64,000 nucleotides of DNA, taken from contig JACDDS010000010.1 in assembly GCA_013816805.1 (NCBI GenBank), positions 1 to 64,000 on the forward strand, written 5' to 3'. Source of the stretch: Chitinophagales bacterium (GTDB taxonomy: Bacteria > Bacteroidota > Bacteroidia > Chitinophagales > UBA10324). The first letter of the stretch is position 1. Each line of letters starts with the position of its first letter. Positions 1 to 64,000 of the stretch are shown here, one piece after another. A program made the position numbers and the translations under genes. A model generated the notes under the pieces. It searched no databases, was not told where the DNA came from, and saw nothing but the letters and a program-made list of their open reading frames with translations.

Positions 1-55
1 CATACTCCTTGAGTATCCTGATAATTTGTTCTTCGGTGAATTTTTCTCTTTTCAT
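1..55 (-). CDS. IS3-family transposase OrfA, N-terminal fragment (cut by window edge)
   Basis: The 18 visible residues begin MKREKFTEEQIIRILKEY. This matches the N-terminal helix of the helix-turn-helix OrfA protein of IS3-family elements, IS407-group style (KxRFTEEQIIxILKE), which binds the IS ends and is normally joined to the DDE integrase OrfB by frameshifting. The gene runs left out of the window, so neither its integrity nor orfB can be judged. It is transcribed away from the CRISPR array. Confidence 0.75.
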   Translation of the reverse strand, partial: MKREKFTEEQIIRILKEY

Positions 56-119
56 GACCAGTTAAATTTAAAACTGTATTTTCTATTTTTAACTGGCCCT
101 ATTTTATGGGGAGCTTACA
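1..119 (-). mobile_element. IS3-family insertion sequence, one terminus (partial)
   Basis: This is the upstream end of an insertion sequence whose body lies left of the window. Read on the minus strand it starts TGTAAGCTCCCC, the TG...CA style of IS3-family termini, and leads after about 64 bp into a transposase start codon. An inverted repeat (CCAGTTAAA near 58-66, TTTAACTGG near 88-96) lies inside the end. The exact outer boundary is inferred from the terminal CA at 118-119; the other end and the target duplication cannot be seen. The element abuts the CRISPR array, with 27 bp between its end and the first repeat. Confidence 0.7.
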
Positions 120-146
120 CGTTGTCGATTCCGATATAACATCTCA
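120..146 (+). promoter_or_regulatory. remaining CRISPR leader-proximal sequence
   Basis: Only 27 bp separate the insertion-sequence end from the first repeat. Leaders of type I arrays usually span one to several hundred bp and carry the array promoter and integration signals, so this is at most the leader-repeat junction. No promoter-like element is visible within these 27 bp. Pre-crRNA transcription would have to start inside the insertion sequence or beyond it. That this is the leader side is inferred from repeat polarity. Confidence 0.5.
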
Positions 147-3100
147 ATTTCAATTCCACATTGGTGCGATTAAAAGTTTCATCTGCCCTTACCGAACGGG
201 TTAATATCCAATTTCAATTCCACATTGGTGCGATTAAAAGGTAGCAAAGAACCGGGAGGAGATATGCTACTTCGATTTCAATTCCACATTGGTGCGATTA
301 AAAGCCTATGATGGTATTCCACTCTACCCTATCAGCCAGATTTCAATTCCACATTGGTGCGATTAAAAGTATGCTGAAATAAGCAGCTGTTCGGCTTTAC
401 TTAAATTTCAATTCCACATTGGTGCGATTAAAAGCTTCCGGACGTGATGGAAAAGGTGGAGTTCGGGTTATTTCAATTCCACATTGGTGCGATTAAAAGC
501 AGGTAATCCGGTGCAGCAATCGTGACTACCTCGATATTTCAATTCCACATTGGTGCGATTAAAAGCCTTTACAGCATCGGCAGTGAGCTTAACCGTTACC
601 TCATTTCAATTCCACATTGGTGCGATTAAAAGCATCATCTTATACTTATCCGAGAATACCTCTACCAATTTCAATTCCACATTGGTGCGATTAAAAGATG
701 AGTAAAAAAACTGTTAGTAATGCCCCAACATAATTTCAATTCCACATTGGTGCGATTAAAAGAGCTGACTGCCCTGGGCAACGGTGCTTTTAAATGATTT
801 CAATTCCACATTGGTGCGATTAAAAGCGCTCAATCCTAATATAAAAAGGGATATTGAGAACAATTTCAATTCCACATTGGTGCGATTAAAAGTGTTTCAT
901 CTGCCTTTACCGAGCGGGTGAGAATCCAATTTCAATTCCACATTGGTGCGATTAAAAGTAAATGTGATAACGCAGGCGTATGGATGGCAAACTTATTTCA
1001 ATTCCACATTGGTGCGATTAAAAGACGGTATCAGCTGTGGTATCACCAAAGAAGGCGATAATTTCAAATCCACATTGGTGCGATTAAAAGCAGGCGCTGA
1101 ATATGTATTGTTATCACTTCAAAATGGATTTCAATTCCACATTGGTGCGATTAAAAGAGTTCACCCTTTCGATGCATGAGAAAGCGAACCTCATTTCAAT
1201 TCCACATTGGTGCGATTAAAAGCCATTACAGTTATCATCGAGGCTATTATTACATATCTATTTCAATTCCACATTGGTGCGATTAAAAGGGATGGCGCCT
1301 TACAAACTTTACAGTCCGAAACTCATATTTCAATTCCACATTGGTGCGATTAAAAGCGATAATCCTGCCGCATATAATATGGAATAGTCGCATTTCAATT
1401 CCACATTGGTGCGATTAAAAGATTGGGCTGGGAAACGTGCCAGTGACAAATTTAAACAGATTTCAATTCCACATTGGTGCGATTAAAAGCCACCTGCAGA
1501 AAGGAGCATCGATATTGTAAATGTATTTCAATTCCACATTGGTGCGATTAAAAGAGTCTGCCGGCATCGGTGCATATCACTTGCGTAAAAGAATTTCAAT
1601 TCCACATTGGTGCGATTAAAAGTGCACGGTGGCATAGATCTGATTTTTTACAAAGCAATTTCAATTCCACATTGGTGCGATTAAAAGTTGATTGATGATC
1701 ATTCTTTGTGCAGGAAAATATTTATTTCAATTCCACATTGGTGCGATTAAAAGTGTGGAGAGGGATTTTCTTGCGAAAGATATTTGTCTATTTCAATTCC
1801 ACATTGGTGCGATTAAAAGTTACTTAGGATTACAATTTCTTGCTACACAATTCATTTCAATTCCACATTGGTGCGATTAAAAGAATTTTTAACAACAGAT
1901 GGTGCAGGAAATACGTCAATTTCAATTCCACATTGGTGCGATTAAAAGCATCATCCGGATCCGTAAACACATAAGAGAAAGTTCATTTCAATTCCACATT
2001 GGTGCGATTAAAAGAACAATTCCCATATCATCCTTATTCACCCAAAACGGATTTCAATTCCACATTGGTGCGATTAAAAGTATCCTCATGCACTCCTATT
2101 GCAATGAAAATTATTTCAATTCCACATTGGTGCGATTAAAAGCATCAAACAGTGCAGGTGTGAGATCATAGAAATATAATTTCAATTCCACATTGGTGCG
2201 ATTAAAAGTAGCATTGCCGAAAATATCCGGAACACAATCGCCGATTTCAATTCCACATTGGTGCGATTAAAAGACGGCACCGGATCAGGAACAAGCTTTT
2301 GTTCAAATCCATTTCAATTCCACATTGGTGCGATTAAAAGAATAATAAGAATGTGCATCCTAATGCTACTGAAGTCCATTTCAATTCCACATTGGTGCGA
2401 TTAAAAGGGAAAACTCAGAAATGTTTTCAGTGATATCAAATCCCATTTCAATTCCACATTGGTGCGATTAAAAGTGCGTATTGAAAAGTCCGCGATCTCC
2501 ATACCAGTTCAATTTCAATTCCACATTGGTGCGATTAAAAGTATATTCTGGCTAAAACATAATTCACAATCGGTGAATTTCAATTCCACATTGGTGCGAT
2601 TAAAAGCTAATCTGATCGTGGATGTAAAAGGTGATAAGGGTATTTCAATTCCACATTGGTGCGATTAAAAGTATATGATTATCCGCGCTGAAGGCTTCAA
2701 CCTTAAATTTCAATTCCACATTGGTGCGATTAAAAGTTTATTCTTATCAGTGCTTTGATCAGCATAGATCTCAATTTCAATTCCACATTGGTGCGATTAA
2801 AAGCCAAATAGGAAATATTGTAAAATCTAAAGGCCCTGACGATTTCAATTCCACATTGGTGCGATTAAAAGAATGCGCGTACTGCTTGCAAAGGCAGTGG
2901 AAATATTATTTCAATTCCACATTGGTGCGATTAAAAGGTTCCCTGGTACGCTGTATTCAATGAACTGTACTGAGATTTCAATTCCACATTGGTGCGATTA
3001 AAAGACAAGTAAAGTGCGATGGAATTTGTAGCCATATCGATATTTCAATTCCACATTGGTGCGATTAAAAGTACCGCCCAGAACAATAAGAAACAGGCCC

Positions 3101-3469
3101 AGGGAGCGAATTTCAATTCCACATTGGTGCGATTAAAAGTTTTTAAAACCGTGCGATGGATTTTGGGAGCGCTTTAATTTCAATTCCACATTGGTGCGAT
3201 TAAAAGACATACACCATACCGTAATTGATAGCTTAGTTCACGGATTTCAATTCCACATTGGTGCGATTAAAAGTTTCGGAGATTTCGGAGGATCAACGAA
3301 CAAACTTTAATTTCAATTCCACATTGGTGCGATTAAAAGTGCGGGCCGACCAGCAGATAAATCTCGGCAACGGAATTTCAATTCCACATTGGTGCGATTA
3401 AAAGCAGAATTAGAGGTCATTACTTAAAACCAATCACCAATTTCAATTCCACATTGGTGCGATTAAAAG
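147..3469 (+). CRISPR. Type I-B CRISPR array, 51 repeats / 50 spacers
   Basis: Fifty-one copies of a 30-bp repeat begin ATTTCAATTCC and end GCGATTAAAAG. They are separated by 50 spacers of 32-38 bp, mostly 35-37. All copies I read are identical except repeat 15 (1061-1090), which has T to A at repeat position 8. The last eight bases, ATTAAAAG, resemble the 5' handle (AUUGAAAG-like) left by Cas6 cleavage, so the array is read left to right with its leader end at 147. Spacers are unique except that spacer 1 (177-210) and spacer 12 (893-928) are homologous. No degenerate terminal repeat is seen. Short open frames across the array are read-through of repeats and are not genes. Confidence 0.98.
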
Positions 3470-3665
3470 CCGTTAAATAAATTTCCTTAAATATACAGTT
3501 TTCAAACACTTATAAAATCCAAAGACCCATTTTTTTAGGTCTATTCCCGTCAACCACCAATACTGCAATTCAAGTGCGGGATCGACAATACACCTTTTCA
3601 ATGCCGGGAACAGATAAAACTTCTTTTTTCTATCTAATATGTCTCAGATCTGGTCACATCGACGC
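3470..3665. other. array trailer / cas2 3' flank, no gene seen
   Basis: This AT-rich spacer separates the last repeat from the stop codon of cas2. It receives transcripts from both sides, the array on plus and the cas operon on minus. The only structure I see is a 5-bp hairpin (AGACC at 3523-3527, GGTCT at 3538-3542) with a T-rich loop, too weak to call a terminator. Confidence 0.5.
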
Positions 3666-3929
3666 CTATAAAAACGTTTCTATCTTGTTTTTCTCGCATC
3701 CTACAATCTGCTTTTCGAGCCACTTCTCATCCCGGCTCTTGAAAATGATGATGCTGTCCTTTTCAAGAACCAAAAATTTTTTAGCACGGCTGATCAGCTC
3801 CTTCAGTTTCACCTCTGTGATCTCACCTTCAAATACCGAGTTCTGAATCCAGTTCAGGTATTGCCGGCAGAGCTTCAGCATCCTGCCAACTCTCCGCGCT
3901 TCAATGTCGTAAACGAGGATTACATACAT
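3666..3929 (-). CDS. cas2: CRISPR-associated endonuclease Cas2
   Basis: This 87-residue protein is the usual Cas2 size. It has a ferredoxin-like fold start (MYVILVYDIE) with the conserved Asp at residue 8, then RVGRMLKLCRQYLNWIQNSVFEG, the typical Cas2 pattern. In the family, Cas2 bridges two Cas1 dimers in the spacer-integration complex. It is the last gene of the cas operon and begins immediately after the cas1 stop, so it is translationally linked to cas1. Its 3' end faces the trailer end of the array. Confidence 0.96.
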   Translation of the reverse strand: MYVILVYDIEARRVGRMLKLCRQYLNWIQNSVFEGEITEVKLKELISRAKKFLVLEKDSIIIFKSRDEKWLEKQIVGCEKNKIETFL

Positions 3930-4934
3930 CTACCACCACGTTTTAAAGGGTTTGTATGTCTCCACCCCCAGAATGTGCTTGCTGAGCTTATAACACTCCA
4001 GTTTTACCAGGTGCTTGTAGCTGACGCTCCTCTTCAGCGACCTATGCTGTATGGTTTCATTGATCCGTTCTTCGAAAGCCTTAACAAAAGTCTTTTTCGC
4101 TGCATCCTTCATTATGCACCGGTTCAGCTCGATGCGGAAATCATCCGCCTGAAGCTGCTTTTTATTAAGCACCGTAAAGATGGTACGGTCAACCAGGAGC
4201 GGCTTGAAAATTTCCGCAAGGTCAAGCGCAAGGGAATACCGGCGTGCTCCCGGCTCATGAAGAAAGCTGATGGTAGGATTGAGCTGGGTATGATAGATCT
4301 GTCCCAGGCAGAGGCTGTAGCACATCATGTTTCCGAATGAAATGAGTGCATTCACCTCGTTGGAAGGAGGCTGTTTGGTGCGGTTGCCCATCGTAAATTC
4401 ATCGATGATGGTTTCAAACGCCTGGTAATAGCATTGCCGGATGTTACCTTCCAGCCCCATCAGCTCGTCCACCTCCGTATAACCGTGCAGCATTTCCATG
4501 AACTGCTCGATGGAATCGATTTGCGGCTGCACATTTTTCTCACGGTTATTGTAGTAGCGCAGGTTTTTGAGCATGTTAAAAGCGGCACCCTCTATAAAGA
4601 GCCGCGCCAGCACCATCCTTTTTTCTTTTTTCACGTGGTGCATCGTCTGTTCGATCTGTACCTTGCCTGCAAGCAAGTAATCCTTTGGCATGAAGGACCC
4701 GGTATAGTGCTCGTAATAGTCGAAGAAATGGACGGCGACCTGGCTCTTGCCCAGGAAGTTGTAAAGCGCAGAATTGGCATCAAGTGCGCCATAGCAATAG
4801 AGGTCGCTCACGCTTTCAATAGGGATGTATTTCGGAGGCAGCTCTTTTCCTTCCTCATCCTGAGGCGTGAATTGAAGGGTATTGTCTTTGCGGCTCATTC
4901 GCCCTGCATTGAAGAGGTAATAGGTTTTTTTCAT
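3930..4934 (-). CDS. cas1: CRISPR-associated endonuclease Cas1 (type I-B)
   Basis: The integrase of spacer acquisition, 334 residues from the chosen ATG. The start gives MKKTYYLFNAGRMSRKDNTL, the classic I-B Cas1 N-terminus; a TTG 45 bases upstream would add 15 unrelated residues. The metal-binding triad is visible: Glu in GLEGNIRQ (about 162), His in FLHEPGARR (about 226) and Asp in LDLAEIF (about 238). The gene sits between cas4 and cas2, as in most I-B loci. Its base composition (one counted 60-base row, 4441-4500, is 53% GC) is much richer than that of cas3-cas5 in the same operon. Confidence 0.96.
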   Translation of the reverse strand: MKKTYYLFNAGRMSRKDNTLQFTPQDEEGKELPPKYIPIESVSDLYCYGALDANSALYNFLGKSQVAVHFFDYYEHYTGSFMPKDYLLAGKVQIEQTMHHVKKEKRMVLARLFIEGAAFNMLKNLRYYNNREKNVQPQIDSIEQFMEMLHGYTEVDELMGLEGNIRQCYYQAFETIIDEFTMGNRTKQPPSNEVNALISFGNMMCYSLCLGQIYHTQLNPTISFLHEPGARRYSLALDLAEIFKPLLVDRTIFTVLNKKQLQADDFRIELNRCIMKDAAKKTFVKAFEERINETIQHRSLKRSVSYKHLVKLECYKLSKHILGVETYKPFKTWW

Positions 4935-5009
4935 AAGGAAATGGTTACTGTATTTATCAAAAAAATCCTTTACTGCCAAGCCGCATCCGAATGGCTTCGC
5001 GATCCGTCT

Positions 5010-5516
5010 TCAATATTCCTCTGACCAGCAGAAATCGAAGTAGGAGCAATACCGGCATTTCTTCTTTTCAATTTTGGGCGGGCAAGCTGGCGATGCGGTA
5101 AGTTCTTCAATATTGCGGATAGTTTTTTCTATATATATCTCATCGTCTTGAGTGAGCAATACGTCGGTGCATTGATGAAAGACCGGATATTCAATTTTCC
5201 CCGATACTCCCTCGATACCACTTTTTTTCAGCAGATAAATGTAGTATTTCACCTGCCACCCGTGTGCCACTTCGCGTGCGGCTGAGCGCTTGGTTTCATG
5301 GATCACCTTATTTTTTGCATCGTAAAAATCAATCTTTGAGCCGTCTATCTCCACTTCTGAGAACTTATCTGCCCTTCGCTCATATGAATTTTCATGGATG
5401 AACCTGCCATCTGCGACGAGGTCGGAGGTGTGCTCCATGGTGATGCCATTTGCAAAGAGCCACAGCTTGCGCCTGCAGAGGTGGTAGTAGGCGATGTGGG
5501 TGGCGGTGAGGGGCAT
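5010..5516 (-). CDS. cas4: CRISPR-associated exonuclease Cas4
   Basis: A RecB-like nuclease of 168 residues that in this family trims prespacers and helps select the PAM and orientation. Four cysteines that would hold an Fe-S cluster are present: C14 and C154, C157, C163 in CRYCSYFDFC. The nuclease core shows DFYD, ETKRS (about residues 74-78) and the QVKYY motif (about 88-92). It starts 3 bp after the cas3 stop and lies directly upstream of cas1. Like cas1, it is GC-richer than the effector genes. Confidence 0.94.
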   Translation of the reverse strand: MPLTATHIAYYHLCRRKLWLFANGITMEHTSDLVADGRFIHENSYERRADKFSEVEIDGSKIDFYDAKNKVIHETKRSAAREVAHGWQVKYYIYLLKKSGIEGVSGKIEYPVFHQCTDVLLTQDDEIYIEKTIRNIEELTASPACPPKIEKKKCRYCSYFDFCWSEEY

Positions 5517-5519
5517 AGT

Positions 5520-7808
5520 TTAAAAGTTATCTTTATCATCTAACACTAATCCCAAATCTGAATCGTAGTTGCTAGTACACCATATTGACTTCGATTCTTT
5601 ATTATCTCCAATCCATATTTTATTTCTTTGATAGACTTTCCCATTTTTTCGGGCTTTTTGAAAAAGATAATTAGGGCAACTGATAACGTATTGGTTTCGG
5701 AAATACATAAATTCTTTGTAGTTGTCAAAGAAGCACTCTTTATGTTTATTCTTTTCTAAATCTTTGAATCTTTGAAGATTTTTTTCCAGATAATCATATG
5801 GATCTAAAACGTAAATATCAACTTGGGAATCAATGTCTCTGCTTTTCCACACATGCGTATTTTCTTCATCTTGTTCGGTTAGTGCTAAAGGAAGAATTAA
5901 CCAATTATCGATAATATGATCTTTTAATTTATCTGCATTAATTTCCGTTCGGCTTGAAAACTTTGGCAATTCCTTATAAATCTTATTAACTAAATCAACC
6001 AATTCAAAAGCATTATAAGATTTAGGCTGCAGAAGATTAATAGTATCTTCCAAAGGTTTACTCATCGTCCAACCTTTCTTCATTATATAGTTTCCATAAG
6101 GAGCAGGATAAACTTCATTATCTTTGAATGGTATAATTACATTTAGTTTACCTGTTGCATTAATAAACTCAAATCTTGATAATCTGCCAATTCTTTGAAC
6201 TAATCTATCAATAGGGCATATATCAGTTATCATATAATCAGCACTTATATTAACGCTCATTTCTCCAATCTGAGTAAGAATAGCTATTCCATTTGCCTTT
6301 TTATGTCGCCATGCCTCTTTGCCAAAATCATCCAATAGTAGTTCCTCTTTTTTTAATTTATCTGGTTCAGTAAATCTGCTATGATATAAAACTGGCAACT
6401 TTCCTCTATTCTTGAACCATTGATAAAATTCCACTGCTTTGGCGACGGTATTTGCATAAATGATAGTAGGTTGATCTAAAGATTTAACCAACAAATCCTG
6501 AAGTTCATTTACAACCTTATATTTCTTGATGTTTTCTATAGAACATCTTATTCTCAAATTCTCTGAAGTATCTTCTTTAATTTCCTTTGGTTTAAATCCT
6601 GTTGATTGATATAATTCCAAAGATGATTGAGGTAATGAAGCACTCATAATCAAAACCGGCACTTCCAAAAGTTTCAACACTTTTAATAACTGGAGAATAT
6701 TAGCCTGAGTAAATTCATCATAAAAATCAGCTTCATCAATAACAACACAACTATGGGCTAAATTAAACGTAATGGAATGATGGTCTTCTCTGCTATGTGT
6801 AAGCGAGATTAATAAATGATCAATTGTACAAATAGTAACGGGAGTTTCTAAAAGCCGGGCAAATTCATGTTGCAGCTTTGCTTTATGCTCCGCTTCATAA
6901 GATTTCTTAGCTGTCTCAAAATGTCTCACAAACCAAGCACTGGAATGATATAAACCTGTTTCTGATAAAGAGCTTGCGACATTTATGGATAAAGCATTTG
7001 AAGTAAAACGTGTTGGCATTGCAATAACTAAACGATCAGCTTTGTCGTTTTCAATTTGTTTTTTTGCCCAAAGTAAAGCTGCATCTGTTTTCCCTGAACC
7101 TGTTGGTGCACGTAAAAGAAGTAACTCATCCTGCCAGTTATCTTCAGCTATTTTCTGAACATTTTTTCTTTCCCATTTGAGATTAAACCGATAATCAAAT
7201 TCCCCAAATTCCGGAATTTCTTTTTTATCTTCTAATATACTTGCCCGGTGATCTGCTAATTGCAAATAGCTTCTTACTCCAGCAAATTCATAATTTTTTA
7301 AAATAGAATAACTGAAGTTTTCAGGATAGTTTAAGTCAAATGTTGTATAGCTTAATCTTTTGAATTCATTCCAAAATTCCTTGTATTTCCCATTTTCATC
7401 TTTTTCCCATCTTGTTTCCAATGATTGCCCTAATTTCCCATGATGTGCTGCTATTGATATTTTCAAAACTTCTGAAAAGGGATATTTATCATTTTGATGC
7501 AAGTAAAGACTTTCCATTTCATGACGTATGCCTGTTTTTTGCAAGTACCCACCATTAACCTTTTGAGTTTGTAAATAAATCTCATTTTCTTTCTTACAGG
7601 CAATTTGCCACTTCAAATGCTTCTTACCGTCGTCATGAAATTTTGCTGCAACCTTCAAACGCCTCTCTAAACTTTTACCAGTTAGCTGTTCATACTTTTT
7701 TATAACAAATGAATGTTTCTGAATAATTTTTTTTGCTTCGTTAGTTACATTTTCTATGTGCTCTTTTAGCGTAGTGCCTTTCGGTTTAGCTAATGGTTCA
7801 TTATTCAT
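5520..7808 (-). CDS. cas3: CRISPR-associated helicase/nuclease Cas3 (HD + SF2 helicase)
   Basis: The 762-residue effector nuclease, recruited to R-loops formed by Cascade to unwind and degrade target DNA. The N-terminal HD nuclease has H17, H58-D59 in FHDDGKKH, H122-H123 and D186. The helicase follows with Walker A APTGSGKT (about 234-241), the DEAD box (358-361), motif III SAS (389-391) and motif VI QRIGRLSR (about 538-545). Both parts look intact and are in the standard order. The start overlaps the cas7 end by 8 bp. It is strongly AT-rich (row 6481-6540 is 27% GC), unlike cas4 and cas1 downstream. Confidence 0.96.
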   Translation of the reverse strand: MNNEPLAKPKGTTLKEHIENVTNEAKKIIQKHSFVIKKYEQLTGKSLERRLKVAAKFHDDGKKHLKWQIACKKENEIYLQTQKVNGGYLQKTGIRHEMESLYLHQNDKYPFSEVLKISIAAHHGKLGQSLETRWEKDENGKYKEFWNEFKRLSYTTFDLNYPENFSYSILKNYEFAGVRSYLQLADHRASILEDKKEIPEFGEFDYRFNLKWERKNVQKIAEDNWQDELLLLRAPTGSGKTDAALLWAKKQIENDKADRLVIAMPTRFTSNALSINVASSLSETGLYHSSAWFVRHFETAKKSYEAEHKAKLQHEFARLLETPVTICTIDHLLISLTHSREDHHSITFNLAHSCVVIDEADFYDEFTQANILQLLKVLKLLEVPVLIMSASLPQSSLELYQSTGFKPKEIKEDTSENLRIRCSIENIKKYKVVNELQDLLVKSLDQPTIIYANTVAKAVEFYQWFKNRGKLPVLYHSRFTEPDKLKKEELLLDDFGKEAWRHKKANGIAILTQIGEMSVNISADYMITDICPIDRLVQRIGRLSRFEFINATGKLNVIIPFKDNEVYPAPYGNYIMKKGWTMSKPLEDTINLLQPKSYNAFELVDLVNKIYKELPKFSSRTEINADKLKDHIIDNWLILPLALTEQDEENTHVWKSRDIDSQVDIYVLDPYDYLEKNLQRFKDLEKNKHKECFFDNYKEFMYFRNQYVISCPNYLFQKARKNGKVYQRNKIWIGDNKESKSIWCTSNYDSDLGLVLDDKDNF

Positions 7809-8868
7809 TTGTCACAGCATTAGGCGTCTCATCAACTTGCGCAGCCTGCGGAAAAGCCTCGGTAAATGTTTTTATATTTTCATTACCACCATTTGGATCA
7901 AAGAGAGTAGATTTTTCTAATTCTTCTAAGGCTCTTTTATATGCTGTTTGAACGCTCACTTCACCAGTAGTATCATCACCAACAATATAAAATGCATCCC
8001 TTGCTTTTAATTCTTCAATGATATTTTTTTGCTGAGTTTTCCCTATTTCTGTATCATCATAATATCTGCAAGCCTTCCTACTCATCTTTGTATCAAATAC
8101 AATCAATACTTTTTGTGGTTCTCCTGTTGAAGCGTTACGAGCTTCATTTGCATAATCTATCATTGATTTGGTTGCTTCTAAAAACAGCTTAACCCTTCTT
8201 CTTCTTTCAGCTTCATTTACATGCTTTACATATTCTGTTTTTACATGAAACCCCTTTTCGTAACTGAACTTTTTTGAAGCACTTAAATTGGAAATGTCAA
8301 GAAAAAAATTCATTAACATCATATCAGAATCGCTTTGCTCTTTTGTAGCCAATGCTTGCTTATCATCAGTTAAAGTGTCAACTTTTAATCTCACTAATAA
8401 GTCTCTTGTAATCTGACTTTGTTGTGTAGCGACCGCAGGTGTTACAGTTAATGGTGCTGTTCTTCTTCCTGAATAACTGCCTGCTGATGGATGCATGAAC
8501 CCACCCATATCAGCCCGCAAATCAACCTCTATAGCATTTCCAATGCCATCACCATTGGAAACATAAGTATCACTTAATTTCTTGCCATTAGAAATCTCAA
8601 CTTGATTATATTTCTGTTTTTCCTTTTTTTCTTCTCCGTTCGTTTTTAATACTACTTCAATATCATTAGTCTTGTTTTTTTCTTCTTCATTAATGCGGTG
8701 AATAGCACTAAATAAAACATGACGTTGCATTTGCCCGGAAATGTAAACACGTCCATCATTACGCCTTTTAATTGAGGAGGCATTACCCAATAATTTTTCA
8801 CCGCCATTGGCAATGTGATTCTCCATTGGTGCGAGAATAGAAACTAGTATTCCTTTTATATTTTCCAT
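7801..8868 (-). CDS. cas7: Cascade backbone protein Cas7 (Cst2/DevR family, type I-B)
   Basis: The 355-residue backbone subunit polymerises along the crRNA guide. The N-terminus reads ILVSILAPMENHIAN..., followed by GNASSIKRRNDGRVYISGQMQRHVLF, the hallmark of the Cst2/DevR branch of Cas7. A glycine-rich stretch with DLRADMGGFMHP (about 117-129) follows. It lies between cas8 and cas3 with a 24-bp gap to cas8. The antisense strand over codons 11-17 carries 15 of 17 bases of the CRISPR repeat core (see findings). Confidence 0.93.
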   Translation of the reverse strand: MENIKGILVSILAPMENHIANGGEKLLGNASSIKRRNDGRVYISGQMQRHVLFSAIHRINEEEKNKTNDIEVVLKTNGEEKKEKQKYNQVEISNGKKLSDTYVSNGDGIGNAIEVDLRADMGGFMHPSAGSYSGRRTAPLTVTPAVATQQSQITRDLLVRLKVDTLTDDKQALATKEQSDSDMMLMNFFLDISNLSASKKFSYEKGFHVKTEYVKHVNEAERRRRVKLFLEATKSMIDYANEARNASTGEPQKVLIVFDTKMSRKACRYYDDTEIGKTQQKNIIEELKARDAFYIVGDDTTGEVSVQTAYKRALEELEKSTLFDPNGGNENIKTFTEAFPQAAQVDETPNAVTNE

Positions 8869-8892
8869 TATTACAAATTTTTATGAGGTTTT

Positions 8893-10461
8893 TTAATGAG
8901 AAGCATCTGAAATTTCTTGGTCTTCATTTTCCAAGACCTGAGGAGAAGGATTGGAAGTATCCTTAGGCTGAGATGGATTTCTTATTCGTGCAAAAGCCAT
9001 TAGTATACTCTTTGCATCTTCCATACTCATTTCACCAGTTAAAAATGCTTCCTGGAAAATGGTAGATTCAGAAGGTGCAGAATCTCCCGAAAGCCTGCCT
9101 GCTCTTGTAATTACATTAAGTATCTCTGCTGGTCTTCTTGAGCCGAAGATGCTACTTTCAAGCTCAACTAAACATTTTGCTTTAAGTTCATATTTCAGAT
9201 GCGGTTTTTTCTGATTGTTAGCTTCTTTTAAGCCAACAAAGTAAGCTATTTGATTAAGCCATTTGCCTAGCACCAAAGCAGATTGCACCACTTCCTTTTT
9301 GATTTTAATTTGGTTCATTTCATTCATAAAAAATGTATTGAATAGTTCAATTAATTCAGGTTCATATTCAGCTCTTATTGATAGAAAATCCTTAAATGTA
9401 GATTTATTGAATAGTTGTAAAAATCGGTTGCTAAAAAGGTTAAAAGCCTCTTTACGGCTTTCAATACCCTTTTTATCTTTTTGTTTAGTTTCATCAAAAG
9501 GATGTATAAGTTTACTTTTTTGAATAGCAAAAACGATATCAGAAAGTTTATTCTCTTTGGCTAAATCAATAATATAATGATTGATGGTGACTGATTGCGC
9601 TTTGCCATATTGTATTAGATAAAGTGGTTTTTCTTTTAAACTTTCCAAAACTTCTTCTCCTTTTTTACTATAACCAGCTTCTTTACCCCATCTGCCTATA
9701 GCGCCTAATAAACCTACAACACCAAATGCAGAATTTTTCGGAGCATAAGGGAAATTACCGTCATAAATAGGTGGTCTGGTAAAAGTTGGTTTTTGACCTT
9801 CTTTTCTAAAAACCTTTTTTTGAAGCAATTTCTTTTTATTGATATTTCTATCAAGCATCATATTATAGAATTCAATAAACACCTTCATTTGATCTAAAGT
9901 TAAGTCAGGTATTATAGCAGTAGGAATAGGAGCGCTATCCCTTTTTTCTTTATAGCCAAAACATGGTTTTAAAGGTGTGCTTGTTGTTACGGCACAACAA
10001 AGAAATTCCAGAAACGATGTTTTTGTATAACCCTGAGAAGCATTGCCATTATTAATTTTTCCAGATATAGGTACAATGCTCATTGTTAGGTTACAATCCT
10101 TATACTTATCATTTCCAATAATAAATTTTTCCTTATGAATTCTCGAGATGTCAGAATTTAGTTTTAAGTTATTTCTTATTGTTTCTATGGCATCCCAAGT
10201 TTCAGACGCATCGTAATCAGATGTTAGAGTATTCGGAGCTAAATAAACGCCTTTGGAAGTGTCGCCATTTTTGGTTGAGGAAAACTCAAAGTTTATTATT
10301 TCATCATCCAGCGTATTAGTTGCCTTCAATCTAAAATGATTTAATCCTTCTTCCAAATACTTTTCAAACATAGTTGTCTGAACTTCTTGAACATTTTCTA
10401 AATTTTCTCGAAAAAGAACTAATGCTAAACCATATATGCTAAATGGATGTGTAAATTTCAT
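8893..10461 (-). CDS. cas8: Cascade large subunit, Cas8 (Cst1/Cas8b-like)
   Basis: A 522-residue protein in the position of the large subunit, between cas5 and cas7. In type I-B the large subunit recognises the PAM and recruits Cas3. The N-terminus, MKFTHPFSIYGLALVLFRENLENV, resembles the Cst1-type Cas8 of Bacteroidota I-B loci, but sequence conservation in this family is poor and the call rests mainly on size and position. Visible features are a CC pair in LEFLCCAV and a Lys-rich central segment. The C-terminal tail is acidic. Its start overlaps the cas5 stop by 4 bp (ATGA). Confidence 0.8.
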   Translation of the reverse strand: MKFTHPFSIYGLALVLFRENLENVQEVQTTMFEKYLEEGLNHFRLKATNTLDDEIINFEFSSTKNGDTSKGVYLAPNTLTSDYDASETWDAIETIRNNLKLNSDISRIHKEKFIIGNDKYKDCNLTMSIVPISGKINNGNASQGYTKTSFLEFLCCAVTTSTPLKPCFGYKEKRDSAPIPTAIIPDLTLDQMKVFIEFYNMMLDRNINKKKLLQKKVFRKEGQKPTFTRPPIYDGNFPYAPKNSAFGVVGLLGAIGRWGKEAGYSKKGEEVLESLKEKPLYLIQYGKAQSVTINHYIIDLAKENKLSDIVFAIQKSKLIHPFDETKQKDKKGIESRKEAFNLFSNRFLQLFNKSTFKDFLSIRAEYEPELIELFNTFFMNEMNQIKIKKEVVQSALVLGKWLNQIAYFVGLKEANNQKKPHLKYELKAKCLVELESSIFGSRRPAEILNVITRAGRLSGDSAPSESTIFQEAFLTGEMSMEDAKSILMAFARIRNPSQPKDTSNPSPQVLENEDQEISDASH

Positions 10462-11267
10462 AAACTTTCAATTTTTAAATCAACCCATCCTTCATTTGTT
10501 CCTAAATACAAGGGAGAAATTAGTTGATTAGTGCATTCATTCAAAAGTTTTAATAATTGAGGTGTAGACGTGACTATATAACCGTATTTATTTTTGACAA
10601 TTATATATTCCCTTGTTTTTGGACTTGAATAATAATTTGACATTTTTTCATAACTTTTTTTCATTAGATCAGCTTCTAATTTTTTAATCTCTTTTTTTAT
10701 TTCCTCTTGTTTTTTTTTATTTGCCTCTTTTTGTAATGATTCCCTTATTGTTTTCGATTTCGACTTAATTATTTTTAGTTCTTCTCTACCACTTTTTAAA
10801 ATATTGACTTCTTGTTCCAAGGAGTAATCATAATTTCTGGAACCATCAAAATGCCTTATATCATTATGCTTTAAATGTTGCGTCCAATAATCCTCATATG
10901 AACCATAATAAGATGGTTTGAGTAATAATTGCTCAATTTTCAAATGATGTTGCAGTAAAGGCTTATAACCTACAGGGGTTTTAGCAAAATTTAAATTTAA
11001 CTTGTATTGCTTCTTATAGTGACTTTTTAAATTTGTGATAATCGGGTTCCTTTCATCATCAGTAAAATGCCACCCTAATAAATTTTCCAACATTCCATAA
11101 ATCATAAAATCAGATGGCTCTCGTTGACTCCTATAATATGCACCAGGCATGGAAGTGACTAACGACAAAGGAGCAAGCGGTTCAATGAATAAACTCGCTT
11201 TATGATTAAGTTCGGGCTTGTCAAAAAGTACTGATATGTCAATTGTGTTTGTCATTTTAATGCTCAT
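10458..11267 (-). CDS. cas5: Cascade subunit Cas5 with coiled-coil insertion
   Basis: A 269-residue Cas5, which caps the 5' handle of crRNA. Diagnostic are EPLAPLSLVTSMPGAYYR followed by DFMIYGMLENLLGWHF (about 54-68), the Cas5 helix that inserts after the first strand, and the C-terminal PLYLGTNEGWVDLKI strand. Residues about 150-210 are almost entirely Lys/Glu/Leu/Ile and should form a long coiled coil, unusual for Cas5. It overlaps cas6 by 4 bp and cas8 by 4 bp. It is AT-rich, contrasting sharply with cas6. Confidence 0.82.
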   Translation of the reverse strand: MSIKMTNTIDISVLFDKPELNHKASLFIEPLAPLSLVTSMPGAYYRSQREPSDFMIYGMLENLLGWHFTDDERNPIITNLKSHYKKQYKLNLNFAKTPVGYKPLLQHHLKIEQLLLKPSYYGSYEDYWTQHLKHNDIRHFDGSRNYDYSLEQEVNILKSGREELKIIKSKSKTIRESLQKEANKKKQEEIKKEIKKLEADLMKKSYEKMSNYYSSPKTREYIIVKNKYGYIVTSTPQLLKLLNECTNQLISPLYLGTNEGWVDLKIESL

Positions 11268-12040
11268 TTAACCTCCCCCAGCCCCATCCCCATCGCATTC
11301 TTCTCCCCAAACCCCGCATAATATCCTACCCGCTGTAATTCTACAGGTGCTTTCAGCTCGAAGTCAAACATCCACCCGCGGATATTCGTGGCGGCTTCCG
11401 TATGGTCTTTGATCCTGATCAGCCTCGAACGTGGGGATGATAATACCTTCAATGTACATTGCTCCGGCAGGAAATCTTCCGAACTTCCTGCAACAGCATA
11501 AACACTGTGGTGCTTGTGAATGAGGTTCTGCACCAAAAAATTTTTATAATAGACATGGTCCGGTGAGAGAAACTCGTATCCTTCGCCGCCTTCATGGATG
11601 CGCGAGCGGGTGATGCACAGTGGCGAAAGCAGCCGGTAACGCATGGTATCGCTGAAGGCCGGAGCAGGCAATACTTCAATGGCAGCGATTGTAAAGCTTA
11701 CATGGCTCACGCGGTCGCCGATCATGCATTCCTGGTTGCGGAAGCAGCCTGTAACAAAATGCGCTACCTGCTCATCGATGAGAAAGCTGATAAGGAGCTC
11801 CGCATTCGGTGCGTTGAGCGCCATCCGGTCGCCCTCCATCGTGAAGGAGCATTTCAGCTGCGAGAAGGTAAAGAGCTTGAAGCGCTTGCCTTGGTAAGAA
11901 TATCCCTGCTCATGAAGCCACTGCGAGAAAGCCGGATCACCATGGAAAAGACATTTATAAATCCATGCCGAGACGGCATATTGGTAATTAACAGGCAGCA
12001 CGCTTTGAGGAGGAACCTGAAAAGATAACCTGATACGCAT
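11264..12040 (-). CDS. cas6: crRNA-processing endoribonuclease Cas6
   Basis: A 258-residue Cas6, which cuts pre-crRNA inside each repeat to leave the 8-nt ATTAAAAG handle. The start MRIRLSFQVPPQSVLPVNYQYAVSAW fits the family; an upstream in-frame ATG would add 22 residues unlike Cas6. The C-terminus GYYAGFGEKNAMGMGLGEVK is the glycine-rich RNA-binding loop of RAMP proteins. It is the first gene of the operon. It is GC-rich (row 11341-11400 is 57% GC), like cas1 and cas4 but unlike cas5 directly downstream. Confidence 0.93.
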   Translation of the reverse strand: MRIRLSFQVPPQSVLPVNYQYAVSAWIYKCLFHGDPAFSQWLHEQGYSYQGKRFKLFTFSQLKCSFTMEGDRMALNAPNAELLISFLIDEQVAHFVTGCFRNQECMIGDRVSHVSFTIAAIEVLPAPAFSDTMRYRLLSPLCITRSRIHEGGEGYEFLSPDHVYYKNFLVQNLIHKHHSVYAVAGSSEDFLPEQCTLKVLSSPRSRLIRIKDHTEAATNIRGWMFDFELKAPVELQRVGYYAGFGEKNAMGMGLGEVK

Positions 12041-12059
12041 GAAATATAATTGAAGGCAA

Positions 12060-12088
12060 CAATATAAAAAATTACAGCCGCCCTGCAA
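12060..12088 (-). promoter_or_regulatory. candidate promoter of the cas operon
   Basis: On the minus strand a TTG (12086-12088) is followed after 19 bp by TATATTG (12060-12066), close to the Bacteroidota -33 TTG / -7 TAnnTTTG pattern though not perfect. It lies 20 bp upstream of the cas6 start codon. It is the only candidate I see for the whole eight-gene operon. Confidence 0.35.
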
Positions 12089-12203
12089 TAACAATTTTTT
12101 AAACACTTTTGACTTCCTTAGAAAGGGAGAGAGTCGCTATGGCTGCGATAAATTGGGAATGATCTTTGGCAGCCCAGCCTGGAAGTGGTAACGGGGAGTA
12201 CTG

Positions 12204-12438
12204 ATTTATTTCTTCCCATCTAAAACGGCTTTGCAGATTTATTCCAATCCTGCCCAGGATTTACTGATCGTAAAATTCCTGATGTTCATATTCAAAACGG
12301 GTATTGCACAATTAGAAACAACAATGGGGCTATTGTACAATTAAAACATTAACGAGAGATCAGAATACAATCACCTTTTCACTTTCTGAATTCAATAAAG
12401 GCTTATATACCAATGAGCTTTATTCTAATAACAGTTAG
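12204..12438 (+). pseudogene. remnant of a T9SS C-terminal sorting domain
   Basis: Three reading frames spliced together give a clear type-A T9SS sorting domain. Frame 1 has TALQIYSNPAQDLLIVK, frame 2 has KIPDVHIQNGYCTIRNNNG, and frame 3 has TLTRDQNTITFSLSEFNKGLY and ends in a stop. At least two frameshifts separate them, and an in-frame stop precedes the first piece. It is the tail of a lost secreted protein, now a fossil in the 475-bp gap upstream of the cas operon. No other gene is seen in that gap. Confidence 0.75.
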
Positions 12439-12515
12439 TACAATGGGAAATTCGAAAAACAATAAAAATCTTGGCTAATTAAACAGTTAAGCTATTCTAT
12501 TGCCCTGGAGATCAT

Positions 12516-12740
12516 CTAACGGTTCTGTTCCATACGCCTTTTAATGTCTTCAAGGGAATCAGAGCCTTCACCTGTTAATTCATTGACGTTAAAATTATGT
12601 AACCCTTCTATCTCCAGTTCATCATCATTACTAAATAAAATTTGACGCAGTTCGCTTCCTTTCATCGGAGCAAGTAATATTCCTAATACAAAGCCGGTTA
12701 GGAAGCCGGCGGCAACTGTAGAGAGTGTATTTGAATTCAT
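12516..12740 (-). CDS. small YtxH-like membrane protein
   Basis: A 74-residue protein with one N-terminal hydrophobic, glycine-spaced helix (TVAAGFLTGFVLGILLAP) followed by KGSELRQ and a charged tail. The GxxxGxxLGxLxAPxxGxxxR signature is that of YtxH/gas-vesicle-like small proteins of the inner membrane, whose function is poorly known and often linked to stress. It stands alone between the cas operon and the GH3 gene. Confidence 0.7.
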   Translation of the reverse strand: MNSNTLSTVAAGFLTGFVLGILLAPMKGSELRQILFSNDDELEIEGLHNFNVNELTGEGSDSLEDIKRRMEQNR

Positions 12741-12894
12741 TGTTTATTTTTTTTTTTCGATTATCAATTTTATAGCCAGAATGTTTAGCAGAGCATTTAC
12801 TTTCTATCCCAGCCTATTTTTACTATACAATTTTTTGAACGTGAAAAATTGTGTATTAATATCAGTATTGTCAGAAGCCAGAGATAAAATATAA

Positions 12895-15117
12895 TTATTT
12901 CATCAGCTCAAAATTGCCCTCTAAGCCGCCTTCCGAACTTCCGCCAAAAAAAACTTTAAAAGTCCCCGGCTCTGCTGCATAAACCATTTGCTTGTTATAA
13001 AATCCGAGTTCGCTGGCTTTTAAGGTTATGGTAACGGTTTTACTTTCACCGGATTTTAGTATTATCTTCTTAAAGCCCTTTAGCTCTTTTACCGGGCGTG
13101 TTACACTTCCTACCATATCACGGACATACAATTGAACTACTTCTTCACCATCAAATTTTCCTGTATTTGAAACCGTAACAGAAACCTCCAGGGAATCTGA
13201 CAGGCTCAATTGTGTTTTGCTCAGATTTAAATTTGAATAACTGAATGTGGTATAGCTGAGGCCAAATCCAAATGGATACAAAGGGGTATTGGAAATATCA
13301 AGATATTTCGAAGTATACTTATTGTTTGCATCAAACGGCCGACCGGTATTTTTTGAATTGTAATAGATAGGAATTTGTCCTACACTGCGGGGAAAAGTTG
13401 TCGTTAATTTCCCGGAAGGATTATAATCTCCGTATAATATATCTGCAATAGCATAGCCAGCTTCCGTTCCTGCAAACCACGCCTCCAGAATCGCATTTGC
13501 CTGCTTATCTAACTCAGGCACTGCAAGTGGTCGCCCGTTTACTAAGACAACTACTATCGGTTTCCCTATTTTTTTTATCTGATCAAATAATTTTTGCTGA
13601 ACACCTGGTAAACCAATATCGGAACGGCTTGCTGCTTCCCCGCTCATGGAAGCACTCTCCCCGAGAACCATTATTACAATTTCTGCCTTCTGAGCTGCAA
13701 CCACTGCCTGAGAAAAAAACTGTGTTGAATCATCATTAATATTACACCCTTTAGCATAAAAAATTTTACCCTTTTCAACACTCCTTGCCTTTAATCCATC
13801 CAAAACTGAGATGGCTTTTTTTCCATCTCCGGCAGCAGCCCACGGTCCAATCATATTTTCAGGGTCATTAGCCAGAGGACCAATCACCGCAATAGAAGTT
13901 ACATTTTTTAGGGGCAGAATTTCTTTATCATTTTTTAAAAGTACCATTGATCGTCGCGCTATATCCCGCTCCACATGTAAATTTTCTTTTGTCATAACGG
14001 AAGAAGCCTGGCGCTGTTCATCACAGTATAAATAGGGATCTTTAAATAGTCCTAAATCGTATTTTACTTTTAAAATCCGCCTGACTGCACTATCAATTTC
14101 CTGCTGGGTAACCTTTCCTTCTGTAAGCGACTGCCTGGTAAATTTTTCGTAAATGGCGCCCTGCATATCCATATCTACACCGGCGGTTAATGCCTCTTCT
14201 CCTGCCTGTTTTTCATCGGCAGCAAATCCATGCGGCACCATTTCATTAATAGATGTATAGTCTGTAACAACGAATCCATTAAAGCCCCATTCCTTTCTCA
14301 ATATATCTGTAAGCAAAAAAGAATTTCCTGTTGCCGGCACTCCATTCAATTCATTAAAAGATGTCATCACGGTTGCTACACCCGCTTGTATTGCCGCTTT
14401 GTAAGGAGGAAGATAGATATCACGCAACATTTGTTCCGACATATCTACCGTATTATAATCTCTTCCTGCAGCTGCGCCTCCGTAAGCAGCATAGTGTTTT
14501 ACACAGGCAGCAATAGTATTTGTCCTGGACAGATCATTACCTTGAAAACCCTTTACGCGCGCCTTTGCAATGAGCGAACCGAGATAGGAATCTTCGCCTG
14601 CACCTTCTGCTATTCGTCCCCAGCGCGGATCTCTTGCAATATCAACCATAGGTGCAAAGGTCCAGTTGATACCTTCTGCCGATGCTTCGATAGCAGCAAT
14701 ACGTGCTGATTTTTCAATTGCATCCAAATCCCAGCTGCATGACTCAGCAAGAGGGATCGGAAAAATGGTACGGTGGCCATGTATTACATCGTAACCGAAA
14801 ATTAAAGGAATATGGAGTCGTGTCTGGTCGACCGCGACTTGTTGTAATCGCTTAACATATTTGGCAGTGAAGGCATTAAAGATTCCTCCAACTTTTCCCG
14901 CTTTTAAATCATTAAGGTAATTCTTATTCATAGTAGGTCCTGTCACATCCCAATCGGAAGTAAAAAGCGTCATCTGCCCAATTTTTTCATCAGGCGTCAT
15001 AATATTTAAGAGAGAATCTACAAATTGCGCTTTTGATAGTTGAGCAACTGATTTAAATGGTAAAGCAAAACATAAGATTAACAGAACATAATAGCTTACT
15101 GATGAGATTTTATGCAT
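12895..15117 (-). CDS. bglX: GH3 beta-glucosidase, secreted (BglX-like)
   Basis: A 740-residue glycoside hydrolase family 3 enzyme with an N-terminal signal peptide (hydrophobic YYVLLILCFALPF ending near AVAQ), so it is exported to the periplasm. Domains in order are a TIM barrel with GYDVIHGHRTIFPIPLAES and KHYAAYG, nucleophile Asp in FVVTDYTSINEM, an alpha/beta sandwich with a probable acid/base Glu in MSGEAASRSDIGLPG, and a C-terminal FN3-like domain. Length and order are those of BglX. It hydrolyses terminal beta-glucosides; the linkage is not readable from sequence. It lies downstream of a GH144-type endoglucanase gene in the same direction, suggesting a joint substrate. Confidence 0.93.
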   Translation of the reverse strand: MHKISSVSYYVLLILCFALPFKSVAQLSKAQFVDSLLNIMTPDEKIGQMTLFTSDWDVTGPTMNKNYLNDLKAGKVGGIFNAFTAKYVKRLQQVAVDQTRLHIPLIFGYDVIHGHRTIFPIPLAESCSWDLDAIEKSARIAAIEASAEGINWTFAPMVDIARDPRWGRIAEGAGEDSYLGSLIAKARVKGFQGNDLSRTNTIAACVKHYAAYGGAAAGRDYNTVDMSEQMLRDIYLPPYKAAIQAGVATVMTSFNELNGVPATGNSFLLTDILRKEWGFNGFVVTDYTSINEMVPHGFAADEKQAGEEALTAGVDMDMQGAIYEKFTRQSLTEGKVTQQEIDSAVRRILKVKYDLGLFKDPYLYCDEQRQASSVMTKENLHVERDIARRSMVLLKNDKEILPLKNVTSIAVIGPLANDPENMIGPWAAAGDGKKAISVLDGLKARSVEKGKIFYAKGCNINDDSTQFFSQAVVAAQKAEIVIMVLGESASMSGEAASRSDIGLPGVQQKLFDQIKKIGKPIVVVLVNGRPLAVPELDKQANAILEAWFAGTEAGYAIADILYGDYNPSGKLTTTFPRSVGQIPIYYNSKNTGRPFDANNKYTSKYLDISNTPLYPFGFGLSYTTFSYSNLNLSKTQLSLSDSLEVSVTVSNTGKFDGEEVVQLYVRDMVGSVTRPVKELKGFKKIILKSGESKTVTITLKASELGFYNKQMVYAAEPGTFKVFFGGSSEGGLEGNFELMK

Positions 15118-15147
15118 GTAAGAGAATTTCCAGCGGAAAATATTTTC

Positions 15148-15180
15148 GAAAATTAATGTTCTTTGAAATATTTGACAAAA
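15148..15180 (-). promoter_or_regulatory. candidate promoter of the GH3 gene
   Basis: On the minus strand TTTG (15176-15179) is followed after 20 bp by TAATTTTC (15148-15155), seven of eight matches to the Bacteroidota -7 box TAnnTTTG, about 30 bp before the start codon. This would let the GH3 gene be expressed separately from the upstream glucanase gene. Confidence 0.35.
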
Positions 15181-15210
15181 GTTATCAGTTACTTTATTTT
15201 GACTGAACTT

Positions 15211-17241
15211 TCAATTTGTAAAATCCAGCTTATCTATTGCAACGGATACTTCCGGACAACTCATAAATAAGTCCCATAACATTGCTGAGCGGTAATTTTC
15301 AATCATTACTATAATTGGCCCTTCATCTATTGCCAGGTCTGAGGTTCCATACCATCCATCCGTTGAATTAAACGCATCGTAAAAGCCATATGGCCCCCAC
15401 AATTTATCACCTAATGTATAGTAAAAGAACTTAAGCGCATCCATTGAGTACTGAGGTGTGTATGGAATGGAAGAAATTGCAGCAGTGGGTGAAATAGTTC
15501 CGTTATCATTGGTAGGTGAATGCGCATCATATCCATCTGGGTCATCACTCGCAGTTAATCCCCAATCCTGATAACTGTATCCTACATAATTAAGAGGATT
15601 ATCGATACAATAACCACGATTGATTTGGGTGTGATTCACGTTTTGCATCCAATAATCTGCATACTGGTCTTTCAGATTTCGGGGGTCAAAACCCAGGAAG
15701 GAGTAATGTGCAAAAAATAATGGTCCGCCATATGACTCTCCAAGCGGTAAGGTGAAGCCATAATAACTTCTTCCATTAATTATTCCTCCATTTCGCGCCC
15801 AGCCATTTGTGTACACCGCTTTATCAATAGTATGTGTGGGGGAAGCGGCCGCAAGGATATAAGTTATCAAAGCTTCATCATAACCTCCGATCTGTACATT
15901 TAAAATCCAGCCTTTATCCGGTGACCAATGCCAGTACAGTACATTCTGACCACCTTGTGTATACCAATCCCATTCCACGGTATTCCACAGAGCATTGATT
16001 TTTGTTATTAAACCGTTTTCCTGTGTATTAAACGGATCCAGGAATTGGCGGACGGTGAGCAAACCCTGCATCAGGTAGGCGGTTTCCACCAGATCACCGC
16101 CATTGTCGTTTGGGCTGAACGGAATCACTTTACCCGTGGTTCCATCCATCCAATGTGGAAATGCTCCATGAAAACGATCAGCAACGGTTAGAAAATTTAC
16201 GATTTTTTCAAGCCTGTCGATGCCTTCCTGGCGGGTAATAAAATTTCGATTTATACCAACAAGGATTGCCATCACTCCAAATCCGGAACCGCCAATGGTT
16301 ACCAGGTTACCTGAGTTTTCCCGTTCCCGTGCAAGACCACTTACCGGGTGAGCAAAATCCCAGAAATAGGTAAATGTTTGTTCCTGAATTTTGGTCAGCA
16401 GGTCGTCATCACTTAAAAGAGGAAATTTAGGTGTTGAATCAATGGAGGTATAAAATTCCTTTGAATATCCGGCAAAACTAAATTGATCCGTACCTTTTAA
16501 CTGATTTGAAAAATATAAGGTGTATTTATCAAAATGAACTAAAAGGGAAGAGGAAGTAATAATTAAGGTTTTATTACTGTCGATAAAAGAGAAGGTTAAA
16601 GGAGCATTTTGCCCGGCTTTAAATAAAGAGACAGTAGATGGGGAGATGGACGAAGGATCAATGGAGTGATTAAATTGTACGACTGCTGAAAAACTGCGGT
16701 TTACATCAGTAACCCTGCCGGAGGTAAACAGGTTCTTACCAGAAACGATTATGGACAAAATTTTAAGTGTTCCGGAAACAGTGGTAAAGGAAACGGTGCT
16801 GCCTGTGAAAGCCCCGCCATTTGCACCTTTAAGCGTTTCCCTAATTTCAAGTGTATAGAATGTACTATTTATAAGATTGCCGGAGGGCATTATAGAGATC
16901 GTTTTATTTTCATTCAAAAATGAAAATTGTAGCGGAATGTTGTTTCCACCGTATGATAAGGATATTGAAGATGCAGCAGAAGCAGTATCGATAGCTTGAT
17001 TAAATGAGACTGTTAAAGGTTGATCAGTCGGAACATTTACATTAGAGGAATCTGAGGTTAAATTTAAATTTGTGATACCTGCCTGAATAACAGAAACCTG
17101 AAGAGTATTTCCACTTTCTACAGGGGTATCTTTCTTACAGGAAATAAAGACGATAAAAAACAGGATAACAGGGATATAAAGTTTCACTCTCACTACTATT
17201 GTTGTTAGATTAAAATTCAAAAAACTTTTTATGTTAAACAT
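15211..17241 (-). CDS. lipoprotein glucanase, glucoamylase-like (PF10091 / GH144-type)
   Basis: A 676-residue outer-surface or periplasmic lipoprotein, with signal and lipobox FISC, Cys35. Residues about 50-270 are two Big_5-like Ig domains (TDQPLTVSFNQAID..., then FSAVVQFNHSIDPSSIS...). The rest is an (alpha/alpha)6 barrel: FWDFAHPVSGLARER, GFGVMAILVGINR, and the closing DLAIDEGPIIVMIENYRS typical of the PF10091 family. Characterised Chitinophaga members (GH144) are endo-beta-1,2-glucanases, so that activity is the best guess, not proven. The adjacent GH3 enzyme could finish sophoro-oligosaccharides. No SusC/SusD pair is beside it. Confidence 0.85.
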   Translation of the reverse strand: MFNIKSFLNFNLTTIVVRVKLYIPVILFFIVFISCKKDTPVESGNTLQVSVIQAGITNLNLTSDSSNVNVPTDQPLTVSFNQAIDTASAASSISLSYGGNNIPLQFSFLNENKTISIMPSGNLINSTFYTLEIRETLKGANGGAFTGSTVSFTTVSGTLKILSIIVSGKNLFTSGRVTDVNRSFSAVVQFNHSIDPSSISPSTVSLFKAGQNAPLTFSFIDSNKTLIITSSSLLVHFDKYTLYFSNQLKGTDQFSFAGYSKEFYTSIDSTPKFPLLSDDDLLTKIQEQTFTYFWDFAHPVSGLARERENSGNLVTIGGSGFGVMAILVGINRNFITRQEGIDRLEKIVNFLTVADRFHGAFPHWMDGTTGKVIPFSPNDNGGDLVETAYLMQGLLTVRQFLDPFNTQENGLITKINALWNTVEWDWYTQGGQNVLYWHWSPDKGWILNVQIGGYDEALITYILAAASPTHTIDKAVYTNGWARNGGIINGRSYYGFTLPLGESYGGPLFFAHYSFLGFDPRNLKDQYADYWMQNVNHTQINRGYCIDNPLNYVGYSYQDWGLTASDDPDGYDAHSPTNDNGTISPTAAISSIPYTPQYSMDALKFFYYTLGDKLWGPYGFYDAFNSTDGWYGTSDLAIDEGPIIVMIENYRSAMLWDLFMSCPEVSVAIDKLDFTN

Positions 17242-17314
17242 TTAAATTAGTGCTTAATCACAGTGCCATAATTCTTTATTGATATTCTGACGATTAAAGT
17301 TCAATAATCTGCAA

Positions 17315-17342
17315 ACAAAAAACCCCGGTAAGAACCAGGGTT
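17315..17342 (-). terminator. Rho-independent terminator after rplK
   Basis: On the minus strand AACCCTGG, loop TTCTTA and CCGGGGTT form an 8-bp stem (17321-17342, one G-T pair) followed by a T-run (17315-17320). It lies 23 bp past the rplK stop and should end the secE-nusG-rplK transcript before the downstream glucanase gene. Confidence 0.85.
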
Positions 17343-17364
17343 AACAAATATCTTATTTATTAAA

Positions 17365-17808
17365 TTAATTGGACCAGGGGGCTTGTCCTTCAATTGTTAA
17401 TCCCATAGAGCGTGCTGTTCCCGCCACCATTTTCATTGCACTTTCAATTTCAAAACAATTCAGGTCACTCATTTTCTCTTCAGCAATTTTTTTCACCTGT
17501 TCCCAATTCACGCTGCCTACCTTATTTCTGTTAGGAACGGAGCTGCCCTTATCCTTTTTGGATATTTCCAGTAATGAAACTGCAACCGGAGTTTGCTTAA
17601 TTATAAATTCAAAAGATTTATCCTTAAACACAGTAATGATAACAGGTAAAGTTTTTCCAATTTTATCCTGTGTTTGGGCATTGAACCGCTTACAGAATTC
17701 CATAATGTTTACCCCTTTAGCACCAAGTGCGGGTCCTATTGGTGGAGCAGGATTAGCTTGTCCACCCTTCACCTGAAGCTTAACGTAGGTTTCTATTTCC
17801 TTTGCCAT
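17365..17808 (-). CDS. rplK: 50S ribosomal protein L11
   Basis: A 147-residue L11, full length. The proline-rich N-domain reads [34 protein letters not shown] and the C-terminal RNA-binding domain ends [12 protein letters not shown]. It binds the 23S rRNA GTPase centre and stimulates the factor-dependent steps and RelA. It follows nusG by 67 bp. In most bacteria rplA, rplJ, rplL and rpoBC come next; here a terminator and a glucanase gene follow instead. Confidence 0.98.
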
Positions 17809-17875
17809 AGTATTGAGAATATTAATTTATGAATGATATTATAATTAAACCAATGTTCAAATATTGATTTTACCA

Positions 17876-18427
17876 TCATTGCTTTTCTACCTGAGCATAT
17901 GCCAGTTCAACCGGCGTTTTTCTACCAAAAATTTTGACAGTAACTTTTAATTTTTTCTTTTCTTCATTCACTTCCTCTACTAATCCTAAAAAGTCGTTAA
18001 AAGGACCATCTGTAATCTTGACGGTTTCTCCTATTAAGAAAGGTTCATTAATTGTCTCCCCTACTTCTGCCATTTCATCAACCTTACCAAGAATACGGTT
18101 CACCTCAGATTTGCGAAGAGGCTGCGGCTTTTGCCCTCCTAAAAAATTGATAACCCCGGAGATATTTTTAATTGCAGAAAACATGTCGCCATTCATTTTT
18201 GTCTCTTCTGCTTCTACTAATATATAGCCCGGATAGAATGTACGTTCCTTAATTACCTTTTTGCCATTCTTAATTTTATATATCTTTTCCATCGGAACCA
18301 GCACTTGTGTAATAACTTCGTTCCATCCACTGCGATTTACTTCATTTTCAATATATTCCTTAATCTTCCGCTCTTTGCCACTAATGACGCGCATCACAAA
18401 CCACTTCTTTTCATCGGTCATGATCAT
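17876..18427 (-). CDS. nusG: transcription antitermination factor NusG
   Basis: A 183-residue NusG. The N-terminal NGN domain reads KKWFVMRVISGKERKIKEYIE and FYPGYILVEAE. The C-terminal KOW domain reads FLIGETVKITDGPFNDFLGLVEEVN. It binds RNA polymerase to promote processivity and couples to S10 or Rho. A second ATG two codons inside (18421) may be the true start. It directly follows secE, separated by 6 bp, the classical order. Confidence 0.97.
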   Translation of the reverse strand: MIMTDEKKWFVMRVISGKERKIKEYIENEVNRSGWNEVITQVLVPMEKIYKIKNGKKVIKERTFYPGYILVEAEETKMNGDMFSAIKNISGVINFLGGQKPQPLRKSEVNRILGKVDEMAEVGETINEPFLIGETVKITDGPFNDFLGLVEEVNEEKKKLKVTVKIFGRKTPVELAYAQVEKQ

Positions 18428-18433
18428 AAATAT

Positions 18434-18628
18434 TTATTGGAATAAGTGATAGTAGGTGGACATTGCCAGGTCAGAAGCCTTATCCATACAAAATACAATG
18501 AGTGCAAGGATCATTGCAGCTACCGTTACAACGATAGTGCTGCTTTGTAAATCTTCCCATGATGGCCACGAAACTTTATTCATGAGCTCATTGTAGGTTT
18601 CATTAAAAAATAATTTTACTCTTTCCAT
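18434..18628 (-). CDS. secE: preprotein translocase subunit SecE
   Basis: A 64-residue SecE of the short single-span type. An amphipathic helix (FFNETYNELMNKVSWPSWEDLQ) precedes one transmembrane segment (TIVVTVAAMILALIVFCMDKA). It clamps the SecY channel in the inner membrane. The WPSWEDL motif is the usual SecE signature. It lies between tRNA-Trp and nusG. Confidence 0.95.
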   Translation of the reverse strand: MERVKLFFNETYNELMNKVSWPSWEDLQSSTIVVTVAAMILALIVFCMDKASDLAMSTYYHLFQ

Positions 18629-18687
18629 ATTGAAGTTAATTTCAATCCTATTTGATTAAAATGTCTAACCCATTTAATTTACAACAG

Positions 18688-18760
18688 CACGGGTGGAGAG
18701 ACTCGAACTCCCAGCCAACGGTTTTGGAGACCGCTACTCTACCAATTGAGCTACACCCGT
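18688..18760 (-). tRNA. tRNA-Trp (CCA)
   Basis: A 73-nt cloverleaf with acceptor ACGGGTG/CACCCGT, D arm GCTCAATTGGTAGAG, anticodon loop CTCCAAA with anticodon CCA, and T loop TTCGAGT. The CCA end is not encoded. It lies between tuf and secE. Confidence 0.97.
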
Positions 18761-18823
18761 GTATGGCCTGGAAAGAATCAGCAGCAATACTATATCTTTC
18801 CTTTGCTATCCGCTGAAATTTTG

Positions 18824-20011
18824 TTACTTGACAATTTCCGTTACCTGTCCTGCTCCTACAGTACGTCCGCCTTCACGAATAGCGAAGCGTAAACCCTTTT
18901 CCATTGCAACCGGCATGATCAGCTTCACGGTCATAGCAATATTATCGCCCGGCATTACCATTTCCACTCCATCGGGTAATTTTACTTCACCGGTCACGTC
19001 AGTTGTACGCAGATAAAACTGTGGTCGATAATTATTAAAAAAAGGTGTATGACGTCCTCCTTCTTCCTTAGATAAAACATACACTTCACATTTAAATTCA
19101 GTGTGAGGTGTAATAGAACCTGGCGCGCAAACTACCATACCACGGCGAATATCATCTTTTTCCACGCCACGAAGTAAAAGTCCTACGTTATCACCAGCTT
19201 CCCCTTCATCCAGAATTTTACGGAACATTTCAACTCCTGTTACCGTAGATTTTAAGGACTGATCCTGTAAGCCAATGATTTCTACTGCATCTCCCGTATG
19301 GATCATTCCTCTCTCAATACGGCCTGTGGCTACTGTTCCCCGGCCAGTTATGGAAAATACGTCTTCAACAGGCATGAGGAAAGGTTTATCCTTAGCCCGC
19401 ACCGGAACAGGAATTTCCTTATCAACAGCATCCATCAAATCCTGAACTGATTTCATGCCAGCAGGATCGTTATTTAAGGCTAACAAAGCAGATCCCCGAA
19501 TCACGGCTGCAGTATCTCCGTCAAATTGATAGAAACTTAATAATTCACGTATTTCCATTTCAACAAGGTCAAGCAATTCAGGATCATCAACCAAATCCAC
19601 CTTATTCATGAATACCACTACTTTAGGAACACCTACCTGTCGGGCAAGAAGAATATGTTCCCTTGTTTGAGGCATAGGACCATCTGTAGCAGCTACCACA
19701 AGTATGGCTCCGTCCATTTGTGCCGCGCCTGTTACCATATTCTTAATATAATCAGCATGGCCAGGGCAATCGACGTGAGCATAGTGACGCTTGATGGTTT
19801 GGTACTCTACGTGAGCTGTATTAATGGTAATACCTCTCTCCTTCTCCTCCGGAGCATTGTCAATAGAGTCGTATGATTTTACCTCTGCGAGGCCCTGTTT
19901 TGATAGTACATATGTGATGCCAGATGTCAAAGTAGTCTTACCGTGATCAACGTGACCAATAGTACCAATATTTACATGCGGTTTGGTACGTTCAAATTTT
20001 TCTTTAGCCAT
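18824..20011 (-). CDS. tuf: elongation factor Tu
   Basis: A 395-residue EF-Tu, which delivers aminoacyl-tRNA to the ribosome. G-domain motifs are all present: [10 protein letters not shown], the switch-I region [20 protein letters not shown] and NKVD. Domains 2 and 3 run to the closing [16 protein letters not shown]. It is flanked by tRNA genes on both sides, the widespread tRNA-tuf-tRNA arrangement. It is probably co-transcribed with the upstream tRNAs. Confidence 0.98.
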
Positions 20012-20148
20012 AGCTTGAATGATTAATAAAGTTAAAGTATGTTAAAACGATTATTTTAAAGTTAGAAAAGTAATAGTTACTGTTAATTATTAGATAAGAA
20101 TCACTAAAAATAATAATGGTGCCTTTATAGGGCGACAAAACTTAAATT

Positions 20149-20224
20149 TGGAGCCAATGACCAGGATCGAACTGGTGACCTCATCCTTACCAAGGATGTG
20201 CTCTACCAACTGAGCTACATCGGC
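20149..20224 (-). tRNA. tRNA-Thr (GGT)
   Basis: Cloverleaf with acceptor GCCGATG/CATTGGC and anticodon loop TTGGTAA carrying GGT. The 3' CCA is encoded (20149-20151). It is the tRNA nearest to tuf. Confidence 0.96.
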
Positions 20225-20266
20225 AATTGTAATGCTGCGACCACTGGAACTTTACCGAGACTACAG

Positions 20267-20339
20267 AGCGGGAGACGAGACTCGAACCCGCGACCCTCAG
20301 CTTGGAAGGCTGATGCTCTACCAACTGAGCTACTCCCGC
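20267..20339 (-). tRNA. tRNA-Gly (TCC)
   Basis: A 73-nt cloverleaf with acceptor GCGGGAG/CTCCCGC (extended by outer pairs), anticodon stem TCAGC/GCTGA and loop CTTCCAA with anticodon TCC. CCA is not encoded. Confidence 0.96.
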
Positions 20340-20375
20340 TTATAACCTTAAATCAAAGAACTTTTACTTCATGTT

Positions 20376-20461
20376 TGGTGGGGAGAGGAGGATTCGAACC
20401 TCCGAAGTCATAAGACAACAGATTTACAGTCTGCCCCGTTTGGCCACTCTGGAATCTCCCC
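20376..20461 (-). tRNA. tRNA-Tyr (GTA)
   Basis: A class II tRNA with a long variable arm, acceptor GGGGAGA/TCTCCCC and anticodon loop CTGTAAA carrying GTA. The 3' CCA is encoded (20376-20378). Confidence 0.96.
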
Positions 20462-20544
20462 TGAATTTTCAGTTTAAGTTTATAATCAACAGCAGTCTTT
20501 TAAATACCCCGTATTTGCTGACTGTCGATCATCATCTTAATCTG

Positions 20545-20618
20545 AGCCGATGGAGGGATTCGAACCCCCGACCCACTGATTACAAATCAGTAGCTCTGGC
20601 CAGCTGAGCTACATCGGC
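20545..20618 (-). tRNA. tRNA-Thr (TGT)
   Basis: A 74-nt cloverleaf with acceptor GCCGATG/CATCGGC, anticodon stem ACTGA/TCAGT and loop TTTGTAA with anticodon TGT. It is the first tRNA of the Thr-Tyr-Gly-Thr-tuf-Trp series. CCA is not encoded. Confidence 0.96.
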
Positions 20619-20708
20619 AAAACCAGAGAAATTGAACATAAAAAATGTATCAGGAAACAATTTCAGCTGTTCCATACAGCACACCACATCCCTTCCGAAA
20701 AAGGTGCG

Positions 20709-20716
20709 CAAATATA
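20709..20716 (-). promoter_or_regulatory. -7 box of the tRNA-tuf operon
   Basis: On the minus strand TATATTTG matches the Bacteroidota -7 consensus TAnnTTTG perfectly, about 90 bp before tRNA-Thr(TGT). The -33 element is weak (GTTACC about 19 bp upstream). It is the likely promoter for the tRNA-tuf-secE-nusG-rplK unit. Confidence 0.5.
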
Positions 20717-20824
20717 CATGAAAATACGAAACGAGGTAACCCTCTCTACTAATTCTCAACTTTCTGTTTATGTTTTGTTGAAGCACATTACCACTTATAT
20801 TTTATAGGCACGCAAGTAACTGTA

Positions 20825-21709
20825 TTATGCTTTGGGATGTGACTTTTTGTAGATAGCTTTTAGTTTTTCAATAGTATTATGCGTATAAACCTGTGTTGCA
20901 GCTAAACTTGAATGGCCAAGGAGTTCTTTAATAGCATTTAGTTCCGCGCCATTATTTAAAAGATGTGTCGCAAATGTATGCCGCAGCACGTGTGGACTTT
21001 TTTTGCTTACTGTTGTATTTGTTTTTAATAAAGTGCTTACTATGTAATAAACCTTTTTATCGCTCATTTTTTTACCATCATCAGAAACAATGAATGCTTC
21101 ATAATGCGATGCCTGGAAATGGTTATTACGCTCGGATAGGTAATGCTCAATATGTATTTTTAAAACTTCATTAAATGGAATTATACGCTCTTTGTTTCCT
21201 TTACCCAGCACCTTGATTTGCTTACTGTAAAGATCCAAAGATTCATCTCTAAGGTTAATTAATTCTGAGCGCCGGATTCCTGTCAAATAAAATAACTGGA
21301 GGATCATCTTATTACGCAGTCCTTTGAATCCTTCACCGAAAGTGCCATGCTGCCATAATGTTTCCATCTGGTTACTATTAATAAAAACCGGCAGTCGTTT
21401 ACCCACCTTGGGAGCGATCACCCTGGAAGTTGGGTCCTGTTCAATTCCTTTATTTTCCAGATGAAATTTGAAAAACGTTTTTAGGGTAGAAAGCTTCCGG
21501 TTAATGCTTCGCGGGCCGATCCCTTCTTCTATAAGATTTACAAGCCAGGAACGAATGTGCGTATGGGTTGCCTGAAAAGAATTTTCTAATTCATACGTTT
21601 GTCTGAGAAATTTGGAGAACTGAATAAGGTCGTTCTCATAGGCTATTATGGTGTGGTTGGAATAGCGCTTTTCGTACTTAAGGAATTGAATAAAATTGCG
21701 GATATCCAT
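20825..21709 (-). CDS. xerC: tyrosine recombinase XerC/XerD
   Basis: A 294-residue site-specific recombinase from MDIRNFIQFLKYEKRYSNHT; an ATG 24 bases upstream is possible but adds atypical residues. The SAM-like N-terminal DNA-binding domain is followed by the catalytic domain with Arg in GIRRSELINL, HVLRHTFATHLL (His-x-x-Arg), HSSLAATQ and Tyr in VYTH. Length and position beside rpsU are those of the Bacteroidota XerC, which resolves chromosome dimers at dif. The linkage xerC-tRNA-tuf argues against a phage integrase. Confidence 0.9.
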   Translation of the reverse strand: MDIRNFIQFLKYEKRYSNHTIIAYENDLIQFSKFLRQTYELENSFQATHTHIRSWLVNLIEEGIGPRSINRKLSTLKTFFKFHLENKGIEQDPTSRVIAPKVGKRLPVFINSNQMETLWQHGTFGEGFKGLRNKMILQLFYLTGIRRSELINLRDESLDLYSKQIKVLGKGNKERIIPFNEVLKIHIEHYLSERNNHFQASHYEAFIVSDDGKKMSDKKVYYIVSTLLKTNTTVSKKSPHVLRHTFATHLLNNGAELNAIKELLGHSSLAATQVYTHNTIEKLKAIYKKSHPKA

Positions 21710-21757
21710 TTTTTCCTTATCGTAAATAAGCATAGATCCGAAAAAGCAGGTAATATC

Positions 21758-21952
21758 TTAACCTTCGAGGCTGCGAATCATCTCATCACGGTATACCGCA
21801 CGAAGAACTTCGCCTCTACGACGTACGGAGGGTTTGACAAAAGATTGCCGCGCCCTTAATTGCTTAAGTGTACCAGCTTTTTCAAATTTCTTTTTGTACT
21901 TTTTTAAAGCTTTATCTAACGATTCGCTTTCGCGGGTGTCTATTATAAGCAT
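21758..21952 (-). CDS. rpsU: 30S ribosomal protein S21
   Basis: A 64-residue S21 from MLIIDTRESESLDKALKKYKKKFEKAG, with the Arg-rich RNA-binding C-half (RARQSFVKPSVRRRGEVLRAVYRDE). The upstream in-frame extension is rejected because it would include the promoter box. S21 sits at the platform of the small subunit near the anti-Shine-Dalgarno region. It is transcribed towards xerC. Confidence 0.95.
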   Translation of the reverse strand: MLIIDTRESESLDKALKKYKKKFEKAGTLKQLRARQSFVKPSVRRRGEVLRAVYRDEMIRSLEG

Positions 21953-21973
21953 ACCAGAATTAAATTTTTTTTG

Positions 21974-22003
21974 CAAAGATAAACAATGGAAAGTAAGGCA
22001 CAA
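21974..22003 (-). promoter_or_regulatory. promoter of rpsU-xerC
   Basis: On the minus strand TTG (22001-22003), a 19-bp spacer and TATCTTTG (21974-21981) give a perfect Bacteroidota -33/-7 promoter, 22 bp before the rpsU start codon. Confidence 0.7.
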
Positions 22004-22052
22004 TAACTAAATTACTGATGATGGATTTACTCTGCAGGAAGTACTATCAACA

Positions 22053-23240
22053 TTAATGAGATTCAGAATTTCTTGTTTCAGAATACACTTTTTGAATAGT
22101 GTTCACCATTTGCTCCCATGAGAATTTAGACTTTTCTTCAATAATATTTCTGCTAAACACCTGTTCTCTGCCTTGTTCATAAAAATCTATTATTGCTTTT
22201 GATATTTCTGAAGCATCCGGTTTTATTACGTAACCTACCTTCCCATCAGGCACTAATTCCGGCAAGCCCCCAACATTAGTTACAATCATTGGCTTATTGA
22301 ACTGATATGCAATTTGAGTAACACCGCTCTGGGTAGCGTGGCGGTACGGCTGAACTACCAAATCCACTGCAGAAAAGTAATTTTTAACCTCATTATCAGG
22401 AATAAAATTAGTTCTCAAAATTACATGCTGTTGTAAATGAAGCCGTTCAATTAAATCGAGGTAGTATTTTTCAGCTTCATAAAATTCACCTGCAACAATA
22501 AGTTTTACAGGTAACTTTCTGAGCCGTTCATTTGCCATTGCATGTAACAATAAGTCAAGTCCTTTATACCTGCGGATAAAACCAAAAAAAAGCAGATAGT
22601 TAAAGGTGGGCTGCAGTGACAAGTTGTTTTTGGCTGCTTCCTTATTGATCGCTTCACCAAAATTATCATAAAGCGGATGAGGATTAAAAACAGCTGGCTT
22701 TACATTAGTGAAATTTCTTAAATCCTTTAATACAGACTGTGACATTGCAATGAATCCATCAGAAGCCCGGATATAATAATTAGTCAATAGCTTATCGCCG
22801 GCTCGCTTTTCATGGGGGAGCACATTATCCAGAATAGTGATCACTTTCGTATGATGATTATTTTTTACAACACGGGCAATAGAACCAAAGCAGGGAGCCA
22901 TGAATGGCAACCAATACTTTATCAATAAAATATCCGGCCTTTTGTTTCGAATTTTAATCCCTGCAGATATCCAGTTTAAGGGATTAATGGAATTAACCTG
23001 TTGAGCAATTTTTATATCCAGTGGAGGAATTTCAGAAGAATACTGACTTTTTCCAGGAAATAAAAAAGAGGGATATTGAACAAGAAAGGTAAATATTTCG
23101 GTTTCATGGCCTAAAGCTTGAAATGCCCGGGCTAGGCGCTCGTTATAATTTGCCAATCCTCCCCTGAATGGATACGCAGTACCGAGGATCAGTATTTTTA
23201 GTTTTTGATTGAGTAGGGATGGTTGGTTTTGGTATGCCAT
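22053..23240 (-). CDS. GT4-family glycosyltransferase
   Basis: A 395-residue GT-B fold glycosyltransferase. The N-terminus reads LKILILGTAYPFRGGLANYNERLARAFQALGHE, with the acceptor-site Gly-rich loop. The C-terminal donor site has LLFFGFIRRYKGLDLLLHAM and the E-x7-E-like stretch VVQPYRHATQSGVTQIAYQFNKPMIVTNVGGLPELV. It probably transfers a sugar to a lipid-linked or cell-surface glycan; the substrate is unknown. Its ATG overlaps the stop of the GT2 gene by one base, so the two are translationally coupled. Confidence 0.85.
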   Translation of the reverse strand: MAYQNQPSLLNQKLKILILGTAYPFRGGLANYNERLARAFQALGHETEIFTFLVQYPSFLFPGKSQYSSEIPPLDIKIAQQVNSINPLNWISAGIKIRNKRPDILLIKYWLPFMAPCFGSIARVVKNNHHTKVITILDNVLPHEKRAGDKLLTNYYIRASDGFIAMSQSVLKDLRNFTNVKPAVFNPHPLYDNFGEAINKEAAKNNLSLQPTFNYLLFFGFIRRYKGLDLLLHAMANERLRKLPVKLIVAGEFYEAEKYYLDLIERLHLQQHVILRTNFIPDNEVKNYFSAVDLVVQPYRHATQSGVTQIAYQFNKPMIVTNVGGLPELVPDGKVGYVIKPDASEISKAIIDFYEQGREQVFSRNIIEEKSKFSWEQMVNTIQKVYSETRNSESH

Positions 23241-24175
23241 TAACCAATCCGCTTTTCAACCTGGTATGAGTTTCTATCATTTGAATTTCTTGAAATCATT
23301 TCTGCCAGAAATCCTGCTACAAATAATTGAACCCCTATGATCATTGCGACCAATCCTAAATAGAACAGTGGCCTATCCGTCATTTTATAGACCTTAAAGA
23401 AAAATTTAGAGAAGGCGAGATAGATGGATATTACAAACCCCATAAAGAAAGAGATAAGCCCCAGCGATCCGAATAAGTGCATTGGACGCTTTCCAAATCT
23501 TGAAACAAAACTGATAGAAAGCAAATCGAGAAAGCCGGTAATAAACCTCTCCCAGCCAAATTTTGTATTACCATATTTTCTAGGATAATGCTCTACTACT
23601 TTTTCAGAGATTCTGATGAAACCTGCCCACTTTGCAATCACAGGAATGTATCGATGCATTTCACCATACACTTCAATATTTTTTACTACTTCCCTTTTAT
23701 AGGCTTTCAAACCACAGTTGAAATCATGCAACTTAATTCCGCTGATGTTACTGGTTATCTGGTTAAATAATTTCGAAGGCCATCTTTTGCTAATAGGGTC
23801 ACGTCTTTTCTTTTTCCATCCGGAAATAAGATCGTAATTATCAACAGCAATTCTATTATACAGCTCGGGAATTTCATCCGGACTGTCCTGTAAATCTGCA
23901 TCCATAGTAATCACTACATCACCTTCTGCTACTTTAAAACCCTCGTTTAAGGCTGCGGATTTACCGTAATTCCTTCTGAATTTAATCCCCTTTATATTTA
24001 AATCTTCCGATACAAGCTTTTGAATAATATTCCACGAGCCATCCTTGCTACCATCGTCAATAAAAATGATTTCATAGGTCAGCCGATTGGCCTGCATTAC
24101 TTTTCGTATCCATAAGGCAAGCTCCTGCAAAGAGTCCTGCTCATTAAAAAGCGGAACTACAACAGAAATCTGCAT
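23240..24175 (-). CDS. GT2-family polyprenyl-phosphate glycosyltransferase (DPM1/GtrB-like)
   Basis: A 311-residue GT-A enzyme starting MQISVVVPLFNEQDSLQEL with nucleotide-sugar motifs IDDGSKDGSW and the metal-binding MDADLQDSPDEIP. Two C-terminal transmembrane helices (LFGSLGLISFFMGFVISIYL; FYLGLVAMIIGVQLFVAGFLAEM) place it in the DPM1/GtrB/ArnC type, which moves a sugar from NDP to undecaprenyl phosphate on the cytoplasmic face. It is clustered with a GT4 enzyme and DUF4199. Confidence 0.88.
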   Translation of the reverse strand: MQISVVVPLFNEQDSLQELALWIRKVMQANRLTYEIIFIDDGSKDGSWNIIQKLVSEDLNIKGIKFRRNYGKSAALNEGFKVAEGDVVITMDADLQDSPDEIPELYNRIAVDNYDLISGWKKKRRDPISKRWPSKLFNQITSNISGIKLHDFNCGLKAYKREVVKNIEVYGEMHRYIPVIAKWAGFIRISEKVVEHYPRKYGNTKFGWERFITGFLDLLSISFVSRFGKRPMHLFGSLGLISFFMGFVISIYLAFSKFFFKVYKMTDRPLFYLGLVAMIIGVQLFVAGFLAEMISRNSNDRNSYQVEKRIG

Positions 24176-24193
24176 GGATGAACGGTTAGGTGG

Positions 24194-24742
24194 TTATCCA
24201 TTTGTTACCACATCATCTTTGGGGGGTTCCATAAGGAATGGCCTGTTTTTCTTGATTATTGCGGATACAATTAAAGCTAATATGGTTCCGGCAATTAATA
24301 GTCCTGCAAAGCTCCAAACGGACATCCACACCGGCGTCATAAATTTTTTACTGATGTCCATAGCCATTTTAATTTGGTCTTCCGACATGCCTTTATCAAG
24401 CAATTTGCCTTCTGTCATTTTTTTTATCTGATCAATCATATCTGTGCCTATATATGAAATCATAATAAAGGATAGAACGGAAGCAGTGACAGCAGTGATC
24501 AATGAAAATAAAAATCCTGTTTTAAATGCTTCTCCAAAGGAAATAAAGCCGCCCTGTTCTTTTCGCATTTCAAGCATAGCCATTACCATGCCCAGCAAGA
24601 GCAGGATGTATGGAACCCAGCCAAGGGTGGGATTTAAATACGCTTTGGTCATATAAGTGATCATAGAAAAAACAAACATGGTAATTGCAGAAATAAGAGC
24701 CCATTTAAAAGCAGTACCAAAAGCAGATTTGTTCGATTGCAT
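24194..24742 (-). CDS. DUF4199 membrane protein
   Basis: A 182-residue integral membrane protein with about four hydrophobic segments (ALISAITMFVFSMITYM, WVPYILLLLGMVMAML, SLITAVTASVLSFIMI, SVWSFAGLLIAGTILALIVSAII). The central ISFGEAFKTGFLFSLI pattern is typical of the Bacteroidota family DUF4199. Function is unknown. It commonly sits, as here, between a dihydroorotase homologue and a GT2 gene; it abuts the former at base 24743. Confidence 0.8.
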   Translation of the reverse strand: MQSNKSAFGTAFKWALISAITMFVFSMITYMTKAYLNPTLGWVPYILLLLGMVMAMLEMRKEQGGFISFGEAFKTGFLFSLITAVTASVLSFIMISYIGTDMIDQIKKMTEGKLLDKGMSEDQIKMAMDISKKFMTPVWMSVWSFAGLLIAGTILALIVSAIIKKNRPFLMEPPKDDVVTNG

Positions 24743-26014
24743 TTATTGAATTTTTAAAAACTGACCATGGTTAAAAATAGCTACAGCTTTTCCTAAAAGC
24801 TGTTTCCCGATAAAAGGTGTGTTGAATGACTTGGATAAGTTGTTCTCACTGTTAAGGTTCCATTCAGAATTAATATCAAAGATAGTTAAATTAGCATGTG
24901 AATCCTTTCGTAGAACAGGAGATGGAAGGCCGAGAATATCACGCGGTACTGTGGAGATTTTACTTATAATATCTTTAATATCTAATAGGTCTTTTAAGGC
25001 CATATATGCCAGGGCAAAACATGTTTGCAGGTTTATAATGCCAGCAGTAGCATATTCATATTCCAATTTTTTTCTTTCCTCATTTTGTGGTTCATGTGCC
25101 GAGCAAATTACATCAATGGTGCCGTCCTTTAACCCTTCTTTTAATGCTGCAATATCTTCTAATGACCTTAGTGGAGGAAAGATTTTCATATTGCCATCAT
25201 ATTCATTTAAAAATGAATCATCCAGGATCAGGTGTATAGGATTTACACCTGCAGTTACGGGTATATTTTTCTTTTTTGCCTCCCGAATACGATTGACGGC
25301 TTCTTTAGTTGAGATACAACTAAAATGTAATCTTGAGCCGGTATACTCAGCAAGTTCAATATCACGTACTACCATTAAATCCTCAGCAAGGTGTGGTATA
25401 CCGCTCATACCGAGGTTCACACTCACAGCACCCTCATTCATCATACCTCCGGGAGCTATGGTCTCATCGTGAGGGAAGCTTATAATTACGCAACCGATCT
25501 TTTTTATATAAAGCAGCCCGCGCATCATGAGCCCTGCTACAGCAATCGGGTGCTGAGCATCGGAAAAGGCAACTGCTCCGGCTTTCGCCATATCATAAAT
25601 TTCCGCCAGTTCTTTTCCTTCACATTTTTTGGTTACTGCTCCAATCGGAAAAACATCAACAATATTTCCTCGCGATTTATTGAGGACATACTCCACCTGC
25701 GATTTTGAGTCAATTACCGGAAAGGTGTCCGGCAATACCGCTACTCCCGTAAAACCCCCTGCAGCAGCAGCCCTGGAACCGCTGGTCAGATCCTCTTTAT
25801 ATTCATACCCGGGATCACAAAAATGCGCATACATATCAAACCATCCTGGTGATACATAAAGATTTTCAGCATTAAAAGTTTCTGTATTTAAAGGAATATC
25901 AATGTGATCTTCAATAGAGAAAATTGAATCTTCAATTATTAAGATGTCTTTTATTTGAAGATGAAATTCAGAGCGGGGATCTACAATAGTGGCAGAACGT
26001 ATGAGCAAAGACAT
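24743..26014 (-). CDS. dihydroorotase-like amidohydrolase, probably inactive
   Basis: A 423-residue protein of the dihydroorotase family by overall pattern: GWFDMYAHFCDPGYEYKEDLTSGSRAAAAGGFTG, GVNPIHLILDD, and a C-terminal beta-sandwich. The zinc-binding HxH is replaced (YAH) and the catalytic Asp region, normally ATDHAPH, reads CSAHEPQ. Loss of a metal ligand and of the Asp suggests a non-catalytic paralogue like the PyrC'-type partners of aspartate transcarbamoylase, or a new amidohydrolase role. No other pyrimidine genes are nearby. It starts one base upstream of the stop of the BatA/VWA gene's reading unit, so the two are tightly linked. Confidence 0.82.
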   Translation of the reverse strand: MSLLIRSATIVDPRSEFHLQIKDILIIEDSIFSIEDHIDIPLNTETFNAENLYVSPGWFDMYAHFCDPGYEYKEDLTSGSRAAAAGGFTGVAVLPDTFPVIDSKSQVEYVLNKSRGNIVDVFPIGAVTKKCEGKELAEIYDMAKAGAVAFSDAQHPIAVAGLMMRGLLYIKKIGCVIISFPHDETIAPGGMMNEGAVSVNLGMSGIPHLAEDLMVVRDIELAEYTGSRLHFSCISTKEAVNRIREAKKKNIPVTAGVNPIHLILDDSFLNEYDGNMKIFPPLRSLEDIAALKEGLKDGTIDVICSAHEPQNEERKKLEYEYATAGIINLQTCFALAYMALKDLLDIKDIISKISTVPRDILGLPSPVLRKDSHANLTIFDINSEWNLNSENNLSKSFNTPFIGKQLLGKAVAIFNHGQFLKIQ

Positions 26015-28045
26015 CTATTTCCAGAATTTGAGCAGCAAAATCTCTAATGCTATAAAGATCAAAACAAAAATAATTGAAACTTTCCAAAGGGGTAGTCCCA
26101 AATGCTGACCCTGAATAACTTCCTGAAGATTGCGTTTTGAATTCTCAAGAATTTTAATGCCCAAAGAAGCCCCGGATTTTTTTAAATCGTCAAGCGATAA
26201 AAATTTCAAATCCGATTCTTTACGGTCGTAGTTCAATGCATACTGAGCCTTGATTGTTCCGGCTTGATCCTGCAAAGCATAAAAGCCTGAGTGTTTAATA
26301 TCATTCCCAAAAAGGAGTGTAATTGCATTATTTATCAGGCGTTGTTGCGGAATAAACTCGTCTTCATTACTCTTTAAATGCAATACGTGATCAGAGGTTG
26401 TAAAAGCACTATTTACTGTTATCTCGCTGTTTTTTCCAATAATATATGAATTCGGGGTAAAAAATTCTTTAGATACAGCCATTTTATAAAGCATCGGCGC
26501 AAAGAGAGGATTTAACGGAAGATCCGTATTCTTCTTATCGAGGGGAACAGCAAACAGGTAAAGAGTACCATTTCCAAAATGGTATTTGGAAACAAAAGAT
26601 GTCCCGTCGCTGAATTTTAATAGTTGGCTGGCATTTGTAGCGGTATAATTCGTAAGCGTAAAACTTGCATTTGCCTCAGGTAAAAAAAGATTTTCAGGTA
26701 TTTGCTGAAAGATGTCCGCAAATAACTGATCCTGAGTATTTATTCTATTAACTGTTTTTTTCCGGATTGTAAAATCCTTCAGCTGATCAGCATTTACGGA
26801 CTGAAGAAACTGATTGTATGAATTCATACTGATACCTTCATCTGGAAAAACAATGAGGTTTCCACTGCCCGCAATAAACTTTTTTAATTCTGCAGAAAGT
26901 CCTGTTGAAAGTTCTTTTATCCCGTTCAGGATAATTAACTGCTGCCCCGGAAGGTCTGCATAATTAATCTGATTTAACCGGGAGCTTTCTGTCTGAAAAA
27001 AACTATTTTTTTCAAAGAATGCATTGAGGTAAGGATTATTACCTGATTCGTTTATGACCAGTACTTTTAAATGCTCTGCAACCTGGTAACTGAAATAGTA
27101 AGCATCATCAAAGGTAATGGGATGATCTACAATCGAAAGCTCCCCCTGATTCCAGCCATTATCCGTAATGGTATACAGGAGCGTATCAATAATGGATGTA
27201 TTTAAATTTGCCGAAAAATTACTGATCGCTTTTATTTCATTGTTAATTTTTAAAGTCAACCGTCCATTGTCAATGTTATGGTTAGAATTGTTAGTGATTT
27301 GAACAAATAATAAAGAAGGTTGTCCTTTTATCTGAACAGGAGATTGCAGCCAGCAAGTGTCTATGTAGACATTTTCATTTTCCGCAGTACTTATTGGAAC
27401 CAGGCTGACCTGGAGGGAGGTATCCTGTTTTAAATTAGAGATGTCGGAAAAGTTCTTCTGATAGTCCGACAAAACATACAGCAGCTTCGCCGGGCTATTA
27501 GATTTATACAATGCAACTTTCTGACGCGCAATAATTTCTGAAAGATATTTTGTGTCGGGTGAAAGATGTATTTCTTTAATCAGGTTATACATCTCATTTT
27601 TATCAACCAATCGCTGATGGCGGCCTTCAAAATCTTCTGTCAGGAGCTGAAACTGATCATCCTGGCTGTATGCATCAACAATTTGCTTCGCTTTCAACTT
27701 TGCCTGCTCCAGAAGAGGAACATCGCTGGCAAGCTGACCCATGCTGAAGGAATTATCAATAAAAATGCTAATGGCTTTCCTTCCAACTGCCTGGCTGATA
27801 GTTCTGTTTTTAATGTAAGGCTGAGCAAATGCAAATATTAAAAACACAATTGCCAGGATTCTGCAGAGTAACACCAACAGGTGCTTTAACCTTGATCTTG
27901 CATCTGTTTTTTCTTTAACATCCCGTAAAAACCTTACATTAGTAAAATAAATTGTTTTATATCTTCTAAAATTAAAAAGATGGATTATAATGGGAATGGC
28001 AATTGCAGAAAAGGCAAATAAGATAGTAGGATAAAGGAAGGACAT
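26015..28045 (-). CDS. BatA/VWA-domain membrane protein
   Basis: A 676-residue membrane-anchored protein. The N-terminus (FLYPTILFAFSAIAIPIIIHLFNFRRYKTIYFTN) is the BatA N-terminal domain with two membrane helices. A von Willebrand A domain follows with the MIDAS motif DNSFS (about 92-96). A long periplasmic middle part and a final transmembrane helix (LPLWKVSIIFVLIFIALEILLL) complete it. Such proteins are widespread in Bacteroidota; the role is unclear, possibly chaperoning envelope proteins. It heads a tight minus-strand cluster with the dihydroorotase-like gene and DUF4199. Confidence 0.82.
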   Translation of the reverse strand: MSFLYPTILFAFSAIAIPIIIHLFNFRRYKTIYFTNVRFLRDVKEKTDARSRLKHLLVLLCRILAIVFLIFAFAQPYIKNRTISQAVGRKAISIFIDNSFSMGQLASDVPLLEQAKLKAKQIVDAYSQDDQFQLLTEDFEGRHQRLVDKNEMYNLIKEIHLSPDTKYLSEIIARQKVALYKSNSPAKLLYVLSDYQKNFSDISNLKQDTSLQVSLVPISTAENENVYIDTCWLQSPVQIKGQPSLLFVQITNNSNHNIDNGRLTLKINNEIKAISNFSANLNTSIIDTLLYTITDNGWNQGELSIVDHPITFDDAYYFSYQVAEHLKVLVINESGNNPYLNAFFEKNSFFQTESSRLNQINYADLPGQQLIILNGIKELSTGLSAELKKFIAGSGNLIVFPDEGISMNSYNQFLQSVNADQLKDFTIRKKTVNRINTQDQLFADIFQQIPENLFLPEANASFTLTNYTATNASQLLKFSDGTSFVSKYHFGNGTLYLFAVPLDKKNTDLPLNPLFAPMLYKMAVSKEFFTPNSYIIGKNSEITVNSAFTTSDHVLHLKSNEDEFIPQQRLINNAITLLFGNDIKHSGFYALQDQAGTIKAQYALNYDRKESDLKFLSLDDLKKSGASLGIKILENSKRNLQEVIQGQHLGLPLWKVSIIFVLIFIALEILLLKFWK

Positions 28046-28211
28046 TTATATTATCAGCAGGCGAATTGTTATCGCTTTAATTGGCGCGAAAGTAACGAAG
28101 AATAAACAGATTGATTGCAATGTAAAAGCGCCGCGCAATTCAACAATGATAGCAGAGGATAATTTTTTATTTTTTCCATTTACATTTGCAGCTTAGTTCA
28201 TTTTTTCAATT

Positions 28212-28285
28212 CGGGGTGTGGCGCAGTTGGCTAGCGTACCAGCATGGGGTGCTGGGGGCCGGTGGTTCGAGTCCACTCACCCCGA
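28212..28285 (+). tRNA. tRNA-Pro (GGG)
   Basis: A 74-nt cloverleaf with acceptor CGGGGTG/CACCCCG, anticodon stem CCAGC/GCTGG and loop ATGGGGT with anticodon GGG, and T loop TTCGAGT. CCA is not encoded. A broken GIY-YIG gene follows directly. Confidence 0.96.
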
Positions 28286-28297
28286 CTTGATTTTCTT

Positions 28298-28480
28298 CGT
28301 TTCCATTTTGAAAAGCCGGAAGGATTTTATATTGGTTCTACTACAGACCTGCGTAAAAGACTTGCTTTTTATAATGCCGGATAACAACGGTCAAGGAAGC
28401 ACCGTTTTCATTTGATCGTTTATATTTTGAAGAATGTGCTGACCGAATGCCGGGCCAGAAAAGAAAAAAGCAAACTATAA
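28298..28480 (+). pseudogene. GIY-YIG endonuclease remnant
   Basis: The frame reads KPEGFYIGSTTDLRKRLAFYNAG and hits a TAA at 28382-28384. Beyond it the same frame gives RSRKHRFHLIVY and ECRARKEKSKL, the second half of the small UPF0213-type GIY-YIG nucleases, while a neighbouring frame gives LYFEECADR, so a frameshift is also likely. The start region before FHFEKPEG is lost. It sits 12 bp after tRNA-Pro, in a 320-bp gap with no other gene. Confidence 0.75.
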
Positions 28481-28608
28481 AGGTGGTGATTCTTAATCCG
28501 TTAATCTTGCAACTTCAGCACGTCAAAATTAATAGTATAACCGACTGGAGCCCGGGATATATTTCAATATGTTAAAGATTAGTCCTAAAACCTTTTGGCT
28601 TTAAGCGA

Positions 28609-30936
28609 CTATCGAATCTTATAATTGACAGAATCAATACTGTTATTGTCTTCAGGAAGGTTTACTGCTACATCCCCCTGAATCAATAATTGTTTTTGAC
28701 CCTGACTGGAAATTTTAAGAATGGTTTCTGTTCGACTCGGATCAGAACAGCACTCATGTGACTCGTTAATAGAAGAAGGCACGATCATTTGTGAAGAAGG
28801 AAAAGAACCATTTGGATTATCAGTACCAGGATGCACCGCTATAGCAGGGGCTATTACCAAACTCACAATACTCATTAGTTTAATTAAGATGTTCATGGAA
28901 GGCCCGCTGGTATCTTTAAAGGGATCTCCAACAGTATCGCCCGTAACCGAAGCTTTATGCGGATCAGACTTTTTATAATACATCTGCCCCTGTATTTCCA
29001 CACCTTTTTCAAATGATTTCTTTGCATTGTCCCAGGCACCACCTGCATTGGATTGAAAGATTCCCATAAGCACACCTGAAACTGTAGCACCGGCAAGCAT
29101 TCCACCCAACACTTCAGGACCAAACGCAAAGCCAATCACCACGGGAGTTACCAATGCTATGGCACCCGGAGCCATCATCTTCCGTATAGAAGCCTGTGTA
29201 GAAATAGCGACACATTTATCATATTCAGGTTTGGCAGTCCCTTCCATAATTCCAGGAATCTCCCGGAACTGCCGGCGCACTTCATGAACCATGCTCATTG
29301 CCGCTTCGCCTACAGCGGAAATAGCAAGGGAAGAAAAAATAAAAGGAATCATTCCTCCAATAAATAAGCCTGCCAGAACATCCGCTTTATAAATATCAAT
29401 ATGTGATATGCCTGCAATGCCCACAAAGGCTGCAAACAATGCAAGCGAGGTCAAAGCTGCTGAAGCAATTGCGAAACCCTTTCCAGTAGCAGCAGTGGTA
29501 TTTCCCACCGTATCAAGGATGTCTGTTTTTTCACGGACTTCCTTTGGCAATTCACTCATTTCTGCAATACCTCCGGCATTATCTGCAATAGGTCCGAATG
29601 CATCAATAGCCAATTGCATTGCAGTAGTTGCCATCATACCTGCCGCAGCAATGGCAACCCCGTATAATCCAGCAAGCTGATAGGAGCCATAAATGCCGCC
29701 TGCCAGAACAAGAATAGGAAAAACAGTCGATTCCATCCCTATGGCTAATCCACCAATAATGTTTGTTGCATGGCCTGTAAGTGATTTCTGAACAATAGAA
29801 GTAACAGGACGCTTGCCTATTGATGTATAGTATTCTGTTATCAGGCTCATCAGCGTTCCAACCACCAATCCTAAAATAATTGCTCCATAAACTCCCATTT
29901 TAGTAAAATCATGACCACGCAAGGTTAGCTGATCAGCTAATAAATAATCCACAATAAAGTAAGAAGCAATAGCGGTAAAAATAATTGCACTCCAGTTGCC
30001 CATATTGAGTGCCCGCTGAACGGAACGGGCTACAGCAGGAGCTGTTTCGCTTATCCTCACAAAGTAGGTTCCTACAATCGAAAAAATAATTCCTATACCT
30101 GCAGTCATCATAGGTAAAAGTATAGGACCAAGCCCGGAGAAGTTATCATTGGAGCGTACTTCTCTTCCAAGCACCATGGTACCTAAAATAGTAGCTACAA
30201 AGGAGCCAAAAAGATCGGCACCCATGCCTGCCACATCACCTACATTATCACCCACATTATCAGCAATGGTAGCAGGATTACGAGGATCATCCTCGGGAAT
30301 TCCTGCTTCTACCTTCCCTACCAAATCTGCACCAACGTCAGCTGCCTTCGTATATATTCCTCCCCCAACACGCGCGAAAAGAGCAATGCTTTCTGCCCCA
30401 AGGGAAAAACCGGTGAGCACCTCCAATGCAGTTCTAAGCTGATTGGGATCGGTGCTGTCGTGAACGAACAGGTTATAAAAAAGAATAAATAAGGAACCTA
30501 ATCCTAATACTGCAAGGCCGGTAACACCAAGGCCCATAACGGATCCACCGCTAAATGAAACAGCTAAAGCTTTTGATAAACTGGTTTGAGCTGCCTGCGT
30601 AGTCCTGACATTTGCTTTTGTAGCAATCCGCATTCCTATATACCCCGCTGTTGCAGAAAACAAAGCACCGCAGATGAAAGCCAGAGCAATCATAGGGCTT
30701 GAATTTTCATCGCTGTACCCCAGCACAATTAACAATACTGCTGCAATTGCTACAAAGTATCCGAGTATTTTCCATTCCGACTTTAAAAAAGCCATTGCAC
30801 CTTCAGCAATGTACCTGGAAATTTCTTTCATTCTGTCGTTACCTGCATCCTGCTTCACTACCCATGCTGATTTTATTGCAGTAAAGATCAGCGCCACAAT
30901 GCCAAAACAGGGAATCAGGTAAAACCAATTGCTCAT
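28609..30936 (-). CDS. hppA: membrane-bound ion-pumping pyrophosphatase
   Basis: A 775-residue polytopic protein (about 16 membrane helices) that couples PPi hydrolysis to Na+ and/or H+ export. Signature motifs are GGGIYTKAADVGADLVGKVEAGIPEDDPRNPA and DNVGDNVGDVAGMGADLFGS. The potassium switch reads GNTTAATGKG, with Ala where K+-independent enzymes have Lys, predicting K+ dependence. Which ion is pumped cannot be settled here. A hydrophilic tail of about 74 residues follows the last helix (after SLVIAPAIAV) and is not part of the usual core. It is a single-gene unit with its own promoter box. Confidence 0.95.
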   Translation of the reverse strand: MSNWFYLIPCFGIVALIFTAIKSAWVVKQDAGNDRMKEISRYIAEGAMAFLKSEWKILGYFVAIAAVLLIVLGYSDENSSPMIALAFICGALFSATAGYIGMRIATKANVRTTQAAQTSLSKALAVSFSGGSVMGLGVTGLAVLGLGSLFILFYNLFVHDSTDPNQLRTALEVLTGFSLGAESIALFARVGGGIYTKAADVGADLVGKVEAGIPEDDPRNPATIADNVGDNVGDVAGMGADLFGSFVATILGTMVLGREVRSNDNFSGLGPILLPMMTAGIGIIFSIVGTYFVRISETAPAVARSVQRALNMGNWSAIIFTAIASYFIVDYLLADQLTLRGHDFTKMGVYGAIILGLVVGTLMSLITEYYTSIGKRPVTSIVQKSLTGHATNIIGGLAIGMESTVFPILVLAGGIYGSYQLAGLYGVAIAAAGMMATTAMQLAIDAFGPIADNAGGIAEMSELPKEVREKTDILDTVGNTTAATGKGFAIASAALTSLALFAAFVGIAGISHIDIYKADVLAGLFIGGMIPFIFSSLAISAVGEAAMSMVHEVRRQFREIPGIMEGTAKPEYDKCVAISTQASIRKMMAPGAIALVTPVVIGFAFGPEVLGGMLAGATVSGVLMGIFQSNAGGAWDNAKKSFEKGVEIQGQMYYKKSDPHKASVTGDTVGDPFKDTSGPSMNILIKLMSIVSLVIAPAIAVHPGTDNPNGSFPSSQMIVPSSINESHECCSDPSRTETILKISSQGQKQLLIQGDVAVNLPEDNNSIDSVNYKIR

Positions 30937-30957
30937 AAGGTCAAATTTTTAAGTCCG

Positions 30958-30965
30958 CAAAAATA
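30958..30965 (-). promoter_or_regulatory. -7 box of hppA
   Basis: On the minus strand TATTTTTG matches TAnnTTTG exactly, 21 bp before the hppA start codon. No good -33 TTG is visible at the expected distance. Confidence 0.45.
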
Positions 30966-31104
30966 GGCGCCTAATAATGAATAAGGAAATTTTTACGAGT
31001 ATTTCTTGAGAATCGAAATAAACAGCAGTAAGAAATCCAAGGATAAGGATTATTTCAACGGTTAATATCAGATTGCACAACAATGTGCGAATTACCGCTT
31101 TTAA

Positions 31105-31977
31105 TTAGTCTTCAAAAATAACGTGTGTGGCACAAATCATTCTGTATTTATCATCCATGTCTTTCTTTACTATTGATTGAAAATTTTCTTTTATTAATAA
31201 TTTTTTAATTTCCTCAGCAAACTTTTCATTTATTTCGAGAAATATTTTCCCTTTTGGAGTAAGATGAGTTCTGACAAACCGGAGAATAGATTTATAGAAA
31301 ATAAGAGGATCGTGATCCGGAACAAACAATGCTTCAGGGGGCTCAAAATTCAATATATTTTTATGCATTGCATTCTTCTCCGAATCAGTTACATAGGGTG
31401 GGTTACTAACTATAACATCAAAATCAGAGAAAGGGAAATTCCATTCTTCACTTAAGATATCGTGCTGTATAAAATTAATTTGCGCTCCACATTCTTCAGC
31501 ATTCTCTTTAGCTATTCTTAAGGCTTTTTCACTTAAATCTGTTGCCACAACCTGAAAAGAAGGATCAGCTAGTTTTAAGGCAATGGCAATACATCCACTC
31601 CCAGTTGCAATGTCTAATATTCTCAGCCCTTTCTTATCATTCTCTAAACTGCTATCTTTTAAAATCCATTCTACCAATTCTTCCGTTTCCGGCCTTGGAA
31701 TAAGAACTGATTTACTTACTTTCAGTTTCAATCCAAAGAAATAGGAATAGCCCAATACATATTGTACAGGCTCCCCTTGCATTAAACGAAGCAAAGAATA
31801 TGCAAGCTGATTGGCTTTTAATTCCGGGATATCATCGTTTCCATGAATTGGAAAAGCGGTACGATTCATCTTTATTTTATCTTCAAATACCCAATAGGAA
31901 ATATTCTCCGCCTCTCTGGTTTCATATATTGAAGAAAGGGATTTTACATAAAAATCGAAAGCATTTTTCACAGTCAT
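31105..31977 (-). CDS. prmC: peptide chain release factor N5-glutamine methyltransferase
   Basis: A 290-residue SAM-dependent enzyme that methylates the Gln of the GGQ motif in release factors. It shows the N-terminal helical substrate domain, then LIPRPETEELVEW, the SAM loop LDIATGSGCIAIAL and the catalytic NPPY in VIVSNPPYVTDSE. The start MTVKNAFDFYVKSL is preferred over an ATG seven codons upstream that would run into the divergent ribD region. It is divergent to ribD, with starts about 45 bp apart. Confidence 0.93.
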   Translation of the reverse strand: MTVKNAFDFYVKSLSSIYETREAENISYWVFEDKIKMNRTAFPIHGNDDIPELKANQLAYSLLRLMQGEPVQYVLGYSYFFGLKLKVSKSVLIPRPETEELVEWILKDSSLENDKKGLRILDIATGSGCIAIALKLADPSFQVVATDLSEKALRIAKENAEECGAQINFIQHDILSEEWNFPFSDFDVIVSNPPYVTDSEKNAMHKNILNFEPPEALFVPDHDPLIFYKSILRFVRTHLTPKGKIFLEINEKFAEEIKKLLIKENFQSIVKKDMDDKYRMICATHVIFED

Positions 31978-32022
31978 TAAGTGAATGTAACCAACCATTT
32001 TCTAATTCGTTTACATTTGTTT

Positions 32023-33060
32023 ATGCCCGCAGTTGAAGAAATTTATTTGCAACGATGTCTCGATCTTGCCATTCAAGGCGCGGGAAATGTGGCACCAAAT
32101 CCTATGGTTGGTTGCGTAATTGTACATGAAAACCGGATTATTGGCGAAGGCTTTCATAAACAATTTGGTGAATATCATGCTGAAGTAAATGCAATCAATT
32201 CTGTAAAAGAAGAAGATCAAAAATATTTGCCGGAATCTGTATTATATGTAAACCTGGAACCCTGCTCTCACCATGGCAAAACACCTCCCTGCGCAGACCT
32301 TATTATTGAAACAAAAATCCCGCGAATTGTAATCGGCTGTTCAGATCCAAATCCTTTAGTGGCCGGCCGGGGTATCGGGAAACTTAAGAATAACGGTTGT
32401 GACGTGCAGACCGGCGTTCTACATGAAGAAAGCAGAATGGTAAACAGAATATTTTTTACTTTTTTTGAAAAGAAACGCCCTTATATAATATTGAAGTGGG
32501 CGCAATCTTCTGATGGATTTATTGCGCCTGAAAATAGGCAGCGAATAAATATCAGCAACCCGTTTTCAAGAATATTAACCCATAAATGGCGAAGTGAAGA
32601 AGCAGCTATCATGGTAGGTACGGGTACTGCACTTCAGGATGATCCGATGCTTAATGCCCGGCTGTGGAATAATAGGAATCCAATTCGCCTGGTAATTGAC
32701 CGAACCCTGCGGCTGCCCTCCTCCCTGCACCTTTTTGACCATTCCATTCCAACATTTGTATTTACAGGAATACAAAAACCAGACGAACATAATTTAAGCT
32801 TCATAGATTTTGATTTTGGAAAAAACTTACTTCAGCAAATACTGGAATGGTTATACAATAGACAAATAACCTCTTTAATTGTAGAAGGTGGTACGGCTTT
32901 GTTCAAAACTTTTATTGATAATAATTTATGGGATGAAGGCAGAATTTTTATTGCTTCTGAATTTATGGGAACAGGATTATCAGCACCTAAATTGAAACCA
33001 GCTTTTTATGGTGAGGAATCTATTGGAGATGACCGTTTACTAATACTATATAACGGATGA
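32023..33060 (+). CDS. ribD: bifunctional riboflavin biosynthesis deaminase/reductase RibD
   Basis: A 345-residue enzyme for the second and third steps of riboflavin synthesis. The N-terminal zinc deaminase has HAEVNAI and PCSHHGKTPPCADL. The C-terminal NADPH reductase has LKWAQSSDGFIAP, GTGTALQDDPMLNAR and IVEGGTALFKTFI. The start at MPAVEEIYLQRCLDLA gives the family N-terminus; a TACATTTG box sits only 3 bases before this ATG, so a leaderless transcript is possible. Its stop overlaps the next gene by 4 bp. Confidence 0.94.
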   Translation: MPAVEEIYLQRCLDLAIQGAGNVAPNPMVGCVIVHENRIIGEGFHKQFGEYHAEVNAINSVKEEDQKYLPESVLYVNLEPCSHHGKTPPCADLIIETKIPRIVIGCSDPNPLVAGRGIGKLKNNGCDVQTGVLHEESRMVNRIFFTFFEKKRPYIILKWAQSSDGFIAPENRQRINISNPFSRILTHKWRSEEAAIMVGTGTALQDDPMLNARLWNNRNPIRLVIDRTLRLPSSLHLFDHSIPTFVFTGIQKPDEHNLSFIDFDFGKNLLQQILEWLYNRQITSLIVEGGTALFKTFIDNNLWDEGRIFIASEFMGTGLSAPKLKPAFYGEESIGDDRLLILYNG

Positions 33061-33941
33061 TGATCTCGCTGCTTCTTAGCATTGCCTGTTCTACGTTTTT
33101 AGTGATATGCTTTAAATATTTTGATCGTTTTGGAATTCACCATTTGCAAGCCATCGTTTTTAATTACCTCACCTGTGTTATTACCGGCTGCATTATTTCT
33201 AAACAGTTTCCGGCATATGCAGAGTGGATGCACCAGCCCTGGTTTTTATCCGCCGCCTTTCTGGGCTGTTCTTATTTCTTCATTTTCAATCTTATGGCTT
33301 ATGTAACCAGGCACATGGGAATTACCGTTACTTCTGTTGCCAGCAAGCTCTCCATGGTAGTTCCTGTAATAGCAGCAGTGATACTATACAATCAAAAATT
33401 TAATGTTATAAAAATATTGGCTTTGTTGTTAGCAATTATCTCCGTCTGTCTGACTTCTTACAGAAAAGATGACTTTCATGAAAATAAAAATCCGCTCAAG
33501 GGATTTTTACTTCCTCTGATAATTTTTACCGGCAGTGGAATTAACGATTCCATAGTTAACTACTCTTTTGCTAAATTTTTAAAACCTGACGAATTCGATT
33601 CCTTTAACATTAGCATATTTTCCTTTGCCTCCTTATCCGGACTTTTAACGCTAGTGCTAAGAAGTATTTTTTTCAATGAACCGATTGCCGTAAGGTCGAT
33701 AATTGGAGGAGTTGTGTTGGGTATTCCAAATTACCTCTCATTGCTTTTTCTTTTGCTGGCCCTTGCAATCCCCGGATGGGAAAGCTCCAGAATCTTTCCA
33801 CTTAATAATATGGGAATTGTAATCCTTTCAGCCGGGCTTGCCTGGATTCTATTCCGTGAAAAATTGTCAAAAAAAAATCTGGCAGGCATCATCATTGCCT
33901 TATTTGCAATCGGCTTAATGATTTACCCTGCTGATCAATAA
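33057..33941 (+). CDS. EamA/DMT-family transporter
   Basis: A 294-residue protein with about ten hydrophobic helices in two EamA-type halves, ending GIIIALFAIGLMIYPADQ. The first half reads LLLSIACSTFLVICFKYFDRFG and the second half begins near LLPLIIFTGSGINDSIVNY. It belongs to the drug/metabolite transporter superfamily; the substrate is unknown. The overlap with ribD suggests co-expression, and a flavin-related substrate is conceivable but unsupported. Confidence 0.82.
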   Translation: MMISLLLSIACSTFLVICFKYFDRFGIHHLQAIVFNYLTCVITGCIISKQFPAYAEWMHQPWFLSAAFLGCSYFFIFNLMAYVTRHMGITVTSVASKLSMVVPVIAAVILYNQKFNVIKILALLLAIISVCLTSYRKDDFHENKNPLKGFLLPLIIFTGSGINDSIVNYSFAKFLKPDEFDSFNISIFSFASLSGLLTLVLRSIFFNEPIAVRSIIGGVVLGIPNYLSLLFLLLALAIPGWESSRIFPLNNMGIVILSAGLAWILFREKLSKKNLAGIIIALFAIGLMIYPADQ

Positions 33942-33985
33942 AGCCCGATTTATTAATGCAATGCTACTTTTATGAATTCGTTATG

Positions 33986-34477
33986 TTACTCCATTGCCGG
34001 GCTGCCGAAAACTTCCCATTCCTCCTTAGCCGGACCATATAAGCCTGGAACTTTCAACCTGGCCTGGCGCATTAAAACCGTCATCTGGCCCCTGTGATGA
34101 ATATGATGGCGAATCAAAACGGAAAGTCCAAATTTTCTTTGCCATGGTTCACGATACATCGGGACCTTCTCTTCCAGCCAATCATTATCCTGTTTACTTA
34201 ATTCGGTTATAGAGGCAGCATTTACCTGATTCAATATATTCTGTAATTCTTTTGCAGTATCAGGCAGTTCCTCACTATAATCCTGTACTTGACATCCCAT
34301 TTTTTTTAACATTTCAGCCGTGGTAAGAGACAAGTGAAAGGCCAATCTGGCAAGTGTTCTTCCTTCTGAATATACCTGTTGCTGCAAACCTTCATCACTT
34401 AAATATTCGAAAAGTTTTTCCGTATTAGCAGTTTCATGCCTCCAGTCAACAAAAAAATCTTCAATGGTGTTATACAT
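33986..34477 (-). CDS. DinB-family protein
   Basis: A 163-residue four-helix-bundle protein of the DinB/YfiT type. Metal-ligand histidines are visible in ARLAFHLSLTTAEM and in LIRHHIHHRGQMTVLMRQ, the family signature near the C-terminus. DinB-like enzymes are metal-dependent, some being bacillithiol- or thiol-transferases; the substrate here is unknown. It is a monocistronic gene convergent with the EamA transporter gene. Confidence 0.85.
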   Translation of the reverse strand: MYNTIEDFFVDWRHETANTEKLFEYLSDEGLQQQVYSEGRTLARLAFHLSLTTAEMLKKMGCQVQDYSEELPDTAKELQNILNQVNAASITELSKQDNDWLEEKVPMYREPWQRKFGLSVLIRHHIHHRGQMTVLMRQARLKVPGLYGPAKEEWEVFGSPAME

Positions 34478-34542
34478 ATAAAGTATTTGCCTGGAATTCC
34501 TTTGAGGTTATATCATTCCCATATCAATTAATTACAGCGCTA

Positions 34543-35784
34543 TTAAACTCCAACGAGTTTCTGCGATTGGTAACTGCCTTCTTTTAACTTTTCAGAAACT
34601 TCGCTAAAACAATTAAGCGTGAGGCGGATATCTTCTTCTGTATGAGCAGCTGTTGGAATTAACCTGAGCATCATTACACCTTTCGGAACAACAGGGTAAA
34701 CCACTATTGAGATGAATATATTATAATTTTCACGGATGTCCATAATCATATTGGTGGCTTCTGCTGTAGAGCCATTCAGATAAACAGGAGTTACACATGT
34801 ATTAGTTTTTCCAAGATTAAAGCCACTATCCCTTAGTCCGTTTTGAAGCATGCGCACATTTTCCCAAAGCTTGTCCTTTAATTCAGGTTTGGTACGAAGA
34901 AGTTCTAATCGCTTAAGATTGCCTGCAACTATAGGCATCGGAAGCGCTTTGGCAAAGATCTGTGAACGTGAGTTGTATCTTAAATATTCAATTACCTGCT
35001 CATCTGCGGCCATAAAAGCACCAATGCTTGCCATAGATTTGGCAAATGTAGAGAAGTAAAGATCTATCTCATTTTGAACACCCTGTTCCTCCCCTGCACC
35101 TGCGCCGGTTATGCCTAAAGTCCCAAAGCCATGCGCATCGTCAACCATTAACCGGAATTGATATCTTTCTTTTAAGGCTGCAATTTCTTTAAGCCTTCCC
35201 TGGTCTCCAGCCATACCAAAAACACCTTCTGTAATAACCATGATTGCTCCGCCAGTTTCTTTCACGAGCTCCGTGGCTCGCTGTAATTGCTTTTCACAAC
35301 TTTCAATATCATTATGGGTGAAAACAAAACGCTTTCCCATGTGCATCCTCAATCCATCAATAATACAAGCATGGGATTCTGCATCATAAACAATCACATC
35401 ACGCCGGTCTACAAGGCAATCTATTGCAGACATTATTCCCTGGTAACCGTAATTAAGCAGTATGGCCTCTTCCTTATCTACAAATTTTGCAAGTTCACTT
35501 TCCAGCTGTTCATGTAAGTCTGAATTGCCAGACATCATTCTTGCACCCATAGGCATTGCAAGACCATATTTCGAAGCAGCCGCTGCATCTGCCTCACGCA
35601 CTTCAGGATGATTAGCTAAACCGAGATAATTATTTAAACTCCACACTATCTTTTCTTTTCCCCGGAAAATCATACGGTTTCCGATTTCACCTTCCAGCTT
35701 TGGGAACGCAAAATAACCGTGAGCAATTTTCGAATGTTGACCGATGGGACCGCGATTTTGAGCTATTTTTTCGAATAAATCCAT
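34543..35784 (-). CDS. PLP-dependent alpha-oxoamine synthase-family enzyme
   Basis: A 413-residue fold-type I PLP enzyme. Start MDLFEKIAQNRGPIGQHSKIAHGYFAFPKLEG is chosen; the 27 upstream residues are hydrophobic and unlike the family. The PLP site has VDDAHGFGTLG and the Schiff-base Lys in FSTFAKSMASIGAF. Relatives condense an acyl-CoA with an amino acid (2-amino-3-ketobutyrate CoA ligase, 8-amino-7-oxononanoate synthase, serine palmitoyltransferase). No biotin or threonine-degradation genes are adjacent, so the product is open; sphingolipid synthesis is plausible in this phylum. Confidence 0.85.
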   Translation of the reverse strand: MDLFEKIAQNRGPIGQHSKIAHGYFAFPKLEGEIGNRMIFRGKEKIVWSLNNYLGLANHPEVREADAAAASKYGLAMPMGARMMSGNSDLHEQLESELAKFVDKEEAILLNYGYQGIMSAIDCLVDRRDVIVYDAESHACIIDGLRMHMGKRFVFTHNDIESCEKQLQRATELVKETGGAIMVITEGVFGMAGDQGRLKEIAALKERYQFRLMVDDAHGFGTLGITGAGAGEEQGVQNEIDLYFSTFAKSMASIGAFMAADEQVIEYLRYNSRSQIFAKALPMPIVAGNLKRLELLRTKPELKDKLWENVRMLQNGLRDSGFNLGKTNTCVTPVYLNGSTAEATNMIMDIRENYNIFISIVVYPVVPKGVMMLRLIPTAAHTEEDIRLTLNCFSEVSEKLKEGSYQSQKLVGV

Positions 35785-36026
35785 ATCGTACAGTATTAAA
35801 GATGAAGTAAAAAACTGAAAACTTAAATTTGATTTTAAAGAAAGCAGGCAAAAATAAAGAAACACAAAGAATGAAAAAATGAAAGTTATAAGTTATCAAA
35901 ACGCAATTAGTATAAATTAAATATTTAAATAAATATAATTATCCACAGGTTTTATAGCTGCTGCCAGAAGTCCATCGCGTTTAGTAAGCACTAAATCCCT
36001 TGCCTTTACGTTTCGCATTTTTCAAT

Positions 36027-36034
36027 TATCTTTG
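36027..36034 (+). promoter_or_regulatory. -7 box of the bamD operon
   Basis: TATCTTTG matches TAnnTTTG exactly and ends 6 bases before the chosen bamD ATG. Transcription would begin at or next to the start codon, giving a leaderless or nearly leaderless mRNA. Confidence 0.5.
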
Positions 36035-36040
36035 CAGCTT

Positions 36041-36877
36041 ATGAAATTCAGGGGGAAACTCCTTTTCTTCTTAATTTTTGCAATTCAAATCGCACTTATT
36101 TCCTGCAGCCAGTATCAGGATCTTCTGAAGAGTGACGATTATACTTTGAAATTGCAAAAAGCCAAAGAATTTTACGAAAAGGGTGAATATTACAGAGCTC
36201 AGCCTCTTTTTGATGATCTTGTAAATTATTACAAGGGAACAAAGGTTATGGCCGATGTTTATTATTATTATGCATATACCTATTACGGGCTTGGTGAATA
36301 TCTTCTTGCATCTTACCATTTTAAAACCTATGCCAATACCTATTCTGATGATCCCCGCGCTGAAGAGTGCCTGTTCATGAGCGCAAAGTGTTACTACAGG
36401 CTTTCACCAGGTTATGAATTGGAGCAATCTTATACAGAAAAAGCAATTGATGATTTCCAGCTGTTTGTTAATGCGTATCCATCCAGCAAGCTGGTTTCCG
36501 AAGCTAATCAGAACATTGATGATATGCGGAGAAAACTGGAGATAAAGGCATTCCATAGTGCTGAGTTATATTATAACATGGGGAAGTATGAAGGAGCCAT
36601 TCTTGCATTGGAAAATTTATTAAAGGACTATCCGGAAACCCCAGATGCTGAATCTGCGTCTTTTCTGATTGTAAAATCAAATTATCTCTATGCAGTAAAT
36701 AGTATTCCATCAAAACAGCATAACCGGTTTGAGAACACAATCAAGAGTTACCAATTTTATATTTCACAATATAATGAAGGAGCACATTTGAAGGATGCCC
36801 AGGATTTGTATGATTTATCCCAAAAATTTTTAAATAAAACGAAAAATAATGACCAAGAACAAGCGCAACGGAACTAA
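36041..36877 (+). CDS. bamD: outer membrane assembly lipoprotein BamD
   Basis: A 278-residue lipoprotein with signal peptide KLLFFLIFAIQIALISC and lipobox Cys, followed by SQYQDLLKSDDYTLKLQKAKEFYEKGEYYRAQPLFDDL, the start of the TPR array. Repeated TPR units (YYYYAYTYYGLGEYLLASYHFKTYANTY; YNMGKYEGAILALENLLKDYPETP) are typical. BamD joins BamA in inserting beta-barrels into the outer membrane. ATG at 36041 is preferred over a TTG 9 bases upstream. It overlaps rpoZ by 29 bp. Confidence 0.92.
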   Translation: MKFRGKLLFFLIFAIQIALISCSQYQDLLKSDDYTLKLQKAKEFYEKGEYYRAQPLFDDLVNYYKGTKVMADVYYYYAYTYYGLGEYLLASYHFKTYANTYSDDPRAEECLFMSAKCYYRLSPGYELEQSYTEKAIDDFQLFVNAYPSSKLVSEANQNIDDMRRKLEIKAFHSAELYYNMGKYEGAILALENLLKDYPETPDAESASFLIVKSNYLYAVNSIPSKQHNRFENTIKSYQFYISQYNEGAHLKDAQDLYDLSQKFLNKTKNNDQEQAQRN

Positions 36878-37199
36878 GGATATTTCTCCGGTAGTAGAAA
36901 CCAGGAATCTCGAGGACTTACAAAAAAAATCAGGTAACGTGTATGAATCAATAGCAATAGTAGCAAAACGGGCAAACCAAATATCATCTCAACTAAAAGA
37001 AGAATTGCATAGTAAGCTGGAAGAATTTGCCACTACTACTGATAACCTGGAAGAAATACATGAAAACAGAGAGCAAATAGAAATATCAAAGTATTACGAG
37101 CGCATGCCTGATGCAACTCTTGTGGCAACTAATGAATTTTTAGAGGATAAAGTATATTTCCGCAATCCAACGCGCGAGAATAGTTCTTTGGAAGAATAG
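36849..37199 (+). CDS. rpoZ: RNA polymerase omega subunit
   Basis: A 116-residue omega/Rpb6-like subunit. The core NVYESIAIVAKRANQISSQLKEEL carries the conserved helix that latches onto beta-prime. The C-terminal extension (FLEDKVYFRNP) is usual in Bacteroidota. It overlaps the end of bamD in another frame. Position between bamD and coaBC is the standard order in the phylum. Confidence 0.9.
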   Translation: MTKNKRNGTKDISPVVETRNLEDLQKKSGNVYESIAIVAKRANQISSQLKEELHSKLEEFATTTDNLEEIHENREQIEISKYYERMPDATLVATNEFLEDKVYFRNPTRENSSLEE

Positions 37200-37305
37200 C
37201 GGCCCGGAACTGCTTAGCAATAAGTTGTTCTATGCTTTGTGTTAGTTCTATAGCAGACCTGTAATACTTAGCTTTTCGTATCAACGAACTACTGAACCTA
37301 CTCTG

Positions 37306-38532
37306 ATGGGTATATTATTCGGGAAAAAAATTCTGTTGGGCATTACTGGCAGCATTGCTGCTTATAAAAGTGCTTTCCTTATCAGGCTTTTAATTCAGGA
37401 AGAAGCGGTTGTTAAAGTGCTGATGACCAGGGATGCGAACTCTTTTATTTCCCCGCTCACACTTGCTACACTGTCAAAGAATAAGGTACTGTCGGAACTA
37501 ACGGATAACGCAGGTACCTCTTGGAATAACCATGTTGAACTGGGATTATGGGCTGATGTATTGATTATAGCACCTGCTTCAGCCAATACCATTGCGAAAT
37601 TTGCAAATGGCCTTTGCGATAATTTATTAACCACTGTTTATTTATCAGCCAGATGCCCCGTAATAATTGTCCCTGCGATGGATGAGGACATGTGGAAACA
37701 TGCATCAACTCAAAAGAACCTGGCTCAATTGAAAAGTTATGGAAATCAAATTATTCCTGTGGGAACCGGAGAGTTGGCAAGCGGATTAACCGGAGAAGGA
37801 AGAATGGCAGAACCGCAGCAAATAATAAATTTCCTCAGTGATTATTTAGAGCCCATATATTTAAAAACAAAAAAAAAGTTAAGCGGTAAAAAGGCGCTTG
37901 TTACTGCAGGCCCAACTTATGAAGCAATAGATCCTGTAAGATTTATCGGAAACCGTTCCTCAGGTAAAATGGGAATCGCTATTGCTGAAGCGTTAGCAAA
38001 GGAAGGAGCTGAAGTGGAATTAATAACCGGCCCAACAGCTCTTTCAACTTCTAAATATAATATCCAAACAACCCGTATAACATCAACAGCAGAAATGCAC
38101 GATGCTGTTATCAGGGCTTTTGAAAATGCGGATATTACTATCATGGCTGCAGCAGTTGCAGATTTTACTCCGGAGTACCCTTCCGTTAAAAAGATAAAAA
38201 AGCAAAACGGTACTTCTTTTAATCTTCCCTTGGTTGAAACCACTGACATTATAAATGCGTTAGGGAAACGCAAAAGACCTGATCAATTGCTTGTAGGTTT
38301 TGCTCTGGAATCTAATAACGAGATTACAAATGCTACAGAAAAACTAAAAAATAAGAATCTGGATTTTATTGTTCTCAACTCTTTAAATGATTATGGTGCC
38401 GGTTTTGAGCTGGACACCAATAAAATTATGATTATCGACCGGGATGAAAAGCAATATACTTTTGAGGTGAAACCTAAATCTGAAGTGGCAAAAGATATTG
38501 TTGATTTTATCGTTCAGAAATTAATAATATAG
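37306..38532 (+). CDS. coaBC: bifunctional phosphopantothenoylcysteine decarboxylase/synthetase
   Basis: A 408-residue CoaBC for coenzyme A synthesis. The FMN-binding CoaC half has GITGSIAAYKSAFLIR, the catalytic His in NHVELGLWAD and PASANTIAKFANGLCDN. The motif normally PxMNxxMW reads PAMDEDMW. The CoaB half starts KKALVTAGPTYEAIDPVRFIGNRSSGKMG and holds MAAAVADFTPE and the Lys-rich KKIKKQNG loop. It follows rpoZ by about 106 bp and precedes a DUF4835 gene. Confidence 0.95.
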   Translation: MGILFGKKILLGITGSIAAYKSAFLIRLLIQEEAVVKVLMTRDANSFISPLTLATLSKNKVLSELTDNAGTSWNNHVELGLWADVLIIAPASANTIAKFANGLCDNLLTTVYLSARCPVIIVPAMDEDMWKHASTQKNLAQLKSYGNQIIPVGTGELASGLTGEGRMAEPQQIINFLSDYLEPIYLKTKKKLSGKKALVTAGPTYEAIDPVRFIGNRSSGKMGIAIAEALAKEGAEVELITGPTALSTSKYNIQTTRITSTAEMHDAVIRAFENADITIMAAAVADFTPEYPSVKKIKKQNGTSFNLPLVETTDIINALGKRKRPDQLLVGFALESNNEITNATEKLKNKNLDFIVLNSLNDYGAGFELDTNKIMIIDRDEKQYTFEVKPKSEVAKDIVDFIVQKLII

Positions 38533-38570
38533 ACAGAGATGGGGTAATGATCATCTCAAAAAATAAAACT

Positions 38571-39470
38571 ATGCAAAAACTGCTTCTGATATTTTTTTCC
38601 ATATACCTGTCAATTCCTGTTTCAGGACAGGAATTAAATTGCAAGGTGCAGGTAATAAATGCGAAGGGAACTATCAATAATCCCCAATTCATGCAAACCC
38701 TTCAAAAATCCATTTATGATTTTCTCAATAATCGCAAATGGACGAATGATAATTACGCTCAACAGGAACGCATTGATTGCAGCATGCTTATAAATATCAG
38801 TGATGAAATAAGCTCGGGAAAATATACGGCTCAATTAACCATCCAGAGCAGCAGGCCTATCTTTAATGCCAGCTATAATACTACATTGTTGAATTGGGTT
38901 GATAAAGACTTTCAATTTGATTATACAGAATATCAAACACTAGAATTCAATGATAATTCCTTTCAGTCCAATCTCTCATCTCTGCTGGCGTATTACGCAT
39001 ACCTCGTAATTGGCCTCGATTACGACAGTTTTACTCAGAATGGAGGCAATCCTTATTTTTTAAAAGCTCAGAATGTAGTGAACCAGGCTCAGAGTGCTCA
39101 GGAGCCCGGATGGAAAGCTTTTCAAAGCACACGTAACAGGTACTGGATGGTTAATAATTTACTTGACAGTAAAATGGCTAATTTAAGAACGGCATTATAT
39201 AAATATCACAGGCAGGGACTTGATAAAATGTATGACGATCCAGATGTGGCAAGAAAGTCAATTACTGATTGCGTCAATTTATTAAACGGTATTTATGAAG
39301 AAACTCCCAGTATTATGATACTTCAGGTATTTCTTGCAGCCAAGTCAGACGAGCTGGTGAATATCTATTCAAAGGCGAATCCTAACGAAAAGTCAGGAAT
39401 TGTACAAACACTTAGCCGTATAGATGCATCCAATGCAGCCAAATATGCACAAATCCTGCGTTCAAATTAG
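38571..39470 (+). CDS. DUF4835 secreted protein (PorD-like)
   Basis: A 299-residue protein with a signal peptide (KLLLIFFSIYLSIPVSG before QELNC). The core LNCKVQVINAKGTINNPQFMQTLQKSIYDFLNNRKWT and the C-terminal IYEETPSIMILQVFLAAKSDELVNIY are the DUF4835 pattern. Some annotations link this family to type IX secretion as PorD; I treat that as unproven. The coaBC-DUF4835 order is conserved in the phylum, but recN, often next, is absent. ATG at 38571 is preferred over one 24 bases upstream. Confidence 0.85.
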   Translation: MQKLLLIFFSIYLSIPVSGQELNCKVQVINAKGTINNPQFMQTLQKSIYDFLNNRKWTNDNYAQQERIDCSMLINISDEISSGKYTAQLTIQSSRPIFNASYNTTLLNWVDKDFQFDYTEYQTLEFNDNSFQSNLSSLLAYYAYLVIGLDYDSFTQNGGNPYFLKAQNVVNQAQSAQEPGWKAFQSTRNRYWMVNNLLDSKMANLRTALYKYHRQGLDKMYDDPDVARKSITDCVNLLNGIYEETPSIMILQVFLAAKSDELVNIYSKANPNEKSGIVQTLSRIDASNAAKYAQILRSN

Positions 39471-39485
39471 GTATTCTGCTAATAA

Positions 39486-40589
39486 TTATTCCCACCTAAA
39501 AACTTTTATTGCTACAAAATAAATGACTATTCCCCAGATGCTGAGCACCAGCAAGTCACTTCCAATCTGCGCAATGCTCGCTCCTTCAAATGCAACCTTT
39601 CGCATCGCATCATTTAAATAAGTCAGGGGAAGAATCCTGGTTACCGGCTGCAACCATGCCGGAAAATTATCTGTAGAAAAAAAGGTGCCCGCAAGTAAAA
39701 ATTGAGGCATGGTAATAATGTTTGCGATGGGCGGAACGGCTGCTTCATTTTTTGCAAGTCCCGATACTACAAATCCAAATCCCATGAATACAAATAAGCC
39801 AATAAATGACAGCAATAACATGTCAATAAAAGTTATCCAGCCGTAGATGAGCGTAAAGCCGAATGCGAAGTGCCCTAATATCAATATAACGCTTGAAGTA
39901 ATTAAAGCGAATAAAATTCTGCTTAATGCTTCACCAAGTACAATGTAAGGCCGCTCAATAGGGGTAGCAAAAAATCTTTTAATTACCAGGCTTTGCCGCA
40001 GATTTAAAAAAACAAATGCAGTTCCGAAGACACCAGTGCTCAGCAGTGAAAATCCCAGCATTCCCGGTAAAATGAAATCAATAGACCGGTATTCCCTTCC
40101 AGGCAATTTCTCTTCCTTTATTTCAGCCACAGTATGCTTATCCGGGGTTGCCTGTAAAGTTGCTTTATCAATTAAAGACTGAAGTGTATTTAATAATAAT
40201 TGTGCATTGCGCGAAGATTGCGAAGTCCTGACATTCACAATTAAGGGACTTTCATTATTGTTTGCATTTCGGTTTATAGTTACTATTCCGTCAATTCTTC
40301 CCTTTTTTAAATCGCTTATTAATTCCTGAGCTGTTTCTTTACGGATCAACCTAATGGCTGACATGTTATTTAAATTATGAAATAACAAATTGGAAGTGTC
40401 GCTGCTGCTTGCAATGCCTACTTCCAGTGAGAACCCCTTATTCCCAACAAAACCAAAAACAATAATGAATATGAGAGGAAAAGCAAAAGAAAAAACCACT
40501 GCTGAAGGGCTTCTAAAAATACTCCTTAAGCTCGCTTTAAATATTGCAAGCATTGCCCTGATTTGATTATACTTTTTTTGCTCTGCCAT
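39486..40589 (-). CDS. ABC-2 type transporter permease
   Basis: A 367-residue membrane protein with an N-terminal helix (SPSAVVFSFAFPLIFIIVFGF), a periplasmic loop of about 140 residues, and five C-terminal helices beginning FILPGMLGFSLLSTGVFGTAFVF. This is the ABC-2 exporter layout. LQPVTRILPLTYLNDAMR is the usual motif before the last helix. It pairs with the ATPase gene 55 bp upstream. Substrate unknown; drugs, lipids or polymers are typical. Confidence 0.88.
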   Translation of the reverse strand: MAEQKKYNQIRAMLAIFKASLRSIFRSPSAVVFSFAFPLIFIIVFGFVGNKGFSLEVGIASSSDTSNLLFHNLNNMSAIRLIRKETAQELISDLKKGRIDGIVTINRNANNNESPLIVNVRTSQSSRNAQLLLNTLQSLIDKATLQATPDKHTVAEIKEEKLPGREYRSIDFILPGMLGFSLLSTGVFGTAFVFLNLRQSLVIKRFFATPIERPYIVLGEALSRILFALITSSVILILGHFAFGFTLIYGWITFIDMLLLSFIGLFVFMGFGFVVSGLAKNEAAVPPIANIITMPQFLLAGTFFSTDNFPAWLQPVTRILPLTYLNDAMRKVAFEGASIAQIGSDLLVLSIWGIVIYFVAIKVFRWE

Positions 40590-40644
40590 AAATTAAACAG
40601 GGATAATTAATGAGATCGTTAGCTTCCAAATCAGAGAAAAAAAA

Positions 40645-41409
40645 CTATTCATTTCTCCATTCTTTACCGGTAAGGCGTAAAAAAACGTCTTCAAGATTTG
40701 CTTTTTTAACTTCTTTTTTTCTTTCAAAACCTGTAGATACCAACTCGTCGATAAGGAAATCGGGACTGTTAAGGGCAATTATTTTCCCGCTATCCATTAC
40801 TGCAACGCGTTCACACAGCTCCTCCGCTTCATCCATGTAATGCGTAGTAATTACAACTGTGGTTCCTTTTTCACGAATCCGTCGGATCAGGTCCCATAAG
40901 TTCCTCCTGGCCTGGGGATCAAGGCCCGTGGTAGGCTCATCGAGGAAAATAATCTTTGGATGATTAATCAGCGTTGTCGAAATGCTGAATCTTTGTTTCT
41001 GGCCACCGCTTAATTCTTTGTATTTATTTTTTGATTTATCTGCTAACCCTACCATCGATAGAATTTCGTACCGGTCAACCTTCACATTATATAAACCGGA
41101 AAATAATTCGAGCAGTTCCAGTAAATTTAAACTCGGATAATATCCTGCAGCCTGCAGCTGAACACCTATAATTTTTTTTATTTCATTTTGATCGTTATCG
41201 ATAGACAAGCCATTGACCAGTACCGTACCGGAAGATTTGGATCGAAGTGTTTCGATAATTTCGAGAGTGGTAGTTTTTCCGGCACCGTTTGGACCTAATA
41301 ATCCGAAAATTTCCCCTTCATAAACCTGAAAGGTTATTCCTTTAACTGCTTCGAAATCACCATACTTCTTTTTAAGATCATCTACCGAAATAATTATATT
41401 TTTTTCCAT
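40645..41409 (-). CDS. ABC transporter ATP-binding protein
   Basis: A 254-residue ATPase with Walker A GLLGPNGAGKTTTLE (about 34-48), Q-loop IGVQLQAAGY, signature KELSGGQKQRFS, Walker B KIIFLDEPTTGLDP and H-loop TTHYMDEAEELC. It powers the ABC-2 permease encoded just downstream. The C-terminus lacks an extra regulatory domain. Confidence 0.93.
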   Translation of the reverse strand: MEKNIIISVDDLKKKYGDFEAVKGITFQVYEGEIFGLLGPNGAGKTTTLEIIETLRSKSSGTVLVNGLSIDNDQNEIKKIIGVQLQAAGYYPSLNLLELLELFSGLYNVKVDRYEILSMVGLADKSKNKYKELSGGQKQRFSISTTLINHPKIIFLDEPTTGLDPQARRNLWDLIRRIREKGTTVVITTHYMDEAEELCERVAVMDSGKIIALNSPDFLIDELVSTGFERKKEVKKANLEDVFLRLTGKEWRNE

Positions 41410-41478
41410 AATATCCGGTGATTTGCAAAAAAAGTAATTAATACTGATGCCAGAATTCTATTGCACGATTCTTAATGA

Positions 41479-41880
41479 TTATACAGGTTTTCTGAAGAGA
41501 TAACGACTCATATATATTCCCTGGCTATTGTTACTATTAGGGCTTTGCACTCCTGTGGAGACACTGTATAACTCCCAGCCATCGGAAGAATATTGATTTA
41601 AAGTACTCACCACCAGGGCATCGTTAGAGGCGATATTTTTGAAATTAATTCCTCCGAGGCTATATATATTGATAAGGTCCTTACTGATATCTTGTCCATC
41701 TGTTGTAGATTCAATTATACGTGAGCGACCTGCACCACCGGGAATAATAGATTCAATGGAAGTGAATTGCCGGTACTGGTATTTCACTGCATCGGGTGCG
41801 CTTCCTCTAAAACTTACTGCAGAAAGAACAATTATAATAGCTAATCCAGCATACAGGAGATTTGTAAATTGTGTTTTCAT
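41479..41880 (-). CDS. exported protein of unknown function (DUF4177-like)
   Basis: A 133-residue protein with an N-terminal signal or anchor helix (LLYAGLAIIIVLSAVSF). The mature part has YQYRQFTSIES..., ALVVSTLNQYSSDGWELYSVSTG and MSRYLFRKP, the strand-helix-strand pattern of DUF4177-like small proteins (yxY...LN.yg.dGWELv). I do not recognise a function. Confidence 0.65.
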   Translation of the reverse strand: MKTQFTNLLYAGLAIIIVLSAVSFRGSAPDAVKYQYRQFTSIESIIPGGAGRSRIIESTTDGQDISKDLINIYSLGGINFKNIASNDALVVSTLNQYSSDGWELYSVSTGVQSPNSNNSQGIYMSRYLFRKPV

Positions 41881-41922
41881 AGATGGTTTTATTATTATTC
41901 TTTCAAAACTTTGTAACTGAGG

Positions 41923-42816
41923 TTACATACTAAAAGATTCTCTCATTTTGGTATTCACACTTAAAACAGGAATAGTTGATTCGCTTATCAGATTTCTTGC
42001 AGAAGAACCAAACAGCATTTCATTCCACTTTGATTCCTGCCCGGTTACGATAATAATTAAATCAGCATTTACTTTCGCCGCATGATCGATTACTGATTGG
42101 GATGCCGCATGATTCCTTACAATATGAGAAGTGTGCGGAATATTATTTTGATTTAATTTTATTTCAACCTCAAGCACTTTTAATTCAACATCTTTCGCCG
42201 ACCCAAGCATATCTTCAAAAAATGCGGTAATAGCAAGCAAGTGAATGGTAGAACCAAAAAATTTTGCCCATCCAATAGCTATATCCAGTTTCTCAGTAGA
42301 TTCATCCGTGCTGTCCAGGGGTAGTAATATATCCTTAAAACTTTTCTTCCATGGTTCTTCCCTCATAGTAATAATCGGGCTTGGGGCGCTCTGAATAGTT
42401 CGGTATGCATTTGAACCAATGATATACTTGTCAATATTGGTGATCCCTGAAACACCATGGGTTGCCATCACAATCAGTTTTACATTCTCATTACGAGCCA
42501 TGCATTCGATCTGAGCATGAATCTTCCCGACTGCCACTTTTGAATTAATGGTAATATCCTTTAGATATTGATTCTTTTCCTTGATTTCCGACATTTTATT
42601 CTGAATACCTTTTTCAATTATCTCAGGAAAATCGACCACCATATCCAGATTTGTATTTTGTGAATAGGATTCATATACGTGAAGCAGCAATATTTCCGCA
42701 TTCGCCTGGCGTGCAATAACTGCAGCATATTCCAGGGCTTTAATCGAGATTTCAGAAAAATCTATAGGCACTAATATTTTATTAACCGAAATCTGAGATA
42801 TGCTTTGATTATTCAT
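41923..42816 (-). CDS. universal stress protein, tandem UspA domains
   Basis: A 297-residue protein of two UspA domains. Domain 1 (about 10-150) starts NKILVPIDFSEISIKALEYAA and ends with the nucleotide loop THGVSGITNIDKYIIGSNAYRTI. Domain 2 (about 157-290) starts DILLPLDSTDESTEKLDIA and ends LFGSSARNLISESTIPVLSV. The G-x2-G-x9-G(S/T) ATP motif is clear in domain 1 and degraded in domain 2. It is divergent from a nucleoside phosphorylase gene. Confidence 0.9.
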   Translation of the reverse strand: MNNQSISQISVNKILVPIDFSEISIKALEYAAVIARQANAEILLLHVYESYSQNTNLDMVVDFPEIIEKGIQNKMSEIKEKNQYLKDITINSKVAVGKIHAQIECMARNENVKLIVMATHGVSGITNIDKYIIGSNAYRTIQSAPSPIITMREEPWKKSFKDILLPLDSTDESTEKLDIAIGWAKFFGSTIHLLAITAFFEDMLGSAKDVELKVLEVEIKLNQNNIPHTSHIVRNHAASQSVIDHAAKVNADLIIIVTGQESKWNEMLFGSSARNLISESTIPVLSVNTKMRESFSM

Positions 42817-42842
42817 GAGAATGGATTTTAGATTTAAGTTTG

Positions 42843-42850
42843 CAAAGGTA
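42843..42850 (-). promoter_or_regulatory. -7 box of the usp gene
   Basis: On the minus strand TACCTTTG is an exact TAnnTTTG, 26 bp before the Usp start codon, within the 48-bp divergent gap. No clear -33 TTG is seen. Confidence 0.4.
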
Positions 42851-42864
42851 ACAACTGCTATCTA

Positions 42865-43740
42865 ATGACGGTTATTGGTGCTTCGGAACTTATTCTTAAT
42901 CCACGTGGGTCTGTCTATCATTTAGATTTACTTCCGGAAGAGATAGCAGATACTATTATCACTGTTGGGGATCCGGCAAGGGTAGCGAAAGTGTCAAAAT
43001 ATTTTGATCGCATTGATTTCAGGCAGCAGAATCGTGAATTTGTTACCCATACCGGCTACGTGGGTGAAAAACAATTGACAGTAATATCAACAGGTATAGG
43101 CACCGATAATATTGATATTGTGGTGAATGAACTTGATGCTCTGGTTAATATCGATTTAAGCAATCGCATTGTAAAAAGTAAAACAAAATCACTCAAATTT
43201 ATCCGTATTGGCACCTCGGGTTCGTTGCAACACGATTTACCCGTTGACTCGTTTGTAGCTTCCCGGTATGCAATAGGCATGGATAACCTTATGAATTTTT
43301 ATGAATTTTCTAATAATGTTTATGAAAAAGAGATGCTGATTGCTTTTCATAACCATGTGCAGGAAAAGCACATCGCTTTTACTCCCTATGTAACAGGTTG
43401 TTCTCCTTTCTTAATTTCCAAATTTGAAACGGAATTTAAACAAGGAATTACTGTTACCTGTCCCGGTTTTTACGGCCCACAAGGCAGGATGTTAAGGGGT
43501 TCTCTGATTTTTAATGATTTACTCAGCACGCTCTCCGTATTCTCTTTTTCAGGATGGCCCATTACTAATTTTGAAATGGAAACTTCAGGTTTATATGGAT
43601 TGGCAAGGCTTCTTGGGCATGAAGCGCTTTCATTAAGCGCTATAGTTGCTAACCGTATAGAAAAACAGTTTAGCAACAATGCGGAAGGCACCATTGATAA
43701 ATTGATCCGCGTAGCATTGGAAAAAATAACCAGTGATTAG
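42865..43740 (+). CDS. nucleoside phosphorylase
   Basis: A 291-residue member of the PNP/UDP phosphorylase family. Visible are the phosphate-binding TVGDPARVAKVSKYFD, STGIGTDNIDIVVNEL, RIGTSGSLQ and the nucleoside-site NFEMETSGLYGLARLLGHEALSLSAIVANR. Length and motifs are nearest to uridine phosphorylase-like enzymes, which split nucleosides with phosphate for salvage. The base preference cannot be set from sequence. Confidence 0.88.
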   Translation: MTVIGASELILNPRGSVYHLDLLPEEIADTIITVGDPARVAKVSKYFDRIDFRQQNREFVTHTGYVGEKQLTVISTGIGTDNIDIVVNELDALVNIDLSNRIVKSKTKSLKFIRIGTSGSLQHDLPVDSFVASRYAIGMDNLMNFYEFSNNVYEKEMLIAFHNHVQEKHIAFTPYVTGCSPFLISKFETEFKQGITVTCPGFYGPQGRMLRGSLIFNDLLSTLSVFSFSGWPITNFEMETSGLYGLARLLGHEALSLSAIVANRIEKQFSNNAEGTIDKLIRVALEKITSD

Positions 43741-43828
43741 CATAAATTGTACTGAACGAACGTTTGCAATTTATCAGAACCTCTTCCTTTATGCGACTCA
43801 CGGTAAGATGTTTTATTTTTGAATTGCA

Positions 43829-44458
43829 ATGCGATTACAACTTCCACTGCTTATAGCAATTTTTTCCCTGTTGCATCTGACACAAATGTATGCTCAGGAG
43901 CGTCCGCTTATTCAATATAGCGGTATTGTTATGTCAATAGATACCAACCATATTCCCGTATCGTTTGCCAGCGTCTATAACCGGAGCATCAACATAGGTA
44001 CTATTGCAAATTATGAAGGTTTCTTTTCTTTTGCGGCTCATATAGGAGATACCATTGAAATAAGTTCTGTTGGCTACAGGAAAGGAATAGTGATAGTGCC
44101 TGAAATTCCAAATAACCAAAGTTTCACCGCTCTTATTTTTCTTAAAAAGGAGGTGCAAACTCTTCCCGAAACTAGTGTATACCCCTGGTTTTCAAAGGAT
44201 CAATTCCGCGATGCATTCGTTCACATGAATATACCGGATGATGATCTTGAGCGGGCCCGAAAAAATCTTGATCCAAACCGATTAGGGGAATTGGCAGCCA
44301 ATCTCAGAGATCCGAATATCAATGCAGGTAAAGTATTATCTGATAATTCTTATACCTATTATTATCAGGGTCAGGTACGTCCACAGCCTATTCTGTCACC
44401 ACTTGCATGGCTTCAGTTTTTTAATATGCTGAAGAGTGGTTCTTTAAAAAAGCAATAG
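43829..44458 (+). CDS. exported carboxypeptidase-regulatory-like domain protein
   Basis: A 209-residue protein with a signal peptide (LPLLIAIFSLLHLTQMYAQ). Residues about 30-110 form a CarboxypepD_reg-like beta-sandwich (IPVSFASVYNRSINIGTIANYEGFFSFAAHIGDTIEISSVGYRKG). The remainder is helical and polar (FRDAFVHMNIPDDDLERARKNLDPNRLGELAANLRD). Such stand-alone domains are frequent in Bacteroidota; the function is not known. Confidence 0.75.
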   Translation: MRLQLPLLIAIFSLLHLTQMYAQERPLIQYSGIVMSIDTNHIPVSFASVYNRSINIGTIANYEGFFSFAAHIGDTIEISSVGYRKGIVIVPEIPNNQSFTALIFLKKEVQTLPETSVYPWFSKDQFRDAFVHMNIPDDDLERARKNLDPNRLGELAANLRDPNINAGKVLSDNSYTYYYQGQVRPQPILSPLAWLQFFNMLKSGSLKKQ

Positions 44459-44465
44459 AACGATC

Positions 44466-44632
44466 TCAAATTTTTCCTTTTTGTATTTCCTTTAGATAAA
44501 ACGGTGCAGGAACTGCATTATCGACGGCAGGTAATGATTTTAAATAAGCGTACAATGCTTTCATGTCTTCATCTGTTAATTAATTTATTCAATTCCAGGG
44601 CATGGTGGCAATATTTGTCTTCCGTCACTTAA
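44466..44632 (-). pseudogene. remnant of a cytochrome c C-terminus
   Basis: On the minus strand the pieces SDGRQILPP, then MPWN, then LTDEDMKALYAYLKSLPAVDNAVPAPF spell the end of a class I cytochrome c (usual order GRxIxPPMPW...LTDEDLKAIYAYLKSLP). A one-base shift separates ILPP from MPW, and two in-frame stops follow MPWN. No CxxCH is left. The Met of the PMPW haem ligand survives only across the frameshift. Confidence 0.7.
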
Positions 44633-44662
44633 TAAAATAAAACATATTTGAACCATATAAAA

Positions 44663-44692
44663 AAACTCCACTGCGTATAGACAGTGGAGCTA
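44663..44692 (-). terminator. hairpin with T-run
   Basis: On the minus strand CTCCACTG, an 8-base loop and CAGTGGAG form a perfect 8-bp stem followed by a run of seven T. It is the second of two terminators downstream of the small lipoprotein gene; a 7-bp inverted repeat (GGTCAAT/ATTGACC, 44694-44713) lies next to it. Confidence 0.7.
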
Positions 44693-44854
44693 AGGTCAAT
44701 TGTCCGATTGACCAGACCGGATATCCTCAACAAATAATTTCCGGCATTGGTATTCTACCCTTAAAAGAAAACCGTCATCAAGACATTCTCACCACTTTGT
44801 GGTTTAATTGTTTTCAGAATTAAAAACATTTGTGGCTGTTTTATGACAGATTTC

Positions 44855-44886
44855 CAAAAAAAAGGCAGAAGCCATGATCTCCTGCC
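44855..44886 (-). terminator. Rho-independent terminator of the small lipoprotein gene
   Basis: On the minus strand GGCAGGAG, loop ATCATGG and CTTCTGCC form an 8-bp stem (one G-T pair) followed by eight T, about 60 bp past the lipoprotein stop codon. Confidence 0.8.
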
Positions 44887-44947
44887 CTTTTCACTAAATG
44901 CCACTACTAATACTAATAATCCTGGCTGAATGAATTTTGCAATCAGC

Positions 44948-45208
44948 TCATAATTTTCCCTCAAAGTTGCGAACCTGATCTTCAGCAACCTTATTGGTAC
45001 TGTGATACAAACCTGATTCTCCTGATTTTTGCTTCACAGGAATAGGTTGCACACCTTGATACAGATGCGATGGACGAGGAGATGTAAATGGTTTAGAGGT
45101 GGGTTCCGCATTTAGGATTGCGTCATCGGCCTTTTGACATGAAGTAAGTCCTGCCATAGTACAGGAAATAATGATAGCTACAGCTATCTGTTTAATACTT
45201 GTTTTCAT
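44948..45208 (-). CDS. small lipoprotein of unknown function
   Basis: An 86-residue lipoprotein from MKTSIKQIAVAIIISCTMAGLTSCQKADD, with the lipobox Cys in LTSC. The upstream ATG would add 22 residues and is rejected because a promoter-like box lies there. The mature part is short, polar and Pro/Ser-rich (PFTSPRPSHLYQGVQPIPVKQK), with no recognised domain. It is a single gene with its own promoter box and terminators. Confidence 0.65.
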   Translation of the reverse strand: MKTSIKQIAVAIIISCTMAGLTSCQKADDAILNAEPTSKPFTSPRPSHLYQGVQPIPVKQKSGESGLYHSTNKVAEDQVRNFEGKL

Positions 45209-45243
45209 AATAGATAAATATTTTTTTGAATAAATTATAAGCG

Positions 45244-45251
45244 CAAATATA
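45244..45251 (-). promoter_or_regulatory. -7 box of the small lipoprotein gene
   Basis: On the minus strand TATATTTG matches TAnnTTTG exactly, 35 bp before the lipoprotein start codon. Confidence 0.45.
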
Positions 45252-45309
45252 CAGGCAGCACCAGGCGGATGCAATTACCCTTTTGGGGGATTCAGATTGA
45301 AGATGGGGC

Positions 45310-47796
45310 TTAAAAATTTACAACGAGCCGTAAATTTATTCTTCGGGAAGTAAGATAGTTAGGAACAGCAAACACAGCATTGTCAGTGGTTTTAACCCAT
45401 GAATAAGAAATTTCATTTGAGACACCGAACAAATTAAACACTTCCAAATCTATCCAGGAAGATTTGAAATTGTGCCATAATTTACTTTGTAGATTTTTTT
45501 CCTTCTTGCCATCCAGCAATAAATAGGAAAATCCAATATCTACCCTACGGTAAGGTGATAACCGTAATGTATCTCTGTCCCGAAAATGGTCGGGGGGACC
45601 AGTTGGCAAGCCAGTACCAAAAAGCACACTTAAATGCACTTTAAAATTTTCATTTCCTGGAATATAATCCTGGAAGAACATTCCGAAATTAATCCGCTGA
45701 TCACTGGGTCTTGGAATGTAGCCCGGGTGTACAATTGTGGTATCAGTAGTAATATCGTGGACAGAATTATTTTCATTAAACGTAGTGTCGAATGTAAAAC
45801 TGTAATCGAAATCATCTATTAGATTTTCTTTTGTCTTTAACCATGAAATCGAGATCCACGATTCGGCATCCTTTACAAAATCACCATTCAACCGCAGGTC
45901 AATGCCTTCAGCAAATCCCGTTGCATCATTCAATCCATAATAGCGAATACGAACGTTATCCAGCTCATATGGATTTAAATCAGTGAGCTTCTTAAAATAA
46001 ATTTCTGAAACAAACTTAAAAGGGCGGTCCCATATTTTGAAATTATAGTCTGTTCCTACCACAAACTGAACAGATCGCTGGGCAAGCACGCCAGGATGAA
46101 TATTTCCGTACAGATCTACCAGTTCCCTTAGAAATGGCGGCTGATCATAAACTCCTACTGAAGCACGAAATACCAGATCATGTTTCCACCGGGGCTGGTA
46201 CGACACTTGTGCACGGGGGCTTATTAGAAATTGCCGGTTAAAATCCCAATAGGTGAACCTGGCTCCTGCATTCAGAATAAAATCTTTCTCTGCATTTAAA
46301 GTCCATGCATCCTGCAAATAGCCGCTATATCGAAAGCTGGTAATGTTAAAGGTATTTCGAATCACATTTTGAAGAAACACACTTGAAGTAGAGTAGGGAA
46401 GTGAATAGCCTGCTGAATCAATATGAGACCATTCACTCAGGTTATAGCTGTTCTCTTCTCGGTTTATTCCCAATCCCCATTGAACATAGTGATTTGCGCT
46501 GGTATAAAAGCCTTTATGCTCCAGCTTTACAACGGAAGCATCTAAAAAATCCCTGCCCCATTCCTGGTCTCCACCTACGCCGAGGCTAAACAACACATTT
46601 CCGAATCCACTGCTGCCAAAACTATTATTAACCAATCCTAAAAAATATTCACCGAGAATATCATAGGTTTCATCTTCTCTGTCCTTATAAGCAGAAGCAA
46701 GAAATTTAAGATGTAGATTTTTTACCGGTTTATAATTGAGGGCGATACCACCCATTGCATTTGTATATCGATCTATTTCCTGTCCATCAAAAAAGACCCG
46801 GAGCCGTAACGTGGTTTTTATGGTTCCAAAAGTAGTGACCTGGCTATCCGGAACGAATTGATATGTATTGCCTGAATAATTTGCAATTCCCTCCAGTGAA
46901 ATCTTATCTGAAATATCATACGTTAGATAAGTTTGAAAATCAGAAAATGAGGGGTGGTAATCTCCTTTTGTAGGTAATGAGTTTAACAGATACTGATTGG
47001 ATTTATACCGTGCACCTATAAGCAGCGTGAAGCGTTGATCTTTTGAAGCTTCCTCCAAAGTTAAACTTCCACCCAATAAACTTATAGATGCAGATCCTCC
47101 AAACCGCACTGGTTTTTTATAGTCTACATCCAGCACACTGGACATCTTATCTCCGTATTTGGATTGAAACCCACCGGCAGAAAATTGCAGCGAGCTTACC
47201 AGATCCGGATTAATAAAACTCAAACCTTCCTGTTGCCCGGAGCGGGTAAGATATGGACGGTAAATTTCAAAGTCATTGACGTACACTAAATTTTCATCAA
47301 AATTTCCTCCCCTTACTGAATATTGGGAAGAGAGCTCATTATTAGATTGCGCACCAAGAACTTTTAGAATTGCTTCGACACCTCCTGAAGCCGAAGGAAG
47401 CGCTGCAAAGTTTTTTGGATCAATTTTTACCATACCCGCCTGATCACGTATTTCCTGATTCTGAACGGTAACGTCATTGATTATGATTGGCTTCGAAACC
47501 ATTATTACATAAAGCGGGTAACGCTGACCGGGATTTAAATGGACTAACTTTTCATAGTTTTCAAAACCGACAAAAGAAAAAGTGACCGTAACATTTTTAT
47601 CGGAAGGAATTTCTATTTCATAATCCCCTGTTTCATTCGATAAAAAAATATTCCCCGTAGAGGAAAGCTTTATAGACACGGACTTAAGGGGCATATTTAC
47701 TTCATCCCGTATATTTCCATAAAGGGTAGCAATCTGGCAATAGGTGCACAGAGGTATACTTATCATTATAAAAAAAAATATAAATTTTTGCATCAT
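45310..47796 (-). CDS. TonB-dependent outer membrane receptor
   Basis: An 828-residue receptor. After the signal peptide (FIFFFIMISIPLCTYCQ) comes a CarboxypepD_reg domain (LYGNIRDEVNMPLKSVSIKLSSTGNIFLSNETGDYEIEIP). The plug follows (about 110-220, SQYSVRGGNFDENLVYVNDFEIYRP) and then a 22-strand barrel ending in the aromatic-terminal strand RRINLRLVVNF. It imports a ligand across the outer membrane using TonB energy. There is no SusD partner beside it, so it is not a typical glycan Sus pair; the ligand is unknown. Confidence 0.92.
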   Translation of the reverse strand: MMQKFIFFFIMISIPLCTYCQIATLYGNIRDEVNMPLKSVSIKLSSTGNIFLSNETGDYEIEIPSDKNVTVTFSFVGFENYEKLVHLNPGQRYPLYVIMVSKPIIINDVTVQNQEIRDQAGMVKIDPKNFAALPSASGGVEAILKVLGAQSNNELSSQYSVRGGNFDENLVYVNDFEIYRPYLTRSGQQEGLSFINPDLVSSLQFSAGGFQSKYGDKMSSVLDVDYKKPVRFGGSASISLLGGSLTLEEASKDQRFTLLIGARYKSNQYLLNSLPTKGDYHPSFSDFQTYLTYDISDKISLEGIANYSGNTYQFVPDSQVTTFGTIKTTLRLRVFFDGQEIDRYTNAMGGIALNYKPVKNLHLKFLASAYKDREDETYDILGEYFLGLVNNSFGSSGFGNVLFSLGVGGDQEWGRDFLDASVVKLEHKGFYTSANHYVQWGLGINREENSYNLSEWSHIDSAGYSLPYSTSSVFLQNVIRNTFNITSFRYSGYLQDAWTLNAEKDFILNAGARFTYWDFNRQFLISPRAQVSYQPRWKHDLVFRASVGVYDQPPFLRELVDLYGNIHPGVLAQRSVQFVVGTDYNFKIWDRPFKFVSEIYFKKLTDLNPYELDNVRIRYYGLNDATGFAEGIDLRLNGDFVKDAESWISISWLKTKENLIDDFDYSFTFDTTFNENNSVHDITTDTTIVHPGYIPRPSDQRINFGMFFQDYIPGNENFKVHLSVLFGTGLPTGPPDHFRDRDTLRLSPYRRVDIGFSYLLLDGKKEKNLQSKLWHNFKSSWIDLEVFNLFGVSNEISYSWVKTTDNAVFAVPNYLTSRRINLRLVVNF

Positions 47797-47810
47797 CAGC
47801 TAAACGTCGG

Positions 47811-48482
47811 TTAAACTACCGTATTACTTCTGCGGGCATTTTTCAAAAGACCAATAGTTTCAGCCGGATGAGGAGAATTGAAAACCGTATTTCCTGCCAC
47901 GAGCACATCAGCACCGGCTTCTATCAATATACCAGCATTGTCGAGATCAACCCCTCCATCAATCTCAATTTTGGCCATTGATTTTCGGGAGAGAATTAAA
48001 CTTTTTAGCTGTGATAGCTTCCAAAGTGTATTTGGAATAAATTTTTGTCCTCCATAACCAGGGTTAACGGACATTAAGCACACCAGGTCAATATCGGTTA
48101 TTACATCTTGAAGTAAAACTACAGGGGAATGTGGGTTAATGGCCACTCCGGCTAAAATGCCATTTTCTTTAATGAACGAAATGGTGCGATGAAGATGAAT
48201 ACATGCTTCAAGGTGAACACTTATCAGATTAGCACCGGATTTAGCAAATTCTTCTATATATTTTTCCGGCTCTGCAATCATCAGATGCACATCAAGGGGT
48301 TTACGGGAAAACTTTTTAATGGCTTTTAAAACCGGAAAGCCAAACGATATATTCGGAACAAACCTTCCATCCATAATATCGCAGTGGATCCAATCGGCCG
48401 CGCTTTCATTAAGCATATTAACTTCGTCCTGTAAATTGCCAAAGTCTGCAGATAAAATAGAGGGTGCCACCAATGCATTCAT
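47811..48482 (-). CDS. rpe: ribulose-phosphate 3-epimerase
   Basis: A 223-residue TIM-barrel enzyme of the pentose phosphate pathway from MNALVAPSILSADFGNLQDEV. Motifs are HCDIMDGRFVPNISFG, VHLMI, MSVNPGYGGQKFIP and EIDGGVDLDNAG, carrying the two catalytic Asp and metal-binding His residues. A longer in-frame start adds 35 unrelated residues and is rejected. It lies 14 bp upstream of the TonB receptor start. Confidence 0.95.
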   Translation of the reverse strand: MNALVAPSILSADFGNLQDEVNMLNESAADWIHCDIMDGRFVPNISFGFPVLKAIKKFSRKPLDVHLMIAEPEKYIEEFAKSGANLISVHLEACIHLHRTISFIKENGILAGVAINPHSPVVLLQDVITDIDLVCLMSVNPGYGGQKFIPNTLWKLSQLKSLILSRKSMAKIEIDGGVDLDNAGILIEAGADVLVAGNTVFNSPHPAETIGLLKNARRSNTVV

Positions 48483-48606
48483 GCGCCGAAGATAAGTGGA
48501 AATTTGATGACCAATGACTGGCCAAATGCAGATCAAAAGCATTTCGCTGGTTGCAAAAAGAAGTATAACCCAAGCTTCTGAGCACATAATCGTTGCCCTA
48601 AAATAA

Positions 48607-48636
48607 AAAAGCCGCCCCGGTAAAGAGACGGCTTTT
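48607..48636 (-). terminator. terminator after rpoD
   Basis: AAAAGCCG (48607-48614) and CGGCTTTT (48629-48636) form an 8-bp stem with a 14-base loop, with T-rich flanks on both strands, 15 bp past the rpoD stop. It may act in both directions. Confidence 0.7.
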
Positions 48637-48651
48637 AATTATTTTTTTGTA

Positions 48652-49515
48652 TTAGCCCAGGTATGTTTTTAAAGTACGGGCTGTTTTTAATTTACGCATT
48701 CTGCGTATAGCCTTCTCTTTGATCTGCCTGACACGCTCACGGGTCAAAGCAAACCGTTGCCCTATCTCATCAAGATTCATAGGCTGTTCCCCATTCACAC
48801 CAAAAAAACAGCTTACAATATCTGCATCTCTCTTATTCATTGCGGAGAGAACACGTTTAATATCCCGCTTTAATGATTCACTGTAAAGATCATCTACAAC
48901 CCCTTTGGAATGGTTGTCTTCATAAAATTCAATCATTGTGCCTTCTTCATTCTCCTTAATAGGAGCATCCATAGAAAGGTGTTTTCCGGAACCCTTCATC
49001 ATATCCATTATATCTTTAACCGTCACATTCATAATGTCGGCTAACTCTTCCTGGCTGGGCTCCCGCTCATTTTGTTGCTCAAAATGAATCATAGCTTTAT
49101 TCAGCTTGCTTAATGATCCTACCTTATTTAAAGGTAAGCGAACCATTCTGGACTGCTCTACCAAAGCTTGTAAGATAGATTGCCTGATCCACCATACTGC
49201 ATATGAAATAAATTTGAAACCTTTGGATTCATCAAAACGCTGCGCCGCTTTAATCAAGCCTATATTTCCTTCATTTATCAGGTCACTTAAAGATAATCCC
49301 TGATGCTGATATTGCTTAGCCACTGAAACCACAAAGCGCAGATTTGCTTTTGTCATTTTTTCCAATGCATCCTGATCACCTGCTTTTATTTTACGTGCCA
49401 GTTCCACTTCTTCTTCAGGAGTAATTAAGGACATTTTACCAATCTCCTGAAGATACCGTTCAAGGGAATCATTATCACGCGCGGTGATTTGTTGTGTAAT
49501 TTTTAACTGCCTCAT
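48652..49515 (-). CDS. rpoD: primary RNA polymerase sigma factor (RpoD/SigA)
   Basis: A 287-residue group 1 sigma factor lacking region 1.1, as usual in Bacteroidota. Region 1.2 reads DNDSLERYLQEIGKMSLITPEEEVELARKI. Region 2 reads NLRFVVSVAKQYQHQGLSLSDLINEGNIGLIKAAQRFD and YAVWWIRQSI. Region 4 reads MNLDEIGQRFALTRERVRQIKEKAIRRMR. It should recognise the TAnnTTTG/TTG promoters seen through this window. It is monocistronic with its own terminator. Confidence 0.95.
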   Translation of the reverse strand: MRQLKITQQITARDNDSLERYLQEIGKMSLITPEEEVELARKIKAGDQDALEKMTKANLRFVVSVAKQYQHQGLSLSDLINEGNIGLIKAAQRFDESKGFKFISYAVWWIRQSILQALVEQSRMVRLPLNKVGSLSKLNKAMIHFEQQNEREPSQEELADIMNVTVKDIMDMMKGSGKHLSMDAPIKENEEGTMIEFYEDNHSKGVVDDLYSESLKRDIKRVLSAMNKRDADIVSCFFGVNGEQPMNLDEIGQRFALTRERVRQIKEKAIRRMRKLKTARTLKTYLG

Positions 49516-49717
49516 TTAATGGGTATTATTTATAAAAATTAAATACAATCACAGACTGAATTTAGTTCGGAACTGTAAATTTGATCTGAGACGAATCAAA
49601 AATCTTACCGAAGTTTGACAATAGGCTGCCTTGCAGAAATTATGACGATAATAGGACGCGATGCTTGAATTTGAGATAGAATTTGGATCCGTCATCAAAA
49701 AATCAATATGATGCATT

Positions 49718-51847
49718 TTAATTTTGTGATTGCTTGTCAAGCAGCGCTTTTCTGGAAAGCTTGAATTTGCCTGTTTTCTTGTCTACCTCCAGCAATTTTA
49801 CTTTGATAGTATCGCCAACATTTAAAACTCCATCCAGATTTTCGAGACGTTTATATGATATTTCAGATATGTGCAACAGACCTTCCTTGCCAGGTAAGAA
49901 TTCAACAAATGCACCGTAAGGCATGATCGATTTTACAGTTGCTTCATATACTTCTCCGGCCTGTGGAACAGCAATTATACCCCTGATACGGTTAATCGCT
50001 TTGTCAATAGATTCTTTATTGGCAGAGGAAATTAAGATTTCACCCTCCTCACCGATTTCCGTTATATTGATGACAGTTGCTGTCTCCCGCTGCATTTCCT
50101 GGATCACCTTACCACCAGGACCAATGATTGCGCCTATAAATTCACGTGGAATCATAATCTTCACAATTCTGGGTGCATGGGACTTATAATCCTCCCGGGG
50201 CTCAGGAATGCAATCATTCAGGATGCCTAAGATGTGCAACCGTCCTTCTTTAGCCTGTTCTAATGCAAGTGCCATGGTTTCGTAAGACAATCCAAGAACT
50301 TTAATATCCATTTGACAACCACAAATCCCTTTTGCCGTTCCCGTTACTTTAAAGTCCATATCGCCCAGGTGATCTTCATCCCCAAGAATATCAGAAAGAA
50401 TTGCAACTTTTCCATCATTACGGGTAATTAAACCCATTGCAATCCCGGATACATGACTTTTCATCTTGACACCAGCATCATAAAGGGCAAGTGAACCAGC
50501 GCAAACCGTTGCCATTGACGATGAGCCATTGGACTCAAGAATATCAGAAACCACCCGGATGGTATAAGGGTTGTTATCACCGGAAGGAAGCATATGCTTT
50601 AAAGAACGCATGGCAAGATTCCCATGACCTACCTCTCTCCTGCCAGGTCCGCGGTTCGGCTTTACTTCTCCGGTAGAAAAAGATGGGAAATTATAATGAA
50701 GAATAAACTTCTGATATATTACTTCCGTAGCTTTATCAAGCATTAATTCATCAAGCTTGGTTCCTAAAGTTACAGTGGTCAATGATTGGGTTTCTCCCCT
50801 TGTAAAAATTGCGGAACCGTGCGCGGAAGGCAAATAATCTAGTTCTGCCCAGATGGGTCGTATTTCATTGGTTTTCCGACCGTCTAAACGTATACCTTCA
50901 TCCAGAATTAAATTCCGAACCACTTCGTATTCCAGGTCTCCGTAATATTTTTTTCCTAACTTTTTTTCATTATCGCCTTCCCATGTTTCCATCATGGCTT
51001 TCAGGTCCTCTTTTAAGGAATTGAAAGCAGCTTTGCGTTCTGTTTTACCCAACCCTTTCCTTGCAATATTGTTTAGCTTTTCTGAAAAAGAGCTATAAAT
51101 TTTTTGTTTAATATCCTCACTTTGAGGGGGTTTTTTATACTCACGTGCCGGTTTTTTCCCTCCGCATAGCTCCAAAAGCTCCATTTGTGCCTTACAATGC
51201 GCCTGTACCGCCTGATGACCGACACGGATCGCTTCCAGGAGATCAGATTCTGATGCTTCCTTACCTTCCCCTTCAACCATTACAATACTTTCCCGGGAAG
51301 CCCCTACTATAACATCTAGTTCGGCCTTCTCCATCTCAGACTTTAATGGATTCACGACAAATTTTCCTTCAATCTTACAAACCCTGACCTCGGAAATGGG
51401 GCCATTGAAAGGTATATCAGAAACCATTAAAGCAGCGGAAGCAGCAAGAGCAGCAAGTGTATCGGGCATGATGTTCTGATCGGCAGAAATCAGTGAAACC
51501 ATGACTTGGGTATCAGATAAATAATCTTCAGGAAATAAAGGTCGAAGTACCCTGTCTATTATGCGTGAAATCAAAATTTCATAGTCCGAAAGCCTTGCTT
51601 CTCTTCTAAAAAATCCACCTGGAATTCTGCCTGCAGATGCAAACTTTTCCTGATAATCAACAGATAACGGAAAAAAGTCCTGACCTTCTTTGACATCCTT
51701 GCTGGAAACTACTGTAGCAAGTAACATACAATTCCCCTGACGGACTAAAACAGATCCATCGGCCTGTGTTGCTAATTTCCCAGTTTCAATCGTGATACTA
51801 CGACCATCTCCGCTGTCAAATGTTTTTGATATAGCTGTTTTACTCAT
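49718..51847 (-). CDS. pnp: polyribonucleotide nucleotidyltransferase (PNPase)
   Basis: A 709-residue phosphorolytic 3'-5' exoribonuclease. Two RNase PH domains are present ([42 protein letters not shown]). The KH domain has [19 protein letters not shown] (about 570-590), and the S1 domain ends the protein ([23 protein letters not shown]). Full length and intact. It follows rpsO across a long hairpin, the classical rpsO-pnp pair. Confidence 0.97.
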
Positions 51848-51870
51848 AGTTATGATCTATTTAAAGCATA

Positions 51871-51898
51871 AAGCCATCAGGAATAATCCTAACGGCCT
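51871..51898 (-). promoter_or_regulatory. rpsO-pnp intergenic hairpin
   Basis: AAGCCATCAGGA and TCCTAACGGCCT pair over 12 positions (three wobbles on the RNA) with a 4-base loop, in the 68-bp gap between rpsO and pnp. Only a weak T-run follows on the transcript, so it could be a leaky terminator or an RNase processing site such as that which controls pnp in E. coli; the latter is an analogy. Confidence 0.55.
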
Positions 51899-51915
51899 AA
51901 TAAAAAGTATGTGAA

Positions 51916-52185
51916 TTATTTTCTAAGTTTTAATCTCTCGATTATTTGCCTATAAGATGAAAGGTTGGTATCATGGAGATATTTCAGCAGGCGTTTTCGC
52001 TGGCCAACCATTTTTAATAATGACCTTGAGGTGTTAAAATCTTTTTTTTGTCCGTCTAAATGTCCGGCTATATCATTTATACGCTCAGTAAGTAAAGCAA
52101 CTTGTGCTTCTGTTGAGCCGGTATTACTCTCGCTGGCAGCAAAATTTTTAATAACTTCTGCCTTTCTTTCCTTTGTAATGGGCAT
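51916..52185 (-). CDS. rpsO: 30S ribosomal protein S15
   Basis: An 89-residue S15 with the rRNA-binding signature TGSTEAQVALLTERINDIAGHL, then SRSLLKMVGQRKRLLKYLHDTN. It binds the central domain of 16S rRNA early in assembly. It is encoded upstream of pnp. Confidence 0.97.
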   Translation of the reverse strand: MPITKERKAEVIKNFAASESNTGSTEAQVALLTERINDIAGHLDGQKKDFNTSRSLLKMVGQRKRLLKYLHDTNLSSYRQIIERLKLRK

Positions 52186-52216
52186 GGTTGTATTATCTTT
52201 TCCTTTATTAAGGGCG

Positions 52217-52224
52217 CAAATATA
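52217..52224 (-). promoter_or_regulatory. -7 box of rpsO-pnp
   Basis: On the minus strand TATATTTG is an exact TAnnTTTG, 31 bp before the rpsO start codon. A good -33 is not evident. Confidence 0.45.
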
Positions 52225-52247
52225 GCAATTATTTGTTACAGAGGTAC

Positions 52248-53096
52248 CTATTTTGAAAGCGCAAACACATCTGCCAAATCCTTCAATCGTTGTTTCAATT
52301 CTTTTCGATTCACGATAAAGTCAAGAAAGCCATGTTCCAGTAAAAATTCCGACCGTTGAAACCCTTTGGGTAAATCTTTCTTGATCGTTTCTTTAATCAC
52401 CCGGGGGCCTGCAAAACCGATTAAAGCATCAGGCTCCGCCATATTTATATCCCCCAACATAGCAAAGGAAGCCGTGACACCTCCTGTTGTCGGATCGGTC
52501 ATTAAGGAATAATATGGGATTTTTGCATCAGAAAGCTGGGTAAGCTTGGCAGAGGTTTTTGCCAATTGCATAAGTGAAAATGCGGCTTCCATCATCCGTG
52601 CTCCTCCTGACTTTGAAATAATGAGCAAGGGAATTCTTTGTTTTACACAGTAATCAATTGCATATGCAATCCGCTGACCCACCACACTACCCATAGAACC
52701 CCCTATAAAGTTAAAATTCATACATGCACAGACCAGTTTTTGGTCGCTCACTTTACCGACTCCAACAGAAATTGCCTCACTTACATTAACTTTTTTAGTG
52801 GCCTCAAGTCGCTCTTCATATGATTTTAAATCTTTAAACTGAAGAAAGTCCTTCGGCTTCAGTGATTCAAATAAGAGTTTGTAATCGTTATCATCAAAAA
52901 TAATTTCGAAATATTCTATAGAGTTGATTCTCGGATGATAATTGCAGTTTGGGCACACATATTTATTATCAGTTAAATCTGCTGTAGGTATTGTTTTTTT
53001 ACAAGCAGGGCAGTTCCACCAAATGCCATCCGGTACTTCCAGTTTTTCTTCCGTACTGGTTGTAATACCTTCCTTATTGCGCTTAAACCAGGCCAT
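52248..53096 (-). CDS. accD: acetyl-CoA carboxylase carboxyltransferase subunit beta
   Basis: A 282-residue AccD. A zinc ribbon (CPACKKTIPTADLTDNKYVCPNC, about residues 31-53) precedes the crotonase-fold domain with RMMEAAFSLMQLAKTSAKL, DPTTGGVTASFAMLGDI and GFAGPRVIKETIKKDLPKGFQRSEFLLEHG. With AccA it transfers CO2 from carboxybiotin to acetyl-CoA in fatty acid synthesis. accA is not in the window. It follows the aldolase gene by about 70 bp. Confidence 0.96.
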   Translation of the reverse strand: MAWFKRNKEGITTSTEEKLEVPDGIWWNCPACKKTIPTADLTDNKYVCPNCNYHPRINSIEYFEIIFDDNDYKLLFESLKPKDFLQFKDLKSYEERLEATKKVNVSEAISVGVGKVSDQKLVCACMNFNFIGGSMGSVVGQRIAYAIDYCVKQRIPLLIISKSGGARMMEAAFSLMQLAKTSAKLTQLSDAKIPYYSLMTDPTTGGVTASFAMLGDINMAEPDALIGFAGPRVIKETIKKDLPKGFQRSEFLLEHGFLDFIVNRKELKQRLKDLADVFALSK

Positions 53097-53167
53097 TCCT
53101 ATAGAGTATAGTGATATGAAAAGTAACTATGCAGGAGTAAATTAAATTCCTGAGTTTGGGAAGTTTA

Positions 53168-54226
53168 TCAGGCAAGATCAATCTCCGGGGCCAGATATAC
53201 ATCCTGAATAACATTTAATAATTCAATGCCATCTTTCATTGGCTTTTGAAACGCTTTCCTGCCTGAGATAAGACCAGTTCCTCCTGCCCTTTTATTTACG
53301 ACAGCAGTAAAAACTGCTTCAGCCATATCAGATGCTCCCCTTGATTCTCCTCCTGAGTTTATAAGACCAGCTCTTCCCATGTAACAGTTGATAACCTGGT
53401 AACGGCACAGGTCAATAGGGTGGTCTGTTGTTAAATCCCTGTATACCCTAGGATGGGTTTTACCGAATTTGAGCGCTTCAAATCCTCCGTTATTTGTGGC
53501 AAGCTTTTGTTTAATTATATCTGCCTGAATGGTAACCCCAAGGTGATTTGCCTGGCCTGTTAAATCTGCTGCAGTACTATAGTCCACATTATCTTTTTTA
53601 AATCCTGTATTTCGCAGGTAGCACCACAGAATGGTCGCCATCCCCATCTCATGTGCTATCGCAAAAGCTTTTGATACTTCCTGAATCTGTCGTGCTGATT
53701 CTTCAGATCCAAAATATATGGTGGCTCCTATTGCTGCTGCACCAATATTCCACGCTTCTTTAACGGTACCAAACATGATCTGATCATATTTATTGGGATA
53801 GCTTAAGAATTCATTGTGATTGATCTTTACTATGAATGGAATTTTATGTGCGTATTTACGTGATACAGATGCCAGGACACCGTATGTTGAGGCAACAGCG
53901 TTACACCCTCCTTCTATAGCCAGTGATACAATATTTTCCGGATCAAAATACATTGGATTGGGTGCAAAGGATGCACCGGCGCTGTGTTCCACGCCCTGGT
54001 CTACTGGTAGGACAGAAACATAGCCAGTACCGCCTAACCTACCGTGATTATAGATCATCTGCAAATTGCGTATTACCTGGTTGTTTCTGTTTGTCTGAGT
54101 GAATACCTGGTCTATGAAATCCGGGCCCGGAACGTGAAGCAACTGTTTATCTACCGTTGAACAAACGTGACTGAGAAGATATTCCGCCTTATCTTCCAGC
54201 AATGAAGTGATGGTGCTTAATGCCAT
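53168..54226 (-). CDS. fbaB: class I fructose-bisphosphate aldolase (FbaB type)
   Basis: A 352-residue DeoC/FbaB-type Schiff-base aldolase. It shows [55 protein letters not shown] and the C-terminal [11 protein letters not shown] and [15 protein letters not shown] phosphate-binding segments. It cleaves fructose 1,6-bisphosphate in glycolysis or gluconeogenesis. The archaeal-type class I enzyme is common in Bacteroidota. It has its own promoter box and may be co-transcribed with accD. Confidence 0.93.
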
Positions 54227-54257
54227 AGCAAATCGTTTAGGTTTGTATGAGTTGCGG

Positions 54258-54265
54258 CAAATATA
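54258..54265 (-). promoter_or_regulatory. -7 box of fbaB
   Basis: On the minus strand TATATTTG is an exact TAnnTTTG, 31 bp before the aldolase start codon. A second related box, TAACTTTG, lies slightly upstream. Confidence 0.45.
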
Positions 54266-54310
54266 GCAAAGTTAGCTTTGCAGGCGGAGTGAAGAGAACC
54301 GTATCTGCTA

Positions 54311-55123
54311 CTACACCTTTAATTTTTTATGCAGTTGTAGAAAGTAGGCTGCTGACTTTAACAAACGGCTTCCATACCAGGAAAACATTTCGCCATCAAC
54401 CAGTAAAACCTTTGATAAGGGCAACATGTTTTGTATTTGCTGAACGTGATTTTCTTTAAATGGATATGGTTCAGAAGAAAGAAAAATGTAGTCCGGTGTG
54501 AGATCTGATATTTCCTGTAACTCTATTACCGGATACCGTGTCTTGCCAGAAAAAATATTTTCAAAACCAGCCGTTTTAAGCATGTCATTGATAAAGGTAT
54601 CTGCACCCACGGTCATATAAGGATTCCGCCAAATAAGATAGCAGATCCTATTTTTATAAGTGGTCTTGTACGGTTGAGGACCCGTTATATTAGAATTTAA
54701 ATTTTTGAAATGAAACTTTATTTCGGAAACAAGCGATGATGCTTCATGATATTTTTCAACTAGTTTGCCGATTGAAATTATCATTTCATATGCCTCTTCG
54801 AGTATCCTGATGTTGCTCATCCAGACAGGAAATTCTTTCATTAACTCCTTTACTTGCTCTTCATTATTTTCTTCTTTATTTCCAATAATGAGATCCGGAT
54901 AGAGAGATTTTACTTTTTCGAGGTTAATGTCTTTTGTACCACCGATTTTAATTCTCGATTTAGTTTTTTCTTTTGGGCGGATACAAAATTTTGTAACGCC
55001 AATAATTTCCTCGTTTAATCCAAGGTCGAAAAGCAATTCGCTTTGGGAAGGTACCAGGGATATAATTCGTTTGGGAGGAAAAGAGAGTAGAACATCCCGC
55101 CTAAGCTGATCGGTAAAAATCAT
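54311..55123 (-). CDS. helical-backbone metal receptor (BtuF-like), no signal peptide
   Basis: A 270-residue periplasmic-binding-protein fold of the BtuF/FhuD type: KRIISLVPSQSELLFDLGLNEEIIGVTKFC, KSLYPDLIIGNKEENNEEQV, then the long backbone helix and DLTPDYIFLSSEPYPF. In the family these bind cobalamin or chelated iron and feed an ABC importer. No signal peptide or lipobox is present at the chosen start, and no upstream in-frame start supplies one, so a cytoplasmic role is possible. No transporter genes are adjacent. Confidence 0.8.
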   Translation of the reverse strand: MIFTDQLRRDVLLSFPPKRIISLVPSQSELLFDLGLNEEIIGVTKFCIRPKEKTKSRIKIGGTKDINLEKVKSLYPDLIIGNKEENNEEQVKELMKEFPVWMSNIRILEEAYEMIISIGKLVEKYHEASSLVSEIKFHFKNLNSNITGPQPYKTTYKNRICYLIWRNPYMTVGADTFINDMLKTAGFENIFSGKTRYPVIELQEISDLTPDYIFLSSEPYPFKENHVQQIQNMLPLSKVLLVDGEMFSWYGSRLLKSAAYFLQLHKKLKV

Positions 55124-55227
55124 TTTAAATACGGTAATAAATTCGCAATCTTATATAAACATTATTAAGGAGGTCAATTTCACTAGTTACAAATTCAGAG
55201 GATGGTACTTATTCGTATTCTAAAATT

Positions 55228-55330
55228 TATTTCAAATATAACCCTACAATTGCCAGCATGAGGGTTACAAAAATCCAAAGTCCCATTTAATGGTGTCGGT
55301 CTTATTTTCTGCAAAACATTCGTCTTATTA
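55228..55330 (-). pseudogene. possible frameshifted remnant of a small coiled-coil/membrane protein
   Basis: On the minus strand one frame gives ENKTDTIKWDFGF and the neighbouring frame gives FVTLMLAIVGLYLK followed by a stop. Joined at a run of five T, they read like the C-terminal membrane anchor of small coiled-coil proteins (...IKW.FGF.VT...GLYLK). A Lys/Glu-rich stretch lies upstream in a third frame. It is the only coding-like signal in the 420-bp gap 55124-55542. Confidence 0.35.
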
Positions 55331-55490
55331 CTCACTCCCTTATCTATTTTTGATTCTACAGACTGTACCAAAGTTTTTAACTTTTCATTTACCAGGTGTT
55401 ACAAAAGCGCGTTAAACAATTTAATTTCGAATAACAGCATTTCTATAAGCATAATAATTAGATAAAGCAATGTCCTAAGATTCTATCTGT

Positions 55491-55530
55491 TAAAAAATAA
55501 AGCCGCCCCGAAATGCGGGACGACCTTATT
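55491..55530 (-). terminator. terminator between the M43 protease and BtuF-like genes
   Basis: On the minus strand AATAAGGTCGTCCCG and CGGGGCGGCTTTATT form a long stem with a few mismatches around a CATTT loop, followed by a T-rich run. It lies just past the protease stop codon. Confidence 0.7.
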
Positions 55531-55542
55531 TTAACATTTATA

Positions 55543-57924
55543 TTATTTTTCAATCATAAATTTCGCAAAGGTTTTACCACTTCCGTTTTGCAGTTGCATT
55601 ACATACAACCCGTTGTTGAGCTTGTTTAAATCAAGCGCATAAGAATTTTCCCCCTCAAAGGCGTGAACGGAAGATTGAGACACTAATCTTCCTACCATAT
55701 CAACAATATAAATTGAAATGTCTGAGGATTTTAGTACGCTGAATTTTACATTCATAGTATTCTGAACAGGATTAGGATACAATGACAGCGAACCCTCTTC
55801 AATCCCGCTTATGGCAATGTTAGGATCCAAACGGAAAGTGCTGCTGCTTATGGCACAATTAAGGGTATAGCATTTAGTATTACTGTAAGCACCGCTATAG
55901 CCGTAGACATAAGCTTTATAGGTCCCTATAGTACTCGTGTTATAGATAATAGTTTCAGAGGTTGTTCCACCATTCTGCGATGTAGATAAAAGCGAACCTG
56001 TAGGGCTATATAATTTAAGATCGTAGTCTCCGGGTAAAGTTGTTAAGGTCACCTTAATATTCTTTTGTGTGCTGTTGTTTGCAAAAGAAAAATAATCATA
56101 ATCCGTCGAGGTACTGATCTGGGAGGTAATATTGGTATTTACCGGAATGGCAGCAGCCGTAGCCAATGTGTTGTTCGATTCATATGATTCCGTGCAGCTT
56201 CCGCCGGATCCCTGCTGAATATTTAATGTATAATCTTCCACTTCTCCATAATCGAAACTGCCGCAGGAAGGCGGTGCAGAATTATAATGCATGCTCACGC
56301 GCATCCTGGTAGTTCCAATAGAAGCGGTAGAAGGAACTGAAATAGTTGCTGTTAAATTTCCTGTGCTGCTCGAGCTGGTCGAATATGCTGTTTCACCAGC
56401 GTCTGCAAAATCACCATCACGGTTCCAGTCAATAAATACAGACCAATATTCCGTATAGGTGCCACCACTCATACCTGCACTAAAAGTAAGCGTATAGCTG
56501 GAGCTTGTAGATACATTTGTAGTCAGGGAAGTTGCGTTATAATAACCCCCTGCGTCGGCGCCTGATGTCCTGCTGATAGATCCTAATAATATGTAATCAA
56601 TCCATTCGTAAGAATTGGTAGTACCGTTCGAAGCACAATAGCTTCCACCACCGCTGGAGGAAGTAGTGAACGTTGCAGAAGCAGAGTAAGCAGAGCTTCC
56701 CGAGGAACATACTGTTTGCACCTGGAACTCATATTGAGTACTGGCAGTTAAAAAACTTACTGCTTTCGAATTTGTGGTAGATGTAGTAGAAGTCCATGTG
56801 CTGGTTCCGGTCGGGCGGTATTGAATATTGTAGCTTGTAGCACCACTAACTGATATCCAGTTAAGAGTTGCAGAAGAAGTGGTAATGGATGTGGCACTTA
56901 GCCCTGAAGGTGTACCGCATGAGCCTCCGCTCGGAGGCGTGCAGCCCAGCGAGGTAGTAATACTATAGCGTGCACCTCCCGAAGCAAAAAGAGAATTCAT
57001 CCTGGAGCTTTGTCCGGAAGTAAACATATTCATGCAATTATCATCCGTATAATCCATGTAATTCATAAACATTACTCCCGGAGAACTTGCGGTACATGCA
57101 TCGGTATGAGGATACGCAGGACAACCATAATTTTCACCTGCCTGGTTAGGAGTATCTCCAACATTATCTGTTCCGGTACAAGCGCCACCATCATCTCCCC
57201 AAATATGATTTAAGTTCAGCCAGTGACCTACTTCATGAGTTGCTGTTCTGCCTAAGTTGTAAGGCGCTCCGCTACTGGGGGATGCAATACTTCCGATAGC
57301 ACTATATAGAATCACAACACCATCGGTAGAAGAAGCACCACCAGGAAATTGGGCATAACCTAATAATCCACCGCCAAGATTACAAACCCAGAGGTTTAGA
57401 TAAGAGCCTGCTGCCCATGCATCATCACCGCCATTTGCCGAATGCTTTACATTGTCGTTTTGCGAAAAGGAGGTCACTGAGGTTGACTTGTGTATTATTC
57501 CCGTAGTGGCATTACCATTAGGATCTCTTTGAGCAAGGCAGAATTGTACGTTTGTATTGACTGCTGTTGACTGCCATACCGATGGTGTATTGCCAGCATC
57601 AGAATTGGTTCGTGCATAGTCCTGGTTAAGCTGGCTTATTTGCGCCTGTACCTGGGCATCCGAAATATTCTGTGATGAAGTATTATAAACCACGTGCACA
57701 ACAACGGGAATGGTAACTATGGTTCTGGCCTCAGAAGGATGCGCAGCCATATAAATTTGTGTGAAATTTTCTATATCCTGCATACGCTGACTCAAGGCAG
57801 GATCCTGCTGCTTTAACCATTCCAGGTGTTCCACTGTACCGCAAGTGCGATGTGGAGTTTGAGCTGACAGTGTGCTGCTCCCGGCAAATAAAATTGCTAA
57901 AAAGAGTAAATAGATTTTCATCAT
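55543..57924 (-). CDS. secreted M43 (pappalysin-type) metalloprotease with T9SS sorting domain
   Basis: A 793-residue secreted zinc protease. Start MMKIYLLFLAILFAGSSTLSAQ gives a clean signal peptide; 25 upstream residues are rejected. Order of domains: propeptide, M43 catalytic domain with HEVGHWLNLNH (about 230-240) and Met-turn MNYMD, an FN3 domain (about 335-420), a GEVED domain (FIDWNRDGDFADAGE ... CGSFDYGEVEDYTL), a PPC-like domain (DYDYFSFANNSTQKNIKVTLTTLPGDYDLKLYSP), and a type-A T9SS sorting domain starting LYPNPVQNTMNVKF. It is exported by T9SS to the surface or medium to degrade proteins. Confidence 0.92.
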   Translation of the reverse strand: MMKIYLLFLAILFAGSSTLSAQTPHRTCGTVEHLEWLKQQDPALSQRMQDIENFTQIYMAAHPSEARTIVTIPVVVHVVYNTSSQNISDAQVQAQISQLNQDYARTNSDAGNTPSVWQSTAVNTNVQFCLAQRDPNGNATTGIIHKSTSVTSFSQNDNVKHSANGGDDAWAAGSYLNLWVCNLGGGLLGYAQFPGGASSTDGVVILYSAIGSIASPSSGAPYNLGRTATHEVGHWLNLNHIWGDDGGACTGTDNVGDTPNQAGENYGCPAYPHTDACTASSPGVMFMNYMDYTDDNCMNMFTSGQSSRMNSLFASGGARYSITTSLGCTPPSGGSCGTPSGLSATSITTSSATLNWISVSGATSYNIQYRPTGTSTWTSTTSTTNSKAVSFLTASTQYEFQVQTVCSSGSSAYSASATFTTSSSGGGSYCASNGTTNSYEWIDYILLGSISRTSGADAGGYYNATSLTTNVSTSSSYTLTFSAGMSGGTYTEYWSVFIDWNRDGDFADAGETAYSTSSSSTGNLTATISVPSTASIGTTRMRVSMHYNSAPPSCGSFDYGEVEDYTLNIQQGSGGSCTESYESNNTLATAAAIPVNTNITSQISTSTDYDYFSFANNSTQKNIKVTLTTLPGDYDLKLYSPTGSLLSTSQNGGTTSETIIYNTSTIGTYKAYVYGYSGAYSNTKCYTLNCAISSSTFRLDPNIAISGIEEGSLSLYPNPVQNTMNVKFSVLKSSDISIYIVDMVGRLVSQSSVHAFEGENSYALDLNKLNNGLYVMQLQNGSGKTFAKFMIEK

Positions 57925-58101
57925 GGGAAGTTTGATTTGAAGGTTGATAAACGGTGAGAACTGAACTCTAAAAGAAAGAAATTGAACGCATAACTCCAAA
58001 TATTAATAATAAACCTTAAAGAGGTAATCTTTAAAATCACAACATTCAAAAGAGGTAATAAGTGCCTAGACAAAGTGAACCAGGAATGAAGTATTATCTG
58101 A

Positions 58102-59460
58102 TCAATTATTTGCAATTGCACGGATAATATCGCTTTTGGTTACAATGTGCATATTGTTTAATCCATCAGGAATTATCACGGCGCCTGCTTCCTTATTGAT
58201 GATGCCTGATAATTTATCCAGGGGAGTATCGCTGGTAAGAACAGGAAGCGGAGCATCCATCACACTTTCCACTGCAAATGATTTAATCTCATGGTTACTG
58301 AGCAACTTCATCAGCAATCCGGATTCATTTATAGAACCCACCATTTTGCTATCTTCTAAAACAGGAAGCTGATCGATATCATATTTCTGCATTAAAGCAA
58401 TTGCTTCTGTAACAGTCTGATTATGGCGAACGGAGATCAATTGCTGACTGTTTTTTGATTCTACAATATCGCGTGCTGTTTTTACTTCCAGAAACCCGCG
58501 CTCGCGCATCCATTCATCATTGTAGATTTTAGCAATATAACGGCTTCCATGGTCAGGAAAAATAACCACCACAACGTCTGATGGCTTTAAGCGGTCTTTT
58601 AATTGCATTAAACCCGCAAGCGCGGATCCGCAGGAATAGCCTACAAAGATTCCCTCTTTACGGGTAATCTCACGGGCCATCAGTGCGGCGTCTTTATCGG
58701 TCACTTTTTCAAAGTGGTCAATAACGCTGAAATCATAATTTTTAGGAATGAGGTCTTCCCCAATTCCCTCGGTGATATAGGGGTAAATTTCATTCGGATC
58801 CAAAACCCCGGTTTCATGATATTTCTTAAGTGCAGATCCATAGGTATCAATTGCCCAAACCTGTATGCGCTTATTTTTTTCCTTCAGAAATTTTCCAATA
58901 CCGCTTATGGTTCCGCCCGTACCAGCACCAGAAACAAAATGCGTTATCTTACCCTCTGTCTGTTCCCATATTTCGGGGGCAGTAGTTTCATAATGCGCCT
59001 GCCTGTTAGTTAAATTATCGTATTGGTTTGGATACCACGAATCCAGAGTTTCTTCAGAAAGCCTTCTTGAAACCGAATAATAGGACCGCGGATCTTCCGG
59101 CTCTACATTGGTTGGACAAACAATCACTTCGGCACCAACAGCACGAAGAATATCGGCTTTTTCTTTTGATTGCTTATCAGTAGTGGTAAAAATACATTTA
59201 TATCCTTTCGCAATAGCTGCTAATGCAAGCCCCATTCCTGTGTTACCGGACGTACCTTCTATGATCGTTCCTCCTGGCTCCAGCCAGCCCTTTTTTTCGG
59301 CTTCATCTATCATTTTTAACGCAATCCGGTCTTTAATTGAATTGCCGGGATTAAATGATTCTACTTTGGCAAGCACTGTAGCCTGAATGCCTTTGGTTAC
59401 CTTATGTAGTTTAACCAATGGCGTATTGCCAATAGTTTCTATGATGTGGTTGTAAAACAT
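58102..59460 (-). CDS. cbs: cystathionine beta-synthase with CBS domain pair
   Basis: A 452-residue PLP enzyme. The catalytic core has NTPLVKLHKV, PLP-Lys in NPGNSIKDRIALKMI, TSGNTGMGLALAA and the phosphate loop GAGTGGTISGIGKFL. Residues about 330-450 form two CBS motifs (SVRHNQTVTEAIALMQKYDIDQLPVLED; VMDAPLPVLTSDTPLDKLSGIIN). The fusion identifies cystathionine beta-synthase rather than plain cysteine synthase; it joins serine and homocysteine. There is no haem-binding N-terminus. It is a single gene with a promoter box against its start codon. Confidence 0.9.
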   Translation of the reverse strand: MFYNHIIETIGNTPLVKLHKVTKGIQATVLAKVESFNPGNSIKDRIALKMIDEAEKKGWLEPGGTIIEGTSGNTGMGLALAAIAKGYKCIFTTTDKQSKEKADILRAVGAEVIVCPTNVEPEDPRSYYSVSRRLSEETLDSWYPNQYDNLTNRQAHYETTAPEIWEQTEGKITHFVSGAGTGGTISGIGKFLKEKNKRIQVWAIDTYGSALKKYHETGVLDPNEIYPYITEGIGEDLIPKNYDFSVIDHFEKVTDKDAALMAREITRKEGIFVGYSCGSALAGLMQLKDRLKPSDVVVVIFPDHGSRYIAKIYNDEWMRERGFLEVKTARDIVESKNSQQLISVRHNQTVTEAIALMQKYDIDQLPVLEDSKMVGSINESGLLMKLLSNHEIKSFAVESVMDAPLPVLTSDTPLDKLSGIINKEAGAVIIPDGLNNMHIVTKSDIIRAIANN

Positions 59461-59464
59461 ACAG

Positions 59465-59472
59465 CAAAGGTA
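59465..59472 (-). promoter_or_regulatory. -7 box of the cystathionine beta-synthase gene
   Basis: On the minus strand TACCTTTG is an exact TAnnTTTG ending 4 bases before the ATG, with a TTG 17 bp upstream of the box. Transcription would start at the ATG, so the mRNA is probably leaderless. Confidence 0.5.
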
Positions 59473-59676
59473 ACCATGAATCGCAAGAACAATATAGATA
59501 CGGCAACAGGTAGATTATTTTGAATTATAAAATAATCAGGGCATGATTAAATTGTAGCGCTTTAGTCAGAATGTAAAGAGAAATAACCATTGCTAACTGT
59601 AATAATGTTGTTCATTTCATATCAATTACCATATGCCACAATTTTCAATGAAATCTTTCCGATCATAAAATAATTC

Positions 59677-59699
59677 AGCCCTGTGAAGATTACAGGGCT
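59677..59699 (-). terminator. hairpin downstream of the first FN3/T9SS gene
   Basis: AGCCCTGT (59677-59684) and ACAGGGCT (59692-59699) form a perfect 8-bp stem with a 7-base loop; the following T-run on the minus strand is broken. It lies 24 bp past the stop codon. Confidence 0.6.
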
Positions 59700-59722
59700 G
59701 ACCTATTCATTCTTAATAAAAA

Positions 59723-60910
59723 TTATTGTATCACTAAAGAAGAGTGCAATTCTTCATTTCCGGCTTTTACATTTATAAAGTACACGCCTGAATTTACATC
59801 TGTGAGAGAGATATTTTGCTCACGGCTTCCATCAGCAATCGTTGTGCTTGATTGATATATTACCTGGCCCACTACGTTCTGTACGGTAACATCAAAATTC
59901 ATATTGCTAACCATACCAGAAAAGCTTACTGTGAAGTTGCCATTGCTCGGGTTTGGATAAATATTTATGGAGCTATTTGCAGCATTGGCAAGACGGAAGT
60001 AATTGGTCTGCCAGGTTGCTGTATTTCCGTAAGCAGAAGAATCCGATTCTGAACAGCGGCTAGCAACCTGTGCCTCATAATCCTGTGCAGGTAACAGCCC
60101 GGTTAAATCCATATGGCTTTCAGTGGGATGCATATAGATCCAATCTGTAGCTCCGGCAGCCCTGTAGCGAAAAGAATAATCCATTGCACCTGCCACATCT
60201 CCCCATTCCAGAGAAGAGGTACTAACGCCAATTACTGAAACAAAAAAGGATGTAGGGGTCTCGCATGCTGCCATTGAGCTAGAATCCGTAGATGCAGTAA
60301 TGGGATTCCAGGAGCTTTTATCACCGCTGGTGCAAATTGCTCTAACACCAAGATCAAAGTCATGCCCTGACTTCAAGCCGGTAAACGTATAACTAAGAGA
60401 ACCATCGGTGATATCTACAGGCTGGGGATAGCGCTGGCTGTTGTGCAATTTGCCGGTTACCTGGTAGTATGCAGCAGTTGAAACCGAATTCCAGCTAAGG
60501 GTGAAACCATCAGAAGTAACATTCGTAATGATCAATCCTTTAGGAGCAGGATTAATCCTGATATTGTTAGGACTAGGTGTTCCAATTAGTGATGGATTAG
60601 ATGATACCACGCGGATTTTATAATCACTCCCTGTTGGCATGCCTTGAGGAATATTAGCAGTAATGGTACCGGAGTTAGTGGAAGATAAAGAGCCGATTGC
60701 TATCTCTGAATCAAAATTTCCTTTTTTATCGGAAAGCTGGGCCGTAAATACGTTTCCGGAGTTCATAACCGAGTCAACAGTAAATGAGACTTTAACCACA
60801 TCTCCCCCGCAAAAAGGTCCGCCGGTAACAGACGATGTAGTAATGGAATTAGCTGCACAGAAATAAGAGCTCAGGCAGGTGACTGTAATTAAAAGTAACA
60901 GGTTTTTCAT
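59723..60910 (-). CDS. secreted FN3 protein with T9SS sorting domain (paralogue 1)
   Basis: A 395-residue exported protein with signal peptide LLLLITVTCLSSYFCA. Residues about 25-125 form a domain beginning GGPFCGGDVVKVSFTVD and running through GNVFTAQLSDKKGNF and YKIRVVSSNPSLIGTPSPNNI. Two FN3 domains follow (GLIITNVTSDGFTLSWNSVSTAAYYQV; FVSVIGVSTSSLEWGDVAGAMDYSFRYR), then a type-A sorting domain (INIYPNPSNGNFTVSF). It is clearly homologous over its length to the next gene. No catalytic site is seen; an adhesin or surface-binding role is a guess. Confidence 0.82.
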   Translation of the reverse strand: MKNLLLLITVTCLSSYFCAANSITTSSVTGGPFCGGDVVKVSFTVDSVMNSGNVFTAQLSDKKGNFDSEIAIGSLSSTNSGTITANIPQGMPTGSDYKIRVVSSNPSLIGTPSPNNIRINPAPKGLIITNVTSDGFTLSWNSVSTAAYYQVTGKLHNSQRYPQPVDITDGSLSYTFTGLKSGHDFDLGVRAICTSGDKSSWNPITASTDSSSMAACETPTSFFVSVIGVSTSSLEWGDVAGAMDYSFRYRAAGATDWIYMHPTESHMDLTGLLPAQDYEAQVASRCSESDSSAYGNTATWQTNYFRLANAANSSINIYPNPSNGNFTVSFSGMVSNMNFDVTVQNVVGQVIYQSSTTIADGSREQNISLTDVNSGVYFINVKAGNEELHSSLVIQ

Positions 60911-61016
60911 GTTTCAAATTTTAGTTTAATAAAAAAATTATTTTAAAAGATTAAATAATAGAATGAAATAAAAGCACGTAACAATTAAATTAAAAAAGTA
61001 TTTTATAGATTACAGT

Positions 61017-61045
61017 ATAGCAACCCTTTAATAAGAGTTGCTATA
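61017..61045 (-). terminator. hairpin downstream of paralogue 2
   Basis: TATAGCAAC (61017-61025) and GTTGCTATA (61037-61045) pair, and the stem continues inward with one mismatch around a short A/T loop. No T-run directly follows on the minus strand, so it may protect a 3' end rather than terminate. Confidence 0.5.
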
Positions 61046-61055
61046 CCGGCCAAAT

Positions 61056-62228
61056 TTATTTTATAATAATAGAAGAGTTATATTCTTCATTTAGGGAAAC
61101 AATTTTTACAAAATACATCCCGGATGCTATATTGTCTAATTTAATGCTCTCCTTATTCAGCCCTGAAACAATTGACTTCGTTTCATGATAAACTATTTGT
61201 CCAAACACATTCTGCACATATATATCCATTTTGCTGTTCCCATTGGAATTATTGAAATTAAGAGAGAATGCCCCATTAGATAGATTGGGATACACCACCA
61301 GGTAAGATCCGTCGGAGTTTCCGGCAAGACGGAAATACATCGTTTGCCATGTAGCGGTATTACCATATGTAGAGGAATCAGAAGATGAACACCGCGTTGC
61401 TACTTGTGCTTCATAGTCCTGTGCCGGTAATAAGCCGGTTAAATGGATCGTGCTTACTGTAGGGTGCTTATAGGTCCAGGTAGACGTGTTAGTTGCGCGG
61501 TACCGGAAAGAATAATCCATTGCGCAAGTTGCATCCGGCCAGTCAAGATCACTGGTTGTAGTGCCTATAACAGATACAAAGAGATTACCCGGTACAGGAC
61601 AAGCAATAGTAGAGGCAGTAGCTGCCGAATAGGAACTGTTGGAACCGGTTGGGCACTTTGCCCGCACATCAAATTCATAGCTGGTGCTGGATTGTAGACC
61701 CGTGAAGGTATAACCCAGACCAGTAGTGTTTACCGCACTTGAAAATGATCCTCCGTTTGTTTTCTTATAACGAACATCATAGCTAGTGGCTGTAGAAACG
61801 GAGCTCCAGTTCAAGGTAGCCGAGCATGCAGTAATATTTGTAACTGTTAAATCCTTGGGAGAAGGATTTATCTTAAAAGAGTTTGGTGAAGGCGTGCCAA
61901 TTACGGAGGGATTACTGGATACTACACGAATCTGGTATTTACTTCCAGTATTCGTGTTCATTGGAATAGTAGCTGTAATGGTACCCGATGTGGTGCCTGC
62001 AATGCTGCCAATATCTACCGGAGAACCAAACTTCCCGGATTTATCAGAAAGTTGTGCGGTAAAAACATTGCCCGATTTCGCCGGGGCATCAACGGTATAG
62101 CTTACGTCCACCATTTCGCCGCCGCATAAGGGTGTGCCCTTAATTTTTTGCGTGGTAATAGTAGTAAGCGCTGCCCACGAAAATGAATACAGGCAAACGC
62201 AGGTTATCAATAGGAAAATTTTTTTCAT
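61056..62228 (-). CDS. secreted FN3 protein with T9SS sorting domain (paralogue 2)
   Basis: A 390-residue exported protein (signal peptide IFLLITCVCLYSFSWA) with the same order as its downstream neighbour: an N-terminal domain starting GTPLCGGEMVDVSYTVD, FN3 one (LTVTNITACSATLNWSSVSTATSYDVRYKK), FN3 two (FVSVIGTTTSDLDWPDATCAMDYSFRYR) and a sorting domain (LVVYPNLSNGAFSLNF). The PN(P) of the sorting motif reads PNL here. The second FN3 and the LTGLLPAQDYEAQVA segment are almost identical between the two genes. Function unknown. Confidence 0.82.
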   Translation of the reverse strand: MKKIFLLITCVCLYSFSWAALTTITTQKIKGTPLCGGEMVDVSYTVDAPAKSGNVFTAQLSDKSGKFGSPVDIGSIAGTTSGTITATIPMNTNTGSKYQIRVVSSNPSVIGTPSPNSFKINPSPKDLTVTNITACSATLNWSSVSTATSYDVRYKKTNGGSFSSAVNTTGLGYTFTGLQSSTSYEFDVRAKCPTGSNSSYSAATASTIACPVPGNLFVSVIGTTTSDLDWPDATCAMDYSFRYRATNTSTWTYKHPTVSTIHLTGLLPAQDYEAQVATRCSSSDSSTYGNTATWQTMYFRLAGNSDGSYLVVYPNLSNGAFSLNFNNSNGNSKMDIYVQNVFGQIVYHETKSIVSGLNKESIKLDNIASGMYFVKIVSLNEEYNSSIIIK

Positions 62229-62587
62229 GTTGTATTTTTTAATGTTGCAGAGTTGTTTTTAGGAAGTATCAAAAGTAGAAAGAAATTGATGACAGCAATA
62301 AAAAAAGATTTTATTTTTTATCATTAAACCATACCAGTTTTTTTATGTCTAAGCTTGTTTTCATTAGTGCCTCGTGAGTTGAATGCGGAGAAGTATATTT
62401 TAATTATACTGAATAAAAGATAAAGAGATGAAAGTGTATGTTCCATAATTTCTAGTTGGATAACACTAATTTTGCATCATCCATTTAGATTACCCTAAAA
62501 AACAATGCCTTTTAGTTTTATTTCTTTGGTCTGTAAGTTGCATGGGGTAATGTTTATACTAAAATTCTATAAATTAAAATTCCTTTA
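62229..62587. other. divergent intergenic region, no gene seen
   Basis: This 359-bp AT-rich gap separates the divergent FN3/T9SS and arylsulfotransferase-like genes. It holds the promoter of the minus-strand gene, listed separately. I see no open frame, RNA gene or repeat in the rest. Confidence 0.5.
62270..62298 (-). promoter_or_regulatory. promoter of FN3/T9SS paralogue 2
   Basis: On the minus strand TTG (62296-62298), an 18-bp spacer and TACTTTTG (62270-62277) match the Bacteroidota -33/-7 pattern, 41 bp before the start codon. Confidence 0.6.
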
Positions 62588-64000
62588 ATGGTATCTTCTT
62601 TACGGTGGTGTCTGACTGTTATTATTATTTACACTTTTATTGAAAAATCTTCTGCACAGTTTCAATACATTTCACCTGTACCGGGAAGTATTTACCATAA
62701 TCCTTCCACAAACATCATTTTAAAAAATGGTAATTTAATTGATAGCCTGTCCTTAACCCCCGGCTTATTTACTGTGGTTGGTTCTGTGAGCGGAGTTCAT
62801 TCCATACGGGTTACTTTGTCTGATGACCAACAGACCATAGTCGCATATCCTGCAACCTACTTTGCAGACAGTGAAACAGTAAATGTTTCTGTTGCGACAG
62901 GCATAAAAACTTCAACCGGGTTGGTTCTGAGAGATACTGCCTTCCAGTTTCAAACGCATCCTGATTACTATTTTAACAGAGGCTATGGAAAAAGATCTTA
63001 TGATTTGGATGGGGAAATTCCGCATAAAGCATATTTACCAGTTGACACAAGAACGGATTCTTCTGAAATCCCCTTGCCGCAATTTCTAATTACTGATAAT
63101 GGAAACGAATATCCTTCCAGGGTCTTTTACTACAATTTTAAATCCAGCGGCGAGCAGGACACCACCGATGACTATCAATTCAAAACCATTTTAAATGACA
63201 ATGGTGACTCTGTTTATGCATCCTATGATAACAATACCGGTATCGACTTCAAATTAAATAACAACGGATACCTGACCTTTTTTAATGGGTACGACAGTTC
63301 ATTTCAAATGATGGATTCTTCATATCACCTCATTGATAGCTTTTTCGCCGGCAATGGATATTATGCGGATGGCCATGACTTTCAAATTTTTCCCGACGGG
63401 CATAGCTACTTACTTGCTTACGATGAACAAATAATTGATATGAGCAAGGTGGTGAACAACGGAATAGATACTGCACACGTTACCGGTCTGATATTACAGG
63501 AGCTGGACAAGAAAAAGCAGGTTGTTTTTGAATGGAGAAGCTGGGATCACTTCGATATCCGGGATTCTTATGAACTTTTACATAACCACGCTGATATTGA
63601 TTTGGTACACGGGAATTCCATTGAACTGGAACAGGATGGCAATATCCTTCTCTCATCACGCCACTTGAGTGAAGTGACTAAGATTAACCATGCTACAGGT
63701 GAAACTATCTGGCGCTTCGGCGGAAAGAACAATCAATTTGCTTTTATTAATGACCCCGATTCCATCCCTTTCTATTACCAGCACGATGCCAGGCAGCTTG
63801 CTAACGGTCATATCACACTATTCAACAATAATAAGCAGGAAGGTATACCCGCCTCTGTAAAAGAATATGCTCTTGATGAAATTAATAAAACGGCCATGCT
63901 GGTCTGGTCTTACGTTCATCCCAGCCTCGACAGCGGCGCCATTATCATTAGCAATGCAATGGGTAATGCGCAGCGGTTACCAAATGGCAATACATTTATT
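62588..64000 (+). CDS. arylsulfotransferase-like secreted protein (cut by window end)
   Basis: An uninterrupted frame of 471 codons runs off the window. It begins MVSSLRWCLTVIIIYTFIEKSSAQ, a signal peptide, followed by FQYISPVPGSIYHNPSTNIILK. The repeats ADGHDFQIFPDGHSYLLAYDEQ, VHGNSIELEQDGNILLSSRHLSEVTKINHATGETIWRFGG and HDARQLANGHITLFNN are the beta-propeller blades of the arylsulfate sulfotransferase (ASST) family. True ASSTs move sulfate between phenols; many Bacteroidota homologues are uncharacterised. A C-terminal T9SS domain would lie outside the window. Confidence 0.82.
   Translation, partial: MVSSLRWCLTVIIIYTFIEKSSAQFQYISPVPGSIYHNPSTNIILKNGNLIDSLSLTPGLFTVVGSVSGVHSIRVTLSDDQQTIVAYPATYFADSETVNVSVATGIKTSTGLVLRDTAFQFQTHPDYYFNRGYGKRSYDLDGEIPHKAYLPVDTRTDSSEIPLPQFLITDNGNEYPSRVFYYNFKSSGEQDTTDDYQFKTILNDNGDSVYASYDNNTGIDFKLNNNGYLTFFNGYDSSFQMMDSSYHLIDSFFAGNGYYADGHDFQIFPDGHSYLLAYDEQIIDMSKVVNNGIDTAHVTGLILQELDKKKQVVFEWRSWDHFDIRDSYELLHNHADIDLVHGNSIELEQDGNILLSSRHLSEVTKINHATGETIWRFGGKNNQFAFINDPDSIPFYYQHDARQLANGHITLFNNNKQEGIPASVKEYALDEINKTAMLVWSYVHPSLDSGAIIISNAMGNAQRLPNGNTFI

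What the first reader, a model, noticed from the sequence alone, without database searches (positions are those of the whole stretch)
177..928. Spacers 1 and 12 target homologous coding sequence and differ by synonymous changes
Spacer 1 (177-210) and spacer 12 (893-928) match at 29 of 34 aligned bases. Read on the minus strand in the same frame, both encode WILTRSV-x-ADE, with x Arg in one and Lys in the other; the other four differences are silent (ATA/ATT, TTA/CTC, CGT/CGC, with two changes in the Leu codon). This pattern shows two diverged relatives of one virus or plasmid gene, sampled separately at the same protospacer position. It fixes the frame and strand of the target and suggests that a mutated escape lineage was re-captured.
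Basis: seen in the sequence. Interest (0 to 1): 0.7.

Follow-up and report, generated by a model that had tools for sequence, protein, structure and literature searches.

The report
Two CRISPR spacers, one diverging target
A bacterium's CRISPR memory holds two near-copies of the same short target, captured separately from two already diverged relatives of one unknown mobile element; this is an ordinary outcome of CRISPR immunity with earlier examples.

Summary
Spacer 1 (177-210) and spacer 12 (893-928) match at 29 of 34 bases and are the only related pair among the array's 68 spacers. The array belongs to a type I-B (PGING-type) CRISPR-Cas locus read on the minus strand. Both spacers start at the same base on the PAM side and differ in length only at the far end, as two independent captures at one PAM would. 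Duplication plus mutation is excluded: the repeats carry 2 changes in 2070 bases. The coding reading WILTRSV[R/K]ADE is the best frame but is not "fixed": random substitutions leave an equally good open frame about 10% of the time. No protospacer was found, so the target, its frame and the "escape lineage" story remain inference. Scattered 15% divergence suggests related lineages rather than a stepwise escape mutant. New: the array continues on another contig, split by an insertion sequence inside a spacer, so spacer 1 is not its end. Near-identical spacer pairs have been reported before.

The parts
177..210 (-). Spacer 1 (older of the pair), crRNA-strand sequence TGGATATTAACCCGTTCGGTAAGGGCAGATGAAA
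893..928 (-). Spacer 12 (newer of the pair), crRNA-strand sequence TGGATTCTCACCCGCTCGGTAAAGGCAGATGAAACA; 29/34 identical to spacer 1
147..3469 (-). CRISPR array in the window: 51 repeats of 30 nt (50 identical, one with a single change at 1061-1090), 50 spacers of 32-38 nt
3470..3665 (-). Leader-side region between cas2 and the first repeat
   Evidence: inferred from position and repeat orientation
3666..3929 (-). Probable cas2 (87 aa), assigned by length, sequence character and position next to cas1; not scanned against family models
3930..4979 (-). cas1 (type I-B family, TIGR03641)
5010..5516 (-). cas4 (TIGR00372)
5520..7808 (-). cas3 helicase with HD nuclease region
7801..8868 (-). cas7/csp1 (type I-PGING)
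8893..10461 (-). cas8/csp2 (type I-PGING; full-length match, 363 bits, below the curated cut-off of 462)
10458..11267 (-). cas5p (type I-PGING)
11264..12106 (-). cas6
1..119 (.). End of an insertion sequence (start of a transposase-like reading frame on the minus strand) that splits the next older spacer; the rest of the array lies on contig C28

Best explanation
Spacers 1 and 12 are two independent acquisitions, by one type I-B adaptation machinery, of the same protospacer (same strand, same PAM-side boundary) from two related but already diverged mobile-element genomes. The leader is at the high-coordinate end, so spacer 1 came first, and ten retained spacers separate the two captures. The older crRNA differs from the newer target at positions 6, 7, 9, 15 and 23; by analogy with characterised type I-B systems this should impair interference while leaving enough match to prime new acquisition. 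Shown here: the array, the pair, the common edge, the exclusion of chance and of in-array duplication. Inferred: the order of capture, that the target is coding and on this strand, the impaired interference, and any priming. Unknown: the target's identity and its PAM.
For: 29/34 identity, the only such pair in the array; chance 2.4e-13 per alignment. Common TGGAT edge on the side next to the crRNA 5' tag (repeat end ATTGAAAT) and a 2-nt length difference at the other edge. Repeats differ by 2 in 2070 bases, so P(at least 5 changes in a copied 34-nt spacer) is 3e-10. I-B cas set with cas1, cas4 and a probable cas2. In Haloferax type I-B the first 10 nt except position 6 must pair (PMC4390866). 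In Haloarcula type I-B a spacer of about 73% identity primes acquisition (PMC3936756); this pair is 85% identical.
Against: No protospacer was found, so PAM, coding frame and common target gene are untested. The order rests on the usual leader-end rule, not on strain comparison; none of the 15 other genomes held for the family carries this repeat or this cas8. Seed and priming rules come from archaeal type I-B systems, not this bacterial variant.
Confidence: 0.85

Rival explanations
1. Re-capture of a CRISPR escape mutant: the first virus was targeted by spacer 1, changed in the seed, and its escaped descendant was sampled again at the same site, perhaps through priming by spacer 1.
For: Differences at seed positions 7 and 9, which the Haloferax I-B rule says must pair; same PAM-side edge; the newer spacer carries the changed form.
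Against: Escape needs one change; here there are five scattered ones, four silent in the favoured frame, two (positions 15 and 23) outside any seed. That looks like ordinary lineage divergence. No target genome is at hand to decide.
Confidence: 0.2
2. Spacer duplication inside the array followed by point mutation.
For: Repeat-spacer units can duplicate by recombination (general knowledge).
Against: Lengths differ by 2 nt at one edge only; repeats carry 2 changes in 2070 bases, which gives 0.03 expected changes per spacer and P of 3e-10 for five; no other spacer is duplicated.
Confidence: 0.01
3. Both variants came from one invader, as two paralogous copies of a gene or repeat in the same genome.
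For: Paralogues that differ mostly at silent sites would give the same pattern; no target genome excludes it.
Against: Ten other spacers lie between the two, so they were not taken in one step; no other spacers of the array are related.
Confidence: 0.1
4. The target is read on the opposite strand (SSA[L/F]TERV[N/R]I) or is not coding.
For: That frame is open in both spacers and shares the wobble positions; random substitutions leave some open frame with at most one residue change 9.6% of the time.
Against: A codon model favours the minus frame by 4.5 ln units at omega 0.1.
Confidence: 0.12

Closest known systems
Near-identical spacers sp59 and sp63 in the array of Candidatus Methanomassiliicoccus intestinalis (PMC6336856)
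   Same: Two spacers of one organism's array with nearly the same sequence and a length difference
   Different: One mismatch there, five here; other spacers of that array have identified targets, this array has none
Type I-B primed adaptation (Haloarcula hispanica, PMC3936756)
   Same: A partly matching older spacer can drive new acquisition; same subtype with cas1 and cas4
   Different: Shown by experiment there; here only compatible with the sequence
Type I-B PGING-variant CRISPR-Cas (Csp1/Csp2/Cas5p)
   Same: Cas7/Csp1, Cas8/Csp2 and Cas5p family matches with cas3, cas4, cas1 and cas6 in one operon
   Different: Cas8/Csp2 scores below the curated cut-off, so a diverged member

Membership tests
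Type I-B (PGING) CRISPR-Cas system | Cas3 helicase with HD domain | tested here: met
   TIGR01587 303 bits; HD domain TIGR01596 39.5 bits, just under its cut-off of 43.45
Type I-B (PGING) CRISPR-Cas system | Csp1 (Cas7), Cas5p and Csp2 (Cas8) | tested here: met
   433, 133 and 363 bits; Csp2 matched over its full length but under its curated cut-off of 462
Type I-B (PGING) CRISPR-Cas system | Adaptation genes cas1, cas2, cas4 | tested here: met
   cas1 and cas4 by family model; cas2 by position and sequence character only
Independent acquisitions from one protospacer site | Common PAM-side boundary; too similar for chance, too different for duplication within the array | tested here: met
Independent acquisitions from one protospacer site | Protospacers at the same codon of homologous genes with the same PAM | tested here: inconclusive
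   no protospacer found
Primed re-acquisition after escape | Older spacer no longer interferes with the newer target but primes acquisition from it | not testable with these tools
   needs an experiment; only the mismatch positions are known

The most novel reading that the evidence does not exclude
The array records an arms-race step at one site: spacer 1 lost its grip through seed changes, and priming by spacer 1 led to re-capture of exactly the same protospacer from the changed lineage, so that an array can update a memory in place rather than only add neighbouring targets.
Probability: 0.12. Interest if true: 0.45.

Novelty: already known. Interest (0 to 1): 0.25.

Why it matters
It is a clean single-array example of repeated sampling of one protospacer from a diversifying invader, useful as an ordered pair for studying spacer choice and escape once the target is sequenced. 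By itself it adds no new mechanism. Recovering the missing older part of the array corrects the relative age of spacer 1.

Tried and rejected
Protospacer searches for WILTRSV[KR]ADE: five peptide-level patterns of differing strictness in viral contigs and one for the opposite strand, all zero. Two scans of genome contigs, zero. Own genome, exact and with up to 3 mismatches: only the two spacers themselves. Family (16 genomes) and order (398 genomes): nothing else. Phage and plasmid collections with the whole array: only weak or repeat-type matches; spacer 12 alone: a 17-base chance match. Two other spacers read as phage-like peptides were sought in viral contigs without result. No positive control could be run for the collection scans, so the zeros are weak evidence of absence. 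Other spacer pairs with slight peptide likeness (18/29, 14/C28_13, 44/46) fall within the range of shuffled sets. Duplication and mutation was rejected on the near-invariant repeats.

Full report
What is there. The window starts inside the older part of a CRISPR array (147-3469 in the window): 51 repeats of 30 nt and 50 spacers of 32-38 nt. Beyond it lie cas1, cas4, cas3, cas7/csp1, cas8/csp2, cas5p and cas6, all on the minus strand, with family matches of the type I-B PGING variant, and a probable cas2 at 3666-3929. The repeat read on the minus strand ends in ATTGAAAT, the usual end of type I-B repeats (established knowledge). The leader-side region (3470-3665) lies between cas2 and the array.

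The pair. Spacers 1 and 12 match at 29 of 34 bases. By chance this has probability 2.4e-13 per alignment, against about 1e5 possible alignments. The next best pair of all spacers, in both orientations, matches at 19 of 29, and in translated comparison only this pair exceeds shuffled sets (54 against at most 35).

Why two captures. On the crRNA strand both spacers start at the same base (TGGAT), next to the repeat end that becomes the crRNA tag; in type I systems this is the PAM side (established knowledge). They differ by two bases in length at the other end. The repeats, 69 copies in both parts of the array, carry two changes in 2070 bases. A spacer duplicated within the array would be expected to gather 0.03 changes; five or more has probability 3e-10. 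The divergence therefore existed before capture.

Coding frame. The opposite strand also has an open frame in both, SSALTERVNI / SSAFTERVRI, with the same wobble positions. A codon model prefers the minus frame (ln likelihood -61.0 against -65.5 at omega 0.1; -63.9 for the minus frame without selection). However, 9.6% of random five-substitution sets leave at least one open frame with at most one residue change. The frame is likely, not fixed.

Target. No match to the peptide-level patterns was found in viral contigs, in genome contigs, in the own genome and 398 genomes of the order with up to 3 mismatches, nor with the DNA in phages and plasmids.

Escape? The differences are at crRNA positions 6, 7, 9, 15 and 23. 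In Haloferax type I-B, positions 1-10 except 6 must pair (PMC4390866), so the crRNA of spacer 1 would be expected to fail against the spacer 12 target. In Haloarcula type I-B, a spacer of about 73% identity primed new acquisition (PMC3936756). The pair is thus compatible with escape and primed re-capture. Five scattered, mostly silent changes are more simply explained as divergence between related lineages met at different times.

Correction of the array. The genome has a second contig, C28, with 18 copies of the same repeat and 17 spacers, the last repeat (the trailer end) bearing one change. Contig C10 and contig C28 each begin inside one of the two ends of an insertion sequence. Each of the two IS ends occurs five times in the genome, every time within about 70 bases of a contig end, so five copies broke the assembly. 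The two flanks share CGTT and together make one spacer of normal length. The full array thus holds 50 + 1 + 17 = 68 spacers, and spacer 1 lies in its older third but is not its end.

Prior knowledge. Near-identical spacers in one array have been reported (sp59 and sp63 of Ca. M. intestinalis, one mismatch and one extra nucleotide, PMC6336856). This is a further, more diverged case of a known phenomenon, in an ordinary type I-B locus.

Noticed in passing
window 1-146 and L005 (contig C28) 1-124: An insertion sequence with five copies in the genome has split a CRISPR spacer (4-bp duplication CGTT) and the assembly breaks there; 17 older spacers and the trailer end are on contig C28.
   Followed up: yes
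window 2274-2310 (spacer 33); L028 4068-4095: Spacer 33 matches 27 of 28 bases in a PKD-type surface-protein gene of a genome of the same family (G002); the outer spacer bases do not match. Possibly chance, possibly a spacer from a related gene on a mobile element.
   Followed up: partly
window 1025-1060 (spacer 14) and spacer 13 of contig C28 (L005): They read GISCGIT and DISCGIS on the same strand, with most differences at wobble positions. Not significant against shuffled spacers, but may be a second, more diverged pair.
   Followed up: partly
window 8893-10461: None of the 15 other genomes held for the family carries this cas8 or this repeat, so the locus may have been gained horizontally.
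   Followed up: partly
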